DNA of 64,000 bases from Tichowtungia aerotolerans (GTDB lineage Bacteria; Verrucomicrobiota; Kiritimatiellia; Kiritimatiellales; Tichowtungiaceae): contig NZ_CP047593.1 in assembly GCF_009905215.1 (NCBI RefSeq), positions 2,484,900-2,548,899 of the forward strand, written 5' to 3'. The position numbers were made by a program, and so were the translations under genes. Below are positions 1 to 64,000 of the stretch, one piece after another. Each line of letters opens with the position of its first letter. Within the stretch, counting starts at the first letter, position 1. The notes under the pieces are model-generated. The model was not told the origin of the DNA and ran no database searches. It saw nothing but the letters and a program-made list of their open reading frames with translations.

Positions 1-710
1 GGGGATTTCCCGGTGTAGCTTTTAAACAAACGGGAGAAGTAGTAGGGGTCTTCGAAGCCGCACTGGTCCGCAATTTCGACGATGTTCAGCTCCGGATTCA
101 TCAGCAGTTTTTTCGCGTGGTCGATTCGTACGGAGACGATCGTCTTCATGGGTGACTGGCCCATGTAGTGTTTGAACAAATGCCGCAGGTAGTCCTTGCT
201 GACAAAAAGCTGTCCAGCGACTTCATCGATGGACAGGTTGCCGGCTTTTTCTTCGATAATGTTCAGTGCCTGTGAAACCAGCGCCTGCTTGCGGTCCTGC
301 GGTACATTTTCCTTAATGGCCCGTTTAATCAGCCCGATGGCGGCAAGCAGGTAGCCTTCTGATATCTGGGAGTAACCGGTTCGTTGTGTGGTCAGTTCCT
401 GCATCAGTTTTTGCAGGCAACCCTTTATTTCACCGGTGGCATCCACCCATAAGCCCTGTGATGATTTAAGGTCACAGTCGGAAATGCAGAGGCAGATGGA
501 TGTGATTGTTGTTTCGGAAATCTGGTTGTGGACAACATGCGATGGGATGACGCTGAAGCAGTTGCTTTGCACGTTATAGGTTTGTCCGTCAATCGTGGTG
601 GTTCCTGTTCCTGCCAGGAAATAGACGATCTCGACAGCGCGATGTATATGGTCGGAAGCCGCGTCACTTCCTTTTTCTACATCAATCTTGAATGCATATC
701 GTAATCTCAC
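1..710 (-). CDS. AraC-family transcriptional regulator, C-terminus cut by window edge
   Basis: I translated the minus strand directly. A frame opens at GTG 710, with an AGGG-like ribosome site just before it, and runs off base 1, giving 236 codons. The first ~80 residues look like a cupin-type sensor domain (HIHRAVEIVYFLAGTGT, then IPSHVVHNQ). Near residues 165-235 comes the AraC double helix-turn-helix: LSIDEVAGQLFVSKDYLRHLF, then NIVEIADQCGFEDPYYFSRL and the start of the usual FKSYTGKSP ending. Only about 30-60 residues should be missing. It is transcribed away from the LacI gene at 1681 and the sulfatase operons. Family knowledge: such proteins are usually local activators that bind a sugar. 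The target is not shown here, although sulfated-glycan operons are natural candidates. Family call firm, ligand unknown. Confidence 0.88.
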   Translation of the reverse strand, partial: MRLRYAFKIDVEKGSDAASDHIHRAVEIVYFLAGTGTTTIDGQTYNVQSNCFSVIPSHVVHNQISETTITSICLCISDCDLKSSQGLWVDATGEIKGCLQKLMQELTTQRTGYSQISEGYLLAAIGLIKRAIKENVPQDRKQALVSQALNIIEEKAGNLSIDEVAGQLFVSKDYLRHLFKHYMGQSPMKTIVSVRIDHAKKLLMNPELNIVEIADQCGFEDPYYFSRLFKSYTGKS

Positions 711-1680
711 AGGAACCCTTTTTAGAGATAAAAACGCGCTAGTTTAGCGATGGAGCCGGGATGACACAAGGTTCTTCCGTCAAAGACGGGCTCTTCTCCA
801 AAGCAACGGTGATGCGTAAATTGATTATCGCGGCTAACTCTGCGATTAAAACCCAGAGTTTGTGGTCGGTCCGGCTTGATGGAAATACGAACTTCTCTAA
901 AACCACTCTCTATCAAGATCGGTGTCGATCGAGGTGACAATGCGAACTTAAAAATTTTCACGTTCTGTTTTTGTAAGATATTGTACATCAATAATTTGAA
1001 GGTTGATTCCATAAAAACGGGTCAGCTTTGCTTTGTGTTCGATTTTTAGACGATTATTCAGCTTGGTCCACCTTTCCAAATAGCAATGCAAATCTATCCG
1101 GTTTCGCAAACCTAACCTTCGGATCACTAAAAACCTTAAAGTTCCGGTACAGATGCAACCGGGAATGCCTGAATCACCTTGTCTGTGTAAGTCTTGATTA
1201 TATCGACTGCATCAATCGCGAATAGCTGGGGTATTATAACAATCACTGGTCGTATTAGGGTGTGGATATCGGAAACAAGGTTTTGCGACCGGATTTTACG
1301 CCGACGACCGAAGGCGAGATTAAGCGGGAACAGAGACTCGGCGGCATTATTTCGTGGTACTACCGCGCAGCTGCTTAAACCTGTTCCGGCCAGTATTATC
1401 AGAGCGCGACTCTCCGTTCGGTATGGTCTGCTGATCTATCACGCCTTGACTCTGCCAATCTTGCTGTTTTGACTTCAATCATCGTTTCTCTCGTCAGAGA
1501 AAATTGCGCTCTCTTTTGAAATTGCTCTGCAATCCTCTTTTACCTGCTACAGTCAAAGGATTTTACGACCTGCGCTTTGTTTTCGAACGGATCACTCTGA
1601 GGCAGCAAAGATGCGGTTTGCTAAGTTTTTTTGAAATTTTTTGAGCGTTTGTGACTGGTTTGCGATGGTATGTTGTTCAG
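711..1680. other. Divergent intergenic region between AraC and LacI genes
   Basis: About 970 bases with no convincing intact gene. One stretch, 1262-1378 on the plus strand, reads like protein (residues include VLRPDFTPTTEGEIKREQ and GGIISWYY), stops at 1376, and the same frame stays protein-like to about 1470 (QYYQSATLRSVWSADLSRLD). Stops also lie just upstream. This looks like the worn remains of a coding sequence, but I cannot name the family. The promoters of the flanking AraC and LacI genes must lie at its two ends. Confidence 0.4.
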
Positions 1681-2727
1681 ATGAAGGAGCCAACTCAGGA
1701 AGAAATTGCACAGCGTTTAGGGGTTTCTCGTTCGACGGTCAGCAGGGTGTTACGGAATATATCCGGACCAAAGTCCAGCACGGCGGCGCGAATTATCGAA
1801 GCAGCCCGCGAAATGGGGTATCGTCTGCCGGCTACGGAAAATACGGCGGCCCGTAAAGGAGCCGGACGGCAGAAGTCGACGGTGCTGGGGCTGTTGCTCA
1901 GTATTCCGGATCAGCGCACATCGCAGACTGCCGAGGTGCCGATGCGTGTTCTGCACGGGGCCACGGATGCGGCCCGCGAACGGGATGTGCTGCTTCATGT
2001 CGAGTACACGACGGTCAGCGCTGCCAGCAGTATTGCCTCATTTCAGGACCTTCCGTCATCATTGCGTAAAAAAATAGTTTCCGGAGCGCTTTTGCTAGGT
2101 GAAATGAGTTCTCAGGCCATCTCCCTGATTTCTGAAAAGAAACCGTGTGTCCGGCTGATGAATCATGACCTTGGTTCGTCCCTTGATATTGTGGGGCAGG
2201 ATGACCGGACTGCCGTGCGGGAACTCGTGATGCGTCTGAAAGACCTGGGGCACCGAAACATTGGATATTACTGTCGGAATCCGAAAGCATCCTATGCGCT
2301 TTCGAGGTTTTCCGGCTATGTGGAAACTCTGGCGTTAACCGGACTTCCTTATGATCCGAAAGCAACCGTTAATATTTGGGAGTATTCTGCGGAGACGGCC
2401 CTGAATGCAGTTCTGGAATCGGTGCAGAACGGCGTAACGGCGTGGATCTGCTCGCATGACGACTGCGGCTATGAACTGGTTAACTTCCTGCGTAAGCAGG
2501 GAGTTCAGGTTCCGCGGGATGTTTCAATTTGCGGATTTGACCACCTGCCGGTCCCGCGGGGAATGCCTGTGCTGACGACGATCAACTGGCCGCTTGAAGA
2601 TATTGCCGCGGCAGGCATCGGCATGCTCCTTCGACGGATCAACGAGCCGGCAAGGGCCCCGGCGCAGTTGCAGTTTGGTGGGCGGATCGTTGACGGAGAA
2701 TCGGTTGGTCCCGTCCGCTCCTGCTGA
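1681..2727 (+). CDS. LacI-family transcriptional regulator
   Basis: A 348-residue protein if started at ATG 1681. The frame also has an ATG at 1651, but the DNA-binding domain begins right after residue 1 from 1681 and extra leader residues are atypical; neither start has a clear ribosome site. Residues 4-45 are the LacI helix-turn-helix (QEEIAQRLGVSRSTVSRVL, then AARIIEAAREMGYRL). The remainder is the periplasmic-binding-protein-like sensor domain, ending with the family-typical run around PRDVSICGFDHLP and the TTINWPLEDIAAAGIGMLL segment. It acts in the cytoplasm as a repressor or activator released by a sugar ligand. It is the nearest intact regulator upstream of operon 1 (4126-29205), so it is a candidate reader of the shared motif at 3770, 29773 and 49039. 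That link is inference. Confidence 0.9.
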   Translation: MKEPTQEEIAQRLGVSRSTVSRVLRNISGPKSSTAARIIEAAREMGYRLPATENTAARKGAGRQKSTVLGLLLSIPDQRTSQTAEVPMRVLHGATDAARERDVLLHVEYTTVSAASSIASFQDLPSSLRKKIVSGALLLGEMSSQAISLISEKKPCVRLMNHDLGSSLDIVGQDDRTAVRELVMRLKDLGHRNIGYYCRNPKASYALSRFSGYVETLALTGLPYDPKATVNIWEYSAETALNAVLESVQNGVTAWICSHDDCGYELVNFLRKQGVQVPRDVSICGFDHLPVPRGMPVLTTINWPLEDIAAAGIGMLLRRINEPARAPAQLQFGGRIVDGESVGPVRSC

Positions 2728-2779
2728 GGTATATTACTCGACAACTTTTCAGGCTGTGTGGAATACACTCGTTCAGTGC

Positions 2780-2852
2780 TGTCGCATTCAGACAGGTTTA
2801 AAGCCTGCGGTATGTATCGCCGCCATTTTGGCGACCTTGTTTAAATGCGACA
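2780..2852 (+). other. Long imperfect hairpin downstream of lacI
   Basis: TGTCGCATT at 2780-2788 pairs perfectly with AATGCGACA at 2844-2852. The enclosed ~55 bases hold further self-complementary pieces (GCGG...CCGC and CGCC-ATTTT-GGCG). It starts 52 bases after the LacI stop codon. It has no U-tract, so it is a structured 3' end or repeat-derived palindrome rather than a classical intrinsic terminator. The rest of 2728-3299 shows no coding signal. Confidence 0.4.
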
Positions 2853-3299
2853 AGCAAACCCGAAAATAATCCAGTTCACAGGATTTTCCTGTAGTAAAGG
2901 GGGGCGGGATCACGCCGTCGCGAAAAGATGTTCGCCACGGATGCACGGGCAACCTTTTTTGCTCATTCAATTTTTTACGAATTAATGACAATTGTCATCA
3001 AGCACCCTAATTCGGGGTATTGTATGTTTTACTCGAGAGTAAAACAATGACAAGTATGCAGCAGGTCTTGTTGAGAAAGATTTAAAGTATGCATTGTTTG
3101 TGTGAGAATCTTATTGTGATTAATAACAATGTTGAAATCAATTTCCCCTGAGGTTGTAGTTGTAATGGGAACAGGTGTGCGAGTTTCTGGGGATGCTGAT
3201 ACGTTGAGGGCAGACTTGAAAGAAGAACCAACGAAAATCAAAAATGTTGAGATGGTGAGTTTCCTCTTATCAGAACAAACAATAACCAATAAAAAGGCT

Positions 3300-3452
3300 T
3301 TCTAACGCCCGGTCCTTTGTATTTCTTCCGCCAGTTGTAAAACATGGCCTCGCTGACTCCCATCGCCGGCACAGTTCGGCAATCTTCTCACCGTTCTCTG
3401 CCTGCTTCAGGGCATATACGACCTGCTCTTCTGTGTATTTCTTCCGCTTCAT
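3300..3452 (-). pseudogene. IS3-family transposase OrfA fragment (frameshifted)
   Basis: The minus-strand frame from ATG 3452 starts MKRKKYTEEQVVYALKQAEN, the typical opening of IS3-family OrfA helix-turn-helix proteins. After CRRW the family match moves to the next frame (MGVSEAMFYNWRKKYKG), showing a one-base frameshift. The match ends at about 3300. OrfA normally has about 85-100 residues and needs OrfB; here only about 50 codons survive. It is a dead remnant. Confidence 0.75.
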
Positions 3453-3528
3453 TGTCCCTCCTTATCATGAGGTTAAACGAAGCCGAATCCTAAAGTATCA
3501 ACTGGTCCAGTTTTCAGGGTGAACGTCA
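3300..3528 (-). mobile_element. Truncated end of an IS3-family insertion sequence
   Basis: Read on the minus strand from 3528, the sequence begins with TGACGTTCACCCTGAAAACT, the look of an IS3-family terminal inverted repeat. It continues through an AAGGAGGG ribosome site into the start of the orfA transposase gene at 3452. Homology is lost near 3300, so most of orfA, all of orfB and the other terminal repeat are missing. It cannot transpose by itself. The outer end lies directly against a protein-like frame starting at 3529. Confidence 0.7.
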
Positions 3529-3708
3529 CACCAAGGCGTCAGGGTTCTCCTGCTTGAATTCTGCGTCACAGAATTTTCGTTTATCAGTGTGCAGGTGGAA
3601 AACCATCAGTTGGATGTGGTCATATTGCGGGAGAAGCTTTGGGAAGTTTTCGCGGAACAGCATGGGGCGGGGGGGAGCCTGAGTCGGCGATACAGATCCC
3701 TGCGCTGA
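3529..3708 (+). pseudogene. 3' remnant of an unidentified gene abutting the IS3 end
   Basis: Immediately outside the IS3 terminal repeat a plus-strand frame runs 59 codons to TGA 3706-3708. It reads like real protein (GVRVLLLEFCVTEFSFISVQ, then LDVVILREKLWEVFAEQHG), but it has no start codon or ribosome site. The simplest reading is that an insertion destroyed a gene and left its C-terminus. I do not recognise the family. A metallophosphoesterase-like C-terminus is one possibility, without strong support. Confidence 0.4.
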
Positions 3709-3769
3709 TTAAAGCGGTTGTGCAAATGATTTTTCTCATCAGTATGTTTTTTTGTTGTTCATTTTTGAT

Positions 3770-3788
3770 AATGTGCATAAAATTGCAA
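3770..3788 (+). promoter_or_regulatory. Putative operator, copy 1 of shared motif AATGTGCATAAAWTTGCAA
   Basis: The sequence AATGTGCATAAAATTGCAA lies in an AT-rich strip ahead of operon 1. The reverse complement of 29773-29791, just ahead of operon 2, matches it at 18 of 19 positions. It contains TGCA-N6-TGCA. Its start is 356 bases before the first operon gene (4126) and 174 before the short ORF at 3944. A protein-binding site shared by the two operons is the natural reading. The binding protein is unknown; the LacI product at 1681 and the AraC product at 710 are candidates. Confidence 0.5.
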
Positions 3789-3943
3789 TATAGTATTTTT
3801 AAAAACAACCAATTAATTGTCGTTTTTATTGGTTTTTTTTATTTGAGTGCAAAAAAGTTGACATATTTTTATTTTGATGTGATCTTTTTTTAAGCGTTGG
3901 TCCGGATTCGGATTTTAGAGTCCATTGAGCGAAAGGATGCGGG

Positions 3944-4054
3944 ATGAAAAAGTGGTTCGTAATCACGACGATTTTGAATGCTGCGGCAAGTTCAGAGTCT
4001 GAAACACTGTATCCCTGCAATCAATCAGCTTGGGTTTGCGACCCTCCGTATTGA
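3944..4054 (+). CDS. Short ORF with signal-peptide-like start, probably a gene remnant
   Basis: A GAAAGGATGCGGG ribosome site precedes ATG 3944. The 36-residue product begins MKKWFVITTILNAAASSESE, a plausible secretion signal, and then stops at 4054 after a Cys- and Pro-rich tail. The next 70 bases up to the Tat-protein gene also end in a protein-like frame (YEAGMAQPLEIVE, stop at 4127-4129). The segment could therefore be both ends of a collapsed secreted-protein gene that once headed the operon. It could also be a short leader ORF. Confidence 0.35.
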   Translation: MKKWFVITTILNAAASSESETLYPCNQSAWVCDPPY

Positions 4055-4125
4055 AGGGAGTTAATACGTGTTGGGCCAGCTTGAGAGTATGAGGCCGGTA
4101 TGGCACAGCCGTTGGAGATCGTTGA

Positions 4126-5010
4126 ATGAAACGAAGAGAGTTTATTGCTAAAAACTTGGGAGCAGGTCTGGCGGTCAGTACAGGAGCCATCTGCGGTGGC
4201 CTGCCGGCATCTTCTGCCGATTTGAACTATGATTCTCAAAAGAAATGGCCTCTGGATGCTCAGGGGGCTGTGCCGCCGGACGAGGTCCGTTTGCTGGCAG
4301 GATATATTGGGACCTATCATGCTCCTGAAGGCGCCATGCCGAGGTCGGGTGGATGGAAGGCCGTCTATGACATGCTCAAATTTGATGCTCCCCCCTCTTA
4401 TAAGAAAAAGAAGGTTGCGGCTCCTGTCATGTATAATTCGTCTTTAGGTCAGGTTGCGATTTCCCGATCCGGTCGGGATCCTGAATATCACATTCAAATG
4501 GCATATTCTCCGACTGCGGCTGTTGAGGAAGTAGATGGTCAGCTTTACTGCAATACGGATGATGTTGCTTCCATTTGTAATTATGAAATGACATGGCGCT
4601 GCTCGTCACGAGATCCGCATATTACTTATTTGCGCAAAGAGATCGGTCGCGTCGGGTCTGGAGAACTGACGGTTTCGACTCCGGCGTATACGGATCGGTT
4701 CCGGATTCAGAAATCTCTTACATCGCTGTGGACCCTTATGGATGCCGTTCGTTTTCTGCCGGCTCAGGCTGGATGGAAAAAGAATTTTGACCTGTATATG
4801 GATTTATCCTCTCTGCGCCGGAATCAGGTTTTGCAATACAGCAAAGAGAGCGTGATTCAGACTGCCGGAGGAAACGTTCCTGTCAGCTTTTATCGTCAGC
4901 TAGGAGAAGGGATTGAGCCGATACACTATGCGGTCGATGAACAGAAGAGACCGTTGTTTATTACTCAGGGGCAGTTGGGCTGGGGCTTAAACAGAATTGA
5001 GATCATCTAA
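4126..5010 (+). CDS. Tat-signal protein coupled to a signal-less sulfatase (copy A)
   Basis: A 294-residue protein of a family I cannot name. It starts MKRREFIAKNLGAGLAVS, a twin-arginine (Tat) export signal, followed by a hydrophobic stretch. It should therefore leave the cytoplasm folded. It contains no metal or hydrolase motif I recognise. It aligns along most of its length with the 269-residue protein at 44670: a central EMTW...DP stretch against EWTF...SPD, and the C-terminal LGEGIEPIHYA against YGPGGIPVNYV. Its stop codon overlaps the ATG of the sulfatase at 5010 by one base, and the 44670 copy overlaps its own sulfatase by four. The repeated coupling suggests a functional partnership, such as export, folding or substrate presentation. 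That role is inference. Confidence 0.75.
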   Translation: MKRREFIAKNLGAGLAVSTGAICGGLPASSADLNYDSQKKWPLDAQGAVPPDEVRLLAGYIGTYHAPEGAMPRSGGWKAVYDMLKFDAPPSYKKKKVAAPVMYNSSLGQVAISRSGRDPEYHIQMAYSPTAAVEEVDGQLYCNTDDVASICNYEMTWRCSSRDPHITYLRKEIGRVGSGELTVSTPAYTDRFRIQKSLTSLWTLMDAVRFLPAQAGWKKNFDLYMDLSSLRRNQVLQYSKESVIQTAGGNVPVSFYRQLGEGIEPIHYAVDEQKRPLFITQGQLGWGLNRIEII

Positions 5011-6248
5011 TGAGTTCAAAATCACCCAATATTATCTTTGTGCACGTGGATCAGCTGCGCTGGAGTGCAGTCGGAGCCAATGGCAGTGCAGATGGACGGA
5101 CTCCGAATATGGATCGGATTCTGAATGAAGGTGTTCGGTTCGATCGTTCTTATACCGCATGTCCGGTTTGTGTGCCGGCGCGCACCGCCTGGTACACCGG
5201 CCTCGAACCGGAACAGAGCGGTATTTCAGAAAATCCCCGCTGGATTGACCGGAAGCAGGTTGATGTAACTGAGCTGGGAACGTGGCTGAGTGAAAAAGCC
5301 GGCTACGACTGTTTTTATGCCGGCAAGTGGCACATTGCCCTGAAACCGCAGACCACCGGCTTCACTTTCCTGCACGACAGTAATCCGGTCGGTGAATATG
5401 GTGACACGCCACTGGCTCGCGCTGCGGAAGATTTTCTGCTGCACCATCAGAGCGATAAGCCGTTTTTTCTGAGCGTTGGTCTGCTCAATCCTCACGATAT
5501 CTGCTATTGGAGTTTTCAATATACGCCGGCAAAATTTGCTATTGCAAAAGATATTGAAAACCTGCTGCCGCAGCTTCCTCCCAATCTGGTTCGAAACGAC
5601 AAAAAAAGCGAGTGGAGTGATCTGCAATGGCGGTTCTATGCCTACAGCTATTTTCGGTTTGTCGAAATGGTCGATGATGAAATCGGCCGAATCTACCGGG
5701 CATATCGGCGTTCACCTGACGTTGAAAACACCGTGTTTATTTTTTCATCTGACCACGGGCAGGGCAACGGCGAGCACGGTGTCGCGACCAAAAATTCGCC
5801 GTATGAGCACAGCTGTAAAGTTCCGCTTGCAGTTATTGATTCGCAGTCCACCCCCCGGAGGGATCGGGATCATATGATTTCAGGATTGGACATGGCTCCA
5901 ACCATTTGTGATTACGCCGGTGTTGAACCGATGCCGCGCAATCATGGAAGAAGTTTCAGGCCGCTGGTTCGAAACGAACAGGTTTCGTGGCGCGACCGAA
6001 TGGTGCTGCCGACTCCTTTGCTCAGGCACAGCGTTGTCCTGAAAGGAGATTATAAGCTGATTTACACCCGTAAAGGCGGTGCTGTGCAGTTGTTTCACCT
6101 GAAAAATGATCCGTGGGAAATGCATGATTTGTCTGCCGATCCGGCTCACCGGGAAGTACTGGATGAGCTGTCGTCTCTGCGCGAAACATATGATGAACAA
6201 CGCGAATACTGTCCGATGGCCCGGAGAGATCTGGAACGATGGATGTAA
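5010..6248 (+). CDS. Type I sulfatase without signal peptide (copy A of Tat-coupled pair)
   Basis: Family S1 formylglycine-dependent sulfatase, 412 residues. It hydrolyses sulfate esters, probably on a glycan fragment; the substrate is unknown. Cys54 in CVPAR is the residue to be converted to formylglycine. Asp14 in VDQ and the SSDHGQGNGEHG segment supply metal ligands, and AGKWHIA carries the conserved Lys and His of the active site. The DHG form places it nearer choline- or iduronate-type sulfatases than the DNGG arylsulfatases. The protein starts MSSKSPNIIFVHVD, with the catalytic domain beginning at once and no secretion signal, unlike most other sulfatases here. It is either cytoplasmic, acting on imported sugars, or carried out by its Tat-signal neighbour at 4126. 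The closest relative in the window is the product at 45476. Confidence 0.93.
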   Translation: MSSKSPNIIFVHVDQLRWSAVGANGSADGRTPNMDRILNEGVRFDRSYTACPVCVPARTAWYTGLEPEQSGISENPRWIDRKQVDVTELGTWLSEKAGYDCFYAGKWHIALKPQTTGFTFLHDSNPVGEYGDTPLARAAEDFLLHHQSDKPFFLSVGLLNPHDICYWSFQYTPAKFAIAKDIENLLPQLPPNLVRNDKKSEWSDLQWRFYAYSYFRFVEMVDDEIGRIYRAYRRSPDVENTVFIFSSDHGQGNGEHGVATKNSPYEHSCKVPLAVIDSQSTPRRDRDHMISGLDMAPTICDYAGVEPMPRNHGRSFRPLVRNEQVSWRDRMVLPTPLLRHSVVLKGDYKLIYTRKGGAVQLFHLKNDPWEMHDLSADPAHREVLDELSSLRETYDEQREYCPMARRDLERWM

Positions 6249-6269
6249 ATTGAAATCAGGAAGAATTCA

Positions 6270-7916
6270 ATGAAACGACTGTTTTTTTATTCAGCAGCAG
6301 CGCTGGCTCTGTCGGTTTCGGCAGAGCCGCCGAATGTTTTGGTTGTGATGATGGACGATTTCGGGGGCGGGCAGTTTGCGCCGCTGGCGGACCGGCTGAA
6401 TGAGCAGTCCTTTGATCCGGCATTTGTCAGTTTCGTTGCCAGCATGAAGAATGGCGGGCAGTATTCCAATACGGAAGCTCTAGCCGCCGCCCGCAAAGCG
6501 ATGCCGACGATGAGCCGGCTGGCTGCGGACGGACTTCTGTTCACCCGGGCTTTTTCCGCCGCCGCTCTTTGTGCTCCGTCACGTTGCGGTCTTGCCACGG
6601 CAATGCATCCCAACCGGTTCGGGATTTATGAAAACAGTGATGTGAATGCGTGGCCGGGAGCGTTGCCGCCTGAAAAAATTCTGATGCCGTACTTCAAGGC
6701 CGCCGGCTATGTAACCGGCCACATCGGCAAATGGCATCTCGGTCCGCTTAATGAGGAAATGGCACGGCCGATTTTTGAGAAATATGGACTTTCTTCGGAC
6801 ACAAATCCTCATTCTTTGAAAAAGAACAGTCCGGCATATAAAGAGCTGGAGGCCGTCGGTTATTTTGGCTCCGTACCCGATGCGCTGAATCCGCTCAATA
6901 ACGGTTTTGATTTTTACTACGGCTATAATTATCACCAGTCGAAGTTCTACGGAGATTCCAATGTTTGGAACGGATTTGAGCATGCCGGAAAACAGGAAGG
7001 ATATAATACAGAGACGTTTACAGAAAAGGCACTCTCTTTCATCAATTCCGCCGCAAAGGAAAAACAGCCGTTCTTTCTGAATCTGCATGTTCATGCGGTG
7101 CACGGCCCGCTGTTTCCGAATCCGCCGGAAAAATACATGAAACCGTTTGAGGGCATGCCGAACCTGCTGAAGAATTTTTACGGTCATGTTTTTGCTGTCG
7201 ATGAAGCCATTCGGAGTGTCATAGAAACGCTGGAAAAAAACGGGCAGCTGCAAAACACACTGATTGTATTTACCGGGGACAACGGGGGATCCGTTCAGCG
7301 CGAGAGTCCGCTGCCGGGCAATGCGCCGCATCGCGGTCATAAAGGCAATTATATTCAGGGCGGGATCCGTGTTCCGCTGGTGATTTCATGGCCGGCACAG
7401 ATACACAAGGGACACGTAACTTCCGAACTTGTGTCACTGCTGGATATTCTGCCGACCGCCATGGATGCCGCAGGCATATCGATTCCTGACGGGCTGGACG
7501 GGCGGTCGCTGCTGCCGTTTATTGAGCATTCCGGGAGCGGGCCGCATGATCAACTGGTCTGGTTCGGTCTTGAATCGCGCAGCTGGGGATTTTTGAGGGA
7601 AACCGCATTTGATTTTCAGAAAATGCGGTCGAAAGAACCTGGATCGTGGACCGTTGTAACCGACGAATGGCTGCTTCGGTTTACGGGAGAAATCGTTCCC
7701 GGTCTTTACAGGGATTATCCCGATGGAAATTCCGCCCGGATGGAACTCTATTCCGTTAAAGACGATCCCGGCGAAACACATAATCTGGCAGGACAGTATC
7801 CCGAGACCGTTGCAACGCTTAAAGCGATTGCCGCGAAACGGGCGAAGACTCTTCCGCCGCCGTCTCATTGGAATCGCCTCAAATGGCAGGAATTACAGGA
7901 CAGTCTGGAGAAATAA
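6270..7916 (+). CDS. Secreted type I sulfatase (548 aa)
   Basis: S1-family sulfatase with a Sec signal peptide (MKRLFFYSAAALALSVSA, likely cleaved before EPPN). The formylglycine site is Cys101 in CAPSR. Metal-binding Asp29 and Asp30 lie in MMDDFGGG. Active-site Lys and His are in GKWHLGP, and the second metal site is TGDNGG followed by HRGHKGNY. It has an insert of about 40 residues between the DD motif and the Cys motif, longer than in the neighbouring sulfatases, so the substrate pocket probably differs. A GGAAGAA ribosome site precedes ATG 6270, 21 bases after the previous stop. Expected in the periplasm or at the surface. Sulfated sugar not deducible. Confidence 0.94.
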   Translation: MKRLFFYSAAALALSVSAEPPNVLVVMMDDFGGGQFAPLADRLNEQSFDPAFVSFVASMKNGGQYSNTEALAAARKAMPTMSRLAADGLLFTRAFSAAALCAPSRCGLATAMHPNRFGIYENSDVNAWPGALPPEKILMPYFKAAGYVTGHIGKWHLGPLNEEMARPIFEKYGLSSDTNPHSLKKNSPAYKELEAVGYFGSVPDALNPLNNGFDFYYGYNYHQSKFYGDSNVWNGFEHAGKQEGYNTETFTEKALSFINSAAKEKQPFFLNLHVHAVHGPLFPNPPEKYMKPFEGMPNLLKNFYGHVFAVDEAIRSVIETLEKNGQLQNTLIVFTGDNGGSVQRESPLPGNAPHRGHKGNYIQGGIRVPLVISWPAQIHKGHVTSELVSLLDILPTAMDAAGISIPDGLDGRSLLPFIEHSGSGPHDQLVWFGLESRSWGFLRETAFDFQKMRSKEPGSWTVVTDEWLLRFTGEIVPGLYRDYPDGNSARMELYSVKDDPGETHNLAGQYPETVATLKAIAAKRAKTLPPPSHWNRLKWQELQDSLEK

Positions 7917-7917
7917 A

Positions 7918-9450
7918 ATGAAACGCAGAAATTTTATGGGATTAACCGGTGCATCTCTTGCGCTGAGCGCATTCGGTGCGTCAGCCGTTTCCAAGGTTCG
8001 GAAACCGTATAATATTCTGATTATCCACACGGATGAGCACAACTTCCGCACGCTGGGCTGTTATCGCCGGACACTGCCGGAAAAGGAAGCGCTGATATGG
8101 GGGACGCCGGTTGTTGAAACACCGTACATCGATTCGATTGCCGACCGCGGACTGGTTGCCGATTCTTATTATTGCGCCAGTCCCATCTGCGGACCGTCGC
8201 GCGCATCCTTTGTTTCCGGCCTCTATCCCATGGATACCGGGGTCATCGAAAATGACGTTCGTATTCATCAGGACATCGAAACCTTTGCCACTGCGCTGCA
8301 GCGGGCCGGCTATTCGACCGGATACATTGGGAAATGGCATCTGGACGGACTTCAGGACGAAATCATAAAGCATATGGAGGAAAAAACCGGCAAGCCTGCC
8401 CGCAACATGTATGCCGCACCGGAATATTATACTGGCTGGGTGCCGCCGGAACGGGGCCTGGGGTTTGAAGACAACCGCTATATGTTTGATTGCTGGCACG
8501 GAAAAAAAGTTGTTTCGGATCCGGACGGAAGAAATCCGGAAATGTTTTATCCGACCGAAATCGGGGATGAAAAAACATTTATGACCGACTGGCTTTCGGA
8601 TCGGACTGTTGAATTTATTGAGCAGCATAAAAACGAACCGTTCTGCTGCATGGTCAGTATTCCTGATCCGCACGGGCCCGATCTGGTGCGTGAGCCTTAC
8701 CACAGTATGTATAAAAATGCACCGTTCGAAGTGCCGTACACCGGAAAGAAAGACCCGAAAACTGCGCCGGCCTGGGCGCGGGTTACCGGCAGTAAGCCCG
8801 GGGACAAAGACGATATCTATTTCGGCATGGTCAAGTGTATTGACGATAATGTCGGCAAGATGCTGAAAAAGATTGATGATCTGGGACTTACTGACCGAAC
8901 GATTGTTCTGTTTACCTCCGATCACGGGGATATGCGCGGTGAACACGGCCGGCAGAACAAGGGAATTCCTTATGAAGCGTCGGCGCGCATTCCGTTTGTG
9001 ATTGCCGCACCCGGCCTGATTCCTGCCGGTATTCGTACCGATGTTGCGCTGAATACAATCGACTTCAAACCGACTCTGCTGAGCCTGCTTGGCGTTTCTG
9101 CCGAGAAACCGTCGGAGGGTCGCGACGCCTCCGCTGTTTTGCGCGGAGAGCCGGTTTCCAAGGATTGGAAAAATCTGATTTTTTCCCGGAGCCCCGCCGT
9201 TCGGCAGGGAACCGCATGGCTGATGGTGACCGACGGACGCTATAAACTGATTGCCAGTCCTGTCGAACCGATCTGGCTGATTGACCTGAAGAAAGATCCG
9301 GCCGAGCTGGTAAACCGTGCCGTCGATCCGGAGCTGGCTCCGGTCCGCATTCGCATGGCCAAAGCGCTTTTGAATTATGCAGAGACATATAACGATCCGA
9401 ATCTGCCTTTAGGGAAAATGCGCGCTTCACTGGAAGAGGCAGGGCTGTGA
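7918..9450 (+). CDS. Tat-exported type I sulfatase (510 aa)
   Basis: The frame is open further upstream inside the previous gene, but the biological start is ATG 7918, one base after the preceding stop. It gives the Tat signal MKRRNFMGLTGASLALSAF. Cys91 in CGPSR is the formylglycine site. The N-terminal metal motif is the TDEHN variant rather than DD. GKWHLDG gives active-site Lys and His, and TSDHGDMRGEHG is the second metal motif. It belongs to the DHG-type group (iduronate-2- or choline-sulfatase-like) with a ~20-residue insert before the TPYIDSIA helix. It should be periplasmic and exported already folded. Translational coupling to 6270 is likely. Confidence 0.94.
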   Translation: MKRRNFMGLTGASLALSAFGASAVSKVRKPYNILIIHTDEHNFRTLGCYRRTLPEKEALIWGTPVVETPYIDSIADRGLVADSYYCASPICGPSRASFVSGLYPMDTGVIENDVRIHQDIETFATALQRAGYSTGYIGKWHLDGLQDEIIKHMEEKTGKPARNMYAAPEYYTGWVPPERGLGFEDNRYMFDCWHGKKVVSDPDGRNPEMFYPTEIGDEKTFMTDWLSDRTVEFIEQHKNEPFCCMVSIPDPHGPDLVREPYHSMYKNAPFEVPYTGKKDPKTAPAWARVTGSKPGDKDDIYFGMVKCIDDNVGKMLKKIDDLGLTDRTIVLFTSDHGDMRGEHGRQNKGIPYEASARIPFVIAAPGLIPAGIRTDVALNTIDFKPTLLSLLGVSAEKPSEGRDASAVLRGEPVSKDWKNLIFSRSPAVRQGTAWLMVTDGRYKLIASPVEPIWLIDLKKDPAELVNRAVDPELAPVRIRMAKALLNYAETYNDPNLPLGKMRASLEEAGL

Positions 9451-9462
9451 AAAAAGGCAGAA

Positions 9463-10987
9463 ATGATGAAAAAACAGGTCATACTAAGTGTGGCGGTATT
9501 ACTGTTGCACTTGTTCAATAGCAGCTGCAGGGTTGTCGCTACCACGTGTTTTTTCTGAGCATATGATACTTCAGGCTGAAGTTCGGGGTCCTGTGTGGGG
9601 CTGGGCATCACCGGGAGCCGGTGTGAAAATCTCGATTGCCGGGCAGACGCTTGATGCCGTGGCGGATGCCGATGGCCGCTGGGAGACCGTGTTGTCTCCG
9701 GTCGGAAGGGGCGGGCCGTATGTGATGACGGTTACGGATGACGAGGCAACACTTATGGTTTCAGATGTTTTGTTCGGAGAAGTCTGGCTGGCGTCCGGAC
9801 AGTCCAATGTGGGTATTAATGTCGGTAAGAGCGATGGCGTGGAAGCCGGTCTGAAACTGGCCGATCAGCTTCTGATCCGCTTCTTTACGATGCCGATCAA
9901 TTTGAACCTTCAGCCGCAGGATGATCTGGCTGGCGGCCAATGGATTGTCTGTGCGTCAGAAAACAGTGCCTCACTCTCCGCGGTCGGTTATTATTTTGCA
10001 TGCAGGCTGAGTCGAATAATGAATTCGCCGGTGGCTGTGATCCAGTCCGCATGGGGCGGTTTCCGTATTCAGAACTGGATGCCGGTGGATGCCCTGAAAT
10101 CCAATCCGGATCTACGGCAGTATGCATCGGAATTTGAAGAACGGTGCATAGGTCTTTCGGCAGAACAGAGAACGCCGGTGGGACTGATGGAGCTGGGGGA
10201 TATTTATCTGAAGTACAACAATGCCTGGGTACAGTACCGGAAAACGAAAAAAGGATCGGAGCCGGTTCCCCCCACGACTCCACGCACCCCGCATGCCGTG
10301 GCGTTGAACTATAACGCAATGATTCATCCGTTGGTTCCATATGCGATTAAAGGAGCCCTTTGGTATCAGGGAGAAGCAGACAGCAACCCGACAGATGCAC
10401 CGCTGTATGCGGAACTTTTGTCATCCATGATTGATGGATGGCGAAAAGACAGGAGCAGTGATTTTCCGTTCATTGTTATCCAGCTTCCCGAATATGCAGC
10501 TGTAAACCGGGAGGGGCCGTGGATCTGCGTGCGCGATCAGCAGCGCCGTACGCTGGATCAAACGGATAATACAGTCATGGTGGTTACCATCGGGTACGGC
10601 AACATGAACGATATCCACCCGTTGAACAAACGGTCGGTCGGAGAACTGGCGGCCAATGCCGCATTAAGCAAGGCGTATCAGCATAATACGCCATGGTGCG
10701 GACCTCTGATTCAGTCTGCTGATCAAAAGGGAGACGAACTAGTGTTGAAGTTTGAGACGTTCGGCCGGCAGGTGCGTAGCAGTTCGCCGGAGCTTGCAGG
10801 GTTTGAGGTTTCGGAAGACGGAAATGCATTTCATCCTGTTTCCGCAAAGATCAAAAAAAATCAGGTGGTGATTCCGATCAACGAATCAGTTCAATGCGTT
10901 CGTTATGGATGGGATGTGAATCCAAAGCTGACATTGCATGATGATGCCGGTCTGTTGGCGTCACTGTTTTTGAAAGAAGTGCGTTAA
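9463..10987 (+). CDS. Sialate O-acetylesterase-like esterase with frameshifted signal peptide
   Basis: SGNH-fold carbohydrate acetylesterase (SASA family) of about 500 residues, expected to remove O-acetyl groups from glycans. Catalytic Ser is in GEVWLASGQSNVG, the conserved WYQGEAD block follows, and the His is in DIHP. The best start is ATG 9463 (then ATG 9466), with an AAAGGCAG ribosome site; it encodes the signal-peptide start MMKKQVILSVAVLLLHLF. That frame stops at about 9556. The enzyme body lies one frame on and is open from GTG 9488 (AAAGLSLPRVFSEHMILQ). A one-base insertion near 9515-9530 explains both. Without correction, translation from 9488 would give a Cys-rich leader and poor secretion. 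This is a sequencing error, a recent mutation or a switch. Homologues: 18355 and the relic at 24108. Confidence 0.82.
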
Positions 10988-11008
10988 TTTATACAAGAGG
11001 TAGGGGTT

Positions 11009-12412
11009 GTGAGTTTATTAAATACAATTAAATGGGTTCTTGCCGGTGCAGTTTTTTTGCCTTTGATCGATCAGACTGCAAAGGCGGCCGAAAAACCGAA
11101 TATCCTGATGATTCTGGTGGACGACATGGGGTATGGCGATGTGGGCTTTAACGGCTGCAAGGATATCCCCACGCCGAACATCGATTCGATTGCCGCCCAA
11201 GGCGTTCATTTCTTAGAAGGATATGTGACGGCGCCGCAGTGTGCTCCTTCACGGGCGGGGCTTCTTTCCGGGATGCGTCAGAATCGGTTCGGCCGAGAAG
11301 AGAATCACAGCATCGATAAGCTGGGGCTGCCGGTCGATATCCGGCTGTTCGGCGATTATATGCGTGACGCTGGTTACCGCACCGGACTCGTCGGCAAATG
11401 GCATGAAGGAACCATGCCGGGAAGCCGTCCGCTGGAGCGGGGATTCGACAGCTTTTACGGATTTCTTGTGGGCAGCACCTTTTTCCTTCCGCCGGACGGA
11501 GCCGATACAATTCCCGGAATGTTTGACGGTACGCAAAGAATCAAAGTGACCGACTATCTGACTTTTGTGCTGGGCGACCAAGCGGTTGAGTTTATAGGAC
11601 AGAAGTCAGAAAAACCGTTCTTCCTTTATCTGGCGTTTAATGCGCCGCATGCACCGCTGCAGGCGCCGGAGGAATATCTGAAGAAATTTGAACATCTTGC
11701 GGTGGACGGCGAGCCGGGGCTGTTGTGCAGATACACCAAAACGAACATTAAACATCCGCGGCAGGTGTATGCCGCTATGGTTTCCGCATTGGACGATACC
11801 ATCGGCAAGGTTTTGCAGTCGCTGCGCGACAGAGGGCTGGAGGAAAACACGCTGGTTTATTTCCTGAGCGACAACGGCGGACCGACTGCGGTGACTTCGG
11901 CCGACAACGGCCCGCTGCGCGGCGTGAAGGGTGATCTCCTCGAAGGCGGCGCGCGCGTTCCGTTTGCCGTGCAATGGAAAGGAACCATTCCTGCGGGCCA
12001 GACGCTCGATACACCGGTTCTGTCTTTGGATCTGCTGCCGACAGCACTCGCTGCGGCCGGGGTATCTGCTCCCGTAAATCTCGACGGCGTCAACCTGTTG
12101 CCTTTGATGGAGGATGGAAAAGCGTTGGCGAAGCGTACATTATACTGGCGTTTTCCATTTCCGCCGTTCTGTCCGGTCTGGGCGGTTCGTGATGGCGACT
12201 GGAAACTGGTGAAAGAGGCGGAGAGGAAAGACGGACACAAAGGGTTTACCCGGACGGCCCGGACCGGCCTGTACCGTATTTCTGACGACATTCATGAAGA
12301 TCATGATCTTTCCGGGCAGTATCCCGAGATCAGACAGAAACTACAGGCGGAGTTCGACCAATGGGAGAGATCGCTGCCGGCATCTGAGAACCTAACGAGA
12401 GATAAACAATGA
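11009..12412 (+). CDS. Secreted type I sulfatase, tandem copy 1
   Basis: 467-residue S1 sulfatase starting at GTG 11009, with an AGAGGTAGGGG ribosome site. Sec signal peptide of about 27 residues, then AEKPNILMILVDDMGYGD, the classic metal-binding opening. Formylglycine Cys78 in CAPSR, GKWHEGT, LSDNGG and LRGVKGD complete the arylsulfatase-type set. It is closely similar to the next gene throughout (VTDYLTF, SEKPFFLYLAFNAPHAPLQA and NGPLRG shared), so the two arose by tandem duplication. GKWHEGT replaces the usual GKWHLG, and the next copy has GKWHQGT, so the pair may have parted in specificity at that position. Its last four bases overlap the next gene. Confidence 0.95.
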   Translation: MSLLNTIKWVLAGAVFLPLIDQTAKAAEKPNILMILVDDMGYGDVGFNGCKDIPTPNIDSIAAQGVHFLEGYVTAPQCAPSRAGLLSGMRQNRFGREENHSIDKLGLPVDIRLFGDYMRDAGYRTGLVGKWHEGTMPGSRPLERGFDSFYGFLVGSTFFLPPDGADTIPGMFDGTQRIKVTDYLTFVLGDQAVEFIGQKSEKPFFLYLAFNAPHAPLQAPEEYLKKFEHLAVDGEPGLLCRYTKTNIKHPRQVYAAMVSALDDTIGKVLQSLRDRGLEENTLVYFLSDNGGPTAVTSADNGPLRGVKGDLLEGGARVPFAVQWKGTIPAGQTLDTPVLSLDLLPTALAAAGVSAPVNLDGVNLLPLMEDGKALAKRTLYWRFPFPPFCPVWAVRDGDWKLVKEAERKDGHKGFTRTARTGLYRISDDIHEDHDLSGQYPEIRQKLQAEFDQWERSLPASENLTRDKQ

Positions 12413-13782
12413 AATGGATTAAAAACATAAAACGACTTTTGGTGCTGACCGTACTTTTTCCGCTGGCGGGACAGTCGGCCGCGGAGAAACCCAATGTGCT
12501 TCTGATTCTGGTGGACGACATGGGGTACGGGGATGTCGGCTTTAACGGGTGCAAAGATATTTCGACGCCGAATATCGATTCCATTGTTGCCAACGGCGTG
12601 CAGTTTGAGCAGGGATATGTGACCGCTCCGCAATGTGCTCCGTCGCGCGCCGGGTTGCTTTCAGGAATGTCCCAGAGCCGTTTCGGCCGCGAAGAAAACA
12701 AGATTATTGATAAAATGGGGATTCCGGCTTCTGTCAAACAGTTCGGGGATTATATGCATGATGCCGGTTATCGGACCGGCATGGTTGGGAAATGGCATCA
12801 GGGAACGATGGAAGGTTGCCATCCGCTGGATCGGGGCTTTGACTGGTTTTACGGATTCCTGCCCGGCAGCACCTTTTTCATGCCGACCGGAAAGGCAAAG
12901 TACATTCCCCATATTCAGGAGAATCGAGTGCCGCAGAAAGTGACCGATTACCTGACATTTGTATTCGGTGACAAGGCGATGGAATTTATGACCCAGGACT
13001 CAGAAAAACCGTTCTTCCTGTATCTCGCATTCAATGCGCCGCACGCGCCGCTGCAGGCTCCGCAGGAATATCTCGACCGCTTTGAACACCTGACCAAGGT
13101 GCCGGATCCCATCAATTATATTGAACGGCAGAAGCTGAAACATCCGCGACAGGTTTATGCCGCAATGGTTTCTGCGTTAGATGATACGATCGGTCGCATT
13201 TTGACCATGCTTCGTGAAAAAAAGATGGAAGAAAATACCGTAATCTGGTTCCTGAGCGATAACGGCGGCCCGACCGTTGTCACCTCTGCGGACAATGGGC
13301 CGCTGCGCGGCGAAAAGGGCGACCTGCTCGAAGGCGGAGCCCGTGTTCCGTTTGCCATGCAGTGGAAAGGAACGGTGCCGGCTGGACAAACCGTTAAAAC
13401 GCCGGTTTCCTCATTGGATCTGCTGCCGTCTTCACTGGCTGCGGCCGGCGCAACGGTACCCGAAAATCTGGACGGACTGAATCTGCTTCCCGTGATCCGC
13501 GATGGGGATGATTTGCCGGAAAGAAATATCTGCTGGCGTTTTCCGCATCCGCCGCCAACGCCGGTCTGGGCGATCCGCAGCGGTGAGTGGAAGCTGGTGC
13601 ATGAAGCCATTCGCACCCCGAAACCGCGCGGTTTTTCATGGGGTGGCGAGAGAACCGGGCTGTATCGTCTTTCAGACGATATTCATGAAGACAATGACCT
13701 ATCCGCACAGTATCCCGAAGTTCGGGAACGGTTGCAGAAGGAATATGATCAATGGAATAAAACCCTTCCGGCGGAGAAGTGA
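12409..13782 (+). CDS. Secreted type I sulfatase, tandem copy 2
   Basis: 457 residues with ATG overlapping the previous stop (ATGA), so translation is coupled. Signal peptide to about residue 25, then AEKPNVLLILVDDMGYGD. Formylglycine Cys76 in CAPSR; GKWHQGT; LSDNGG; LRGEKGD. It is the duplicate of 11009. The copies differ mainly in the segment after FYGFL (PGSTFFMPTGKAKYI here against VGSTFFLPPDGADTI) and near the C-terminus (PKPRGFSWGGERTG), regions that usually line the substrate pocket in this family. Probable role: removal of a neighbouring or regio-different sulfate from the same glycan. The substrate is inference. Confidence 0.95.
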   Translation: MKWIKNIKRLLVLTVLFPLAGQSAAEKPNVLLILVDDMGYGDVGFNGCKDISTPNIDSIVANGVQFEQGYVTAPQCAPSRAGLLSGMSQSRFGREENKIIDKMGIPASVKQFGDYMHDAGYRTGMVGKWHQGTMEGCHPLDRGFDWFYGFLPGSTFFMPTGKAKYIPHIQENRVPQKVTDYLTFVFGDKAMEFMTQDSEKPFFLYLAFNAPHAPLQAPQEYLDRFEHLTKVPDPINYIERQKLKHPRQVYAAMVSALDDTIGRILTMLREKKMEENTVIWFLSDNGGPTVVTSADNGPLRGEKGDLLEGGARVPFAMQWKGTVPAGQTVKTPVSSLDLLPSSLAAAGATVPENLDGLNLLPVIRDGDDLPERNICWRFPHPPPTPVWAIRSGEWKLVHEAIRTPKPRGFSWGGERTGLYRLSDDIHEDNDLSAQYPEVRERLQKEYDQWNKTLPAEK

Positions 13783-15152
13783 TGATGAGAAAGCTGTTGT
13801 TTTATTTGGCCCTTGCGGCCGCACTTTCTTTTGTGTGCGCTGTTGCAGCAGAATCGGAGCCGCCGAATATTATCGTCATTCTTGCTGACGATCTCGGCTA
13901 TGGAGATATTGGCGCATACGGTTGCAGGGATATTGAAACACCCAATATCGACAAATTGGCCGAAACCGGTATTCAACTGACCTCCGGTTATGTTTCGGCC
14001 CCGTATTGCGGGCCGAGTCGCGCCGGGTTGATGACGGGACGTTACCAGCAGCGGCACGGATTCCGGCACAATCCGGCTATCCAGGAGGGCGGCAGTCCGC
14101 TGGGACTGGATGTTGAAGAAGAAACCCTTGGCGATGTAATGACTCGGGCCGGATACCGGACTGCGGCGTATGGCAAATGGCATCTGGGGGGCTCAGAATG
14201 TTTTCACCCAAACAACCGGGGATTTTACGAGTTCTACGGTTTCCTCGGCGGAGGCCACTGCTTTTTTCCGGAACAGTACGCCGACAAGATGAGAGAATGG
14301 GCCAACCCGCCGGATCGTCCGGTGACGGACCTGTATATGTATGGAACGCCGCTGGAGATCAACGGAATTGATCTTCCGCCTCAGAAGGGATATCTGACGG
14401 ATCTGCTGACGACACAGGCCATTGCTTTTATGAAAGGGTTCAGGCACCGCCGGCTCTTCATGTATGTTTCCTATAATGCACCGCACGTTCCCCTGGAAGC
14501 ACCGGAGGAGTATCTGGAGAAATACAGCCATATTCAGGATCATAAGCGACGGACGTATGCCGCAATGGTGGATAATCTGGATTGGAATGTCGGTCGGATT
14601 GTTTCTGCTCTCGACGAGTTGGGAAAACGGGAAAATACCCTGATTGTTTTTCTGAGCGATAACGGCGGACCCGAAAAAAACGGAGCGGATAACGGGCTGC
14701 TTCGCGGAGAAAAGGGGACCACGTTTGAAGGCGGGGTCCGGGTGCCGTTTATCTGGAACTGGCCGGCGGGGCTGGTGAAAGATCGGACGCTGGATGTTCC
14801 TGTTTCCTCATTGGATCTGTTGCCGACGTTTGCCGCGCTCGGAGGCACGGAGCCGGCAGGGAAACCGCTGGATGGTGTTAATGTTCTTCCGTGGCTTCGC
14901 GGAACCGCGTCCGGAACTCCGCATGAGCGGCTTTTTTGGGATCGTGACGGGCAGTGCGGAATGCGCGAAGGAGATTTCAAACTGGTGCGTATGAAAAACA
15001 AACCATGGATGCTTTTTAACGTGATTGAGGATATTGGCGAAGAGACGGATTTGTCGGCATCAATGCCTGAAAAAGTTAAAACCATGTCCATGGTTTATAA
15101 CAACTGGCTGAATCCTATGCCTCCTGCGCGATGGACAGATCCTCAGCAGTAA
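13782..15152 (+). CDS. Secreted type I sulfatase, third of the tandem run
   Basis: 456 residues from ATG 13782, which overlaps the preceding stop; GTG 13779 and ATG 13785 are alternatives in the same frame, and GGAGAAG upstream serves any of them. Signal peptide through CAVAA, then PPNIIVILADDLGYGDIG. Formylglycine Cys76 in CGPSR, GKWHLGG, LSDNGG and LRGEKGT. It is related to the two preceding sulfatases but clearly more diverged. It has RHGFRHNPAI after the Cys motif, as in galactose- or N-acetylgalactosamine-6-sulfatase-like enzymes. Periplasmic or surface location expected. Confidence 0.94.
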   Translation: MMRKLLFYLALAAALSFVCAVAAESEPPNIIVILADDLGYGDIGAYGCRDIETPNIDKLAETGIQLTSGYVSAPYCGPSRAGLMTGRYQQRHGFRHNPAIQEGGSPLGLDVEEETLGDVMTRAGYRTAAYGKWHLGGSECFHPNNRGFYEFYGFLGGGHCFFPEQYADKMREWANPPDRPVTDLYMYGTPLEINGIDLPPQKGYLTDLLTTQAIAFMKGFRHRRLFMYVSYNAPHVPLEAPEEYLEKYSHIQDHKRRTYAAMVDNLDWNVGRIVSALDELGKRENTLIVFLSDNGGPEKNGADNGLLRGEKGTTFEGGVRVPFIWNWPAGLVKDRTLDVPVSSLDLLPTFAALGGTEPAGKPLDGVNVLPWLRGTASGTPHERLFWDRDGQCGMREGDFKLVRMKNKPWMLFNVIEDIGEETDLSASMPEKVKTMSMVYNNWLNPMPPARWTDPQQ

Positions 15153-15185
15153 TTGATCCACATTGAAAAACAGGGTGATCAACGT

Positions 15186-16919
15186 ATGAACAGAACAGTA
15201 TTCAAACAGGCTCTTAAACAGGGCTTTTTCTTTTTTGTCTTATCTGCGTTTTCTGCTGCTGCCGAAGCTCCGTCTTCGTCTCAGGCGCTTGCCGATAAAA
15301 TTTTGCGGTATCGCGGCAGCCCGTTGCGGGAGCTGCACAGACTGCCGGTCATCCATGTTCGTGATTACGGGGCTGTTCCCAATGACGGCACCAATGATTT
15401 TACGGCCATACAGGCTGCTGTGAAAGCATTGGGAAAAGGAAATGCGGAGCTGCGGTTTGAACCCGGCGTGTATGATGTGAATCCCGGGGGCGGGGCGTAC
15501 TCGCAGAAAGAACGACCGGTTCTGTTTTTCCGGGGTTTGGAAAATGTGGTGGTGGACGGACAGGGGGCTTCTGTTCTGATTCAGCGCCCAAGCGCCGGCT
15601 TCTTCAAGGCCCAGGGATGTCAGAACATCATTGTGCGAAATTTCAGTGTAGACTACGATCCGCTGCCTTTTTCTCAGGGAACCGTTATTGCATCCGATCC
15701 CGTTGAAAAGTGGATTGAAGTCAGAACGGACGATGGATTTCCTGCATTGGATGATCCTTTTTTCAGTGCCTACGCTTCCTGGGGCATGCTGAAAGATCCT
15801 CAGTTCCCGGGGAAACTGAAAGCGGGTGCGCCGAATGTTCTGTTTCGTTCTTCCTGTGAACGGACCGGGAAAGACACATTTAAAATCGTGCTGGATAAGC
15901 CGTTTGCTGAATTTTTGCAGGTAGGGGACCGTTATGCGCAAGTGTGCCGGGCGTCCGGTGGATGTGAATATTTCGGAAATGAAAACATCACATTCGACCG
16001 GATTACATTTCATGCAGTTCCGGGATCACTGTTTGTCGGGGCGGATACATCCCGGCTGAATGTGCTGAACTGTCGCGGAAAGCTTAAAAACGGCCGATTG
16101 CTGGTCAACGGTGCAGACGGTGTTCATTGCCAGGCGGCCAAGGTCGGGCCGTGGATCGAAGGGTGTGAGTTCGAAGGGCTTTCTGACGACTGCCTGAACG
16201 TGTACAGCCTTCCGTTTTATGTGGTGGAGGTTCTGGGGCCGAAAAAGTTTCGGATCACCCGGCCTCAACGAATCGAACCGGGCGATCCGCTCGTGTTCTT
16301 CCGCCCGCAAACCGGGGAAATACTCGCAGAAACAGAAGTGATATCCTTGAAAAAAGATGTGGTGACCCTGAAGGATGAGGTGACCGGCCTGAACCTCGCT
16401 CCGAAAGGAACTGCATACGATCAGCGCGGATGGAAAATCTATGACCATGCCTATAATCCGAACCGGACCGGAAACTGGTTTGTATATCGGAATAATTATA
16501 TGCATGACGGACGCCGTTTCGGTGTGTTCATCAAGGCATCATACGGACTGATTGAAGACAACCGGTTTGAACGGCTTTCCGACTGCGCTATGCAAATCCA
16601 GAACGAACCGGACTGGCCTGAAGGCTTCTGGGCCCGCAATCTTGTAATCCGCAATAACCGGATTCTTAACTGTGCTTTTGTCAATAATCACATACCGGTG
16701 CATGTCGAGTGGGCCCGGTTGGGAAATCGGCCTTCGAAATCTGCGCAGCAGCAGAATATATTTTTTGAAGACAACTCGGTTCGGGCATTTTCCGGACCCT
16801 GCGCCCGGTTTGATGGTGTCGACGGGCTGGCCTTGTCCAATAACGTTTTTGAAAGCGGCTCCGGTGATCCCTCAGCGATCATTGGCGAACATGTAACTCT
16901 TCTGGAAAAGGATCGCTGA
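15186..16919 (+). CDS. GH110-like right-handed beta-helix glycosidase, catalytic residues intact
   Basis: The frame opens at 15153, but ATG 15186 with AGGGTGATC ahead begins a proper signal peptide (MNRTVFKQALKQGFFFFVLS). The mature 577-residue product starts with a pectate-lyase-3-type segment (VRDYGAVPNDGTNDFTAIQ) and continues as parallel beta-helix coils. SVDYDPLPFSQGTV and KDPQFPGKLKAG are hallmarks I associate with GH110 alpha-1,3-galactosidases. Asp311 (ADGVHCQ) and the pair Asp334-Asp335 (GLSDDCLN) are 23 residues apart, the spacing I recall for the catalytic aspartates of a marine GH110 enzyme (321, 344, 345). Likely activity: exo-cleavage of alpha-1,3-galactose from a desulfated galactan. 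Its stop overlaps the symporter start at 16919, so import of the released sugar is the probable next step. Confidence 0.82.
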   Translation: MNRTVFKQALKQGFFFFVLSAFSAAAEAPSSSQALADKILRYRGSPLRELHRLPVIHVRDYGAVPNDGTNDFTAIQAAVKALGKGNAELRFEPGVYDVNPGGGAYSQKERPVLFFRGLENVVVDGQGASVLIQRPSAGFFKAQGCQNIIVRNFSVDYDPLPFSQGTVIASDPVEKWIEVRTDDGFPALDDPFFSAYASWGMLKDPQFPGKLKAGAPNVLFRSSCERTGKDTFKIVLDKPFAEFLQVGDRYAQVCRASGGCEYFGNENITFDRITFHAVPGSLFVGADTSRLNVLNCRGKLKNGRLLVNGADGVHCQAAKVGPWIEGCEFEGLSDDCLNVYSLPFYVVEVLGPKKFRITRPQRIEPGDPLVFFRPQTGEILAETEVISLKKDVVTLKDEVTGLNLAPKGTAYDQRGWKIYDHAYNPNRTGNWFVYRNNYMHDGRRFGVFIKASYGLIEDNRFERLSDCAMQIQNEPDWPEGFWARNLVIRNNRILNCAFVNNHIPVHVEWARLGNRPSKSAQQQNIFFEDNSVRAFSGPCARFDGVDGLALSNNVFESGSGDPSAIIGEHVTLLEKDR

Positions 16920-18358
16920 TGACGCACCCGGTCAAAAAACTGAGCCAGCTCGGTATTTTTAAATATGCAGTAGGGGATGGCGCATTTTCCATCACCATGA
17001 ACGGCATGAATAACTTTGCCATGATCTACCTGACCCAGATTCTCGGCCTGAACCCGGGGTGGGCGGGAGTCGCTATCAGCATTGCCATTTTCTGGGATGC
17101 GGTCACCGATCCGGTGATGGGGCATATTTCCGATAATACCCGAACCCGCTGGGGCCGGCGCCATCCATACGTGCTGGTCGGCGGGCTGTTGGCGGCCATC
17201 AGTTTTTTTATGTTCTGGACCGTTCCGCAGCTGTTGGGAAGTGCCGGAGTTATCTTTGCGGCAGCTTTGACTTTCAACCTGATGGTCCGCACCGCGCTGA
17301 CGGTCTACATGGTTCCGTACACGGCGCTGGGGTTCGAAATCTGTCCTGATTATGAAGACCGTGCCCGCCTTCAGGGCGTCCGGTTTTTTATTAATCAGTT
17401 GACCAATTTTTTCGCCGGAGCCATGGCGTGGCCGTTTTTCTTTAAAGAACGTCTGAATGATGCAGGAGACATGGTGGATGGTTCCCTGCTCGCCTCCAAC
17501 TATAACCGGTTTGCGGTCATCATGGGGATTGTGATTGTCGTACTGGTCTCCGTTTGCTGCTGGGGAACCCGTCAGTTTGCCCTGGACAACCGGAACGAAG
17601 AGGTCCGGGGGAACAACCTAAAAGCGTTCTGGGTGGATTTTTTGGCCATTTTCAAAGATCGACTCGCAGTAAAAGTCTTCATTTTTTTCGTTATTGCCCA
17701 GTTTGCCATGATGCTGATGGGAACAACACAGATGTTTGTTTACATCTTTTATATGAAGTTCAGTGCTGTTGAGAAATCGATTGTTCATGGCGGCGGAATG
17801 CTGGCCTTCGCATTCTGCTCCTTGAATCTGGCAAAACTGGTAACCCGGTTTGACAAAAAGCCGGCCGGATTTATCGGGATGGTGCTGGCCGTTTTCGGAG
17901 GCCTTGGGCTGCTGGCTGTATTCCGCAGCGGAATGATGAACCCGCAGCAGGGGGCATTTACGATATTCGGTGAAACGATTCATCTTTCAACGCTTGTGTT
18001 TGCGCTGCTGCAGATGTGCTGGTGGGGTGGATGCGGACTGGTGGTTCCATTGGCCAGTTCCATGATTGCGGATGTGGCGGCGATTAATGAGAAGAAGACC
18101 GGTGAACAGAAAAACGCCAGCTATGCAGCCATCTTTACCTTCTGCAGCAAGGCGGCCGGATCGATCGGCATCAATATCTGCGCGATGCTGCTGGCCACCG
18201 CCGGCATTGTATCCGGCGCAAAAGAGCAGACTCCGGAGGCCGCACGCAATATTGCCACCTTATGTTTCATTTGCGGTCCGATCATAATGATTTCAGCCAT
18301 GGTGCTTTTGCGCGCCTATCCGATTAATCGAAATACCATCAAGGAAATCACAGAATGA
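16919..18358 (+). CDS. GPH-family sugar:cation symporter (MFS, MelB-like), copy 1
   Basis: 479-residue inner-membrane transporter with about 12 hydrophobic segments. DAVTDPVMGHISDNTRTRWG is the signature of the glycoside-pentoside-hexuronide:cation symporter family, and PYTALGFEICPDYEDRARLQ is the second conserved block. It carries sugars or small glycosides into the cell with Na+ or H+. Its ATG overlaps the stop of the GH110-like gene and its end overlaps the esterase at 18355 by four bases. The copy at 43232 is clearly related (same motifs and length) and sits at the matching place in operon 2. Probable cargo: the galactose-type product of the neighbouring enzymes. Cargo is inference. Confidence 0.93.
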   Translation: MTHPVKKLSQLGIFKYAVGDGAFSITMNGMNNFAMIYLTQILGLNPGWAGVAISIAIFWDAVTDPVMGHISDNTRTRWGRRHPYVLVGGLLAAISFFMFWTVPQLLGSAGVIFAAALTFNLMVRTALTVYMVPYTALGFEICPDYEDRARLQGVRFFINQLTNFFAGAMAWPFFFKERLNDAGDMVDGSLLASNYNRFAVIMGIVIVVLVSVCCWGTRQFALDNRNEEVRGNNLKAFWVDFLAIFKDRLAVKVFIFFVIAQFAMMLMGTTQMFVYIFYMKFSAVEKSIVHGGGMLAFAFCSLNLAKLVTRFDKKPAGFIGMVLAVFGGLGLLAVFRSGMMNPQQGAFTIFGETIHLSTLVFALLQMCWWGGCGLVVPLASSMIADVAAINEKKTGEQKNASYAAIFTFCSKAAGSIGINICAMLLATAGIVSGAKEQTPEAARNIATLCFICGPIIMISAMVLLRAYPINRNTIKEITE

Positions 18359-19890
18359 ATATAAAAAAATATATTTTGGTACTGGTTGCGGGGGTGACAG
18401 CCAGTGCGGTGTTTGCAGAGGTACGGGTTGCCCCGGTTTTCAACGACGGCGCCGTGTTGCAATGTGATATGCCGGTGAACGTATGGGGAACCGCAGACCC
18501 GGGAGCACCCGTCACGGTTTCGTTTGCCGGGCAGAAGAAAACGGCCGTGGCAAGTGCGAGTGGCGAGTGGAAAGTGGTTCTTGATCCGTTAAAAGCCTCT
18601 TCTGAACCCCGGTCTCTTCATGTTTCAAGTTCCGAGATTCAGGTTTCCCTCAACGACATCGTCGTTGGAGAGGTTTGGCTGGCGACCGGTCAATCCAACA
18701 TGGTGATGCCGCTTCGCAATTCAACCGGCGGCGACGAACGGCTTAAAATGACCATCCCGGAAATCCGTTTCATGAAAGTTCCGCAGCAGACCGGGCTGCC
18801 GCCCGATCCGATGAATGCCGAGCAGCTGGCATGGAAAGAATTTAAACCCGGCCCGAATAATGAGATTGCCGCAGTCGCTTTTTATTTTGCTGAATACCTG
18901 CAGAAGCAGGTTGGTGGACCCGTTGGGATTGTTCAGTGTTCATACGGCGGAACGCCGGCGGAGGCCTGGACGCCGGCGTGGGCTCTCGACGAAAAACCGG
19001 AGCTGAAGTATCTGGCGAGTGCGATCCGAGGCGGATTGGCTTCTGATAAAACGACAGAACAGTGGCAGAAGGAAAAGGATGCCTTCTGGGATTTTTGGCG
19101 CGCCCGCCGCGAATGGGCAAAAACCAGAGAGGGACCTGCGCCGGAGCCGGTTCCGAAGCCCGGTCCGGACAATCCGCTCAATCAACAGGCGCCGACTGTT
19201 CTTTTCGAAAACATGCTGAAGCCGTTGATCCCTTACACTGCGCGTGGAATTGTCTGGTATCAGGGCGAAAGCAATGCCGGCAAGCCTGATGAATACCGGG
19301 TCCTTTTCCCAGCCATGATCGATGCCTGGCGCAAGCTGTGGGATCGTCCTGACTGGCCGTTCTTCTTCGTGCAGATTTCCGCCTACAACCATCCGACGCA
19401 GGATTGGCCGGGGCTGCGTGATGCCCAGCGGTTTACGCGCGATACCGTGCCGCACACCGGCATGGCTCTTTCTATTGATTGCGGCGAAAAGGAAGAAATA
19501 CATCCGTGGGCAAAACAGCCGGTTGGAGAACGCCTCGGCCTGCTTGCAATGGAACAGGTGTATGGTCGCGATGTGGTTTCGCGAGGCCCGGCTTTCCAAA
19601 CTCTGGAAAAAGAAGAAGATGCTGTTCGCGTGGTTTTCCAATATTCGGAAAAAGGACTCGAAACGTCAGACGGCAAGGCGGACGTGCCCGGTTTCGAGAT
19701 CGCGGGGGCGGACGGCGAATATCATCCGGCAGCCGCAAAAATCATATCCAGCAATGCAGTTGAACTGACCTGTCCCGAGGTTCGCAAACCGGTTTCTGTT
19801 CGATACGCATGGCACAACTGGGTCGAGCCGCCAGTGACGTTGCAGAACAGTTCCGGTCTGCCTGCCGAGCCGTTTTCTGCACAGAAATAG
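18355..19890 (+). CDS. Secreted sialate O-acetylesterase-like protein
   Basis: 511 residues with signal peptide (MNIKKYILVLVAGVTASAVF, cleaved after FA). A beta-sandwich N-terminal domain of about 100 residues (VNVWGTADPGAPVTVSFAGQ) is followed by the SGNH esterase domain. Catalytic Ser in GEVWLATGQSNM, oxyanion blocks YGGTPAEAW and WYQGESNAG, catalytic His in EIHPWAK. It removes acetyl groups from sugars; despite the family name the substrate need not be sialic acid. All motifs are intact, unlike the relic at 24108 that shares its N- and C-termini. The four-base overlap with the symporter gene indicates coupling. Confidence 0.9.
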   Translation: MNIKKYILVLVAGVTASAVFAEVRVAPVFNDGAVLQCDMPVNVWGTADPGAPVTVSFAGQKKTAVASASGEWKVVLDPLKASSEPRSLHVSSSEIQVSLNDIVVGEVWLATGQSNMVMPLRNSTGGDERLKMTIPEIRFMKVPQQTGLPPDPMNAEQLAWKEFKPGPNNEIAAVAFYFAEYLQKQVGGPVGIVQCSYGGTPAEAWTPAWALDEKPELKYLASAIRGGLASDKTTEQWQKEKDAFWDFWRARREWAKTREGPAPEPVPKPGPDNPLNQQAPTVLFENMLKPLIPYTARGIVWYQGESNAGKPDEYRVLFPAMIDAWRKLWDRPDWPFFFVQISAYNHPTQDWPGLRDAQRFTRDTVPHTGMALSIDCGEKEEIHPWAKQPVGERLGLLAMEQVYGRDVVSRGPAFQTLEKEEDAVRVVFQYSEKGLETSDGKADVPGFEIAGADGEYHPAAAKIISSNAVELTCPEVRKPVSVRYAWHNWVEPPVTLQNSSGLPAEPFSAQK

Positions 19891-19905
19891 GTCCTGAAAG
19901 GAACC

Positions 19906-22497
19906 ATGAAGCGAATTATCACAGCAGGTATAGTTCTTCTGTTGTTGAACAGTGCGCCTGGAGACGAGTGGGGCGATGCTCAGTGGATTACGGGTTGCGC
20001 CGATATTCCACGGGATGCGTTTGTCAGCTCATGGGAGGACTCGGCTTTTTTAAACCAGTTGCCGAACAAACAGCTTTCCGATGAGCATCGGGAGCTGTTT
20101 AAGGAACGGTTTGCTGAAGCATCGGTGCCGGTTGTTTTCCGCAAGAGGTTTCATCTGGATAGGCCGGCAGTGTCCGCTCAACTGAAAATCTGCGGGCTGG
20201 GCTATTATCAGGCGGAACTGGATGATAAAAAAATCGGCAACCATGCGTTGGCTCCGAACGTTACGCATTATGATACAGTCGCCCGTTATCAGGAGTTTGA
20301 CCTGGACCTTGCTGCCGGGGAGCATGAGTTCCGCATTACCGTTGCTCCGGGCCGGTTGAACGAAGCGCTGGGTTCCCACCATTCTATTTACCGCCAGACT
20401 CCAGTCTTAAAGCTTTGTCTGGATATTGGAGACGGGTCGCCCGTAATTTCCGATCCATCCTGGCTGGTGGGGTCCGGCCCAATCCGTCGTGCAGCGTTTT
20501 GGGTGGGGGAAGCCTATGATGCAACCCGGCCGACGGGAAACTGGCGCTCCGCAGAGGTTGCTGCCGATTTTAATCCAAAGCTGGTGTCGGACAGTCTGCC
20601 GCCGCAGCGAGCTGTTCGCTGCCTCAAGCCGGTGGCCGTGAACGAGCCGCAGCCGGGGGTGTGGGTCTATGACTTCGGGCGAATGACGGTTGGCAAGGCC
20701 CGGGTAAAACTTCCGGCCAATGCCGAGGTTTCAATCCGTTATTCCGACCTGCTGGCCGGCGATTATCCCGCGAAGCCGTTGAAGGCTCAGACGCGGGTGA
20801 CGTTTGACAAATATCCGGACGGAACAGATGTGGATCATCCGGGCATGCTGCGTCCAAAATGGCGTGGCAGTCTGGGCGGACGGTTGCGGCAAAAGCCGGC
20901 ACCCGGCCGAGGACCTTGGTTGATGGCGTGGGGCTTTTGCGACTTTGTGAAGAGCGCGGATGAGCCGCTCGATTATCATGCATCGTTTGATTACACCGGC
21001 TTTCGTTATGTGGAAATTACCGGATTGTCCGAGCCGCTTCCTGAAGGAGCCGTGGAGGCGCTTGAGATTCATAATGATCTTCCAATGGTTGGAAAACTGC
21101 AGGTTGGCAATCCCAAGCTTCAGGCGGTGGCCGACGCGGCGGCGCTCTCGATTCTGCTGAATACGCAGGGAACCTATCAGGACAATCCCGGTGCCGAGCG
21201 GTGCGGCGGGAATTCGAATATTTCGTATCTCTCTTATCCGCATGCATGGTATGCCTTTGACAATCACGGGATGGCCAGCAAAGCCATGGAGGATGCTTCG
21301 GTGGCTCGCGAAGCCTCCGGCGCGCCTGTCACGGTTACATTGACCCGGCGCAATATTGAGCCATACAAAACCATGGTCAAAAAGAACGGGTCGGCTCAAA
21401 AACTGGGCTATCTTACGACGGACGGTTTTCACTACGGAATGACTCCTTTGAATCTGTACAGCTTCTATGGCGACCGGGAATCTGCCGAGCGTTATCTCGA
21501 CTTGTGTGCCTTCTACTTTGAATGCCTGCTTTCAGATGGGCTTCCCCGGAAACGGGTTGCGGCTGACCATATGGATTTTACGGCGGCATACGACTTGAGC
21601 CCCAAGGGCAGCCCGCGACCGACAGATGTAGATTTTGGAAGCAGTGCCATGGCGTTATGGCAGGGCAAACAGTTTGTGAAGACCGCTGAATTGCTGGGGC
21701 GAGATGATCTTGCCCAGAAAGTCGAGCCGTTGCTGGTGCATCTTCGGGCAGAAATTGACCGGCAGTTTTTGAATCCGGCAACCGGCCTCTATGCAGAAGA
21801 AAACAGTGCGTCTCGGATGGGTATCAATACTCTGCTGATCTGCGCCGAGATAGTTTCGGAGGATCAGGTTCAGACGCTGATTGATGAAATGGTTGAGGAT
21901 ATCCGCAAAAATAACAATCATCTTACAACCGGCTCGCGGCTGACCGGTCCGCTGCTGAGTCTGCTGGCCCGCAACGGATACATCGATGTGGCGATTGAAC
22001 AGACCACGCGCGATACCTACCCGTCACCATATGCAATGCTTTCTGTAACGGGCGGGACGATTGCTGAAGTGTGGGGCTTTCCTGAAATGCCGGCAGCAGC
22101 TTCTCTGGTTCAGGCGGAAGGACTGGCCGCATCGGCCAATTGGATTTATGAGGCGCTGGTCGGCATTGAACCGACGGTTGAAGGTCCCGGCTTCAAACGC
22201 TTCCGACTGGCACCGGTGATTCCGTTTTCCATTCCATCCTGCTCGTTTTCGTTCGCTTCTCCGCAGGGACTGATTGTCTCCGACTGGAAGCAGGACGGCA
22301 AACAGATTGCGTGGAACATTTCGATTCCCGTGGGAGCTGTCGCCGAAATCCATTTTCCGTTTGGAGAGGTCCATGACTGGACCGTCAATCGTACTCCTGT
22401 GTCTCAGGTGACAGGTGTGACTGACGTGTGTGATGACTATGTTTGTTTTGCGAGCGGCCACTACGAAATTGAAGGATGTATGGCTCCGGCTGAATAA
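19906..22497 (+). CDS. GH78 alpha-L-rhamnosidase-like glycosidase
   Basis: 863 residues, secreted (MKRIITAGIVLLLLNSAPG). The N-terminal beta-sandwich includes the bacterial rhamnosidase motif region (FRKRFHLDRP, GLGYYQAELDDKKIG, ALAPNVTHYDT). The central (alpha/alpha)6 barrel begins near residue 400 with GTYQDNPGAERCGG; the Glu in AER matches the general acid of GH78 (family pattern D-x4-ER-x-G). TGGTIAEVWGFP near residue 715 fits the second catalytic region. The final beta domain holds GPGFKRFRLAPVIPF. Expected action: exo-removal of alpha-linked rhamnose or a related 6-deoxy sugar outside the cytoplasm. The usual NH following the second Glu is not conserved (LAASANW), so specificity may differ. 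It implies the target glycan has rhamnose-like side chains besides galactose. Confidence 0.88.
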   Translation: MKRIITAGIVLLLLNSAPGDEWGDAQWITGCADIPRDAFVSSWEDSAFLNQLPNKQLSDEHRELFKERFAEASVPVVFRKRFHLDRPAVSAQLKICGLGYYQAELDDKKIGNHALAPNVTHYDTVARYQEFDLDLAAGEHEFRITVAPGRLNEALGSHHSIYRQTPVLKLCLDIGDGSPVISDPSWLVGSGPIRRAAFWVGEAYDATRPTGNWRSAEVAADFNPKLVSDSLPPQRAVRCLKPVAVNEPQPGVWVYDFGRMTVGKARVKLPANAEVSIRYSDLLAGDYPAKPLKAQTRVTFDKYPDGTDVDHPGMLRPKWRGSLGGRLRQKPAPGRGPWLMAWGFCDFVKSADEPLDYHASFDYTGFRYVEITGLSEPLPEGAVEALEIHNDLPMVGKLQVGNPKLQAVADAAALSILLNTQGTYQDNPGAERCGGNSNISYLSYPHAWYAFDNHGMASKAMEDASVAREASGAPVTVTLTRRNIEPYKTMVKKNGSAQKLGYLTTDGFHYGMTPLNLYSFYGDRESAERYLDLCAFYFECLLSDGLPRKRVAADHMDFTAAYDLSPKGSPRPTDVDFGSSAMALWQGKQFVKTAELLGRDDLAQKVEPLLVHLRAEIDRQFLNPATGLYAEENSASRMGINTLLICAEIVSEDQVQTLIDEMVEDIRKNNNHLTTGSRLTGPLLSLLARNGYIDVAIEQTTRDTYPSPYAMLSVTGGTIAEVWGFPEMPAAASLVQAEGLAASANWIYEALVGIEPTVEGPGFKRFRLAPVIPFSIPSCSFSFASPQGLIVSDWKQDGKQIAWNISIPVGAVAEIHFPFGEVHDWTVNRTPVSQVTGVTDVCDDYVCFASGHYEIEGCMAPAE

Positions 22498-22516
22498 TTT
22501 TTTAGAGGAGAACAGA

Positions 22517-24094
22517 ATGCAAAGAAGATCATTTGTAAAAGGGATGGCCGCCGGAACTGCAGCGCTGCCGTTTGCGTCCAAAGGTTCCATATGGAATGGA
22601 AAAAGCGGACAGCCGAACTTTCTCGTAATCTGCTGCGACCAGCTGCAGTCGGTTGCGCTGGCCTGCAACGGAAACCCGGATGTCAAAACCCCGAATATTG
22701 ACCGGCTGGCCCGTGAGGGCTGTTCGTTTCGCCGGGCCTATTGCAACAATTCAGTCTGCATGCCGGCTCGCGCCACGATGATGACCGGGCTGTATCCCCG
22801 GCAGCACGGATGCATTACCAACGGCACCAAACTGCCGGAAGACATTCCGACGCTGCCGCAGGTACTTTCTCGTCACGGCTATCGGACTCATGCGGTCGGT
22901 AAACTGCATTTCCAGCCGCTTTCCTCGCGGGATTCGGCAGAGTCCCTCGACAGCTGGATGGATGGAACCATCACGTCGCTGCCGGATAACTATTACGGTT
23001 TTCAGAGCAGTGACTTTATCGGCGGACATGTCAATTACTGCTTTGGGGACTACACCAATGAGCTGCGCAGGGACCATCCCGGAGTATATGAAAAATACAG
23101 CCGGGAACATGCGTTTTGGCGTTCGGAGGGAATGCATCAGACATGGAAAATGACGGTTCCGCCTGAACTGCATTACAACACGTGGATTGCAGAAAAAACC
23201 ATCCGGGTTATGGACGAGAACAAAGACAACCCGTTTTTTGTCTGGTGTTCGTTCCCGGACCCTCATTTTCCGTTTGCCGCCTCGGAGCCTTATGCCGACA
23301 TGTATGATCCTTCCAAACTGAGTATCTGTCCGACAGCGTTTGAACCGGTGGACGAGCCGAGGACGCTTCAGAAGCGTCGTGATTTTTTTGGGAAGCAGTA
23401 TCAGTTCGACGAAAAATCGCTGCGCGCAACCGCGGCTCAGTATTATGGAATGATCACTCATATTGATGACAGCATTGGAAAAATGCTGGATGCTATGAAT
23501 CGCAATGGCCTGCTGGAAAACACCATCATCGTTTTCCTTGCAGATCACGGCGAATATCTCGGTTCACATCATCTTATTCAGAAAGCGGACTGGATGTATG
23601 AAGAGCTCGCGCGTGTTCCCATGATCTGGCGGGTGCCGGGAACGCTGCGCGCCGGAAAAGGGTCGGACAGTGTGGTCAGTCAGGTGGATCTGGTGCCGAC
23701 CGTGCTTGACTATACCGGCATTGATGTTTCGGAATTCGACACACGCAAAAACTTTTCAGCACCGCCGGTGCTGTTTCCTGGCCGCTCATTGAGGCCGGTG
23801 CTTTCCGGGACCGATGTGCTGGAGGAAAAACCGGCTTTTCTGGAATACGATGAAGACTGGCACGCCAGCGGATTTTATCGGGTCCGCACTCTCATCGACT
23901 CGCGTTACAAGCTGATTGTTTACACGCATACTGGCGGTGGACAGCTCTTTGACCTGAAAACCGATCCGTATGAGCGAAACGATCTTTGGGACAGTGCTGA
24001 ACACCGTGCGATCAAAGTGTCCATGATGGAAGCGCTTCTGCGTGAAGCGTCAACTTATGATCGTGTGGATCAGAAACGTGTATGCGGAGCATAG
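22517..24094 (+). CDS. Tat-exported type I sulfatase (525 aa)
   Basis: ATG 22517 follows AGAGGAGAACAG and gives the Tat signal MQRRSFVKGMAAGTAALPFA; earlier in-frame codons lie inside the preceding gene. Formylglycine Cys81 in CMPAR. The first metal motif is CCDQLQ, and the second is LADHGEYLGSHH. The usual GKWH is GKLHFQP here. The insert after it (about residues 155-215, with PELHYNTWIAEKTIRVM following) is typical of choline-sulfatase-like or S1_7/S1_15-like enzymes, not of the DNGG type. It should act in the periplasm after folded export. Substrate unknown. Confidence 0.93.
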   Translation: MQRRSFVKGMAAGTAALPFASKGSIWNGKSGQPNFLVICCDQLQSVALACNGNPDVKTPNIDRLAREGCSFRRAYCNNSVCMPARATMMTGLYPRQHGCITNGTKLPEDIPTLPQVLSRHGYRTHAVGKLHFQPLSSRDSAESLDSWMDGTITSLPDNYYGFQSSDFIGGHVNYCFGDYTNELRRDHPGVYEKYSREHAFWRSEGMHQTWKMTVPPELHYNTWIAEKTIRVMDENKDNPFFVWCSFPDPHFPFAASEPYADMYDPSKLSICPTAFEPVDEPRTLQKRRDFFGKQYQFDEKSLRATAAQYYGMITHIDDSIGKMLDAMNRNGLLENTIIVFLADHGEYLGSHHLIQKADWMYEELARVPMIWRVPGTLRAGKGSDSVVSQVDLVPTVLDYTGIDVSEFDTRKNFSAPPVLFPGRSLRPVLSGTDVLEEKPAFLEYDEDWHASGFYRVRTLIDSRYKLIVYTHTGGGQLFDLKTDPYERNDLWDSAEHRAIKVSMMEALLREASTYDRVDQKRVCGA

Positions 24095-24107
24095 AAGAAG
24101 GACAATA

Positions 24108-24656
24108 ATGATGAAAAAGATGATTTGTATTTTTGGCATGCTGGTGCAATTCGCCTGTGCGGAACTGGGGTTTGCTCCGATTTCCAACGACGGTGCCGTG
24201 CTGCAGTGCGAAATGCCAGTGAACGTGTGGGGAACGGCGGCGCCCGGAGCAACCGTGACGGTGACTTTTGCCGGGCAGGAAAAAAAGGCAGTGGCGAGTG
24301 ATGGTGGCAAGTGGCAGGTGGTTTTGAATTCTATGTCCGCTTCTTCCACGGCGCGAACCATGACTCTTTCTTCTTCCGGTCATCCATCGAGCCAGTGTTC
24401 CAATCTTACTGTTGGAGAAGTCTGGCTGGCATCCGGGCAGTTGAACATGGCATTTGGGCTGGGCAGTGATAAACAGGGAACAACGTGGGCCGCACAAACG
24501 ATTCCAGAACTCCATTATGTTCTGGCCTCTCGTAAAAGCGGAATTCCGGTTAACCTGATCTGTTCTGAGGTTCGGGAGCCTGAATCTGTTCGTTATGCAT
24601 GGCACAGCTGGATGGAGCGTCCGGTGACTGCGGCACAGCACGGGGCTGCCCGCTGA
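24108..24656 (+). pseudogene. Sialate O-acetylesterase relic with large in-frame internal deletion
   Basis: 182 codons from ATG 24108 (AGAAGGAC ribosome site). Residues 1-115 match the N-terminal domain of the 18355 esterase (VNVWGTAAPGATVTVTFAGQ, then GEVWLASGQLN). After about 150 residues the frame jumps to the family C-terminus (LICSEVREPESVRYAWHSW, compared with LTCPEVRKPVSVRYAWHNW). About 330 residues holding WYQGE and the catalytic His are missing. The catalytic Ser is also mutated, GQSN having become GQLN. The product may still be secreted and fold as a lone beta-sandwich, but cannot be an esterase. It is still in frame and in the operon, so either the deletion is recent or the stump has a binding role. 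Confidence 0.85.
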
Positions 24657-24697
24657 ACTATTTTGCAATTAAAATAAACAAACCGGAGTAAAAAATT

Positions 24698-26488
24698 ATG
24701 CGAAGAATTATAATTTGCTTTCTGTTATATGTTGCCGAGCTGGCTTTCAGCGCAGCAAGTGTTGAACAGGAAGTGATGTCTGCGGACGAGTTGAGGCAGC
24801 ACATCCTTGAAAAACGATCGGCTCCGCTGACGTGCCTGAATGTCAAGGCAACCTTGAACGTTCGTGATTTCGGCGCCGTTCCGAATGATGGGAAAGATGA
24901 CCGTCCGGCGATCGCTTCTGCGGTTCTGAAGGCCCGCCGTATGGAAGGTCCGGTTCAGATTTCTTTTGAGTCCGGTTGCTACGACATTCAGCCGGCAACA
25001 GACGATTATATATATTCCGATCATACGAATTCCGGTGTATTCTTGCGGGATTGCCGGGATATGGTGATCGAAGGAAATGGCGCGCATATGCTGATCCATA
25101 GGCAGGATGTTTCTGTGTTTGCAGCTGTTCATTCAACCAACATTATTATTCGGAATTTCACGGCTGATTATGATCCGTTGCCGTTTTCTCAGGGAACGGT
25201 TTGTTCGATCAATGAGGCTAACAACAGTTTTGTTTTTGAACTGCAGTCCGGATTTCCAAGGCCGGATGATGCATTTTTTAAAAGCTGCGATTCATGGGGA
25301 ATGCTGAAAGATACAGAGCACCCTGGGCGTCTGAAAGCAGATTGTCCGTCGGTATTCTTTTTCGATGAGATGACTCCAGTTGAAAGGAATAAATATCGCA
25401 TTGTTTTAAAAAATCCGGGGAGAACTTCGTATTTTACGAAGGGAGATGTTTTTGCAATCACCGGACGGTCTGCCAGCATTGGATGGTATAATGATTCCGA
25501 TAATATTACGTTTAACAACATTACGGCGTATGCCTGCCCGAGTCCGGTGTTTATCGGCACTGAAACGTCGCGACTGAATGTGCTGAACTGCCGCATGAAG
25601 CTGATAGGGAAACGGCTGATGACCAATGGCGGTGGGGGAGTGATCTGCCAGGCATCTCGAATCGGCCCTTGGGTGGAAAACTGTGAATTTGAAGGGCTGT
25701 CGGATGACTGCCTGAATATTTACGGACTTCCGATTTATATTCTGGAACAGATTTCCCCTGTGAAGATGCGGGTTTATGCTAAAGCCGCGATTCAGCCCGG
25801 CGACCGGCTGGCCTTTTTTAATCCGAATGAAGGGAACGTGATTCAGGAAACAACCGTTGTTTCCTTTTCGAAAAACATTCTGGTTCTGAAGGATCCGGTG
25901 GGAAAACTGAATACAGTGCCTCCGGGAGCTAAACGGACAAAAGTGAATCCGCGTGAATGGAAAATTTATGATCATGCCTATAACCTGAATGCCGTTGGAA
26001 ATTATTATGTGTATCGCAACAACACTATGCATGACGGTCGGCGGTACGGTGTCCTGCTGCGGGCCAGCTACGGACTGATCGAAAACAACCGGTTTGAAGG
26101 GCTCTCCCGTACCGGAATGCAGATCTCCAATGAACCGGAATGGCCGGAAGGGTTTTGGACCCGCAACCTGATTGTTCGCGGCAATCGGGTTTCTGAATGC
26201 GGGTATGGACATGGCGATCCGTCTATCCAGATTAAAAGCCTGAAGCTGCATGGTGTTATGGACGCTCCCATTCAGAAAAACATTTTCCTGATTGATAATG
26301 AATTCCATGCCGTTTCCGGTCCGGCGGCGGTTTTCGACGGCGTGGACGGCCTTACCGTGAACGGCAATGTGTTTGACAGCGGATCAGCGTTCGGTTCGCT
26401 GGTTGTCGGTGAAAACGTGAAATTGCGGTCACTTGAAGATAATACCGGAGACTCGCGTTTCGAGTTTAAACATAGCATTTCAAGATAA
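24698..26488 (+). CDS. GH110-like beta-helix protein lacking one catalytic Asp
   Basis: 596 residues, ATG preceded by CCGGAG; signal peptide MRRIIICFLLYVAELAFSA. It shares with 15186 the opening VRDFGAVPNDGKDDRPAIA, TADYDPLPFSQGTV, the KDTEHPGRLKAD block and the DHAYN...MHDGRRYGVLLRASYG run. The Asp pair is present (GLSDDCLNIYG, Asp336-Asp337). At the position 23 residues earlier, where the other copies have ADGVH, it has GGGVI, so Gly313 replaces the predicted catalytic Asp and the next His is lost too. It may therefore bind but not cleave, or use another residue. Very similar to the C-terminal part of 35896. Confidence 0.8.
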   Translation: MRRIIICFLLYVAELAFSAASVEQEVMSADELRQHILEKRSAPLTCLNVKATLNVRDFGAVPNDGKDDRPAIASAVLKARRMEGPVQISFESGCYDIQPATDDYIYSDHTNSGVFLRDCRDMVIEGNGAHMLIHRQDVSVFAAVHSTNIIIRNFTADYDPLPFSQGTVCSINEANNSFVFELQSGFPRPDDAFFKSCDSWGMLKDTEHPGRLKADCPSVFFFDEMTPVERNKYRIVLKNPGRTSYFTKGDVFAITGRSASIGWYNDSDNITFNNITAYACPSPVFIGTETSRLNVLNCRMKLIGKRLMTNGGGGVICQASRIGPWVENCEFEGLSDDCLNIYGLPIYILEQISPVKMRVYAKAAIQPGDRLAFFNPNEGNVIQETTVVSFSKNILVLKDPVGKLNTVPPGAKRTKVNPREWKIYDHAYNLNAVGNYYVYRNNTMHDGRRYGVLLRASYGLIENNRFEGLSRTGMQISNEPEWPEGFWTRNLIVRGNRVSECGYGHGDPSIQIKSLKLHGVMDAPIQKNIFLIDNEFHAVSGPAAVFDGVDGLTVNGNVFDSGSAFGSLVVGENVKLRSLEDNTGDSRFEFKHSISR

Positions 26489-26523
26489 GGCGTAAAAGCA
26501 GGCTGAAGCTGAAGGGAATAAAA

Positions 26524-29205
26524 ATGAGGATCAAACGTATATGGGCAGGAGTGGTTGTGTTGTTCTTATCCTCGATCTCGTTTGCGATGTTACTGTTTGC
26601 AATTTCGTCTGTGCCTGTTTCTTTGCAGACACCGGCGGATGGGGACAGTACGTATATGATTCATCCGCATTTCAAATGGAGTGAAGACCCGGATGCGGAC
26701 CGGTACGAAATTCAGATTGCACAGGATGAAACGTTCCAAACCATGGAAGATACCGATTCCGTACCGGTTTCGCGCTATGTGCCGCTGGATGCGCTGCCGG
26801 CCGGAACCTGCTGGTGGCGGGTGCGTGCGCGGTATCGGGACGGAAGTCATGGCCGCTGGACGGATTCTCGGCAGTTGACAATCTCTGTGCCACAGAATCT
26901 TTACACCGTTTCGGTTGGTGATTCGACCGATGTGATTACCAACACGATAGCCGCCGCTGCGGCCGACACACCCGCCCGGCTTGTTTTTGAAACGGGCACT
27001 TATCGGGTGCCTGTTCCGGATGGACGGTGGCTGTTTCAGCTGGAAGACGTGCATGACCTGATTGTGGATGGGCAGGACAGTCTGATTATTATGGATAATC
27101 CCGACAGCGGGTTTTGTCGTCTTGAGAGCTGTGCAGATATCCTGCTGCGCAACTTCCAAGTAGACTATTTTAATACGAACGGTATCCCGACCACACATAC
27201 TGCCGGAACCGTCATTTCAACCGATGCCGCGACCGCATCATTTGTTTTCCAACCATTGGAAAATTATCTGCCGCCGGATGATCCGATCATTCGTGATGCC
27301 TCCGCCCGGCGCTGGGGATGTTTGATGGATACCAATACGCCGGGCCGCCTCAAGGTTAATGTGCCGAACTGGTTTGATTTTAAAGATCAGGTCGATGCGC
27401 TTGGCAATAATCTGTACCGGCTGTATCTCATCGATGCTCATGCCGGACGCATTTCTGATTTCCAGCCGGGAGATACGTTTGTCAAAAGCGGAACCTACGG
27501 GGAGTTCGTCATGTTCTGTCAGTTTTGCACCAACGTTACTTATGAGGCGATTACCAGTTATGCCGGAGCGGCCAATCATTATATCGGCAACTGGAATGAC
27601 GGAATTCATTTCCTGCGCTGTGCAAGCCGGATTAAAAAGGGGCGTCTGATGTCTAACAGCAACGGCGGGTATGTCGGTTCGGGGTATCTCACCGGCTTCT
27701 GGATTGAGGAGTGCCTGACGGAAGGGATGTTTGATGATGCGGTGAACTGCAACAACGGTCCGTCCGATGTGCTGGACAAACCGGCCTCCAATCAGGTTTT
27801 AATCTGGGGCTTTTCCGCCCGCTATCTGGAAGCAGGGGATGCCGTCACCGTTTATACTGCGCCCGAAGGGTTGTTTAACGGCAGATTTACCGTGAACGAG
27901 TTGGAGTTTTTACTTGGAGGAAAAGATGACGGAGGCGGCTGGTTGCTTACGTTGGACAGGGATGTCGGCACAATAGACCCCGGTCTTGAAAACTGGAATT
28001 CGAAAGTCTATATCGACAAACTGGCGCATACGGATGCGTATATCCGCAACAGCACATTTCAGAATTCGCGGCGGTTCGGGTGTCTGTTTAAAAGCTATGG
28101 CGGGGTCATTGAGGGTAATCATTTTGAAGGACTCAGTGAGGCGGCGGTTCATGCAGAAAATGAAAGCCGTTCATTCGACGGCGGGTTGGAGTGCCGGGAT
28201 GTTCGGGTTTTGAATAATACCATTGTCGATTGCGGATACAGCGATGCGTTTTTTTATCAGGGACATGGCGCTATTGAATTCGGCATCAGTGCTTATAATA
28301 CCGTTTGTACTCAGGCTGTACACCGGTCTGTTGAAATTTCCGGAAACACGATCTGTGATTGGGACGGCATGGGAATCAGCATTGAAAATGCGGAAGATGT
28401 GCTGATTTGTTCCAATACTGTCAGCAACTTAAGTGCGGATGAGTTTTTTGCGACCGTTGATCAAAACCATGCTGTGTCGCTGGCCTACACTGCTGGCGCC
28501 ACCGTGACGGGAAACCATCTGCTCGATACGCGCCCGATGGATGCCGCGGTTTATGTTGAAAACAGCAGCAACTGTATTGTGCTGTATAACGACATGGCAT
28601 CTACAGATGTTTACTCCTCTGATTTTTCGGATGTGTCCAGCCTGACCGGAACAGCATACAATGTGACCGTGGACGGGTTTGGGCACCTGGTTTCGACATC
28701 GTCTGCAGTGCCGAACGCAAATTACCGGTTTTCTCTTCCGGGCGGACCGTTGACAGCCGATCCGTCGGTAACGGAAATCCGATGGAAAGCCGTACTGCGG
28801 GTCCCGACGAATTCCGAATGGGTTGCGATCGGGTTGCTTGGCGGAGATGCCGCGCTGCTTTCTTCGGGATCGGATTCCGGGCCGTGGGTGCTGTTTCGAT
28901 CAACGTTTGTTAATATCTGGGGCGGACATTCGACATCCGTTTCTTCGGATACGTTTCGGAACCTGTTTTCTCCCGGCGATGTGATCACTGCGGAGTTTGC
29001 TTATCACGTGTTGTCAAAAACAGTGGACCTTTATATTGATGGGGATCCAGTGGCGGTCGAATTGCCAATTGTGCATAAGGATGAAGACGGTAATGAAGCG
29101 GATCCGGTGGTTGGCTATGCGCAGTTGTTGTTTCGTCTACAGGACCCCGGAGCCGCTTATTTTGATCAGTTTGAAATCCGGTCTTTGCCAGTTGAAGTGC
29201 ATTGA
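26524..29205 (+). CDS. Multi-domain beta-helix protein (FnIII-like + GH110-like + ConA-like module)
   Basis: 893 residues, last gene of operon 1. After a signal anchor or peptide (to about residue 30) comes an FnIII-like domain at 32-125 (PHFKWSEDPDADRYEIQIAQ). A GH110-related beta-helix follows at about 135-690 (DYFNTNGIPTTHTAGTV takes the place of DYDPLPFSQGTV, with DTNTPGRLKVNVPN). At about 696-890 there is a beta-sandwich module that recurs in 35896 and twice in 49131. The DD pair is kept (FDDAVN, Asp404-Asp405), but the Asp expected 23 residues earlier is Gly381. It is the most divergent of the five beta-helix proteins and may be a glycan-binding or altered enzyme. Secreted. Confidence 0.75.
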   Translation: MRIKRIWAGVVVLFLSSISFAMLLFAISSVPVSLQTPADGDSTYMIHPHFKWSEDPDADRYEIQIAQDETFQTMEDTDSVPVSRYVPLDALPAGTCWWRVRARYRDGSHGRWTDSRQLTISVPQNLYTVSVGDSTDVITNTIAAAAADTPARLVFETGTYRVPVPDGRWLFQLEDVHDLIVDGQDSLIIMDNPDSGFCRLESCADILLRNFQVDYFNTNGIPTTHTAGTVISTDAATASFVFQPLENYLPPDDPIIRDASARRWGCLMDTNTPGRLKVNVPNWFDFKDQVDALGNNLYRLYLIDAHAGRISDFQPGDTFVKSGTYGEFVMFCQFCTNVTYEAITSYAGAANHYIGNWNDGIHFLRCASRIKKGRLMSNSNGGYVGSGYLTGFWIEECLTEGMFDDAVNCNNGPSDVLDKPASNQVLIWGFSARYLEAGDAVTVYTAPEGLFNGRFTVNELEFLLGGKDDGGGWLLTLDRDVGTIDPGLENWNSKVYIDKLAHTDAYIRNSTFQNSRRFGCLFKSYGGVIEGNHFEGLSEAAVHAENESRSFDGGLECRDVRVLNNTIVDCGYSDAFFYQGHGAIEFGISAYNTVCTQAVHRSVEISGNTICDWDGMGISIENAEDVLICSNTVSNLSADEFFATVDQNHAVSLAYTAGATVTGNHLLDTRPMDAAVYVENSSNCIVLYNDMASTDVYSSDFSDVSSLTGTAYNVTVDGFGHLVSTSSAVPNANYRFSLPGGPLTADPSVTEIRWKAVLRVPTNSEWVAIGLLGGDAALLSSGSDSGPWVLFRSTFVNIWGGHSTSVSSDTFRNLFSPGDVITAEFAYHVLSKTVDLYIDGDPVAVELPIVHKDEDGNEADPVVGYAQLLFRLQDPGAAYFDQFEIRSLPVEVH

Positions 29206-29364
29206 AGTGATGTATCTCGCTGTTTACTGTGTGAAAACAGCAGAATGTCCGGTTTTTGTGTGCAGGCCGGCTTTTTGTCTGGAAAGACGGGGGCCGGGAG
29301 TCTGTCGTTAAGCCGGGTTTTAGAGCAAATTAAAAAATGTCATGGCCGTTACGGAAGTTGTAAC

Positions 29365-29404
29365 GCAGACACTCTTGTCTGCGACATGGCAGGCAGGAGT
29401 GCCT
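29365..29404. repeat. REP-like pair of small palindromes
   Basis: Two adjoining hairpins: GCAGACA-CTCT-TGTCTGC (29365-29382) and AGGCA-GGAG-TGCCT (29391-29404). Both have perfect arms with four-base loops and sit between operons. Paired short GC-rich palindromes in intergenic space resemble REP-type elements, which are generally present in many genomic copies. Only one copy is in this window, so repetition is inferred. Confidence 0.4.
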
Positions 29405-29772
29405 ACCCCGCATTTTTAGAAATCACTCCATCGGCTACAGTTTTTCCAAAAACGCTATAGAGTTTTCTCTCGCCGTGTTCCCGTGTGCAGAATAATTTTC
29501 AAGGGGTTCGTCGTCGCCGGTTCAACTGAATCATAAGCGACCGGGTGCGTCTGATTATTGGTGCGGAAACGGCCCGAATTGTTGAATTGCGTATTTATTC
29601 TGATGCTGCACCGCTGTTGTGAACAGCGAGAGCTTATAAACAGTTCGGTTTATTCGATTTTTATGAAAAAAAATGAGATATACTGAGGGGCAAAAGAGAG
29701 TGATATTTGAGTTATTGTAATAAAAGGATAATATTTTAAAATTATCCAACCGATAATATATTCAGTATTTAT

Positions 29773-29791
29773 TTGCAAATTTATGCACATT
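29773..29791 (-). promoter_or_regulatory. Putative operator, copy 2 of shared motif
   Basis: The minus strand reads AATGTGCATAAATTTGCAA, identical to 3770-3788 except for one A/T change. Its end is 41 bases before ATG 29833, the first gene of operon 2, a position suited to a regulator touching the promoter. Extending it, the 20 bases 29780-29799 are the exact reverse complement of 49031-49050. Confidence 0.55.
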
Positions 29792-29832
29792 TTTTATCAT
29801 GTTCTCATGAATTCTGAACAGAAAAGGGTTTT

Positions 29833-32154
29833 ATGAGATTACGACATATTGCTGCAGCAGCCTTAACGTCCGTTGTGTCCAATCTGTTAGGAGGAATCCC
29901 AGAACCGTCCTCCGGTTATCCGCGGCCGATGAGTTTCAGGAGCATTAACAGAAAGGCTGTGGATGAGGGCTGTTATGACCGCATGGACATGGTGGTCTCC
30001 GACCTGCACACCTATGTCCGGAAAGATGCGGCGAAAACATTTAAGCAGAAATTTCCGGATCGGCTGGCGCTGATTCAGATTAATATGGAGAGGCTCGGGT
30101 TCTGGGGATCGTGGGAGATGCTCCCAGTTCAGCGCTTTGAAGATTTGGAATATCTGGAACCTGAAAAACTGAATCATGAACCCCAACTGGAACTTTTGCG
30201 GACCGGAAAGTATCCGTTGTTCGATTTTCCCGGCTGGTGGACATATGACGCCGGAGACAGCTCGCTCGGCGATATTCCGGCGGATACGGAAATCATCACA
30301 GTCCAGGTTTCCAAACCCGAACATTTCCGGCCCACCAGGCACCCGGTAACCCGGCGCAATTTTAAAGAGCTTTTCAACCGGGATGCCTACCACCGAGAAG
30401 TGGTCATCTGTCCGCGTGATGCCGAAGGTAAGCTGGACTGGCTGAATGCCGAAATGGGAAAAATCACAGCGCTTGACGAGGCACAGGGGACAGTAACAAT
30501 CCGCCGCTGGAAAACTTCCAAGGGTTGGAAAGCTTATCCCGCCGGAACGTATATCGCGGCCAATTCGGTCGAACTCTACATTCGGAACGAGCTCAAGCAC
30601 CTTTTCACGAGGCCGGATGATGCGATTCTGCAGCCATGGCTTCCGAATCTGACCGATTTCTGCCCGCGCGACCCGCGCACCGGACTAAATGCCCGGGAGT
30701 TCCTGGCCCAATGGTACGCGAATTTTAAAACGAACGATTATCCGACCCTTGACGGACTGGTTTTCGATGTGTCCGTTGGAACATTTTATCCTTCCACCCG
30801 CATATCCGGAAAGGTGGACTGCAACAATGACGGAGAAGCGGATGCTTTCTTTTTCGATAACATCAACTATTGGCCGCTTGGCATTTACGACTTCTTTTAC
30901 ACGCTTCGCAACGGCCTTCCCGGCGTCTTTAAAGGAACTGGAGACGACTGTATCCTGATGGGGGACTCCAACCACAATGAAGACCAGCGCTTTTTCGATC
31001 TGCTCAATGGCGGGGAATACGAATACTCCATGCACCCCGTTTGGTTCATGCCCTGTACATATTCAAGCATGCTGGACCGTCTGCTGCTCTGGAAGGAACG
31101 GGGCTGCAAACCGGACAGCACCTTTGTCAGCAATAAGAACCCCGACGAAATTTATCACGGCGGAGACGCGTTAAAACTGACCGGAGTGATGACTCTCAGT
31201 CACTGGCGCATGGATATGGCCAGCGCCTGCATGACATCCGGTTACGCCGGCAAGGACATTTCCCGATCCGCCGATAAAAGCAGCCCGGAACTGATTCAGT
31301 ATCCGGCCGCAGTTGAACAGCGCAAAAAATACAGATTCCCGCTTCCCCCTGACTACGACGAATATCATGAAGGCGTTCTGACCAATTATAACTGGCTCGG
31401 GCGGCCGGTTGGCGAAGCGACACGCATCGGCACGCATCTGAGCCCGGTGCTTTACCGTTTTGAAGAGGGCAGGAAACCGCCTGTTATGCACGCGAAAGGG
31501 AAGTGGGACGCCGGACAGCCGGAACGTGATAAACACCGCTTTTCCCTGAATGTGGACCAGGTGGATTTGTGGCGCGAGGACAAAGATTCATGGAGCTGTT
31601 ACGCCGAACTTGATTTAGGAAAAACCCGGTTCGAAAAAGATGCGGATTACACGCTCACGTTCACCGTTTCCGGTTCCAATCCCTGGAAAAAACTGAAAGA
31701 GCGCTATCGCAGAATTCCCAAAAACATCCGGTTCCGACTGGCGGTAAACGGAATTGAAGAAGTCGATTTCGGCAATTTTGACGGCTCTTATTTTCAGGAA
31801 GCGCTGGTTTTTGAAGAACCCCGCACCTGTACGCTGACCCTGAAGGCGCCGGCAGACGGCACCGGCGTTTTGCAGATTGATCTCACTGAAAATACAGGCG
31901 AAACGGTTATCGAAAACCTGCAGATTCGGAAAGGCTGCGGCGATGTGCTTTATCGGAAATTTGAAAACGGCCTGGTGATCCTGAACGGCTCCTATTCCGA
32001 ACCGGCTGCTGTTGATTTCAGGCAGCTGTTTCCCGGCGAGTCCTATTGCCGGATCAACGGCCTGCAGGATCCGGAGCACAATAATGGCAAACCGGTCGTG
32101 AAACCTCTGACGGTTCAGCCTCACGATGCATTCTTCCTCCGTAAAACTCAATAA
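29833..32154 (+). CDS. Putative glycoside hydrolase, GHL15-like TIM barrel
   Basis: 773 residues, first gene of operon 2, with AAAAGGGTT as ribosome site. A short signal-like N-terminus (RHIAAAALTSVVSNLLGG). Residues about 40-470 resemble the GHL15-type TIM barrels: VVSDLHTYVRKDA, LDGLVFDVSVGTFYPS, a Ca-site-like DCNNDGEADAFF, then GDSNHNEDQRF and MTSGYAG late in the barrel. The last ~220 residues form a beta domain, followed by FENGLVILNG and VDFRQLFPG, which are typical endings of such proteins. Expected to cut a glycosidic bond outside the cytoplasm. Catalytic residues cannot be assigned by eye, and the call rests on overall pattern. Confidence 0.6.
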   Translation: MRLRHIAAAALTSVVSNLLGGIPEPSSGYPRPMSFRSINRKAVDEGCYDRMDMVVSDLHTYVRKDAAKTFKQKFPDRLALIQINMERLGFWGSWEMLPVQRFEDLEYLEPEKLNHEPQLELLRTGKYPLFDFPGWWTYDAGDSSLGDIPADTEIITVQVSKPEHFRPTRHPVTRRNFKELFNRDAYHREVVICPRDAEGKLDWLNAEMGKITALDEAQGTVTIRRWKTSKGWKAYPAGTYIAANSVELYIRNELKHLFTRPDDAILQPWLPNLTDFCPRDPRTGLNAREFLAQWYANFKTNDYPTLDGLVFDVSVGTFYPSTRISGKVDCNNDGEADAFFFDNINYWPLGIYDFFYTLRNGLPGVFKGTGDDCILMGDSNHNEDQRFFDLLNGGEYEYSMHPVWFMPCTYSSMLDRLLLWKERGCKPDSTFVSNKNPDEIYHGGDALKLTGVMTLSHWRMDMASACMTSGYAGKDISRSADKSSPELIQYPAAVEQRKKYRFPLPPDYDEYHEGVLTNYNWLGRPVGEATRIGTHLSPVLYRFEEGRKPPVMHAKGKWDAGQPERDKHRFSLNVDQVDLWREDKDSWSCYAELDLGKTRFEKDADYTLTFTVSGSNPWKKLKERYRRIPKNIRFRLAVNGIEEVDFGNFDGSYFQEALVFEEPRTCTLTLKAPADGTGVLQIDLTENTGETVIENLQIRKGCGDVLYRKFENGLVILNGSYSEPAAVDFRQLFPGESYCRINGLQDPEHNNGKPVVKPLTVQPHDAFFLRKTQ

Positions 32155-32169
32155 CCGCAGGTGAATTCC

Positions 32170-34059
32170 ATGAATTGCAAGAAACTATCGGGATTTGGTG
32201 CTCTGGCTCTGGTGGCAATGTCTTCACAGGTTCATGCGAAACCGTCTGAGCAGAAAATGAATGTCGTTTTCTTTCTGGTGGATGATATGGGCTGGATGGA
32301 CAGCTCGGTGTACGGCAGTCAGTTCTATAAAACACCAGCGCTGGAACGGCTGGCACAGTCCAGTGTACGGTTTGTAAACGCCTATTCCGCCAGTCCGCTC
32401 TGCTCCCCGAGCCGGGCCGGCATCATGAGCGGGCAATATCCCGCACGGCACGGCCTGACCACGGCCTGGGGCCATCTGCCGATTGATCCGGACCTTCCTG
32501 AATATCAGGACCCCAAACCGTGGAGTCCGGTGCTTTTGCCGAACTCAAAACGGGTGCTGGAACTGGAGCAATACACAGTCGCCGAAGCGTTTCGTGATGC
32601 AGGGTATCGCACCGGATTTGTCGGCAAATGGCATTTGGGTTTGGATGAAGCCTATTGGCCGGAACAGCAGGGGTTTGAGTTTACGTTTCACGGGGCTCCG
32701 GATGCCGGACCGAGAACGTATTTCTCGCCGTATCAGTTTAAAGCGGGGACGGTTGCTGACGGTCCGGACGGAGAATATCTGACGGATCGGGCCACGGAGG
32801 AGGCGCTCCGGTATATTCACAATGGAGATCAACGACCGTTTTTTCTGTGTCTCTGGCACTGGGCGGTTCATGGTCCGTGGTATGCCAAGCAGGAACAGAT
32901 TGATTATTTTAAGCATCATCCGGACCCGACCGGACTTCAGAAAAGTCCCACGATGGCGGCTATGCTGGAGAGCATGGATGAGAGTCTCGGTCGGTTGCTC
33001 GACGACCTGGAGAAGAGCGGATTGGATGAAAATACGATTATTATTTTCACTTCAGACAATGGCGGCGTGGTTAAGAAAGGCCCTAAGGAGGAACAGGGGA
33101 TTCCAGCGACCTGCAATGCGCCGCTGCGCAACGGGAAAGCTTCGGTTTTTGAAGGCGGAACCCGTGTGCCTGCGCTGATCCGGTGGCCAGGGGTGACTGA
33201 TCAGTCGCGCGTGGATGAGACGCCGATTATGGGCATTGATTATTATCCGACACTGCTGGAGATGTGCGGCATTGCGCCGAATCCTCAGCAGATAATCGAT
33301 GGAGTCAGTCTGGTTCCGCTTTTGAAAGGTCGGGATATTCAGCGTGACGGGCTTTTCTGTTTCTTTCCTCATTCATTCGGAAAGTGGTCTCCTGCCGGAG
33401 CGTGGGTGCGCCAGGGTGACTGGAAGTTGATCGAGGTGTTTGATCCCGGCCGGTTTTATCCGGAACCTTACGAGCTTTACAATCTGAATGATGATATCGG
33501 CGAAACGCAGAATCTGGCGGATCGGTATCCGGAACGGGTCGCGGCAATGAAAGCCATGCTTCAGCAGCACTACAAAGATACCAATGCGCGCATGCCGATC
33601 CCGAATCCGGATTATGAGAAACCTGATTTGTCTGCTGCTCAGGCTTCGCCTGTGCAGCAAAATTTTCAGGGGTGGATCGAGTCGGGGCCGGGGAATCCGT
33701 TATCGTTGAAAGACGGGGGCCTTTGTGTAGACACGCGGGGTATTGCGACTTCCCGGCTGCCGAACGCGAAGGGCCCACTTCGGGTCTGTATTCGCACAAA
33801 GGTTTCTGGGGTGCCGCATGGTGTGTTCTTTTGGCGTGAGGGTGATCAGAAACAATTTGGTGCAGATCGTCGAATTCCGTTTCATCTGAAGTCCGGTGAG
33901 TGGGAAGAGCATTCAATCGACTTTAGCGCTGCTGCTCCGTTGGCGGGGTTGAGGATTGATCTGGGACTCAGAAAGCAGGCGCCTGCCCAGGTAGAATGGA
34001 TCAAGCTTTTTAAAGCAGATGGTACACTGCTGCAGCCGTGGGACTTTTCAATAGATTAA
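32170..34059 (+). CDS. Secreted type I sulfatase with C-terminal beta-sandwich extension
   Basis: ATG 32170 (GCAGGTG upstream) rather than GTG 32161 in the same frame. 629 residues. Signal peptide to HA (about 23), then MNVVFFLVDDMGWMD. Formylglycine Cys78 in CSPSR, GKWHLGLD and TSDNGG. The sulfatase domain ends near residue 470. The ~140 residues that follow (FQGWIESGPGNPLSLKDGG, later EWEEHSIDFSAAAPL) form a beta-rich, carbohydrate-binding-like domain absent from the other sulfatases in the window. PARHGLTTAWGHLP after the Cys motif fits arylsulfatase A-like enzymes. The added domain may tether it to the polysaccharide. Confidence 0.94.
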   Translation: MNCKKLSGFGALALVAMSSQVHAKPSEQKMNVVFFLVDDMGWMDSSVYGSQFYKTPALERLAQSSVRFVNAYSASPLCSPSRAGIMSGQYPARHGLTTAWGHLPIDPDLPEYQDPKPWSPVLLPNSKRVLELEQYTVAEAFRDAGYRTGFVGKWHLGLDEAYWPEQQGFEFTFHGAPDAGPRTYFSPYQFKAGTVADGPDGEYLTDRATEEALRYIHNGDQRPFFLCLWHWAVHGPWYAKQEQIDYFKHHPDPTGLQKSPTMAAMLESMDESLGRLLDDLEKSGLDENTIIIFTSDNGGVVKKGPKEEQGIPATCNAPLRNGKASVFEGGTRVPALIRWPGVTDQSRVDETPIMGIDYYPTLLEMCGIAPNPQQIIDGVSLVPLLKGRDIQRDGLFCFFPHSFGKWSPAGAWVRQGDWKLIEVFDPGRFYPEPYELYNLNDDIGETQNLADRYPERVAAMKAMLQQHYKDTNARMPIPNPDYEKPDLSAAQASPVQQNFQGWIESGPGNPLSLKDGGLCVDTRGIATSRLPNAKGPLRVCIRTKVSGVPHGVFFWREGDQKQFGADRRIPFHLKSGEWEEHSIDFSAAAPLAGLRIDLGLRKQAPAQVEWIKLFKADGTLLQPWDFSID

Positions 34060-34075
34060 ACCGGAAAAGGAAATC

Positions 34076-35872
34076 ATGATTTCAAAAGCACAATCAGCCC
34101 GATGGATTTGGCGTGGAACGATTTGTATGTGTGTTGGCCTGCTTTTGGCCGGATGCATGTTGACTTCGTCTGAAGTTCGCACATTTACTCCGGAAGAATT
34201 CGGCGCGGTCGGTGATGGGGTTCATGACGACAGTTCGGCCTTGCTGGAAGCGCTGGTCGCCATGCGGCGTTGTGGCGGTCCGGTCCGGTTGGTTTTTTCA
34301 GAAAAAACCTATCGTTTTGGAAAGCAGACGGTTTGTGATGCAATGTTTGATTTGTCGGACATGACTCGTGTTGAAGTGGACGGGCAGGGTGCGACTTTGA
34401 TTTTGAATCCTGTTAATGGAGTGGTCCGCTGTTTCAACAGTCGGAGCGTTATCTTCAAAAACTTTGTGATTCAGCATGACCCGCTCCCGTTCATGCAGGG
34501 GGCGGTGGTTTCTGTTGATCCGGCTGCCGGATGTTTTGCTTGGGAAATTCAGGCCGGTTTTCCATTGCCGCCGTCGGGGGAGTGGATGGATCAGGAGGGA
34601 CATTTTTTCGACAATCCGGCATCTGCGCTGCCGGAACCGGGCGAGTGGGAGAATCGCAACAGCGCCCGCAGTCCATGGCAGTGGGGTATCGTGATCGAGG
34701 CGGAGTCGCGCCGGTTGAAGTCCGGTTTCCCTAACCATTTGTTTGTCGATTCGGTAGTGCCTGCCGGTGAGCGGGAGTTACGGCTTTTTCAGGTTTCTGT
34801 TGCGGAGCCTTACTGGAAATATATGGCAGACCTGCGCGTTGGAGAGCGGTTTGTGCTTCCGCGTTTTCGGCGGACAAAGGAGGAATATTTCAGCCTCAAG
34901 GACAAAGGCTGGATGTATGAGCAGAATATTCAGATTCGCAAATCAGCAGATATTGTGATGGAGGATATCACGTTCTATTCCGCCCGGCCGGGAATGGTTT
35001 TCGGGATTCGGCGCAACGTGGGGCCGGTAACGGTTCGGGGCTGTACGGTCACCTGGCTGCCCGGGTCGGATCGCCTCATCGCTTCCTGGCGGGATGGCAA
35101 CCATTGCAAAAACAATCGGGTTGGGCCGTTGATTGAAAACTGCCGGTTTGAAGGCCTTTTCGACGACAGTATCAATCTCAGTGCCGATGCGGTTATGGTG
35201 AGAAAGGTAATTGCTCCGAATCAGTTCGAGCTGACCTCGGCGGGCTTTGAGCCGGGTGATCAGGTCGGTGTGTTTCAACCGGGCCAAGGCAGTTGGGATA
35301 CGGAGTTTTCAGTCGTTAATTCAGATGGAACCATCGTTGCCCTGGACCGTCCGGTCGATGGAATTCTTACCGGTGAAATGCGGCCGAAGAAGGATGTGAA
35401 AGCCACACAGTTTTACAATTTGAGCTGTGCCAATGACGGCTTTGTTGTTCGCAACAACTTTTTCGGGATTCAGCGTCGGCATGCAGTTTTAGCCCGCTGC
35501 CGCGGACTGATCGAAAATAACGTAATCGACGGAGTCTGCGGTCGGGCGCTGGAGTTCTGCAATGAATCCGGATCTTTTTATGAAGGGCCGTTTCCGCGCG
35601 GACTCCGTGTTCGAGGTAACCGGATTTCCAATACGGCATGGGCGCCGGTTGTTATCCGGACCAAAGGTCCGGACGGCATGGGACCGGTCACCGGCGATAT
35701 CCTGTTCGAAAACAACAGGATTGTTTTTGATGCCGGAGCGCCGGTTGAAGTGGAGCGTGCAGAAAACATTACATTTAAGGGCAACGGGTTTTCCCGGACG
35801 GACGGAACGGCGATACCCGATAAGGAAGCCGTTAAAATTGACCGGTCATCCATTGATATTCGATTTGAATAA
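34076..35872 (+). CDS. GH110-like beta-helix lipoprotein, catalytic residues intact
   Basis: 598 residues. The N-terminus ends in a lipobox (VGLLLAGC), so it should be acylated at Cys and anchored in a membrane, unlike the other beta-helix proteins here. Opening FGAVGDGVHDDSSALLEALV, then VIQHDPLPFMQGAV in place of DYDPLPFSQGTV. Asp340 (WRDGNHCK) and Asp363-Asp364 (GLFDDSIN) keep the 23-residue spacing seen in the intact copies. There are ~20 additional residues around DPAAGCFAWEIQAGFPLPPS. Substrate probably an alpha-galactoside, with differences around the site. It sits 16 bases after the sulfatase and 23 bases before the fused GH110-like gene. Confidence 0.8.
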   Translation: MISKAQSARWIWRGTICMCVGLLLAGCMLTSSEVRTFTPEEFGAVGDGVHDDSSALLEALVAMRRCGGPVRLVFSEKTYRFGKQTVCDAMFDLSDMTRVEVDGQGATLILNPVNGVVRCFNSRSVIFKNFVIQHDPLPFMQGAVVSVDPAAGCFAWEIQAGFPLPPSGEWMDQEGHFFDNPASALPEPGEWENRNSARSPWQWGIVIEAESRRLKSGFPNHLFVDSVVPAGERELRLFQVSVAEPYWKYMADLRVGERFVLPRFRRTKEEYFSLKDKGWMYEQNIQIRKSADIVMEDITFYSARPGMVFGIRRNVGPVTVRGCTVTWLPGSDRLIASWRDGNHCKNNRVGPLIENCRFEGLFDDSINLSADAVMVRKVIAPNQFELTSAGFEPGDQVGVFQPGQGSWDTEFSVVNSDGTIVALDRPVDGILTGEMRPKKDVKATQFYNLSCANDGFVVRNNFFGIQRRHAVLARCRGLIENNVIDGVCGRALEFCNESGSFYEGPFPRGLRVRGNRISNTAWAPVVIRTKGPDGMGPVTGDILFENNRIVFDAGAPVEVERAENITFKGNGFSRTDGTAIPDKEAVKIDRSSIDIRFE

Positions 35873-35895
35873 TCGGTCTCTGTGAGCGGTTGGAA

Positions 35896-38688
35896 ATGAT
35901 GAACCTAAACAACACAGTCGGTGTTTTTCTGGCCGCCGGTCTTCTGGCAGGCGTTCATGCGGATGTGGTTTATCAGGATGATTTCACAGGAGCCGCCGGT
36001 GTTGCGACTGCAACCGTCCCGGAAATTCCGCCGGTCGGGTTTGAACAAAAAAGTTTTAAAACCGGACTGGATGGAGAGGGCCGGTTGGAATCGAGCGACC
36101 CTCTTGCTCCAACGGCGGGTTATCGGGTTAAACTGGGGGGAGCTCCGCTGACCGATGATTTGACCCTTTCTGAAATTTTATTCACCGTTACCATGCGTAC
36201 ACCGACCAACGACTGGATAATGATCGGTTTCCAGGAAAATGATTTCAACGGACTGCTGACCACGGATGCAAATACCGGTCCGGTGGTGCAGTTTAATCCC
36301 GGGGGTACTGTTATTCTTCGCGGCGGAACCTATAGCGGCGGAACCAACGGGAATGTGTCCGTGCCGTTTCGTCATATTTATGCCAACTCCGAAGTGATTA
36401 CTGCAACGATGACTTATCATATTGCTGAACAGACGATGGATTTGGTGATCAACGGATCTGTACTTACCAATGGATTTGCTCTCGGACATGAATTCCCGGT
36501 TGGAGTGTCGTCCGACCCGGTTGTGTGTTGGGCGCAAATGCAACTGCGGCTGCAGCCGTCGGCGGCAGATGGCGGCGGGTATATTGACAGTCTGCAGGTC
36601 GTAAGTGCGTCTTCGGCTTATGCCGCATGGGCGGGCGGATGGGGTGTTGATATCGGAGCCGAAACAAACGACTTCGACGGCGACGGGTTGAACAACTTAT
36701 ATGAATACGGATTGGGTGGAAACCCGGTCGATGCCGCGGACCGGGGAGGGGATTTTGAGTTTGAAACCGTGAATGTCGACGGTACAAACCAATTCCGGTT
36801 TGTTCATCCGCAGTTGTCCCGCCCGAACAATGGGTTGAACTATTTTGTCCAACAGAATGCAAACCTTGTTTCCGGACTGTGGACGGGGAACGGTTGCAGG
36901 ATTGAGGGAACCAACATCACGGGTGGAATACTGGATTTTGCAACCAATTCGGTTGGTATGGAGGATGAGCAGAAATATATGCGTCTGTTTGTGGCGAAGA
37001 CCGGTTCAGCCGAGGCTCTGCGGGCATCAATTCTTAAAGGGCGACCCTTGCCGCTGATCTGTTTGAAAGGGGCTGTTCATGTGAGTGTGGCCGATTTCGG
37101 TGCGGTTCCAGATGATGGACAGGATGATCGCGATGCCGTTGTGGCAGCAATCGAACAGGCCCGGTCCCTTGAGGGACCTGTACAGATCGATTTTGATCCG
37201 GGCATATATGATTTTTTTGCGACAACTGCGGATTTTTCCATGAGCAGCGCCAACGCCGCTGTTCCGCTGATAAACTGTAAGAATCTGGTTGTGGATGGAC
37301 ACGATGCAGAAATTTTGATTCATCGCCAGGATGTGTCTTTTGTCTGGGTCTGGTCCTCTGAAAACCTGATTGTCCGCAATTTTTCCGTTGATTACGATCC
37401 GCTGCCCTTTTCCCAGGGGATCGTCCAGTCGATTGACACCGGTAACGGCAGTTTCCTGTTTGGGCTTCAATCCGGGTTTCCGGAGCCGAACGATCCGTTT
37501 TTTGCGAGCTGCGATTCGTGGGGGATGCTGAAGGATGCGTCTCATCCCGGACGGTTGAAGGCGGACTGTCCATCCTTTTTCAGCTACAGCGACATTCTTG
37601 CGGAGGGCAGCGGTTTGTTTCGTGTCGTGCTGGCGGACGCCGGCCGGATATCCAATTTTGAAGTGGGGGATCCGTTTGTCATTAACGGACGGTCGGCTTC
37701 GATCGGGCGCTATGGATTATCAGAAAATATTACATTTGACCGAATCACAGCCTACGCCTGTCCCGGATCGCTGTTTGTTGGTTCCCGGACCTCTCAGTTG
37801 AACGTCTTAAACTGCAGCGGACAGCTGAAAGGCAATCGTCTGATCGTTAGCGGAGCGGACGGGGTTCATTGTCAGTCGGCCCGTATCGGCCCATGGATTG
37901 AAAACTGCGATTTCGAAGGGTTGTCGGACGACTGCCTGAATATTTACGGGTTGCCTGTTTATATTCTGGAACAGCTCTCTTCCACGCAAATGACGGTTTA
38001 CGCGCGTGCGCCTGTTCTTCCCGGCGATCGGCTGGTCTTTTTTGATCCAAATGCCGGACAGGTTCTGCAGGACACAACGGTGGTATCGTTCTCGGGTAAT
38101 ACACTCACCGTTGCCGACCCGGTTGGAGCGCTCAACATCGCACCGCCGGGAACACCCATTGATACGCGCGGCTGGAAAATTTACGATCATGCCTATAATC
38201 TGGACGCCATCGGAAACCGTTTTGTGTATCGTAACAACACCATGCACGATGGCCGGCGTTACGGAATGCTGCTTAAGGCAAGTTACGGACTCATTGAAAA
38301 CAATGTGTTTGAGGGGCTTTCCCGAACCGGAGTGGTTGTTGAAAACAATATTAATTGGCCGGAAGGGTTCTGGTCTCAGAATCTGGTCATTCAGAACAAC
38401 CGGATTTCGGAGTGCGGATATGGCAATGCCGATCCCTGTGCATTAATTTCCTCCTTGAAGCTGACTGGGTTTATGGACACTCCGATACAAAAAAACATTT
38501 ATGTCTTAAACAATACGTTTAATGCAGTTTCCGGGCCGGCCTTGGAGCTGAGCGGTGTGTCCAATCTGACGGCGCTGGGCAATACCTTCACGAGCGGATC
38601 GACCTCCGGACCGCTGATTACCGTCCAGTACTCAGAAGACATCACCCTGACAAACAATGTGGATGAGGGGCGGGTTGAATTTAATTGA
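35896..38688 (+). CDS. Three-part fusion: ConA-like module + DGDG module + GH110-like beta-helix
   Basis: 930 residues from ATG 35896 (ATG 35899 also possible). Signal peptide MMNLNNTVGVFLAAGLLAGV. Residues 24-240 are the beta-sandwich module also found in 26524 and 49131. Residues 241-370 are the calcium-motif module VDIGAETNDFDGDGLNNLYE, which ends proteins at 49131 and 58174 but is internal here. From about residue 375 (RASILKGRPLPLICLKGAVH) a full GH110-like domain follows, resembling the mature part of 24698. Catalytic candidates are intact: Asp655 (ADGVH) and Asp678-Asp679. The join places the enzyme exactly where a mature N-terminus would start, suggesting fusion of two secreted proteins. 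The front half probably binds glycan or matrix. Confidence 0.82.
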   Translation: MMNLNNTVGVFLAAGLLAGVHADVVYQDDFTGAAGVATATVPEIPPVGFEQKSFKTGLDGEGRLESSDPLAPTAGYRVKLGGAPLTDDLTLSEILFTVTMRTPTNDWIMIGFQENDFNGLLTTDANTGPVVQFNPGGTVILRGGTYSGGTNGNVSVPFRHIYANSEVITATMTYHIAEQTMDLVINGSVLTNGFALGHEFPVGVSSDPVVCWAQMQLRLQPSAADGGGYIDSLQVVSASSAYAAWAGGWGVDIGAETNDFDGDGLNNLYEYGLGGNPVDAADRGGDFEFETVNVDGTNQFRFVHPQLSRPNNGLNYFVQQNANLVSGLWTGNGCRIEGTNITGGILDFATNSVGMEDEQKYMRLFVAKTGSAEALRASILKGRPLPLICLKGAVHVSVADFGAVPDDGQDDRDAVVAAIEQARSLEGPVQIDFDPGIYDFFATTADFSMSSANAAVPLINCKNLVVDGHDAEILIHRQDVSFVWVWSSENLIVRNFSVDYDPLPFSQGIVQSIDTGNGSFLFGLQSGFPEPNDPFFASCDSWGMLKDASHPGRLKADCPSFFSYSDILAEGSGLFRVVLADAGRISNFEVGDPFVINGRSASIGRYGLSENITFDRITAYACPGSLFVGSRTSQLNVLNCSGQLKGNRLIVSGADGVHCQSARIGPWIENCDFEGLSDDCLNIYGLPVYILEQLSSTQMTVYARAPVLPGDRLVFFDPNAGQVLQDTTVVSFSGNTLTVADPVGALNIAPPGTPIDTRGWKIYDHAYNLDAIGNRFVYRNNTMHDGRRYGMLLKASYGLIENNVFEGLSRTGVVVENNINWPEGFWSQNLVIQNNRISECGYGNADPCALISSLKLTGFMDTPIQKNIYVLNNTFNAVSGPALELSGVSNLTALGNTFTSGSTSGPLITVQYSEDITLTNNVDEGRVEFN

Positions 38689-38711
38689 TGGGAAAATACT
38701 AAAAGGATCAC

Positions 38712-40193
38712 ATGAAAACGATATCGACAATCTGTGCTGCGGCCTTGCTGATTGCGGGGTACGCTTTTGCGGAAAAAAACAGTCCGCGGCCCAATCTGCT
38801 GCTGATTGTTACCGATGACGAGAGCTGGTTTGAACACGACATCTACGGGCACTCCAATCTGAAAACCCCGCATTTCAACCGTCTGGCCGAGGAAGGGGTG
38901 CTTTTTACGCGCGGCTATGTCAGTGCTCCGTCCTGCGGCCCGTCGCGGGCCGCGATACTCACGGGCCGCAACAGCTGGGAGCTGGAACAGGGCGCGTGTA
39001 TGCTGTCCTATTTCCCCAAAAAATTCACATCCGTGATGGAGATCCTGGAAAACAACGGATACCAGTCGGCATTCACGGGGAAACCCTGGGGGCCGGGTAT
39101 CTGTCCGCTTGAAGGCCAGACCGGGATGGCCGGCAAGGGGTTTTATGATTTGAAAATCAGGGATTACGAAAAACGCGATTATCTCAATTGCTTCGATGTT
39201 CCCGCGAATTTTGCTGCATTTCTTGCCGAACGCGATACCGGTAAACCGTTTATTTTCTGGGCGGGGATTCATGAGCCGCACGCCGTTTGGCCGGATCAGC
39301 AGGAGGCGGAAAAACTGCTCAAAGAGGAATTCAATGTCGATGCCGGCCGGATCAATCAGGATCCGGGCAACAATCCGTATCTTCAACCGTTCGGGTTTTA
39401 CTATGAACTCCTGAACGCGGACCGCCAGGTGGGGCAGATGCTGGCCTCTCTTGAACAGCAGGATTTGCTTGAAAACACCCTTGTGCTCTATATCGGGGAC
39501 AACGGCTCTGACAGCGATCCGGGCGGGCTGCTTGAAGATGTCGCGAGGCGAAACGGCACCGACATGGATCCCCGTCGAATGAAGGGAAAAAACACCGCGT
39601 ACGATGCGGGGTGCCATGTGCCGATGGCGCTGATGTGGAAAGGGACGGTGCCGCCGGGGCGCGTGATTGACGATTTCATCAAATCCATCGATATCGCACC
39701 GACCTTTCTTCAGGCCGCCGGAGTCCAGGTTCCACCGTTTATGACGGGGAAAAGTTTTCTCGAACTGGTTCTTTCCAGTCAATCGGGCCGGATTGACCCC
39801 GAACGCGATTTTGTGATGACCGGAAGCGAATGGCATACGCACCCGCGCACAACCCGTACGATCCGTGACGGGCGCTATGAATATATTGTAAAGTATCCGA
39901 ATGCGGACCGTCCGGAGCGGATCGTAGAACTCTACGATTTGCAGAACGATATGTGGGAATATAAAAATCTGATCGATAATCCTGAATACGCACCTGTCAG
40001 GGAGCGGCTTAAGGCGATGATGGCTGAAGCCGGCCGCAGGACCGGTGATCCGCGAACGACCGGCAATCTGGAGATTTTGGAGGAAACGCTGCGGGTGCAG
40101 GATGAGCTGTGGCCGCATTGGGGGGCGGAAATCCGCAAGCGGGCCGCCGGGAAACCGTACAGCGGGCTGAAGGAATATCTGGGGGGGGATTGA
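38712..40193 (+). CDS. Secreted type I sulfatase, sulfoglucosamine-sulfohydrolase-like type
   Basis: 493 residues; signal peptide to YAFA. TDDESWFEHDIYGH opens the domain. Formylglycine Cys75 in CGPSR. The usual GKWH is replaced by TGKPWGPG, and YFPKKFTSVMEIL precedes it; this combination is what I associate with the heparan N-sulfatase-like (SGSH) branch of S1. IGDNGSDSD is the second metal motif. In environmental bacteria this branch is broad, so an N-sulfated substrate should not be assumed. AAAGGATC ribosome site; coupled within operon 2. Confidence 0.93.
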   Translation: MKTISTICAAALLIAGYAFAEKNSPRPNLLLIVTDDESWFEHDIYGHSNLKTPHFNRLAEEGVLFTRGYVSAPSCGPSRAAILTGRNSWELEQGACMLSYFPKKFTSVMEILENNGYQSAFTGKPWGPGICPLEGQTGMAGKGFYDLKIRDYEKRDYLNCFDVPANFAAFLAERDTGKPFIFWAGIHEPHAVWPDQQEAEKLLKEEFNVDAGRINQDPGNNPYLQPFGFYYELLNADRQVGQMLASLEQQDLLENTLVLYIGDNGSDSDPGGLLEDVARRNGTDMDPRRMKGKNTAYDAGCHVPMALMWKGTVPPGRVIDDFIKSIDIAPTFLQAAGVQVPPFMTGKSFLELVLSSQSGRIDPERDFVMTGSEWHTHPRTTRTIRDGRYEYIVKYPNADRPERIVELYDLQNDMWEYKNLIDNPEYAPVRERLKAMMAEAGRRTGDPRTTGNLEILEETLRVQDELWPHWGAEIRKRAAGKPYSGLKEYLGGD

Positions 40194-40326
40194 GTTCGAT
40201 GCTTCAGGATTCAGACGCTTTTCCAAGCCTTGGGAAATCACGAAATGTTTAATGTAAGCAGAAAGCGCCGGTTGTCTTTCCCAATGTGCAATTCGGCATG
40301 TTCAGAACCATGTAGAGGAGCGGGAT

Positions 40327-42089
40327 ATGAAAAAAGTTTTTTAATGTTGATCATGCTTGCCGGGTTGGCGGCCTATGGGCTGCCGGACTATGAGCGGTTT
40401 CTTCAAAAAGCCCGGGCTGGTGAGCCGATCACGGTCGCGTATCTCGGCGGTTCGATCACGGTTGGCGGTTCCACCTCGCCTGCGCAAGGGGTGGATCGAG
40501 TCGGCAGGAAGTATCGTTATGACATGGACATCAACCGCGATTCCTGGCGGGCGCTGACCTTCGAATGGCTTCGCGAAACCTACGAACAAAAGCCGGGCCA
40601 GTTCGTGCAGGTGTCTGCCGGGCTCGGTGCCACGGGCAGCATGATGGGCTCCTATCGTCTGGCCCGGGATATTCTCTCCTATAAGCCCGATCTTTTGTTT
40701 ATTGAGTATGCGATTAACGATGGAGGGGTGGGCAAAATCACAAAGGAGAATCCCTTCGATCGCCGGTCCATTCTACGAACCTATCAAAGCATCATTTCCC
40801 GCGTGAAAAAACAGAATCCAGACTGCGCGATCTTTATTCCTATCAGCACTTATCGCGACGCGTTGACCCGGGAGCATGAACTGTTTCGTGCCAGTGCTGA
40901 AATGACAGAAAGGGCGGCGCATTGGTTTAAGGTGCCGTTTGCGGATATCACCAGGGTCTGTTATAAAGATCCGCTTCCGGAGGGACTTGAACGCGACCGG
41001 CTTTTTGACGGGCCTGAGAGTGCTGGAAACCGCGTGCATCCCTCTATGCAGGGGCACCGGGCCTATGCCGAAGGTGTGATTGCCGTGTTGAAAAAAGCGT
41101 TTGCCAATGAACCATTCAATTTTAAAAAGCAGCCGTTTGAAAACGTTGAGCCGTCCCCGCGATTCCCGCGATTTATTCCCGCCCGGGAGCTGATGCCGCA
41201 CGCAACCGGCGACTGGAATCTTGAAGAGTATACGGAGCGCTGGGAGCGTGAGCCCTGCCTGGTCGGCTACCCCAGTCTGGTCACAACAGATCCTGATGCG
41301 GCATTGGAACTGGTATTGAAGGGAACGTCCATTGGTGCCTGGCTTCAGAGCGGTGCCGTCGAAGTTTTTCTCGACGGGAAAGCACTCGGCATTTATCGGA
41401 AGTCGGGCAAGGGGAAATCAAAATTCAAGGGTCGGTTCAGACTGTTTTCAAACGCGCTGGATCCTGATATGGAACACCGCCTTAAACTGATTCCGGTCGA
41501 TTCAGAGAAGATTGTTTTGCACGGTTTGTTTGTGGATGAACTGCAAGACACCGGGGCCGATGAGGTCGAGCAGCGTACGATTGACATGTCGCTTTTGGAG
41601 GTAAAGGTGGAACAGGAGATTGACGATGGGTTCACCATTCCTCGGGAAAAGGACGCGTCGAGCGTCTTGGTCTGGGATTTTGATACGTTGGAGGGATGGG
41701 AAACCCAGAGTACTTGCAAGAAAAGTCTGGCGGACGGAATCCTCCACATAGAAATGATCGGGTCCAAAACGGCGGACAGGGCGCGTATTATCCATAAGGA
41801 TATTTTAACCCTCGGCGGGCCATACACTGTAAATATTCGTCTCCGTTCGGTCGGCGGGACCGCCACGGGCGAGCGGGGGGTGGCGTTCTGGACTACACCC
41901 TCTTCCCCGAAAGTGGCAAATGGCAACCGCAAAGATTTTGCGGTTGTGAACGATGGGAAATGGCATGACTACGAGCTGGTGATTCCCGTGGCAGAGCCTC
42001 TGACTTCGCTCGTTCTTTATACCCGCTTCCTTCCAGGGATATCAGAGATTGATCGTGTCGAACTGAAGGGTCGCAGCAAATCAGAATAA
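40327..42089 (+). CDS. SGNH/GDSL-type hydrolase with frameshifted signal peptide
   Basis: The strong ribosome site GAGGAGCGGG points to ATG 40327, but that frame stops after MKKVF. The protein frame has its first suitable ATG at 40344 (MLIMLAGLAAYG). One extra A in the A6 run 40330-40335 would give MKKSFLMLIMLAGLAAYG, a perfect signal peptide, so a one-base loss in the homopolymer is likely. The body has the SGNH blocks: VAYLGGSITVGGS (nucleophile Ser in GGSIT), GLGATGS, FIEYAIND and RVHPSMQGH (catalytic His). After about residue 300 there is a beta-domain and then a ~150-residue carbohydrate-binding-like domain (VWDFDTLEGWETQS). Expected to deacylate glycans. Secretion depends on the frame being restored or on start at 40344. 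Confidence 0.8.
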
Positions 42090-42107
42090 AGAAAAAATCT
42101 TTTCGAA

Positions 42108-43043
42108 ATGAAGAAAAAATCTCTACAAAAGATTATGTCCTTTTGCGGCCTCATGGCGGTTTTTTCCGCTTTGACCGCAGCGAATGCCCAGGCCATCCGG
42201 GTCGGGGATGCGGAACTGCTCTACACCATGGACGAGATTCCCATCCGCTACGACGGAACCATTTCCACTCTCAGGAAAGAGGGAAATGCCGTCTGCTTTT
42301 TTGGTTCGTTCGGCTGTCGGTTCGAACCCGGCGGTGAGCGCCGCAGCCGTCACTGGTGGTTTTCCGGGCCGCCCGAAGGTCCGCTGAAGATTCATCTGGA
42401 GAGCAGGACGGAAGAGGAATGCTGGGATTACAACGGCCATTATCAGGACACCGCCGAGGCCGGCATCTGGATACTGGCCGTGCACCGGCTTGCAACCGGC
42501 GGCCTCCTGGCCGTTACGCACGCGGAATACCGCTATCCCGATGATCGTCCGGATCAGTATGCAAGCGGACACCGCTTTGCCCTCGGCCTCGGGGATTCAA
42601 CCGACGGCGGGGATCACTGGACTTATTGCGGCGAAATCGCTAAAGCCGCCAACGATGCGGTAAACGTAGGCGGCGGCGCCTATATCCTGCGGGAGGGGTA
42701 TATCTATGCGTATTTCAACGATACGGATACTGCTTCCGGGCAAAGACTGGCCTGTGTGGTTCGCGCTCCGCTGGACGAGGTTGTACAGGCGGCCGTCCGG
42801 TACAAAGTGACAACATGGCATAAATATCGCGATGGAAAGTGGGATGTGCCTGGATTGTCCGGCCGGCCGGGTGGCGATATTCTGCCCCGGGGCTATGGCG
42901 GCGAAGACCTGCATGCCGATGCGGCCTTCTGTACCGCTCTCGATCAGTACCTGATGACGATCCACACGCATGGCGCCGGAAAACTGCTGCTGTTCTCATC
43001 AGAAGACGGCCTCGACTGGAAACAAACAATCGGCTGTGATTGA
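42108..43043 (+). CDS. Beta-propeller (sialidase-like) glycosidase, main part, cut by frameshift
   Basis: 311 residues with signal peptide (SALTAANAQA). Tryptophan- and Asp-rich propeller repeats: LGDSTDGGDHWTYCGEI, IYAYFNDTD, LLFSSEDGLDWKQ. These resemble BNR/Asp-box sialidase-superfamily or GH43/GH117-like five-bladed propellers; I cannot choose among them. Translation ends at TGA 43041, but the conserved continuation is found one base on (see 43036-43212). The full product would be about 367 residues. Catalytic residues cannot be assigned. Expected to be secreted and to trim glycan ends. Confidence 0.65.
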   Translation: MKKKSLQKIMSFCGLMAVFSALTAANAQAIRVGDAELLYTMDEIPIRYDGTISTLRKEGNAVCFFGSFGCRFEPGGERRSRHWWFSGPPEGPLKIHLESRTEEECWDYNGHYQDTAEAGIWILAVHRLATGGLLAVTHAEYRYPDDRPDQYASGHRFALGLGDSTDGGDHWTYCGEIAKAANDAVNVGGGAYILREGYIYAYFNDTDTASGQRLACVVRAPLDEVVQAAVRYKVTTWHKYRDGKWDVPGLSGRPGGDILPRGYGGEDLHADAAFCTALDQYLMTIHTHGAGKLLLFSSEDGLDWKQTIGCD

Positions 43044-43212
43044 CGAGACTGAGGAAGACGCCATGCAACCGTATGCGGCATTCGTTGATTACAACAGTCC
43101 TGTCGATGACGGTCTTGTTGTGGGAAACCGGTTCTATATTTATTATCCCCGGATGCAGATGAAAGACCAGAACAAGGCGCCCATGTACCGACGGCTGATC
43201 ACAATTGAATAA
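43036..43212 (+). pseudogene. Out-of-frame 3' end of the propeller glycosidase
   Basis: From GTG 43036 the +1 frame continues the previous protein (VIDETEEDAMQPYAAFVDYN, then VVGNRFYIYYPRMQM) to TAA 43210-43212. The text is that expected of the last propeller blade, without its own ribosome site or start. It is therefore the tail of the 42108 gene separated by a one-base change at about 43030-43041, not an independent gene. Confidence 0.75.
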
Positions 43213-43231
43213 AAAAGAAAGAGAAAGTCGA

Positions 43232-44656
43232 ATGAAAGGCAGAAAAGTATCACTGATACGAATGTTTGGATATGCATTGGGAGAGGGGGCCACCTCGATC
43301 ACCATGAACGGTATCTCCAACTTTGCGATGCTTTTTTATACCCAGGTGCTGGGACTGAGCGCGGCCTACGCCGGAATCGCATTGAGCATCACGACGCTGT
43401 GGGATGCGGTGACTGATCCGGTGATGGGGCACATCACGGACAATACGCGCAGTCGGTTCGGGCGGCGCCTGCCGTATGTCTTCTGGGGCGGCCTCGCGCT
43501 GGCGACCTCTTTCTTCCTGCTGTGGATACTGCCGGGGAAATTCACCGAAGCATCCGCGATTTTCTGGTGCATTCTGCTGATCAACCTCGTTGTTCGAACT
43601 GCTGTGACCGTGTTTGTGGTTCCTTATACCGCACTGGGGTTTGAAATGTGCCCGGACTATGTAGACCGTTCCCGGCTTCAGGGGGTGCGTTTCTTTCTCA
43701 ATCAGATGGTCAATCTGGTTTTCGGCGCCGGGGCATGGTCCATGTTCTTCAGGGATCGGATTGCTGAAGACGGCAGTCGGATTGATGGAACGCAGATTCA
43801 GGGCAACTATCTGGTCATGGGGGGCGTGCTGGCGGTTGTTTCGTTCATCGCTATCATCAGCTGTGTCCTGGCGACCCGGCGCTATGCGGCCAACAGCCGG
43901 TCCATGTCGATGGAAGGCAACACCCTGAAGGCTTTTTTCAGGGACATGGCCGGGATTTTTACGGATCGGCTGGCCTGGTATGTGTTCGGATTTTTCGGAG
44001 TCGCCCAGCTGGCCATGCTGCTGGTCTCCCAGATCCAGATGTTCACCTATGTGCACTATATGCAGTTTGCGGATAATGAAAAAACCTGTGTGCACGGCAC
44101 GGGGATGGTCGCCTTTGCACTGGGTTCCATTTGCCTGTCCAGGCTGGTGGCCCGCTTTGACAAAAAGGCGGCCGGGTATATCGGCATGATCATCAGTCTG
44201 TCGGGCGGACTGGCGCTTTTTGCAGTATTCTCAACCGGCCTGCTTGCTCCGCAGACCCTGTGGGGCGACGTTCCGATCGCAACGGTTCTTTTTGCTCTTT
44301 TCCAGGGAATGTGGTGGGGCGGCTGCGGGATTCTGGTGCCGCTGGCGCTTTCCATGATCGCGGATATTTCCGCGATTAACCGGCATCGCACCGGCGCGGC
44401 GAAAGACGGCAGTTATTCCGCGGTATTCAGTTTCTTCCTGAAGGCGGCAACGTCGTTCGGCCTGCTGATTACCGGTTGGCTGGTCACCTGGGCCGGGATC
44501 GTCTCCGGCGCGGAGCATCAGACGGTCGAGGCCGCCCGCAATGTTTCTGTGATGACCTTCCTGAGCGGTCCGGCGCTGGTCGTTCTCTCGTTCTTTATCC
44601 TGAGGAAATATCCGGTGGATCGGGCGTACATGGAAAAACTGCATTCGGAAGAATAG
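43232..44656 (+). CDS. GPH-family sugar:cation symporter (MFS, MelB-like), copy 2
   Basis: 474 residues from ATG 43232; a TTG at 43205 is in frame but overlaps the previous tail, and the 43232 start aligns with copy 1. Inner-membrane protein with about 12 hydrophobic segments. DAVTDPVMGHITDNTRSRFG is the family signature, PYTALGFEMCPDYVDRSRLQ the second block. Closely related to 16919 (shared SITMNG.SNFAM, WWGGCG.LVPLA.SMIAD, TFEARN-like ends). Expected to import the monosaccharide or short glycan released by operon 2 enzymes. The following gene pair (44670, 45476) includes a sulfatase without signal peptide, which could process an imported sulfated sugar. Confidence 0.93.
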   Translation: MKGRKVSLIRMFGYALGEGATSITMNGISNFAMLFYTQVLGLSAAYAGIALSITTLWDAVTDPVMGHITDNTRSRFGRRLPYVFWGGLALATSFFLLWILPGKFTEASAIFWCILLINLVVRTAVTVFVVPYTALGFEMCPDYVDRSRLQGVRFFLNQMVNLVFGAGAWSMFFRDRIAEDGSRIDGTQIQGNYLVMGGVLAVVSFIAIISCVLATRRYAANSRSMSMEGNTLKAFFRDMAGIFTDRLAWYVFGFFGVAQLAMLLVSQIQMFTYVHYMQFADNEKTCVHGTGMVAFALGSICLSRLVARFDKKAAGYIGMIISLSGGLALFAVFSTGLLAPQTLWGDVPIATVLFALFQGMWWGGCGILVPLALSMIADISAINRHRTGAAKDGSYSAVFSFFLKAATSFGLLITGWLVTWAGIVSGAEHQTVEAARNVSVMTFLSGPALVVLSFFILRKYPVDRAYMEKLHSEE

Positions 44657-44669
44657 AAAGGAGAAAACA

Positions 44670-45479
44670 ATGATGGCAACCCGTCGCAGATTTATGGAAG
44701 GAACGCTTCACGCGGCCATGCTTTCGGTTCTGGGCAACCGTGTGTTCGGTGCGCAGGCGGCATCCGGTTCATACGCTCTAAATCCGGCGTTTGAATATTT
44801 AAAAAAGTGGGTCGCTCCGACGGCTCCTTATACGCCGGACGGGCCGATGGTCCTGAAGTACGATATAATCAACTGGATGGGCGAAGGCGGGCCGCATAAC
44901 ACGGTGATCGGAAAGCTGATCCTTTCCCGCCTGCGCCGGGAACAGGGCCGCGTTGCCTTCCGTGTCGACTGTGCCTGCGGTCAGGATCACTGGGTATCCG
45001 AAGTCACCTGCCTTGACGACGTCTGGAACACGCCGGAAGAGTGGACGTTTACGTCAAAGCCGCTCAGCCCGGACACAAACTGCCGGAATCTGGTGGAGAA
45101 CCGGTTTAAAGGCATTCGAAAGAAAACAGAACTGGAACTGACATGGGCTGGCGGTCGCAAAAAAAGCATTCCGTTTTCCGGCCCGATCCTGTTTCCGTTT
45201 GCTCTGCTGGCATCGCCGGAAAAATGGGCCCGGTCTTCTGCCGCTGACCAGCCGATGAATGCATTGCGGGAACTGCATTACCTGATGCCGGACCAGCGGT
45301 TCATCGCCGACGGAACGGTTGTCTTGACAGATGGCTCCTCACTGGGTTCCTTTCTTCAGTACGGTCCGGGAGGAATCCCCGTAAATTATGTCTCCGGTCC
45401 GACCGGCCTGCCTCTGGCCATGACCGGATTTCTGATTTCATATCTTTTGACCGATGCTGAGATCGGAGGTGCCGCATGA
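44670..45479 (+). CDS. Tat-signal protein coupled to a signal-less sulfatase (copy B)
   Basis: 269 residues; ATG 44670 (ATG 44673 next) behind GAAAGGAG. The N-terminus MMATRRRFMEGTLHAAMLSV is Tat-like. Family not recognised. It aligns with 4126 in the middle and C-terminal parts: SEVTCLDDVWNTPEEWTFTS, SPDTNCRNL, LTDGSSLGSFLQYGPGGIPV. Cys residues (CACGQDHW) might bind metal, but this run is not kept in copy A. Its last four bases overlap ATG 45476 of a sulfatase whose nearest relative is the one paired with copy A. The pairing is therefore conserved between operons. Confidence 0.75.
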   Translation: MMATRRRFMEGTLHAAMLSVLGNRVFGAQAASGSYALNPAFEYLKKWVAPTAPYTPDGPMVLKYDIINWMGEGGPHNTVIGKLILSRLRREQGRVAFRVDCACGQDHWVSEVTCLDDVWNTPEEWTFTSKPLSPDTNCRNLVENRFKGIRKKTELELTWAGGRKKSIPFSGPILFPFALLASPEKWARSSAADQPMNALRELHYLMPDQRFIADGTVVLTDGSSLGSFLQYGPGGIPVNYVSGPTGLPLAMTGFLISYLLTDAEIGGAA

Positions 45480-46717
45480 AAAAATGGAATATTATTTTCT
45501 GTCACGTGGATCAGCTGACGCAGACAGGAGTCTCTGCATACGGCGGTGAAAACGCCCGGACTCCCGGGATGGACCGCCTGGCGGCGGACGGGATTCTGTT
45601 CGAAGACAGTTTCTCCTCCAATCCGATCTGCTGTCCGGCCCGCAGCTGCTGGTATACCGGGCGCATGAGTTCGGAGCACGGAACGCTGGTTAATAATCAG
45701 TCGATTGAAGATTTCCCGGATCTTGGACAGTGGATGTCTGCGCGGGGATATCAATGCTTTTATGCCGGTAAATGGCATATCGCCCGCAATGTGGCCAAAA
45801 GTTTTAAACTGCTGCATCCCCAGTTTGCCCTGGGCGAACAGCACGACAGCGCCGTGACGCGGACCGCGGAGGCATTTCTTGAAAACTATTCCGATGAAGA
45901 GCCGTTTTTCCTGAACCTCGGGATGCTGAATCCCCATGACTGCTGTTATCTGAATTTGGCGAAGGATCATTTGGCCACAAAATTCGGAGTGGAACGTCAT
46001 TTCCCTGAAGAAATTCCTCCGCGGATGAGATCATACGATCCGTCTAAACCGACAGGAAGCAAAGACTGGCCGGCCGACTGGGTCGATCTGTATCGCTACT
46101 ATTATTTCCGGATGACCGAAATGGTCGATGCGGAAATCGGTCGGATTTACGATGCACTGCAAAATTCCCGCTTTGCGGAAAATACAGTATTCATCTTTTC
46201 CGCCGATCACGGTGAAATGATGAGCGCTCATAACCTCTTCAAAAAGAGCCGCCCGTATGACGAGGCGCTGAAAGTTCCGCTGATCGTCGTGCAGCCCGGC
46301 CTGCCGGGCGGCCGACGCGATGCCAGCCATCTGATTTCCAGTGTGGATGTACCCGCCACGATTCTGGATTACGCCGGAATAGAATGCATGCCGGATATGA
46401 GTGTCGCGAAAAGTTTCCGTCCGGCAATCGAAGGAAAAGATGTTGCGTGGCGGGAGTATGTCCCGTGTGAAATCTTTCAGGGAGGCCCCCAGATCGTCCT
46501 GACGGATAAACGGTATAAATATTACCGGCACTTTAAAACCGGCGAGATGATGCTGTTTGATCGGATCGCCGATCCGGATGAACTCAGCAACCTGGCAGAT
46601 CAGCCGGATCTCGCCGGCGTGCTGCAACGGTTTGAAACAAGGCAGCAGGAATATTTTGAAACAATCATTCCATCCGCCCGTTACCGGGAAGAAATGAAAA
46701 AAGCCCGGAAGGCATAA
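45476..46717 (+). CDS. Type I sulfatase without signal peptide (copy B of Tat-coupled pair)
   Basis: 413 residues. Starts MKKWNIIFCHVDQLTQTGV, so no export signal. Formylglycine Cys52 in CCPAR (a second Cys follows), Asp12 of VDQ, AGKWHIAR and SADHGEMMSAHN. Shares with 5010 the CFYAGKWHIA block, PFFLNLGMLNPHDCCYL (SVGLLNPHDICYW in 5010), the EMVDAEIGRIYDA helix and length, so the two form one subfamily. ATGA overlap with the Tat-signal gene. Either a cytoplasmic enzyme next to the sugar symporter, or a passenger of the Tat-signal partner. Confidence 0.93.
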   Translation: MKKWNIIFCHVDQLTQTGVSAYGGENARTPGMDRLAADGILFEDSFSSNPICCPARSCWYTGRMSSEHGTLVNNQSIEDFPDLGQWMSARGYQCFYAGKWHIARNVAKSFKLLHPQFALGEQHDSAVTRTAEAFLENYSDEEPFFLNLGMLNPHDCCYLNLAKDHLATKFGVERHFPEEIPPRMRSYDPSKPTGSKDWPADWVDLYRYYYFRMTEMVDAEIGRIYDALQNSRFAENTVFIFSADHGEMMSAHNLFKKSRPYDEALKVPLIVVQPGLPGGRRDASHLISSVDVPATILDYAGIECMPDMSVAKSFRPAIEGKDVAWREYVPCEIFQGGPQIVLTDKRYKYYRHFKTGEMMLFDRIADPDELSNLADQPDLAGVLQRFETRQQEYFETIIPSARYREEMKKARKA

Positions 46718-46727
46718 AGGTGAGAGC

Positions 46728-48749
46728 ATGAAAAAAACGATCGACCGGCGCCGGTTTCTGTGTCGCAGCGGACTGATGGGAGCCGGAGTGCTTGCCGGCT
46801 GCAGAAACATAGGAAACGGATTATCCGGTTCAGACGGGACTCGGTTGAAAAAGTATGCTGCGCAGTTCGCGTGGCAGGGGCACCCGGAAGCTTATATTCG
46901 TCATACTCTTGGGCTGGGAAAAGGCAGCTGTTCCATTCGCTGTTCAGATGAAGTATTGCAGCCGGATCAGCGTGTGGAGTGGGTTGAGATTACGTATGTT
47001 TCTCCCGACGAAGGAATTGCTGCCGGCGGCAGTGTGACGCTGTCGGTGCCGCCAGGTCCGGCGGATGCTGCGGTGCAGATTGATGATTCGGCGAAGCCTG
47101 CATTTATGGAGGTTCGCGCGGATGCTGCTTTTTCTGTGGAGCTGAAATATCCTCCGTTCGAAGTTCAGGAAAACTGTTTGGTTCGCAAGTCCCGTGTCGA
47201 GGTTTGTTTTCCGGAAGGGCTCGCGCCCCGGATGCCGGTTTCTTTTCTCTGGCATGATGTCAAATTGGATACGCATGCCCGGCGCTGGGATGGGGACAGT
47301 TGGCGTTTTCAGCTTCTTGCAGATCATAACGGCGATGGGCAGAGCGAAGAGTTGCCGCAGACGGCAGAGGTTCCCAAGCAATCCGGTCCCGCTGATTATC
47401 TTCTTGTTCGGTGTGCATCCATGGCGCTGCCTGGTGAGCCGGTACGTGTGAACGTGGCGGCATTCGACCGGTTTAATAATCCGGCGCAATGTTATCGGGG
47501 GAAGATCAGTTTCCGGTTGGAGAGCGGTGCTGAAGGAAACTTGCCTGCCTCATATCGTTTTGTGGAGGAAGACAGGGGGGCTCATCTCTTTTCTGTATCC
47601 TTTGATGTGCCTGGTTTTTACTGGCTTCTTGTTGAAGATGAAGAGGGTCGATCCTGCCGTTCGAACCCAATCGAGATTGTGGCGGAAGAGCCGGCTCGTC
47701 GTCTTTTTTGGGGAGATTTGCATGTGCACACCGAGAAGTCAGCCGATGCCAGAGTGTGGGCGCATACGACATCGACGTATGCCGGATCGTATAACATCGG
47801 TCGTTATCGCTATGGACTCGACTTTCAGGCGAATACGGATCATCACGGCTTGCTTCAGGGTAATTATACCCGGGACGAATGGGAGGAAATGCAGCGCGTT
47901 ACGAACCGGGCGGATGACCCCGGACAGTTTGTTGCCATCATCGCCAATGAATATTCCCATGCTCAGGGCGATGCCAATGCTTATTTCAAGGAAAGCCGCG
48001 TGCCGTATTTTGATCACGAGCCCTATGAATCGAGCAGCTATCCGGAAGGCCTTTTCAACCAGCTGCATCCATATCGCTGCCCGCTGATCCCGCTGATCCC
48101 GCATCATGTTGCGCAGAATATGCGCCCGTTCAACTGGGGCAACTATGATTCCGCCCTGATGAGCGTTTGCGAAATATTTTCCAATCATGGACGGACGGAA
48201 TATCTCCATAATAAGCCCCATTATTCGCATAAGAAGATTCCGACAATGGAAGGGGAGACCTGGGTGGAGCAGCTCCAGGCAGGAAAAATGATGGGGTGCG
48301 TGGCCGCCGGCGACGACCACTGGGCCCGTCCGGGGACTTGCGGATTGACGGGGGTCTGGGCGCCTTCTTTTGACCGCGCTGGAATCTGTGATGCGGTTTA
48401 TACCCGGCACTGTATTGCCACGACCGGTGACCGCAGCATTCTGCACGTCAAAACAAACGGGGTTGAGTCCGGACAGACGGTTCCGGCCTCTGACAAGGTA
48501 ACCGTTGAAGTTCGGGCTGCTGCCGGGTCTCCGATTGAAAAGGTTGAAATTATCAGGGACGGCGCGACTGTTCATTCGGAAGTTTTGGATTCCATGACTG
48601 CTGAGCTGAGTTGGACAGACTCTTCTCCCGGCAGCTGGTACTATGTTCGCCTGACCATTCAAGCGCAGAGTATCTGCGAAGAGTACATGCGTGGTAAAAC
48701 CCAGTTTGTCTGGAGCTCGCCGGTATGGGTGAGCCCGTCTCCGGCGTAA
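46728..48749 (+). CDS. Tat-signal lipoprotein with DUF3604/PHP-like metallohydrolase domain
   Basis: 673 residues, last gene of operon 2. DRRRFLCRSGLMGAGVLAGC combines a twin-arginine motif with a lipobox, so export by Tat and lipid anchoring are expected. The first ~320 residues are beta-rich. From residue 328 comes a PHP-type metal site: FWGDLHVHTEKS, then DFQANTDHHG, IIANEYSHAQGDANAYF and GDDHWARPGTC, with His/Asp/Glu ligands in the order known for DUF3604 proteins. The final ~90 residues are a beta domain (EKVEIIRDGATVHSEVLDS). PHP-superfamily proteins are hydrolases, often phosphoesterases; the substrate of DUF3604 members is not established to my knowledge. It lies next to a Tat-coupled sulfatase. 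Confidence 0.82.
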   Translation: MKKTIDRRRFLCRSGLMGAGVLAGCRNIGNGLSGSDGTRLKKYAAQFAWQGHPEAYIRHTLGLGKGSCSIRCSDEVLQPDQRVEWVEITYVSPDEGIAAGGSVTLSVPPGPADAAVQIDDSAKPAFMEVRADAAFSVELKYPPFEVQENCLVRKSRVEVCFPEGLAPRMPVSFLWHDVKLDTHARRWDGDSWRFQLLADHNGDGQSEELPQTAEVPKQSGPADYLLVRCASMALPGEPVRVNVAAFDRFNNPAQCYRGKISFRLESGAEGNLPASYRFVEEDRGAHLFSVSFDVPGFYWLLVEDEEGRSCRSNPIEIVAEEPARRLFWGDLHVHTEKSADARVWAHTTSTYAGSYNIGRYRYGLDFQANTDHHGLLQGNYTRDEWEEMQRVTNRADDPGQFVAIIANEYSHAQGDANAYFKESRVPYFDHEPYESSSYPEGLFNQLHPYRCPLIPLIPHHVAQNMRPFNWGNYDSALMSVCEIFSNHGRTEYLHNKPHYSHKKIPTMEGETWVEQLQAGKMMGCVAAGDDHWARPGTCGLTGVWAPSFDRAGICDAVYTRHCIATTGDRSILHVKTNGVESGQTVPASDKVTVEVRAAAGSPIEKVEIIRDGATVHSEVLDSMTAELSWTDSSPGSWYYVRLTIQAQSICEEYMRGKTQFVWSSPVWVSPSPA

Positions 48750-48755
48750 AACTGG

Positions 48756-48800
48756 CCGCGGCTCAGGAGAGTACGCTGATTGATTGAGTCGCGGTTTTGT
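48756..48800 (+). terminator. Intrinsic terminator after operon 2
   Basis: Seven bases past the stop codon at 48749, CCGCG-G-CTCA (48756-48765) pairs with TGAG-T-CGCGG (48785-48794) with one G/T mismatch, and TTTTGTCGTTTT follows. Stem, position and T-run fit a rho-independent terminator closing the 19-kb operon. Confidence 0.65.
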
Positions 48801-49130
48801 CGTTTTGCTTCCTGCGGTATACCGGCGTCAGGCAGGTGTTATCTGTTTCGGTTATCCTGTAATGGTTTTGTTTTGTGAATCGGTATGGGGGGCGAGGGTT
48901 GATTCTGTTTTCAGGCTTTTTATGTTGTGTAAATTTGCATCAAATATTGTCTTAAGCTGTTTTTTCTACACCTTATTTTGTCCCGAAAAACACCACTTAT
49001 ATTTGGTTTTTTTGTTGTAGCTCGTATTTGTGATAAAAAATGTGCATAAAAAATTTGATCAGTTTTTGTTGCGGGGGTAGCATCGGTCTTGGAGATAGGG
49101 AGGATAAAAAAATACGAAAGGATGTGGGCG
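48801..49130. other. Intergenic region and promoter zone of the 49131 gene
   Basis: About 330 AT-rich bases. No coding frame is convincing; a 78-codon frame crossing it is hydrophobic by base composition only. It holds the third copy of the regulatory motif and the start-codon choices of the next gene. Confidence 0.45.
49031..49061 (+). promoter_or_regulatory. Putative operator, copy 3 of shared motif (variant)
   Basis: The 20 bases 49031-49050 (TGATAAAAAATGTGCATAAA) are the exact reverse complement of 29780-29799 ahead of operon 2. The right half departs from the other copies (AAATTTGATCA instead of TTGCAA). It ends about 70 bases before the start of the secreted protein gene, in plus orientation as at 3770. 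It suggests that this gene joins the regulon of operons 1 and 2. Confidence 0.5.
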
Positions 49131-51539
49131 ATGGGTACAAGAAACAGGTGGCTAGGCGTTGTGATCTCGGCGATTATGGTTGGCGTGTGGGTTTGTTCGG
49201 TATCGGCAGCTCTTTTTGAACAGGATTTTTCAAGTTCAACCAATGTGGCTGATTATATCGATGATACAGCTCCGACAGCGAATCAGTTTACGCTGATCAA
49301 TGGCGCGACGGCTTCCGTTGAGGACGGTCGGCTGAAGCTGATCAAGGACGCCGGTGTCGGAGGAAATATCCGGCGATGGATCGATATGGAGGGCTCTCCC
49401 GTTACGGCCATGTCTTTTGCGTTCGATATGGAACTGTCTTTTTCGGAAGTCGCCGATACGCGGTTGTTTACCGGAACGATCGGAGAAGAAGGAAGTGGAA
49501 ATCACTGGATGGCGTGGGGGGTTGAGGCGACAGGTACGGATAATGAGTGGAAGGTGACCGGGACCACAGACGCGTTCACTGGAGTGCAGACTGTGACGAT
49601 TTTTTTGAATGATTCGTCCGAGAGCCCAATCAGCTACACAGATCCGGAGGGAGGCACTCAGCTTCTGGCCGCAAATTCATATGATGTATGGGTTGGAGCC
49701 ACTCAGGTGGCGGACGGAAAAACAGACGCGTTCGTCCATCCGGAAAAAGACTTGAAAGTGTTTGATTTGGGATTGGTTGAGGCTCCTTCGGTTGCCTACT
49801 ATTTTGACAGCTTCGATGTTCAGAAAATTCCCGAAAGTTCGATGGTAACTATCTATCAGGATGATTTCAGTGGAGCGGCAACAAATTCCGCAAAGGTTTC
49901 GGTTCCGGAGATCTCGCTGCCCGGGTTTTATCCGGCTTCGGCTCTGACAGGATTGGACGGAAACGGTCGTTTGGAGGCTGCTGGTGCTGGTGCGAATGCA
50001 AACTATCGGTTTCGGATTGATACACAGCCTTTGACGGATGATTCGCAAATTCAAGACATCAAATATAAAGTAGTGATGCGTACACCGACCAACGACTGGA
50101 TAATGATTGGTTTTCAGCAGTACAATGCAAACGGGTTGCTGACGACGGAAGCCGATGTCGGACCGGTTGTTCAGTTCAATCCGAACGGCACTGTAATTCT
50201 GCGCGGCGGCAGTTATCCTGCTGGAAATAATTCGGCGGGGCTCCCGGCTTACTATACCGGCTCCGATATCATTATCGCTGAGATGACGTACCATGTTGGG
50301 GATCAGACCATGGACTTGGTGATTAACGACAAGATTATTGCTATGGCTTTTGATCTCGGTCATGAGTTTCCTGCAGGTATAAGTTCCGACCCGGTCGTCT
50401 ATTGGTTGCAGGCACAGTTGCGCAACCAGCAGACTGCGGCAAACGGGGGTGCGTATCTTGATAGCCTTCAAATTGATGTGGCATATACAAAAACAATTCC
50501 TTTGGGAGCCCCGGTGATCGTTTATCAGGATGATTTTAGTGGGCCGGCAACGACTGCCGCTTCTGTTTCTGTTCCGGAAGTATATTCATCGGGATTTTCC
50601 CCGATCTCATTTAATACCGGTCTGGACGGAAACGGCTTGCTGGAGTCGGTTGGGTTGAATCCCAATACGGATTTCCGGTTTCAGATTGCGACGGATCCGC
50701 TCACCGATGATGTTGCGGTGGAGGACATCAAATACACCGCCGAAATACGCGTGCCGGCCAACGACTGGGTGATGATCGGGTTTCAGGGAGCGGACAGTGT
50801 TGGCATGTTGAGTGAAGATGCCAATGTTGGCCCGATGGTCCTGTTCGCTCCGGCCTATACAAAGATTTTTGGCGGGACATGGGGCGGAGGAAATCAAACG
50901 CCGAACTTCCAGGGCTACGGATCCGAAGTTATTACTGCCGAGATGACCTATCATGTCACTGCGCAGACTGTGGATCTGGCGATTAATGGTACGACGCTTA
51001 CCAACGGATTTGCTATTGGTCACGAGTTTCCCCTCGGCACCAATTCCGACCCCGTTGTGAACATCCTTCAGGTCGTGCTGCGCAACCAGACGAATGCGGC
51101 AAGCGGCGGCGCCTATATTGACAGCCTGAAAGTCGAGAAGACATTCACGACTGTCGGCTATGTCGGGTGGGCGCTGAGCTGGAGTGTGGATATCGGCGCG
51201 TCAACCAACGATTATGATGGTGACGGGCTGTCCAATTTATATGAATACGGTTTGGGGGGAGACCCGACCGATGCTTTGGATCAAGGGACCTCTCCGACTG
51301 TCGCTATCGAGAATGTGGGTGGAACCAACTGGCTCAATTATGTTTGTCCGCAACGCTCAGATGCGGGCGGTGAGCTGACATATTCTGTTGAATTGACGAC
51401 TAATCTCGTTTCCGGGACATGGGTGAATGCCGGGTACTCTGTACTTGGAACCAATGTGACCGGCGACAGTTTGGATTTTGTTACAAATACGGTTGATATG
51501 ATGGAAGATCAGAAGTTTATTCGACTGATTATAGAATAG
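49131..51539 (+). CDS. Secreted multi-domain protein with tandem ConA-like modules and DGDG end module
   Basis: 802 residues from ATG 49131, chosen because GAAAGG lies 10 bases upstream; ATG 49122 and TTG 49089 are in frame. Signal peptide WLGVVISAIMVGVWVCSVSA. Residues 24-240: a beta-sandwich beginning LFEQDFSSSTNVADYIDD. Residues about 240-450 and 462-670: two copies of the ~210-residue module starting IYQDDFSGAAT and VYQDDFSGPAT, each with GLDGNGRLE or GLDGNGLLE, an NDWIMIGFQ-type strand, EMTYHV, HEFP and SDPVV. Last ~125 residues: the VDIGASTNDYDGDGLSNLYE module. No catalytic site is visible; glycan binding or cell-surface scaffolding is likely. It is a single-gene unit with copy 3 of the operator ahead of it. 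Confidence 0.78.
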   Translation: MGTRNRWLGVVISAIMVGVWVCSVSAALFEQDFSSSTNVADYIDDTAPTANQFTLINGATASVEDGRLKLIKDAGVGGNIRRWIDMEGSPVTAMSFAFDMELSFSEVADTRLFTGTIGEEGSGNHWMAWGVEATGTDNEWKVTGTTDAFTGVQTVTIFLNDSSESPISYTDPEGGTQLLAANSYDVWVGATQVADGKTDAFVHPEKDLKVFDLGLVEAPSVAYYFDSFDVQKIPESSMVTIYQDDFSGAATNSAKVSVPEISLPGFYPASALTGLDGNGRLEAAGAGANANYRFRIDTQPLTDDSQIQDIKYKVVMRTPTNDWIMIGFQQYNANGLLTTEADVGPVVQFNPNGTVILRGGSYPAGNNSAGLPAYYTGSDIIIAEMTYHVGDQTMDLVINDKIIAMAFDLGHEFPAGISSDPVVYWLQAQLRNQQTAANGGAYLDSLQIDVAYTKTIPLGAPVIVYQDDFSGPATTAASVSVPEVYSSGFSPISFNTGLDGNGLLESVGLNPNTDFRFQIATDPLTDDVAVEDIKYTAEIRVPANDWVMIGFQGADSVGMLSEDANVGPMVLFAPAYTKIFGGTWGGGNQTPNFQGYGSEVITAEMTYHVTAQTVDLAINGTTLTNGFAIGHEFPLGTNSDPVVNILQVVLRNQTNAASGGAYIDSLKVEKTFTTVGYVGWALSWSVDIGASTNDYDGDGLSNLYEYGLGGDPTDALDQGTSPTVAIENVGGTNWLNYVCPQRSDAGGELTYSVELTTNLVSGTWVNAGYSVLGTNVTGDSLDFVTNTVDMMEDQKFIRLIIE

Positions 51540-51552
51540 CATGGTTTCAAAT

Positions 51553-51600
51553 CTACCCGAGCAGTCTTGGCGACTAAAAAAGTCGGGCCTGATCGGGTAG
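51553..51600 (+). other. Nested hairpin between the 49131 gene and the insertion sequence
   Basis: CTACCCGA (51553-51560) pairs perfectly with TCGGGTAG (51593-51600), and inside it CGACT-AAAAA-AGTCG (51571-51585) forms a second hairpin. It begins 13 bases after the 49131 stop codon and ends four bases before the ISL3 left repeat. It may serve as a transcription terminator of the upstream gene (no T-run) or be a palindromic target that attracted the insertion. Confidence 0.5.
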
Positions 51601-51604
51601 GTAA

Positions 51605-52893
51605 GGCTCTTCCTCAACGACGGGGGCAAGGGCGATCTCTGACTGCTAAGGTAGCAGTTGGATAAAAAAAGGGATCGCTATGCCCAAAGAGAAGATAGAC
51701 CTCGTCGGCCCCGGCATCAAGGTTCATTCCGTAGTCCGCCACGGTGGCGTGATGATTCATGCCGAGTACGTTGGCCCGGTGGCCTGTCCGCAATGCAGTT
51801 CAGAGCAGCTGCGCACTAAGGATCGATTTGTACGGAAGCTGCGTCATGAAAGCATTGGAACGAAAAACACCTGGCTGTACTTGACGCTGCGTAAATATCG
51901 CTGCGAAGACTGCAGACGCTATTTTAGGGCCCGAGTGCCCGGCCTGCTGCCGTACCGGCGCAGTACCGAGATGTTCCGTCAGGAGATCTTTATGGGTCAC
52001 CGTGACGGCATCAGCCAGCAACAGCTGCACCGCACCCGGCGGATCGGATCCGCTACTGTCGAGCGGTGGTTTCATGAACATCTGGAGCTTAAAGAGAAGA
52101 TGTTTTCCAGCCGGTTGTGCCCGACGGTTCTGGGTATTGATGAACACTTCTTCACCAAGAAGCAGGGATACGCAACGACCTTCTGTGACCTGCAGAAGCA
52201 TCGGATATTCGAGGTAGCCAAGGGACGATCGGAGCACTCCCTGCATAGCGCTCTGATGCGAATGAAAGGCCGAGAGCGCGTTCAGGTGGTCTGTATCGAC
52301 CTTTCATCAAGCTATCGCAGCTTGGCTCGGAAGTATTTCCCGAATGCATTGATCGTCAGCGATCGGTTCCATGTGGTGCGAACCGTCATCCGCCATTTCC
52401 TCGACACATGGAAGCTACTTGACCCTGTAGGGCGTAAAAACCGTGGGCTGCTATCGCTGATGCGCCGAAAAAGCGGCAATCTGCATCCAGACCAACAGGC
52501 CCGTCTGGAGCGATATTTTGAGCAGAACCCAGCGATTGGTATGGTGTACAAGGCCAAAGAGGAGCTATGCGAACTGCTTAACCAGAAGCATCGAACACAA
52601 AAGGATTGCCGGCCGCTAATCTCACGCCTGCTGTACTGGATCGATCAGCTGCGCAACAGTCCATTCGAGCCGTTGCGCACGCTGGGGGCCACATTGAGTT
52701 CCTGGCGCGATGAGATCGCCCGGATGTGGAGGTTCACCCGCAACAACGGCATTACAGAAGGCTTCCATACCAAGATGGAGCTGATTCAGAGAAGAGCCTA
52801 TGGCTTCAGGAATTTCGACAATTACAGATTGAGAGTAATTGTGATGTGTGGTTAATAAAAATTCGCCCTTGCCCCCGTCTTTGGGGAAGAGCC
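51605..52893 (+). mobile_element. ISL3-family insertion sequence, apparently complete
   Basis: 1289 bases bounded by 31-bp inverted repeats: left 51605-51635 begins GGCTCTTCCTCAACGACGGG, and right 52863-52893 read on the minus strand begins GGCTCTTCCCCAAAGACGGG. They differ at two positions. The repeats enclose one full ISL3 transposase gene. The 8 bases outside each end do not match (GTAGGTAA and AGAGCCGA), so the usual target duplication is not seen, hinting at rearrangement after insertion. Confidence 0.88.
51680..52855 (+). CDS. ISL3-family transposase
   Basis: 391 residues with all expected parts. An N-terminal zinc-finger region (CPQCSSEQL and CEDCRRYFRARVPG), a helix-turn-helix near GISQQQLHRTRRIGSATVERW, then the DDE catalytic domain: first Asp in LGIDEHFF, second in VVCIDLSSSYRSLA, and the C-terminal acidic residue in NNGITEGFHTKMELIQRRAY. 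Length is near the family norm (about 400). It cuts and pastes the element by recognising the 31-bp ends. It appears intact. Unrelated to the sugar genes. Confidence 0.95.
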   Translation: MPKEKIDLVGPGIKVHSVVRHGGVMIHAEYVGPVACPQCSSEQLRTKDRFVRKLRHESIGTKNTWLYLTLRKYRCEDCRRYFRARVPGLLPYRRSTEMFRQEIFMGHRDGISQQQLHRTRRIGSATVERWFHEHLELKEKMFSSRLCPTVLGIDEHFFTKKQGYATTFCDLQKHRIFEVAKGRSEHSLHSALMRMKGRERVQVVCIDLSSSYRSLARKYFPNALIVSDRFHVVRTVIRHFLDTWKLLDPVGRKNRGLLSLMRRKSGNLHPDQQARLERYFEQNPAIGMVYKAKEELCELLNQKHRTQKDCRPLISRLLYWIDQLRNSPFEPLRTLGATLSSWRDEIARMWRFTRNNGITEGFHTKMELIQRRAYGFRNFDNYRLRVIVMCG

Positions 52894-52915
52894 AGAGCCG
52901 AGCCGCCTTTATCTG

Positions 52916-52960
52916 GTCGGGGTGACTGGATTCGAACCAGCGACTTCTACGTCCCGAAAC
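52916..52960 (-). pseudogene. Truncated tRNA-Pro (CGG), 3' half only
   Basis: The minus strand reads TTTCGGGA (anticodon loop with CGG), CGTAG, then GCTGGTTCGAATCCAGT (T-arm) and CACCCCGA (3' acceptor strand), the pattern of bacterial tRNA-Pro. The 5' partner strand CGGGGTG, the D-arm and the 5' anticodon strand are absent; instead the sequence before the loop reads as a protein end (AIDWEMAMNGFG then stop). It cannot make a tRNA. A 3' tRNA piece of this kind is a typical integration scar (att site) of a mobile element that uses tRNA-Pro. Confidence 0.7.
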
Positions 52961-53344
52961 CATTCATAGCCATTTCCCAATCAATGGCGTGTTGCAGATT
53001 GTTTCCCTATCTGCTTAACCATGAGAATAATACACTAATTTCAGGCGCGTGCAAGGAAAAGTAAAATCATCTGAAATAATGCTTATCACGATGGTCGTAA
53101 ACAGAAGTTTCCACAGAACTTTTCAGGGTGTTTCACGAGGAAATATTGGTAGAGCAATTTCGTCGGTGGAGTTTTTGTGGCGGCCGCGTTTCAGTCGATC
53201 TCTAATTTACAAAAGAATATTGACCATTTTTTGTGATAACAAAAATAACAAAAAAGCTTGAGGTTGAGTCGAGAGTGTTTTAATTGTTTGTTCCATAGGG
53301 ACGGTTGTCTGACAATTATACGGTTTAATATAAGGAGTTTGGAT
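52961..53344. other. Intergenic region before operon 3
   Basis: About 380 bases, AT-rich towards the right. On the minus strand the first part carries a short protein-like end reading into the tRNA fragment. Otherwise it holds the promoter and operator at 53220-53248 and a GGAG ribosome site near 53333. No independent gene is supported. Confidence 0.45.
53220..53248 (+). promoter_or_regulatory. Promoter with embedded GntR-type operator, operon 3
   Basis: TTGACC (53220-53225) and AAATAA (53243-53248) are separated by 17 bases and form a sigma70-like promoter. The palindrome TTTTTGT-GATA-ACAAAAA (53228-53245, 7-bp perfect arms) fills the spacer. GT-N4-AC at the centre suits FadR-type GntR regulators. 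A repressor bound here would block RNA polymerase. The likely binder is the GntR protein at 61290. Confidence 0.6.
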
Positions 53345-53797
53345 ATGATTTATGATAAGTTTGAAAATTTAGCTCAGTATTTTGAAGAAAGACATCCGGT
53401 GTATGAAGCGGTGGTTTATGCGCGCGATAAGGCGGGGGAGATGCCGGTTGGGGATCATGACTTGGACGGCGATCGGCTATCGGCACGGGTTCAGGCTTAT
53501 ACGACACAGCCGGCGGAGGTTCGTGAGTTTGAGTGTCATAAAAAATACACCGATGTGCAGGTGATGCTGGAAGGCTGTGAGCGTCAGGATGTGGCTCCAT
53601 CTCAAGATCTGACCCCGCTGGGCGAGTTCGATGTGGCGAATGATGTGGTAAAGCTGAAAGCTCCGGAGCTTTTTTCGACGATCAATTTGGAGCCGGGCTG
53701 GTTTGTGGTTTATTACCCGCAGGATAACCACCGTCCGAACTGCTGTATCGGAGAGCCTTCCAATGTTCGGAAAGTTTGCATGAAGGTGATTGTATGA
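53345..53797 (+). CDS. YhcH/YjgK/YiaL-family protein (sugar anomerase-like)
   Basis: 150 residues from ATG 53345, which follows AAGGAG; the frame is open earlier but without a ribosome site. Cupin-like fold family DUF386. Conserved points visible: the FECHKKYTDVQVMLEG run, where His and Asp/Glu ligands lie, and FVVYYPQDNHRPN near the C-terminus. Members such as E. coli YhcH sit in sialic-acid operons and are thought to act on sugar anomers; EbgC is related. Cytoplasmic. It starts a tightly coupled operon with M55, TIM-barrel, ROK and sulfatase genes, consistent with sugar (perhaps amino-sugar) use. Confidence 0.88.
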   Translation: MIYDKFENLAQYFEERHPVYEAVVYARDKAGEMPVGDHDLDGDRLSARVQAYTTQPAEVREFECHKKYTDVQVMLEGCERQDVAPSQDLTPLGEFDVANDVVKLKAPELFSTINLEPGWFVVYYPQDNHRPNCCIGEPSNVRKVCMKVIV

Positions 53798-54600
53798 AGG
53801 TGATGATTCGATCTGATGTGGAGGGCGTGACGGGGGTCACGACCTATACTGAGGCGGAGAACTCCGAATTCGGTCGGGCGATGCTGATGAATGATCTGTT
53901 GGCGTGTATTGATGGTCTGCTGGCTGGCGGTGCGACTGAGATTGTTGTTTATGATGAGCACACGGATGGCCGCAATGTAGATATGGCGGCATTGCCGAAA
54001 GAGGTAAGCGTCATTCGCGGCAAGCCGCATTACACGCCGGAGTGGGGCGGCATTGACGACAGTTATGATGCGATGGTGATTGTTGGGCTTCATGCGAAGT
54101 CGGGCACACCGGGCGCGGTGCTGCCCCACAGTTATTCCCGCAAGAATCTGGATATTCGGCTGAACGGCCGGTCGTTTGGTGAGATCGGCGTAGAGGCCGC
54201 AGTTGCAGGCGACTTTGGGGTTCCGCTGTGGCTGATTACCGGCGATTCTGCGGGAATGGCGGAGGCAGAGAGCGATATCCCGGGCGTGCGGACCGTTTCA
54301 GTGAAAAAGTCGTTTGGTGAGAACGAGGCGCAGTGCTTTTCGGCAGTCAAGACAGCGGAGATGATCCGTACGGCGGCTAAAGAGGCACTGGAAAATCCGC
54401 CGGATGTGAAGCCGTTTAAAATTGAGGGGCCGGTGAAGCTGCAGATTGATCTTGCGGACTCGGATTATACGGAAAAGCTGAAAGCCCGTTATGGCTCTGA
54501 ATTCGATGGCAATACATTCTGTCTTGACGGGCCAACGGTGACGGCTGTTTGGTCGCGTTACCTACACATCCAGGATGAAGTTAAAAAGGCGATGAAATGA
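53794..54600 (+). CDS. M55-family (DppA-like) metallopeptidase
   Basis: 268 residues from ATG 53794, overlapping the preceding stop by four bases. RSDVEGVTGV near the start holds the Asp-x-Glu zinc ligands of M55. YDEHTDGRNVD, GLHAKSGTPGAVLPHSYS and NGRSFGEIGVEAAVAGDFGV complete the family pattern. Known members are D-aminopeptidases forming decameric rings in the cytoplasm. In this sugar operon it may act on an amide bond of an N-acyl amino sugar or on D-amino-acid-containing peptides; that is inference. Confidence 0.88.
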   Translation: MKVMIRSDVEGVTGVTTYTEAENSEFGRAMLMNDLLACIDGLLAGGATEIVVYDEHTDGRNVDMAALPKEVSVIRGKPHYTPEWGGIDDSYDAMVIVGLHAKSGTPGAVLPHSYSRKNLDIRLNGRSFGEIGVEAAVAGDFGVPLWLITGDSAGMAEAESDIPGVRTVSVKKSFGENEAQCFSAVKTAEMIRTAAKEALENPPDVKPFKIEGPVKLQIDLADSDYTEKLKARYGSEFDGNTFCLDGPTVTAVWSRYLHIQDEVKKAMK

Positions 54601-55511
54601 AGCTGAATGAATACGTGAAGCTGGGGCTCAACCACCATCTGCTTTTCTACGATGTCATTCAGGAGGACAGCCGGGCGCATTTTGAAACACTTGAGATCGT
54701 GGCCAAAGATCCGCGTCTTGAGATTCTGGACATGTGGGTTCCAGAGGATGAGCCGTTCCGTTCAAAGACCATTGACTTGATGAAAAGTTGCGGCAAGGAG
54801 CTTTTTTATAATTGCGGCAACCGGGCGGGCAAGCCGTCGCTTGCACCGGGATCGTTTGACGATGAAAAATGGAATTACACACGGGATGTGTATCGTGACG
54901 AGCTGGAGCGCGCCAAAGCGATCAGTGCGACTAAGATCATTACCAACAGCGGGCCGAACAATCTGGAGCAGCGCGAAGCGGCTTTCGAGCGGCTGGTTGA
55001 TTTTTATGTTGAGCTGTGCCGCCAGGTGCCGGATGTGCTGGTGCTGATTGAGCCGACCGATTGGGATGTGTCGAAGAAAAAGCTGATCGGCTCGTCGAAG
55101 GAGGCGGTGGACATCTGCCGCCGCGTCCATGATCGGGGTTTCCCGAACATGGCGAGTATGGTCGATATGTGTCACGTTCCGCTGATGCACGAAACACTTG
55201 CGCAGGCGCTATCCGACACCGGTGAATATCTGGGTCACATCCATCTGGGGAACTGCATTTTGAAGGATCGCACTCATCCGCTGTTCGGGGACAAGCACGT
55301 GCCGCTCGCCATCGAGGAGGGCGAGTACGGGGTCGATGACCTGGCAGAACTGTTTAGGCTGGGAATTAAGTCTGGATATTTTTCCAAAGGGCAGCGCGGA
55401 TCGGCCAGTATCGAAATGCGCGTGATGGGCGGGGAAGACCCGCTCGATGCATTGGATCGCTACTATTCGATGACCGAAGAGGCCTGGGCCAAAGTCGTGG
55501 GGTCTGCCTGA
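54597..55511 (+). CDS. Sugar phosphate isomerase/epimerase-like TIM barrel
   Basis: 304 residues, four-base overlap with the M55 gene. Xylose-isomerase-type TIM barrel: metal ligands probably in LVLIEPTDWD (Glu), MVDMCHVPL (Asp/His), GHIHLGNC (His) and ASIEMRV (Glu). Cytoplasmic aldose-ketose isomerase or epimerase of unknown sugar. The next gene, a ROK kinase, overlaps its last base, so isomerisation and phosphorylation would follow one another. Confidence 0.82.
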   Translation: MKLNEYVKLGLNHHLLFYDVIQEDSRAHFETLEIVAKDPRLEILDMWVPEDEPFRSKTIDLMKSCGKELFYNCGNRAGKPSLAPGSFDDEKWNYTRDVYRDELERAKAISATKIITNSGPNNLEQREAAFERLVDFYVELCRQVPDVLVLIEPTDWDVSKKKLIGSSKEAVDICRRVHDRGFPNMASMVDMCHVPLMHETLAQALSDTGEYLGHIHLGNCILKDRTHPLFGDKHVPLAIEEGEYGVDDLAELFRLGIKSGYFSKGQRGSASIEMRVMGGEDPLDALDRYYSMTEEAWAKVVGSA

Positions 55512-56473
55512 TGATTCTCGGCGTTGATATTGGAGGAACCAAGACGGCGGTCGCTCTGGCCGACGGGAAGGGCTCGGTGCTGTCATCGGCGCGTTTCCCG
55601 ACGGATGTCCAATCGCCGGAAGTCACCCTTTCGCTGGCAGTGGAAAACCTGAACGCGTTGATAAAGGAGGCGGCGATTGCGCCTTCATCCTTTCAGGCGC
55701 TTGGCATTTCAGCGATGGGGCCGATGAGCTCCGCGGCTCAGGTGATTCATGAAACCAAAAAACTACCCGGATGGGCTGACTTCCCGGTTGGTCGGTTTTT
55801 TAAGGATGCCTTCGGCTGTCCGGTTTTTATGGAAAATGACGCGAATGCGGCTGGGCTGGCGGAATATTTTTTCGGCGCACATAAAGGAAAAGATCTGATT
55901 TACCTCACCATGAGCACCGGGATCGGTGCAGGCATCATCTGCAACGGGCTGCTGCTTAGTGGCGCAAACGATCTGGCCGGTGAGGTGGGGCACATGTGCC
56001 TGGTTCCGGACGGACGCGCCTGTTTTTGCGGCAAGCAGGGGTGCTGGCAGGCCTATTGCGGCGGACGGCAAATGGAGCTGCATATTCGGGACATGTTGCG
56101 CAAGAAAACGGCTGAAACCGCTATTCTGGATGATGTGGGTGGCGATGTGGAGCAGGTGACGATCCAGGGGATCTGTAAGGCCGTTCGTGACGGCGATGCC
56201 CTTGCCTGCGAGCAGTGGGAGGAGTTTATCGATCGCTGCGCGCAGGGGGTTGGCATCCTGATGCAGTGTTTCAATCCGTCGGCCATTGTGATGGGAACCA
56301 TTGCGGTGTATGACGGCGACCTGTTCATTCCTCAAATGAAAGAGCGGCTCACACAGTATGCCTGGCCGCGGACCACTGAAGGCTGTGTAATTGAGCCGAC
56401 GGTTTTGCGGAACATCGGGGAATTGAGCGGGGTGGCGGTTGCGTTGAACGGGCTGGATTGTTTGGTGAAATGA
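55511..56473 (+). CDS. ROK-family sugar kinase
   Basis: 320 residues. ILGVDIGGTKTAVALAD is the phosphate-binding loop of the ROK fold; MENDANAAGLAEYFFG the catalytic Asp region; AGEVGHMCL and CFCGKQGCWQ the zinc site (His and Cys ligands). In CxCGxxGCxE the last Glu is Gln here, a small deviation. There is no N-terminal helix-turn-helix, so it is a kinase, not a NagC-type repressor. It phosphorylates a hexose or N-acyl hexosamine in the cytoplasm after isomerisation by its neighbour. Confidence 0.9.
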   Translation: MILGVDIGGTKTAVALADGKGSVLSSARFPTDVQSPEVTLSLAVENLNALIKEAAIAPSSFQALGISAMGPMSSAAQVIHETKKLPGWADFPVGRFFKDAFGCPVFMENDANAAGLAEYFFGAHKGKDLIYLTMSTGIGAGIICNGLLLSGANDLAGEVGHMCLVPDGRACFCGKQGCWQAYCGGRQMELHIRDMLRKKTAETAILDDVGGDVEQVTIQGICKAVRDGDALACEQWEEFIDRCAQGVGILMQCFNPSAIVMGTIAVYDGDLFIPQMKERLTQYAWPRTTEGCVIEPTVLRNIGELSGVAVALNGLDCLVK

Positions 56474-56501
56474 GATTGAAAAGAATGAAGAGGAGAAATA
56501 A

Positions 56502-57977
56502 ATGACTGTGTTAAAAAAGACTGTTTTGGCAGGTGCCATCCTGTTTGGACTGATGGGTACCGCTTATGCATCATCGGCTCCGGATATTGTGGTGCTTTTG
56601 TGTGACGATATGAATTCGTTCTACACCAGTTTTGATGGTGATCCGAATGCGGATACTCCCAATCTGGATAAACTGGCGGCGCAGAGCGCGATGTTTACGC
56701 GCTGCTATGCGGCCAGCACCGTTTGCATGCCGTCGCGCACCAGCTTGGTAGCCGGGCTTTATCCGCACAGTACCGGAGCCTGGGGCAATGCCAACGAGCA
56801 GCTGATCCCGGAGCACCTGACGTCCATGTTTTCCGACTTTAAAAAAGCGGGCTATGCCACGTCAATGATCGGCAAGACGCACTGGATGTCCGGCAACGGG
56901 TTCAAAAAGTTTTATGACAGCAAGGCGGACTATTACGAAAGACTGGGAATCGATTATTTTGAAGATGTCGCCACGATGTTCGCCAGTCGCGGCGGTAGCG
57001 GGGTGTATCAGGATTTCCTGAAAAAAATCGGCAAGTTCGAGGCCAACTCGAAGGATATGACCGATCGGCTTCGAAGCAATCAGTATCTGGTGCGGCCCTC
57101 ACTGCTGGAGCCGAATGAAACCTGCGACTGGATGATGACCGATTTTGCCACTGAGTACATTCGCAAGGTTCCAGAAGATAAACCGTTTATGATGATGGTC
57201 GGCTATTCTTATCCGCATTCCCCGTACGACCCGCTGGATGAATACGCCGCCCGTTATGAATCCGGCAGTATGGCGCTGCGCGACAACGTGAAACCGTTTA
57301 AAAAGTACGGTATGGATTATACGCTTGATACGGTGCGTCAAACCAAAGCGGCGTATCTGGCAAAAATTTCATTCATCGACGATATGGTCGGGCGGGTTAT
57401 TGATTCGCTCAAAGAGAGCGGCCGCTGGGACAATACGGTTCTGGTGTTTACTGCCGACCACGGCATGGCGATTGGAGAGCACGGTAACATCACCAAAGGA
57501 AGGTTTTGGGAAGAGGTAACCCGGGTTCCCATGCTGATTCGAATTCCGGGGCTGACCGACTCAGGCATGAAGTTGCCTGCGCTTTCGCAGCTGATTGACC
57601 TTTATCCTACGCTGCTGGATGCCGCCGGCGGCGAACTGTCTCCGCATGTCTCCGGACGTTCGCTGATGCCGGCAATCCGTAATCCGGGTGAGACCGTGCG
57701 CGATGCGGTTTTCTGCGAAATTCAGCAGGACGGCATGCTCAACTATATGGTGCGCAACGACCGCTACAAGTGGTACATCGAAAAAGACAAAGAATACCTC
57801 TATGACCTCGACAGCGATCGGTTTGAGAAGAACAACCTGATCAAATCCGAAGATCACCATGCCGTGGCGACTGAGCTTCGCGAGCGCCTCCGCCGCTTCC
57901 TGATGGAAGAACAGATCAACTATGCCGCCGGATACAAGCCGCTGGTGCAGCGTGAAAAAGAAAAGATGGGAAAGTGA
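56502..57977 (+). CDS. Secreted type I sulfatase of operon 3
   Basis: 491 residues, AGAGGAG ribosome site. Signal peptide MTVLKKTVLAGAILFGLMGT with cleavage after YAS. LLCDDMNSF is the first metal motif, Cys75 in CMPSR the formylglycine site. GKTHWMSGNG replaces GKWH, and TADHGMAIGEHG is the second metal motif. It has the choline- or iduronate-sulfatase-like layout with a long insert around residues 140-200. It is the only exported product of operon 3, so it may release the sugar that the rest of the operon metabolises. Confidence 0.93.
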   Translation: MTVLKKTVLAGAILFGLMGTAYASSAPDIVVLLCDDMNSFYTSFDGDPNADTPNLDKLAAQSAMFTRCYAASTVCMPSRTSLVAGLYPHSTGAWGNANEQLIPEHLTSMFSDFKKAGYATSMIGKTHWMSGNGFKKFYDSKADYYERLGIDYFEDVATMFASRGGSGVYQDFLKKIGKFEANSKDMTDRLRSNQYLVRPSLLEPNETCDWMMTDFATEYIRKVPEDKPFMMMVGYSYPHSPYDPLDEYAARYESGSMALRDNVKPFKKYGMDYTLDTVRQTKAAYLAKISFIDDMVGRVIDSLKESGRWDNTVLVFTADHGMAIGEHGNITKGRFWEEVTRVPMLIRIPGLTDSGMKLPALSQLIDLYPTLLDAAGGELSPHVSGRSLMPAIRNPGETVRDAVFCEIQQDGMLNYMVRNDRYKWYIEKDKEYLYDLDSDRFEKNNLIKSEDHHAVATELRERLRRFLMEEQINYAAGYKPLVQREKEKMGK

Positions 57978-58060
57978 ATGATGATGCCCTCCGGCAGAGC
58001 GAACGTGGGTGAGTTGAAAATGCGTAAAAAGAAGGCGTATTGAGGGCAGTCTTTGTTTTG

Positions 58061-58080
58061 TTATTTTTGTAATAAAATAA
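58061..58080 (+). promoter_or_regulatory. AT-rich palindrome with TTGTAATA half-site
   Basis: TTATTTT (58061-58067) and AAAATAA (58074-58080) are a perfect inverted pair separated by TGTAAT. The embedded TTTTTGTAATA matches one half of the operators at 53228 and 62034, though the other half is degenerate. It lies 94 bases before the 58174 start, so it could regulate the tandem surface-protein genes. Weak evidence. Confidence 0.35.
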
Positions 58081-58173
58081 TTGACCGGCATGCGGGAATT
58101 CGGTAATAAGGGTGTGCGCTGTAAGGAAATTAATATTGCGGGAATGAGTCCTCAAAAAAAAGGAGATGGGAAG

Positions 58174-59358
58174 ATGAGAAGCAGAGTGAAATGGATGGGT
58201 ATGCTGATGGTTGTTATTGCGGTCGTGAGCGGTGTGCAGGCGGCAACGGTGGATATGGTGGGAAACGGAACCGACACGAACGGGTTCCATTACTGGAGCG
58301 ATACAAACAATTGGAATGCTGTCATCACCTCAGCCGATTCTCCGCGCGTTCGGTATGATACGGAGGATCGGGATAAGCTGTATTTGGACGCAAGCCCGAC
58401 TGTGAACTCGTTTACCGTGTTGGCGGATATACAGGCCCGGATTAAAGGGACGGGAACATTGACCATGTCCGCTTATTTGAATTTAGCATACGCGAATGCC
58501 GGGGTTGATTTGATGGATTCGGTGACTCTGGTAATTAACAATCGTATCCGTCTGACAACGGGGACAACGGCGCTGAATTTGTATAACGATTCAGTTTTAG
58601 ATACGAAAGGCATCTCATTTGATGTTGCCGGATCCAAGTTGCTTGTAACATTGAATGACAATTCCAGTTACATTCAAACTAACATCCAGTTAACCGCAAA
58701 TATGCATGCGGATTCTCAGTTTGTGCTCAATGACAGCAGCAGTGTGGTTATGGAAACCATGAACGCTGCAGAGCTGTATGACAACTGGTTTACCAACGGG
58801 GCGACGTTTTATCTGAATGATACGGCTTCGATCACAATGCAAACCAGCGGCAACAATATCGATGATATTGCCACGTATAATGCGGCCGGGCATCTGGTGA
58901 TCAACGGATCCACGAATGCCGTGCTCAATGTTGATTACACCTATGACACTGAAACCGGAGTCCTACAGGCAGGATCCGCGTCGGGCTTCGTAACGTGGGC
59001 CGCCGGATGGGGCGTCGATATCGGCTCCGAGACCAACGACTACGACGGGGATCTGCTCGATAATCTGGCGGAATATGCCCTGGGGGGCAATCCGACCAAC
59101 GCCCTGCATCAGGGAGAGGCCTTTACGGTTTCAATTGATGGCGGGACGTTGATCTATGAGTATCCTCAGCGCACAGGCGATCCGGCCCTGAGTTATTATC
59201 TCGAAACCACAGACAATCTGGTTTCCGGGGTTTGGACCAATGACGGCTATTCTGTAACGGGCACGAACGTGACCGGAAATGCATTCGATTTTGTCACCAA
59301 CAATATTCCTGTGGATAACCTGAAGACCTTTATTAAACTGGTTGTTGAGAAAAATTAA
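58174..59358 (+). CDS. Tandem surface protein 1: beta-solenoid domain + DGDG end module
   Basis: 394 residues from ATG 58174, directly after AAAAGGAGATGGG. Signal peptide with the unusual RVKWMGMLMVVIAVVSGVQA. Residues 24-270 form a repetitive beta-rich domain (NGFHYWSDTNNW, RDKLYLDASPTV, NRIRLTTGTTALNLYNDS) shared with the next two genes. Residues 271-394 are the VDIGSETNDYDGDLLDNLAE module seen at the end of 49131 and inside 35896. No enzyme motif. Likely an exported structural or matrix protein. The shared domain resembles those found in autotransporter- and PEP-CTERM-type extracellular proteins. Confidence 0.78.
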   Translation: MRSRVKWMGMLMVVIAVVSGVQAATVDMVGNGTDTNGFHYWSDTNNWNAVITSADSPRVRYDTEDRDKLYLDASPTVNSFTVLADIQARIKGTGTLTMSAYLNLAYANAGVDLMDSVTLVINNRIRLTTGTTALNLYNDSVLDTKGISFDVAGSKLLVTLNDNSSYIQTNIQLTANMHADSQFVLNDSSSVVMETMNAAELYDNWFTNGATFYLNDTASITMQTSGNNIDDIATYNAAGHLVINGSTNAVLNVDYTYDTETGVLQAGSASGFVTWAAGWGVDIGSETNDYDGDLLDNLAEYALGGNPTNALHQGEAFTVSIDGGTLIYEYPQRTGDPALSYYLETTDNLVSGVWTNDGYSVTGTNVTGNAFDFVTNNIPVDNLKTFIKLVVEKN

Positions 59359-59408
59359 TGTGCGGGGTTTTCGGGAATAAGCTTTCAAATAAAAAAGGAG
59401 ACGAGGAG

Positions 59409-60302
59409 ATGAAAAGCAGAATAAAATGGATGGGTATGTTAATGGTTGTTATTGCGACCGTGAGCAGCGCACAGGCGGCGGTAGTAGATCTGGTGGGGAA
59501 CGGAACCGATATTGGCGGGTTCCACCACTTTAGTGATACCAACAATTGGGCTGGCGGTAATCTCCCGACCTCAACAGATGTACCGAGGTTCCGATACAAT
59601 GATAATGACCGCAACAAGCTCTATTTGGATGCGAGTCCTTCAGTGGCGACCATTGTTGTGCTGGATGGGATTCAGGCAAATATTGGTGGACCCGGTACGA
59701 TGACTGCCAGCAGTTATTTGAATATGGCATACACAGATCCGTCACTAGATCTTTGGGATTCGGCGACCGTAAACATCGGAAATCGTATCCGCACGACTAC
59801 CGGGACAACCGCGATCACATTGCACAATGATTCGACGCTGGAAACACAGAACATCTCTTTTGATGCTGCGGGGGCAAAGCTGCTGGTGACGCTCAACAAC
59901 AATTCAATGTATAAGCAGCTTGGCGCTCCGCAGCTTGCCGCGAATATGCATGCCGATTCTCAATTTGTGCTTAATGACAGCAGCAGTGTGCTTATGGAGA
60001 ACATGACCGCATCGGAGTTGTTTGACAGTTGGTTTTCCAATGGAGCTGTCTTTCACTTGAACGATGACGCATCGATCACGCTGCAGACCAGCGGTAACAA
60101 TATCGATGATATTGCCACGTATCATGCGGCCGGTTATCTGGTGCTCAATGGGAAAACAGATGCCGTTAAGGATGTTGATTACACCTATAATGTGGATACG
60201 GGCGTTTTACAGGTCATCCCCGAGCCGGCAACGCTCGGTTTGTTTATGGTCGGCACGGTCGGGGTGCTGGCCGTTCGTCATCGGTTAATGGATCGCAAGT
60301 GA
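59409..60302 (+). CDS. Tandem surface protein 2 with PEP-CTERM sorting signal
   Basis: 297 residues from ATG 59409 behind ACGAGGAG. Signal peptide nearly identical to protein 1 (RIKWMGMLMVVIATVSSAQA). Same beta domain. The C-terminus is a clear PEP-CTERM signal: VIPEPATLGLF, hydrophobic stretch, then basic RHRLMDRK. Such proteins are processed by an exosortase (not in this window) and released into or anchored in exopolysaccharide. A strong terminator follows, so it closes a two-gene unit with 58174. It differs from protein 1 only in the way it ends. Confidence 0.88.
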   Translation: MKSRIKWMGMLMVVIATVSSAQAAVVDLVGNGTDIGGFHHFSDTNNWAGGNLPTSTDVPRFRYNDNDRNKLYLDASPSVATIVVLDGIQANIGGPGTMTASSYLNMAYTDPSLDLWDSATVNIGNRIRTTTGTTAITLHNDSTLETQNISFDAAGAKLLVTLNNNSMYKQLGAPQLAANMHADSQFVLNDSSSVLMENMTASELFDSWFSNGAVFHLNDDASITLQTSGNNIDDIATYHAAGYLVLNGKTDAVKDVDYTYNVDTGVLQVIPEPATLGLFMVGTVGVLAVRHRLMDRK

Positions 60303-60321
60303 TCTATCCAGTGTAAAGCAG

Positions 60322-60353
60322 AGGCTCCGGAGTGACCCTCCGGAGCCTTTTTA
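60322..60353 (+). terminator. Strong intrinsic terminator
   Basis: AGGCTCCGGAG (60322-60332), loop TGACC, CTCCGGAGCCT (60338-60348), then TTTTT. The 11-bp stem is perfect. It lies 20 bases after the PEP-CTERM gene. Confidence 0.95.
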
Positions 60354-60395
60354 TAATAAGCAGCTTCTTTGATCATGATAAGAAAGGGCTAATCG

Positions 60396-61238
60396 ATGAA
60401 AAAAACAAGATGGTTGGTTGGATTTGTGCTGTTGGTTCTGGGCGGTGTACAGGCGGCTATGCTGGATTTAATCGGGGGCGGAGCCAGCACCAATGGATTT
60501 CAGTACTGGAGTGATCCTGCCAACTGGAGCGGCGGAGCTGTGCCGGGAACTGCGGATGCGCCCCGCATTCGGTATGGTATGCAGGATCGGGATAAACTGT
60601 ATCTGGATGCAAGCCCGACGGTCTCAACGGTTACCGTGCTGGATGATATTCAGGCGCAGTTTAAAGGGACCGGAACACTGACCCTGTTCGACTATTTGAA
60701 TTTAGCATACGCGAATGCCGGGGTTGATTTGATGGATTCGGTGACCCTGTCGGTTGGGAACCGGATTCGTCTAACGACCGGAACGACGGCCATCAACCTG
60801 TATGATGATGCGGTATTGAGCACGAAAGGGGTTTCTTTTGATAAGCCCGGGTCGAAACTGCTTGTGACACTCAACGGGAAGTCGACCTACAGCCAGATTG
60901 CTTTGCCGCAAGTAACAGAAAATATGGAGGAGGGCACGCAGATTGTTCTGAACGACAGCAGTACACTGAATGTTGAAACGCTGACGGCTGAAAAGTTTTA
61001 TGACGGGTGGATCGCCGCCGGCGCCACATTTTATCTTAACGATTCCGCCTCTATTGTATTTCATTCCGCACGGGGAAATTCGTCTTTGATCAAGCTGTAT
61101 AATGAGGCCGGGTTTTTAGTGATCAACGGGGCCACCAATGCAGTGAAGGGTCTCGATTACACGTATGAAAACGGCGTGTTGCAGGTGAATCAAAAAATAA
61201 GAATTAATTCTTCAGAACATGCTGGTTTCGACCTGTAA
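60396..61238 (+). CDS. Tandem surface protein 3, without recognisable sorting module
   Basis: 280 residues. A GAAAGGGC ribosome site precedes ATG 60396. Signal peptide KKTRWLVGFVLLVLGGVQAA. The same beta domain as the two preceding genes (NGFQYWSDPANW, RDKLYLDASPTV, NRIRLTTGTTAINLYDDA, LNDSSTLNVETL). After the common YENGVLQV segment it ends with ~17 hydrophilic residues, having neither PEP-CTERM nor DGDG module. Fully secreted product is likely, or a copy that lost its anchor. It shares an unbroken 53-base identity with gene 1 (60693-60745 with 58474-58526). Confidence 0.75.
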   Translation: MKKTRWLVGFVLLVLGGVQAAMLDLIGGGASTNGFQYWSDPANWSGGAVPGTADAPRIRYGMQDRDKLYLDASPTVSTVTVLDDIQAQFKGTGTLTLFDYLNLAYANAGVDLMDSVTLSVGNRIRLTTGTTAINLYDDAVLSTKGVSFDKPGSKLLVTLNGKSTYSQIALPQVTENMEEGTQIVLNDSSTLNVETLTAEKFYDGWIAAGATFYLNDSASIVFHSARGNSSLIKLYNEAGFLVINGATNAVKGLDYTYENGVLQVNQKIRINSSEHAGFDL

Positions 61239-61266
61239 TATCTGTAATATTCAAGCTCATTATAAT
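61233..61266 (+). promoter_or_regulatory. GntR gene promoter with tandem CTGTAATAT half-sites
   Basis: CTGTAATAT occurs twice in direct tandem (61233-61241, 61242-61250), just ahead of TATAAT (61261-61266). CTGTAATA is the left half of the perfect operator at 62034. Placing it at the regulator's own promoter suggests autoregulation. The first copy overlaps the end of the preceding gene. Confidence 0.5.
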
Positions 61267-61289
61267 GAAAATGAGGCGGCAGAACAGAT

Positions 61290-61970
61290 ATGAGCAAAAA
61301 AAAACCCGATAATCTGATGGCTCTGGAGTCCGCTCCCGAGCGGGCTCGCGAGGCGATTCGCGAAATGATCAACAGCGGGGAAATTGAACCCGGGCAGCGG
61401 ATCGACCAGCGCGATCTTGCCAAAAAGCTGGAGCTCACCACCGTGCCGATCCGCGAAGCGCTGTGCTGGCTGGAAGCCGAGGGGCTGGTCAAAAGGGTGC
61501 CCGGCTGCGGCGTGTTTTGCAAAACTTACACGGTCGATGAAATTCAGGAACTGCTCGAAGTTCGCGGTGCCCTCGAAGCACTGGCCGCCGGACTGGCTGC
61601 GGAAAACTGCTCTACCCGTCAGAAAAACGAGTTGCTGGCTCTGGTCGACAGAATGAATGCCGTGCCAAAGGACGATCAGGAAAAATTTCTCAAAATGCAC
61701 GTTGATTTCCACCGGAGCATCGTTGAAATGTCCGATAACGAATCGCTCATGAATATTTGGGGCTTTACCCACATTACCGAACAGGTTCTCGTTCGTCTCG
61801 CCTCCCATCTCTGGCCCAGCCAGCCTCATGACCACACGGATATTGCCAATATTATTGCTGGCGGCGACCGGGCCGAGGCCGAACGGGTGATGCGTGAACA
61901 CATTATGCCCACGTATGAAGAGCGCCTGCGGCTGCTTCGGGACGAATATGGTACTGAGCCGATTCTGTAG
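61290..61970 (+). CDS. GntR-family (FCD/FadR-type) transcriptional regulator
   Basis: 226 residues. Residues about 13-75 are the winged helix-turn-helix (AREAIREMINSGEIEPGQRI, DLAKKLELTTVPIREALCWL, EGLVKRVPGCGVF). The rest is the all-helical FCD ligand domain: LLEVRGALEALAAGLAAENC, HVDFHRSIVEMSDN with metal-binding His, and a final HTDIANIIAGGDRAEAERVM helix. FCD proteins generally respond to sugar acids or other organic acids, and bind palindromes of GT-N-AC type, as found at 53228 and 62034. It probably represses operon 3 and the GHL10-like genes downstream; this is inference from site sharing. Confidence 0.92.
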   Translation: MSKKKPDNLMALESAPERAREAIREMINSGEIEPGQRIDQRDLAKKLELTTVPIREALCWLEAEGLVKRVPGCGVFCKTYTVDEIQELLEVRGALEALAAGLAAENCSTRQKNELLALVDRMNAVPKDDQEKFLKMHVDFHRSIVEMSDNESLMNIWGFTHITEQVLVRLASHLWPSQPHDHTDIANIIAGGDRAEAERVMREHIMPTYEERLRLLRDEYGTEPIL

Positions 61971-62033
61971 CCAATTTTTCCACTAATTGGAGGAATCAGG
62001 TTGACTTCAGGCAGGCAGTGCACTACCTTTTGA

Positions 62034-62051
62034 TTTCTGTAATAACAGAAA
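62034..62051 (+). promoter_or_regulatory. GntR-type operator before GHL10-like genes
   Basis: TTTCTGT-AATA-ACAGAAA, with 7-bp perfect arms and the same geometry as 53228-53245. It ends 8 bases before ATG 62060. A promoter TTGACT (62001-62006), 17 bases, TACCTT (62024-62029) would start transcription inside it; alternatively TTGATT (62030) and AAATAA (62053) frame it, but that would put the start site after the ATG. Either way bound protein should block expression. Confidence 0.6.
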
Positions 62052-62059
62052 TAAATAAT

Positions 62060-63691
62060 ATGAGTGCTAGATTGATATTTGTTGTTGTCCTGCTGGCTGC
62101 GGGGAATTTGATGGCCGGGGATAAACCGCCGTATAAGCTGCTGTTTGGAAACGACACCACGCATATCACCAGCTGTCCCAGCCCGTTTAATCCGCGCCCG
62201 GGACCGTTTGTGGAGGAACACATTCGGGCCTGTGTGCAGGAATCGGCGGTCGAGGGGGTCGATGCGCATTTGCTGCAGCCCGGCATGGGCTGGGTGCCGT
62301 GGTGGCAGAGCGAAGTCTATCCCATGGCCGACCATGTTCAGTGGCTGGCCGAGCACGGCATCAAACCGCACGCATACGAGCGCTATATCCTCAACGGCGG
62401 CGACCTGGTCGCGGCCTATGTGGAAGAGTGCCGTAAACAGAATATTGCGCCGCTGATTTCCTTCCGCCTGAACGATTCCCATTTCCTGTCGCATGCGAAG
62501 CAGGACTATCAGGACGAAGCCGCCGTACAGAATGCCCGCGAGGCCGTCTGCCGCTTTTACGGCGAAAACCCGCAGTTCATCATTGGCGACGAGACGCTAG
62601 AAAAACATTACAAATATTTGCAGGACTGGGCACACCCCGAAGTGCGCGACTACCGCTTCCGGTTGATCAAAGAGTTATGCGAGAACTATGACATCGAAGG
62701 AATCGAACTCGATTTTTTGCGTCACCCCTGCTTTTTTGACCGGCGGAAAACCACGGACGACGAGCGGTCGGATATGATGGCCGGATTTGTCAGACGCATT
62801 CGCAACATGATGGATGCCCTCGAAAAGAACGACGGCAAAAAACGCTGGCTGGGCATTCGCGTGACGGCGTATCCGGATCGGTGGGGCGAGATCGGTGTGG
62901 ATCTTCAGAAGTTAACTGACGCCGGACTCAACTGGGTCAACTGCTCGTCACACTACTTTACAGACCTTGGAATGGAGATTGCCCGCATCCGCGAAATGGC
63001 TCCCGGCCATGTTGCGCTCTACTCGGAATTGCATTACGTAACCGCGGTCGGACCCTACCGCGAAGCCGCAGCAACAACGGGAAGAAATTCTGCGGGGTCG
63101 GTACGGCGCATGACCGACCCGCTGCAGTTTTACACTGCCGCGAACCTCGCCTATGAGCAGGGGGCGGACGGCGTCAGCCTGTTCAATTTTCATTACTACC
63201 GCGGCAGCCGGGGCGTCTACACCCGCGACGGCGGCAAAGAACCTCCCTTCGACATCCTGAAGTATCTGACGAACCGCGACTGGCTTGAAAAACAACCGCA
63301 GTGGTACTTCATTGGGGCGACCTTCAATCCGCTGATGTCTAATGAGCCCTTCACAAAAACATACGCAATCGGTAAGCCGGAAACCTTCCGACTGCTGATG
63401 ACGCCCCCCCAAGGCGGATGGTCCGAAGACGGCCGGTTGCGACTCCTCGCCCGCGACCCGCTGGGAGACTCCTCGTGGTCTGTCGTTTTCAACGGCCACG
63501 AACTGAAGCGGACCGACGATGTATCTGAGCCGTATGATGTGCGCTATACGACCGGCATTCTGGAGCCTGAATATTACCGTGCCTTTACCGTGCCGCATAA
63601 GCTGCTGCGGGATGGCGAAAACGAAATCGAAGTCATGCTGCTTTCCGGCAAAAAGATGAAGCTTTTCTATTTAGATATTGCAGTTGAATAA
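62060..63691 (+). CDS. Putative glycoside hydrolase, GHL10/DUF187-like, copy 1
   Basis: 543 residues from ATG 62060; no clear ribosome site because the operator occupies the leader. Signal peptide SARLIFVVVLLAAGNLMAG. TIM-barrel-like text: GVDAHLLQPGMGWVPWWQSE, IAPLISFRLNDSHFL, then DIEGIELDFLRHP (the candidate acidic site, as in GHL10-type proteins), WLGIRVTAYPDRW and QGADGVSLFNFHYYRG. The last ~130 residues form a beta domain (SSWSVVFNGHELKRTDD). Extracytoplasmic hydrolase of unknown glycan; controlled with operon 3 if the operator reading is right. The next gene is a homologue. Confidence 0.68.
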   Translation: MSARLIFVVVLLAAGNLMAGDKPPYKLLFGNDTTHITSCPSPFNPRPGPFVEEHIRACVQESAVEGVDAHLLQPGMGWVPWWQSEVYPMADHVQWLAEHGIKPHAYERYILNGGDLVAAYVEECRKQNIAPLISFRLNDSHFLSHAKQDYQDEAAVQNAREAVCRFYGENPQFIIGDETLEKHYKYLQDWAHPEVRDYRFRLIKELCENYDIEGIELDFLRHPCFFDRRKTTDDERSDMMAGFVRRIRNMMDALEKNDGKKRWLGIRVTAYPDRWGEIGVDLQKLTDAGLNWVNCSSHYFTDLGMEIARIREMAPGHVALYSELHYVTAVGPYREAAATTGRNSAGSVRRMTDPLQFYTAANLAYEQGADGVSLFNFHYYRGSRGVYTRDGGKEPPFDILKYLTNRDWLEKQPQWYFIGATFNPLMSNEPFTKTYAIGKPETFRLLMTPPQGGWSEDGRLRLLARDPLGDSSWSVVFNGHELKRTDDVSEPYDVRYTTGILEPEYYRAFTVPHKLLRDGENEIEVMLLSGKKMKLFYLDIAVE

Positions 63692-63706
63692 AACAGGAGA
63701 TTCCCC

Positions 63707-64000
63707 GTGAAAAAGAAAACCATTCTACTGATCCTGCTGGCCATAGGCTGTGTGTGGTTCGCCGCGGCCGAAAAGCGAACGGTTCCGTTCAAAATGCTGT
63801 TCAACCACGACGGAACCTATCTGCACACGTGTGTTCATGAGTGGACCGACCAAAAATTGAATGCGGGCGAACAGCTTAAGGCTTCTGTTCGTGAAATCGC
63901 AGCCACCGGTGTAGAAGCCGTGGCTCTGAGTGCCGGAAACGGTGAGATCCCATGGTGGCAGAGCAAATTCTATCCGGATCATTGGGAGTGGAACGCACAG
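63707..64000 (+). CDS. Putative glycoside hydrolase, GHL10-like, copy 2 (3' end outside window)
   Basis: Starts at GTG 63707 with ACAGGAGA upstream, 15 bases after copy 1, and runs off the window after 98 codons. Signal peptide KKKTILLILLAIGCVWFAAA. The mature part matches copy 1: FKMLFNHDGTYLHTC (KLLFGNDTTHITSC in copy 1), GVEAVALSAGNGEIPWWQSK and FYPDHWEW. Tandem duplication of the same enzyme type. The rest cannot be seen. Confidence 0.75.
   Translation, partial: MKKKTILLILLAIGCVWFAAAEKRTVPFKMLFNHDGTYLHTCVHEWTDQKLNAGEQLKASVREIAATGVEAVALSAGNGEIPWWQSKFYPDHWEWNAQ

Follow-up and report, generated by a model that had tools for sequence, protein, structure and literature searches.

Overlapping gene pairs in the window

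The window (the whole stretch of 64,000 nucleotides analysed here, taken from a complete contig of 3.88 Mb) encodes two sulfatases without an export signal, each overlapping the end of a gene for a Tat-signal protein. The question raised by this arrangement is whether such a sulfatase (S) stays in the cytoplasm or is exported together with the partner protein (P) encoded before it. Both pairs had been recognised in the initial annotation and were confirmed at 4126–6248 and 44670–46717, with an overlap of 1 base between the P1 stop and the S1 start and of 4 bases between P2 and S2. The features of the two loci are as follows.

4126–5010, + strand: P1, partner protein of 294 aa; open reading frame with a beta-spiral core and a Tat signal in which RR occupies residues 3–4
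4126–4224, + strand: Tat signal peptide of P1 (MKRREFIAKNLGAGLAVSTGAICGG), recognised by the objective Tat rule; its extent is approximate as to cleavage
5010–6248, + strand: S1, S1-type sulfatase of 412 aa without a signal (PF00884, E 3e-43)
5169–5183, + strand: formylglycine motif of S1, C-V-P-A-R, read from the sequence
6270–7916, + strand: sulfatase with a Sec signal after pair 1, read from the sequence
43205–44656, + strand: GPH/MFS_2 symporter immediately before pair 2 (PF13347, E 2e-68)
44670–45479, + strand: P2, partner protein of 269 aa; open reading frame of the same family as P1 by profile
45476–46717, + strand: S2, sulfatase of 413 aa without a signal (PF00884, E 2e-38)
45629–45643, + strand: formylglycine motif of S2, C-C-P-A-R, read from the sequence
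46728–48749, + strand: DUF3604 protein immediately after pair 2 (PF12228)

S1 and S2 had been described as beginning at the catalytic domain, and this was correct. In each gene the reading frame extended no more than 8 codons beyond the PN motif in the upstream direction; the absence of a signal is therefore not an artefact of start calling. All nine other sulfatases found in the window by profile search carried a Sec or Tat signal at their start, also as described. The proposed homology of both members between the operons held as well: S1 and S2 were 39% identical, and the kinship of P1 and P2, invisible to BLASTP (E 0.07), was clear with the family profile. The N-terminus of P2 was Tat-type (MATRRRFMEG, MMATRRRFMEGTLHAAMLSVLGNRVFGA), with the RRRFM motif read by eye.

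The paired sulfatases

S1 and S2 scored 148.6 and 132.9 bits, respectively, against PF00884 (curated cut-off 25 bits). In an alignment of 16 paired sulfatases (A3), the residues C54, P56, R58, D14, K106, H108, D248, H249 and K261 were invariant. The paired sulfatases share the fold, the CxPxR motif and the metal- and sulfate-binding residues with the S1-type formylglycine sulfatases (PF00884), of which 3b5q and 5g2t are the nearest solved structures by sequence. They differ from these in that a second gene product nearly always accompanies them; we know of no need for a second gene product among S1-type formylglycine sulfatases in general. The Poribacteria pairs L085–L087, L099 and L133 had CAAAR in place of CxPxR, and neither partner carried a signal.

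The partner protein

For P1 and P2, no Pfam family was found even at an E-value of 10, and no sequence match in NCBIfam or the PDB. The AF2 model of P1 (pLDDT 85, pTM 0.81, core approximately 97) predicted a beta-spiral resembling DUF1849/EipB (Foldseek E 5e-8). Among the folds listed by VIA, EipB of Brucella (DUF1849; 6ntr; PMC10787603) aligned over 199 residues with an rmsd of 4.4 (Z 13.2). Identity was 8%, however, the DUF1849 model matched none of the 25 P members scanned, and EipB has no described sulfatase partner. LolA, LolB and RseB were more distant likenesses; together with VioE, they share an unclosed or spiral beta-barrel with P (Z approximately 8–10) but no sequence similarity, and their partners are different.

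Three weak remote matches to P were solo genes. The two that were read (L284 and L285) encoded Sec-type proteins close to DUF3108 with no sulfatase nearby, and L284 matched DUF3108 (PF11306) with an E-value of 2e-4, below the curated cut-off. The scanned P proteins themselves had no match to DUF3108. L284 and L285 possibly represent the ancestral stock of P.

Distribution of the pairs and location of the signal

P was searched for in 346 genomes of the class and in 80 loci defined by their sulfatases, from named species in many phyla, as well as in the genomes that carry 16 of these loci and in relatives within Bacteroidota, Armatimonadota and one Planctomycetota class. A search for related loci with P1 alone gave no matches, and paired sulfatases as the query succeeded. 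Loci with P and S were present in Kiritimatiellota, other Verrucomicrobiota, Armatimonadota, Planctomycetota, Acidobacteriota, Latescibacterota, Binatota, Poribacteria, Bacteroidota and Pseudomonadota, with approximately 90 pairs outside the window genome.

The window genome itself encoded three further pairs. In two of them (L010 and L011), P had no signal and S carried a Tat signal (MSLNRRDFLKTG, MSRRSFLGTG); in the third (L009), the gene order was reversed and P had a KR-type signal. All five pairs of this genome thus had one signal each. The pair that immediately precedes the window (contig positions 2476436–2478759) had the signal on the opposite partner relative to the window pairs. A P-signal pair and an S-signal pair lay side by side in L072 (Armatimonadota).

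Both N-termini were readable in 94 pairs. The signal was on S only in 53 pairs, on P only in 26, on neither partner in 12 and on both in 2, and one pair was fused; exactly one partner was signal-bearing in 79 of the 94. Two Tat signals never occurred in one of these pairs. The two pairs with both signals were close relatives (L260 and L262), in which P had a Sec and S a Tat signal. With kinship ignored, the exclusion was highly significant (Fisher p 9e-12). In 18 of the 26 P-signal pairs, the frame of the signal-less S was open for no more than 16 codons ahead of the catalytic motif. The expectation derived from the window, that P homologues always precede a signal-less sulfatase, did not hold, since in most pairs P lacked the signal and S had it, and in many P-signal pairs P came second. 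This reciprocity, with the single Tat signal on S in other pairs, is the decisive new element in the support, strong but indirect, for the piggyback export proposed in the initial annotation.

Signal states were assigned by the motif and the hydrophobic stretch, partly by eye. Strict hydrophobicity rules missed real Tat signals of P2, L035, L036 and L094 and of six S proteins, which were judged by eye. Atypical P signals had KR (L009 and L094) or RH (L035). The state of L012 is uncertain because the start of its S coincides with an N-gap. Eight of the 12 pairs without a signal fell into one starred clade (five Poribacteria, one Latescibacteria, one Rhodobacteraceae and one Kiritimatiellia). 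The P signals of the S-then-P pairs L266, L072, L077, L074 and L066 ended in a common tail like G-x-LPLL, which suggests a single origin of the P signal within the S-then-P clade.

Solitary genes and fusions

Had either gene often occurred alone, this would have spoken against a joint function according to the initial annotation. Apart from P matches at contig ends (L032, L063, L193 and L253), there was one clear P orphan with enough flanking DNA (L254) and one partner-less sulfatase within the clade of paired S, which had its own Tat signal (L082). A natural P–S fusion of approximately 719 codons with a single N-terminal Tat signal was encoded in L245 (G435:C31, minus strand, 3068–5224).

P was extended by an additional N-terminal domain of approximately 200 aa without a Pfam match in L260 (806–2179), L262 (2927–4390, minus strand) and L247. 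A Sec signal was present where the start was visible (L260 and L262); L247 was cut by the contig end. A second candidate fusion, a 630-aa open reading frame in L034 (3782–5674, minus strand) with a signal-less P part, was rejected. Its sulfatase part lacked the first approximately 94 profile positions including the formylglycine Cys, so the frame looks decayed, and it looks like a deletion fusion beside an intact pair. The P match in L120 (E 1e-3), which lies within a longer open reading frame, appears to be fortuitous.

Phylogeny and co-evolution

The paired sulfatases, including the partner-less L082, formed one starred clade (SH-aLRT 100). Neighbouring solo sulfatases, e.g., L091 and L110, had their own Tat signals, so S was probably the earlier location of the signal. 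Two starred clades (99 and 100) contained the P-signal pairs; the second lay within a starred group of pairs with the signal on S. As read from these sequence trees, the signal has moved to P at least twice, or three times if the fusion in L245 is counted.

The P tree agreed with the S tree, L094 included. Pairwise distances of P and S were correlated (0.91); on 21 divergent pairs the correlation was 0.51, and none of 5000 permutations was as high. Within the window genome, the two P proteins of the window were too divergent for distances to assign each to its own S. A sign test had only 4–5 independent contrasts, so significance was out of reach. With so few independent events, the statistical weight lies in the persistence of the pattern across deep divergence and not in the number of events.

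Predicted arrangement of the pair

The chain that was folded consisted of the natural same-frame neighbours of L147, S followed by P, with one stop codon read through. The alignment used (A6) contained the natural read-throughs L147 and L077 and no engineered join; A5 and A8, in which half of the P-only rows were out of place, were set aside. The model reached a pTM of 0.74, which for this fused chain with a thin alignment was the sole interface measure; approximately 0.49–0.62 would be expected if the position of P relative to S were undefined. The model thus suggests a defined arrangement of the two proteins, where a missing predicted interface had been named as evidence against joint export. 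The S part was a standard S1-type sulfatase (Z approximately 33), and a low-confidence linker of approximately 40 residues connected it to P.

Proposed mechanism and alternatives

We consider it likely that P and S constitute an obligate two-subunit sulfatase that would be assembled in the cytoplasm and then exported in the folded state via Tat on the signal-bearing subunit. The rarity of either gene without the other, the natural fusion, the agreeing trees, the read-through model and the reciprocal placement of the signal all support this reading, from which we infer a stable P–S complex. P and S would be co-produced from the overlapping genes; their folding and association would take place in the cytoplasm, as would formylglycine formation. 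The folded complex would leave through the Tat translocase (a tatC gene is present in the genome), and a single Tat signal per complex would be enough, on P in the window pairs and on S in most others. Outside, P probably acts together with S; judging from its fold and its predicted occurrence in both compartments, it may be a structural or substrate-binding subunit. In the sub-clade without a signal on either partner, the complex is probably cytoplasmic, with an imported sugar as the substrate. For the phyla as a whole, we lean towards a group of two-subunit sulfatases whose active form includes a LolA-like subunit; the single Tat signal would have moved between the subunits several times, and one branch would be cytoplasmic.

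The view that signal-less S is cytoplasmic and desulfates sugars imported by the GPH symporter, with P exported for another job, was raised together with the pairs. It agrees with the GPH symporters in both window operons, and with the counting of signal-less sulfatases in sulfatase-rich bacteria (Pontiella) as cytoplasmic (PMC6388578). Sulfatases with neither a signal nor P were encoded in L010 (10393–11811) and L030 (488–1969), so cytoplasmic sulfatases probably exist too in these genomes. In L117 neither partner has a signal, and the location of this pair beside a LacI regulator gene and an ABC sugar importer is consistent with a cytoplasmic complex. However, the same symporters also accompany L010 and L011, where S bears the Tat signal, and both the fusion and the reciprocity (S without a signal where P has one, and the reverse) are left unexplained. 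A cytoplasmic S thus probably applies to the one sub-clade without signals, and is quite improbable as a general account of the pairs.

If P instead served S as a dedicated chaperone or as an escort during export, bound transiently and absent from the finished enzyme, the obligate pairing and the co-evolution would appear just the same. Many Tat substrates have proofreading chaperones (PMC4273604), and a LolA-like fold is typical of carrier and chaperone proteins. Known Tat chaperones remain in the cytoplasm, however, whereas P itself bears the signal in 26 pairs and is predicted to be exported, has its own Sec signal in L260 and L262, and is fused to S in L245; we regard this role as rather unlikely. 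It is very unlikely that P and S merely share a compartment without association and that the signal distribution reflects chance of descent. Such a reading could draw on the two or three independent relocations and on the non-significant sign test. Yet a protein without a signal needs a carrier to reach the outside, the frames upstream of signal-less S are closed, and the fusion and the pTM argue for contact.

Relation to known Tat complexes

Precedents for the proposed hitchhiker export are HybOC and PaoABC of E. coli (PMC4273604), which are likewise encoded by adjacent genes and in which the signal-less catalytic subunit is thought to exit folded with a Tat-signal partner. These are cofactor-loaded redox enzymes, whereas P–S combines a formylglycine sulfatase with a LolA-like partner, and the signal is found on either subunit in different P–S lineages. 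In the open-licence PMC literature, no description was found of a Tat-hitchhiker or heterodimeric sulfatase with a subunit-switching signal. As far as checked, the elements are of known kinds, and the combination and the moving signal are new.

If the proposed export is correct, a carbohydrate enzyme without redox cofactors would join the few Tat hitchhiker complexes, nearly all of which are redox enzymes. The pairs would then be a natural experiment indicating that Tat requires one signal per assembled complex irrespective of the subunit that bears it, a rule that the signal switch makes testable across natural homologues. Some sulfatases now counted as cytoplasmic for want of a signal may be exported, and a paired sulfatase expressed alone may lack half of the enzyme.

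Genomic surroundings

The neighbourhoods of the pairs were sulfated-polysaccharide clusters containing a LacI regulator, SASA esterases, a rhamnosidase, beta-helix proteins, GPH symporters and DUF3604. An ISL3-family transposase was encoded at 51680–52855 of the window, between polysaccharide gene clusters. For the window gene at 7723–9450, the listed start was too far upstream; the likely start (MKRRNFMGLTG) lies approximately 65 codons in.
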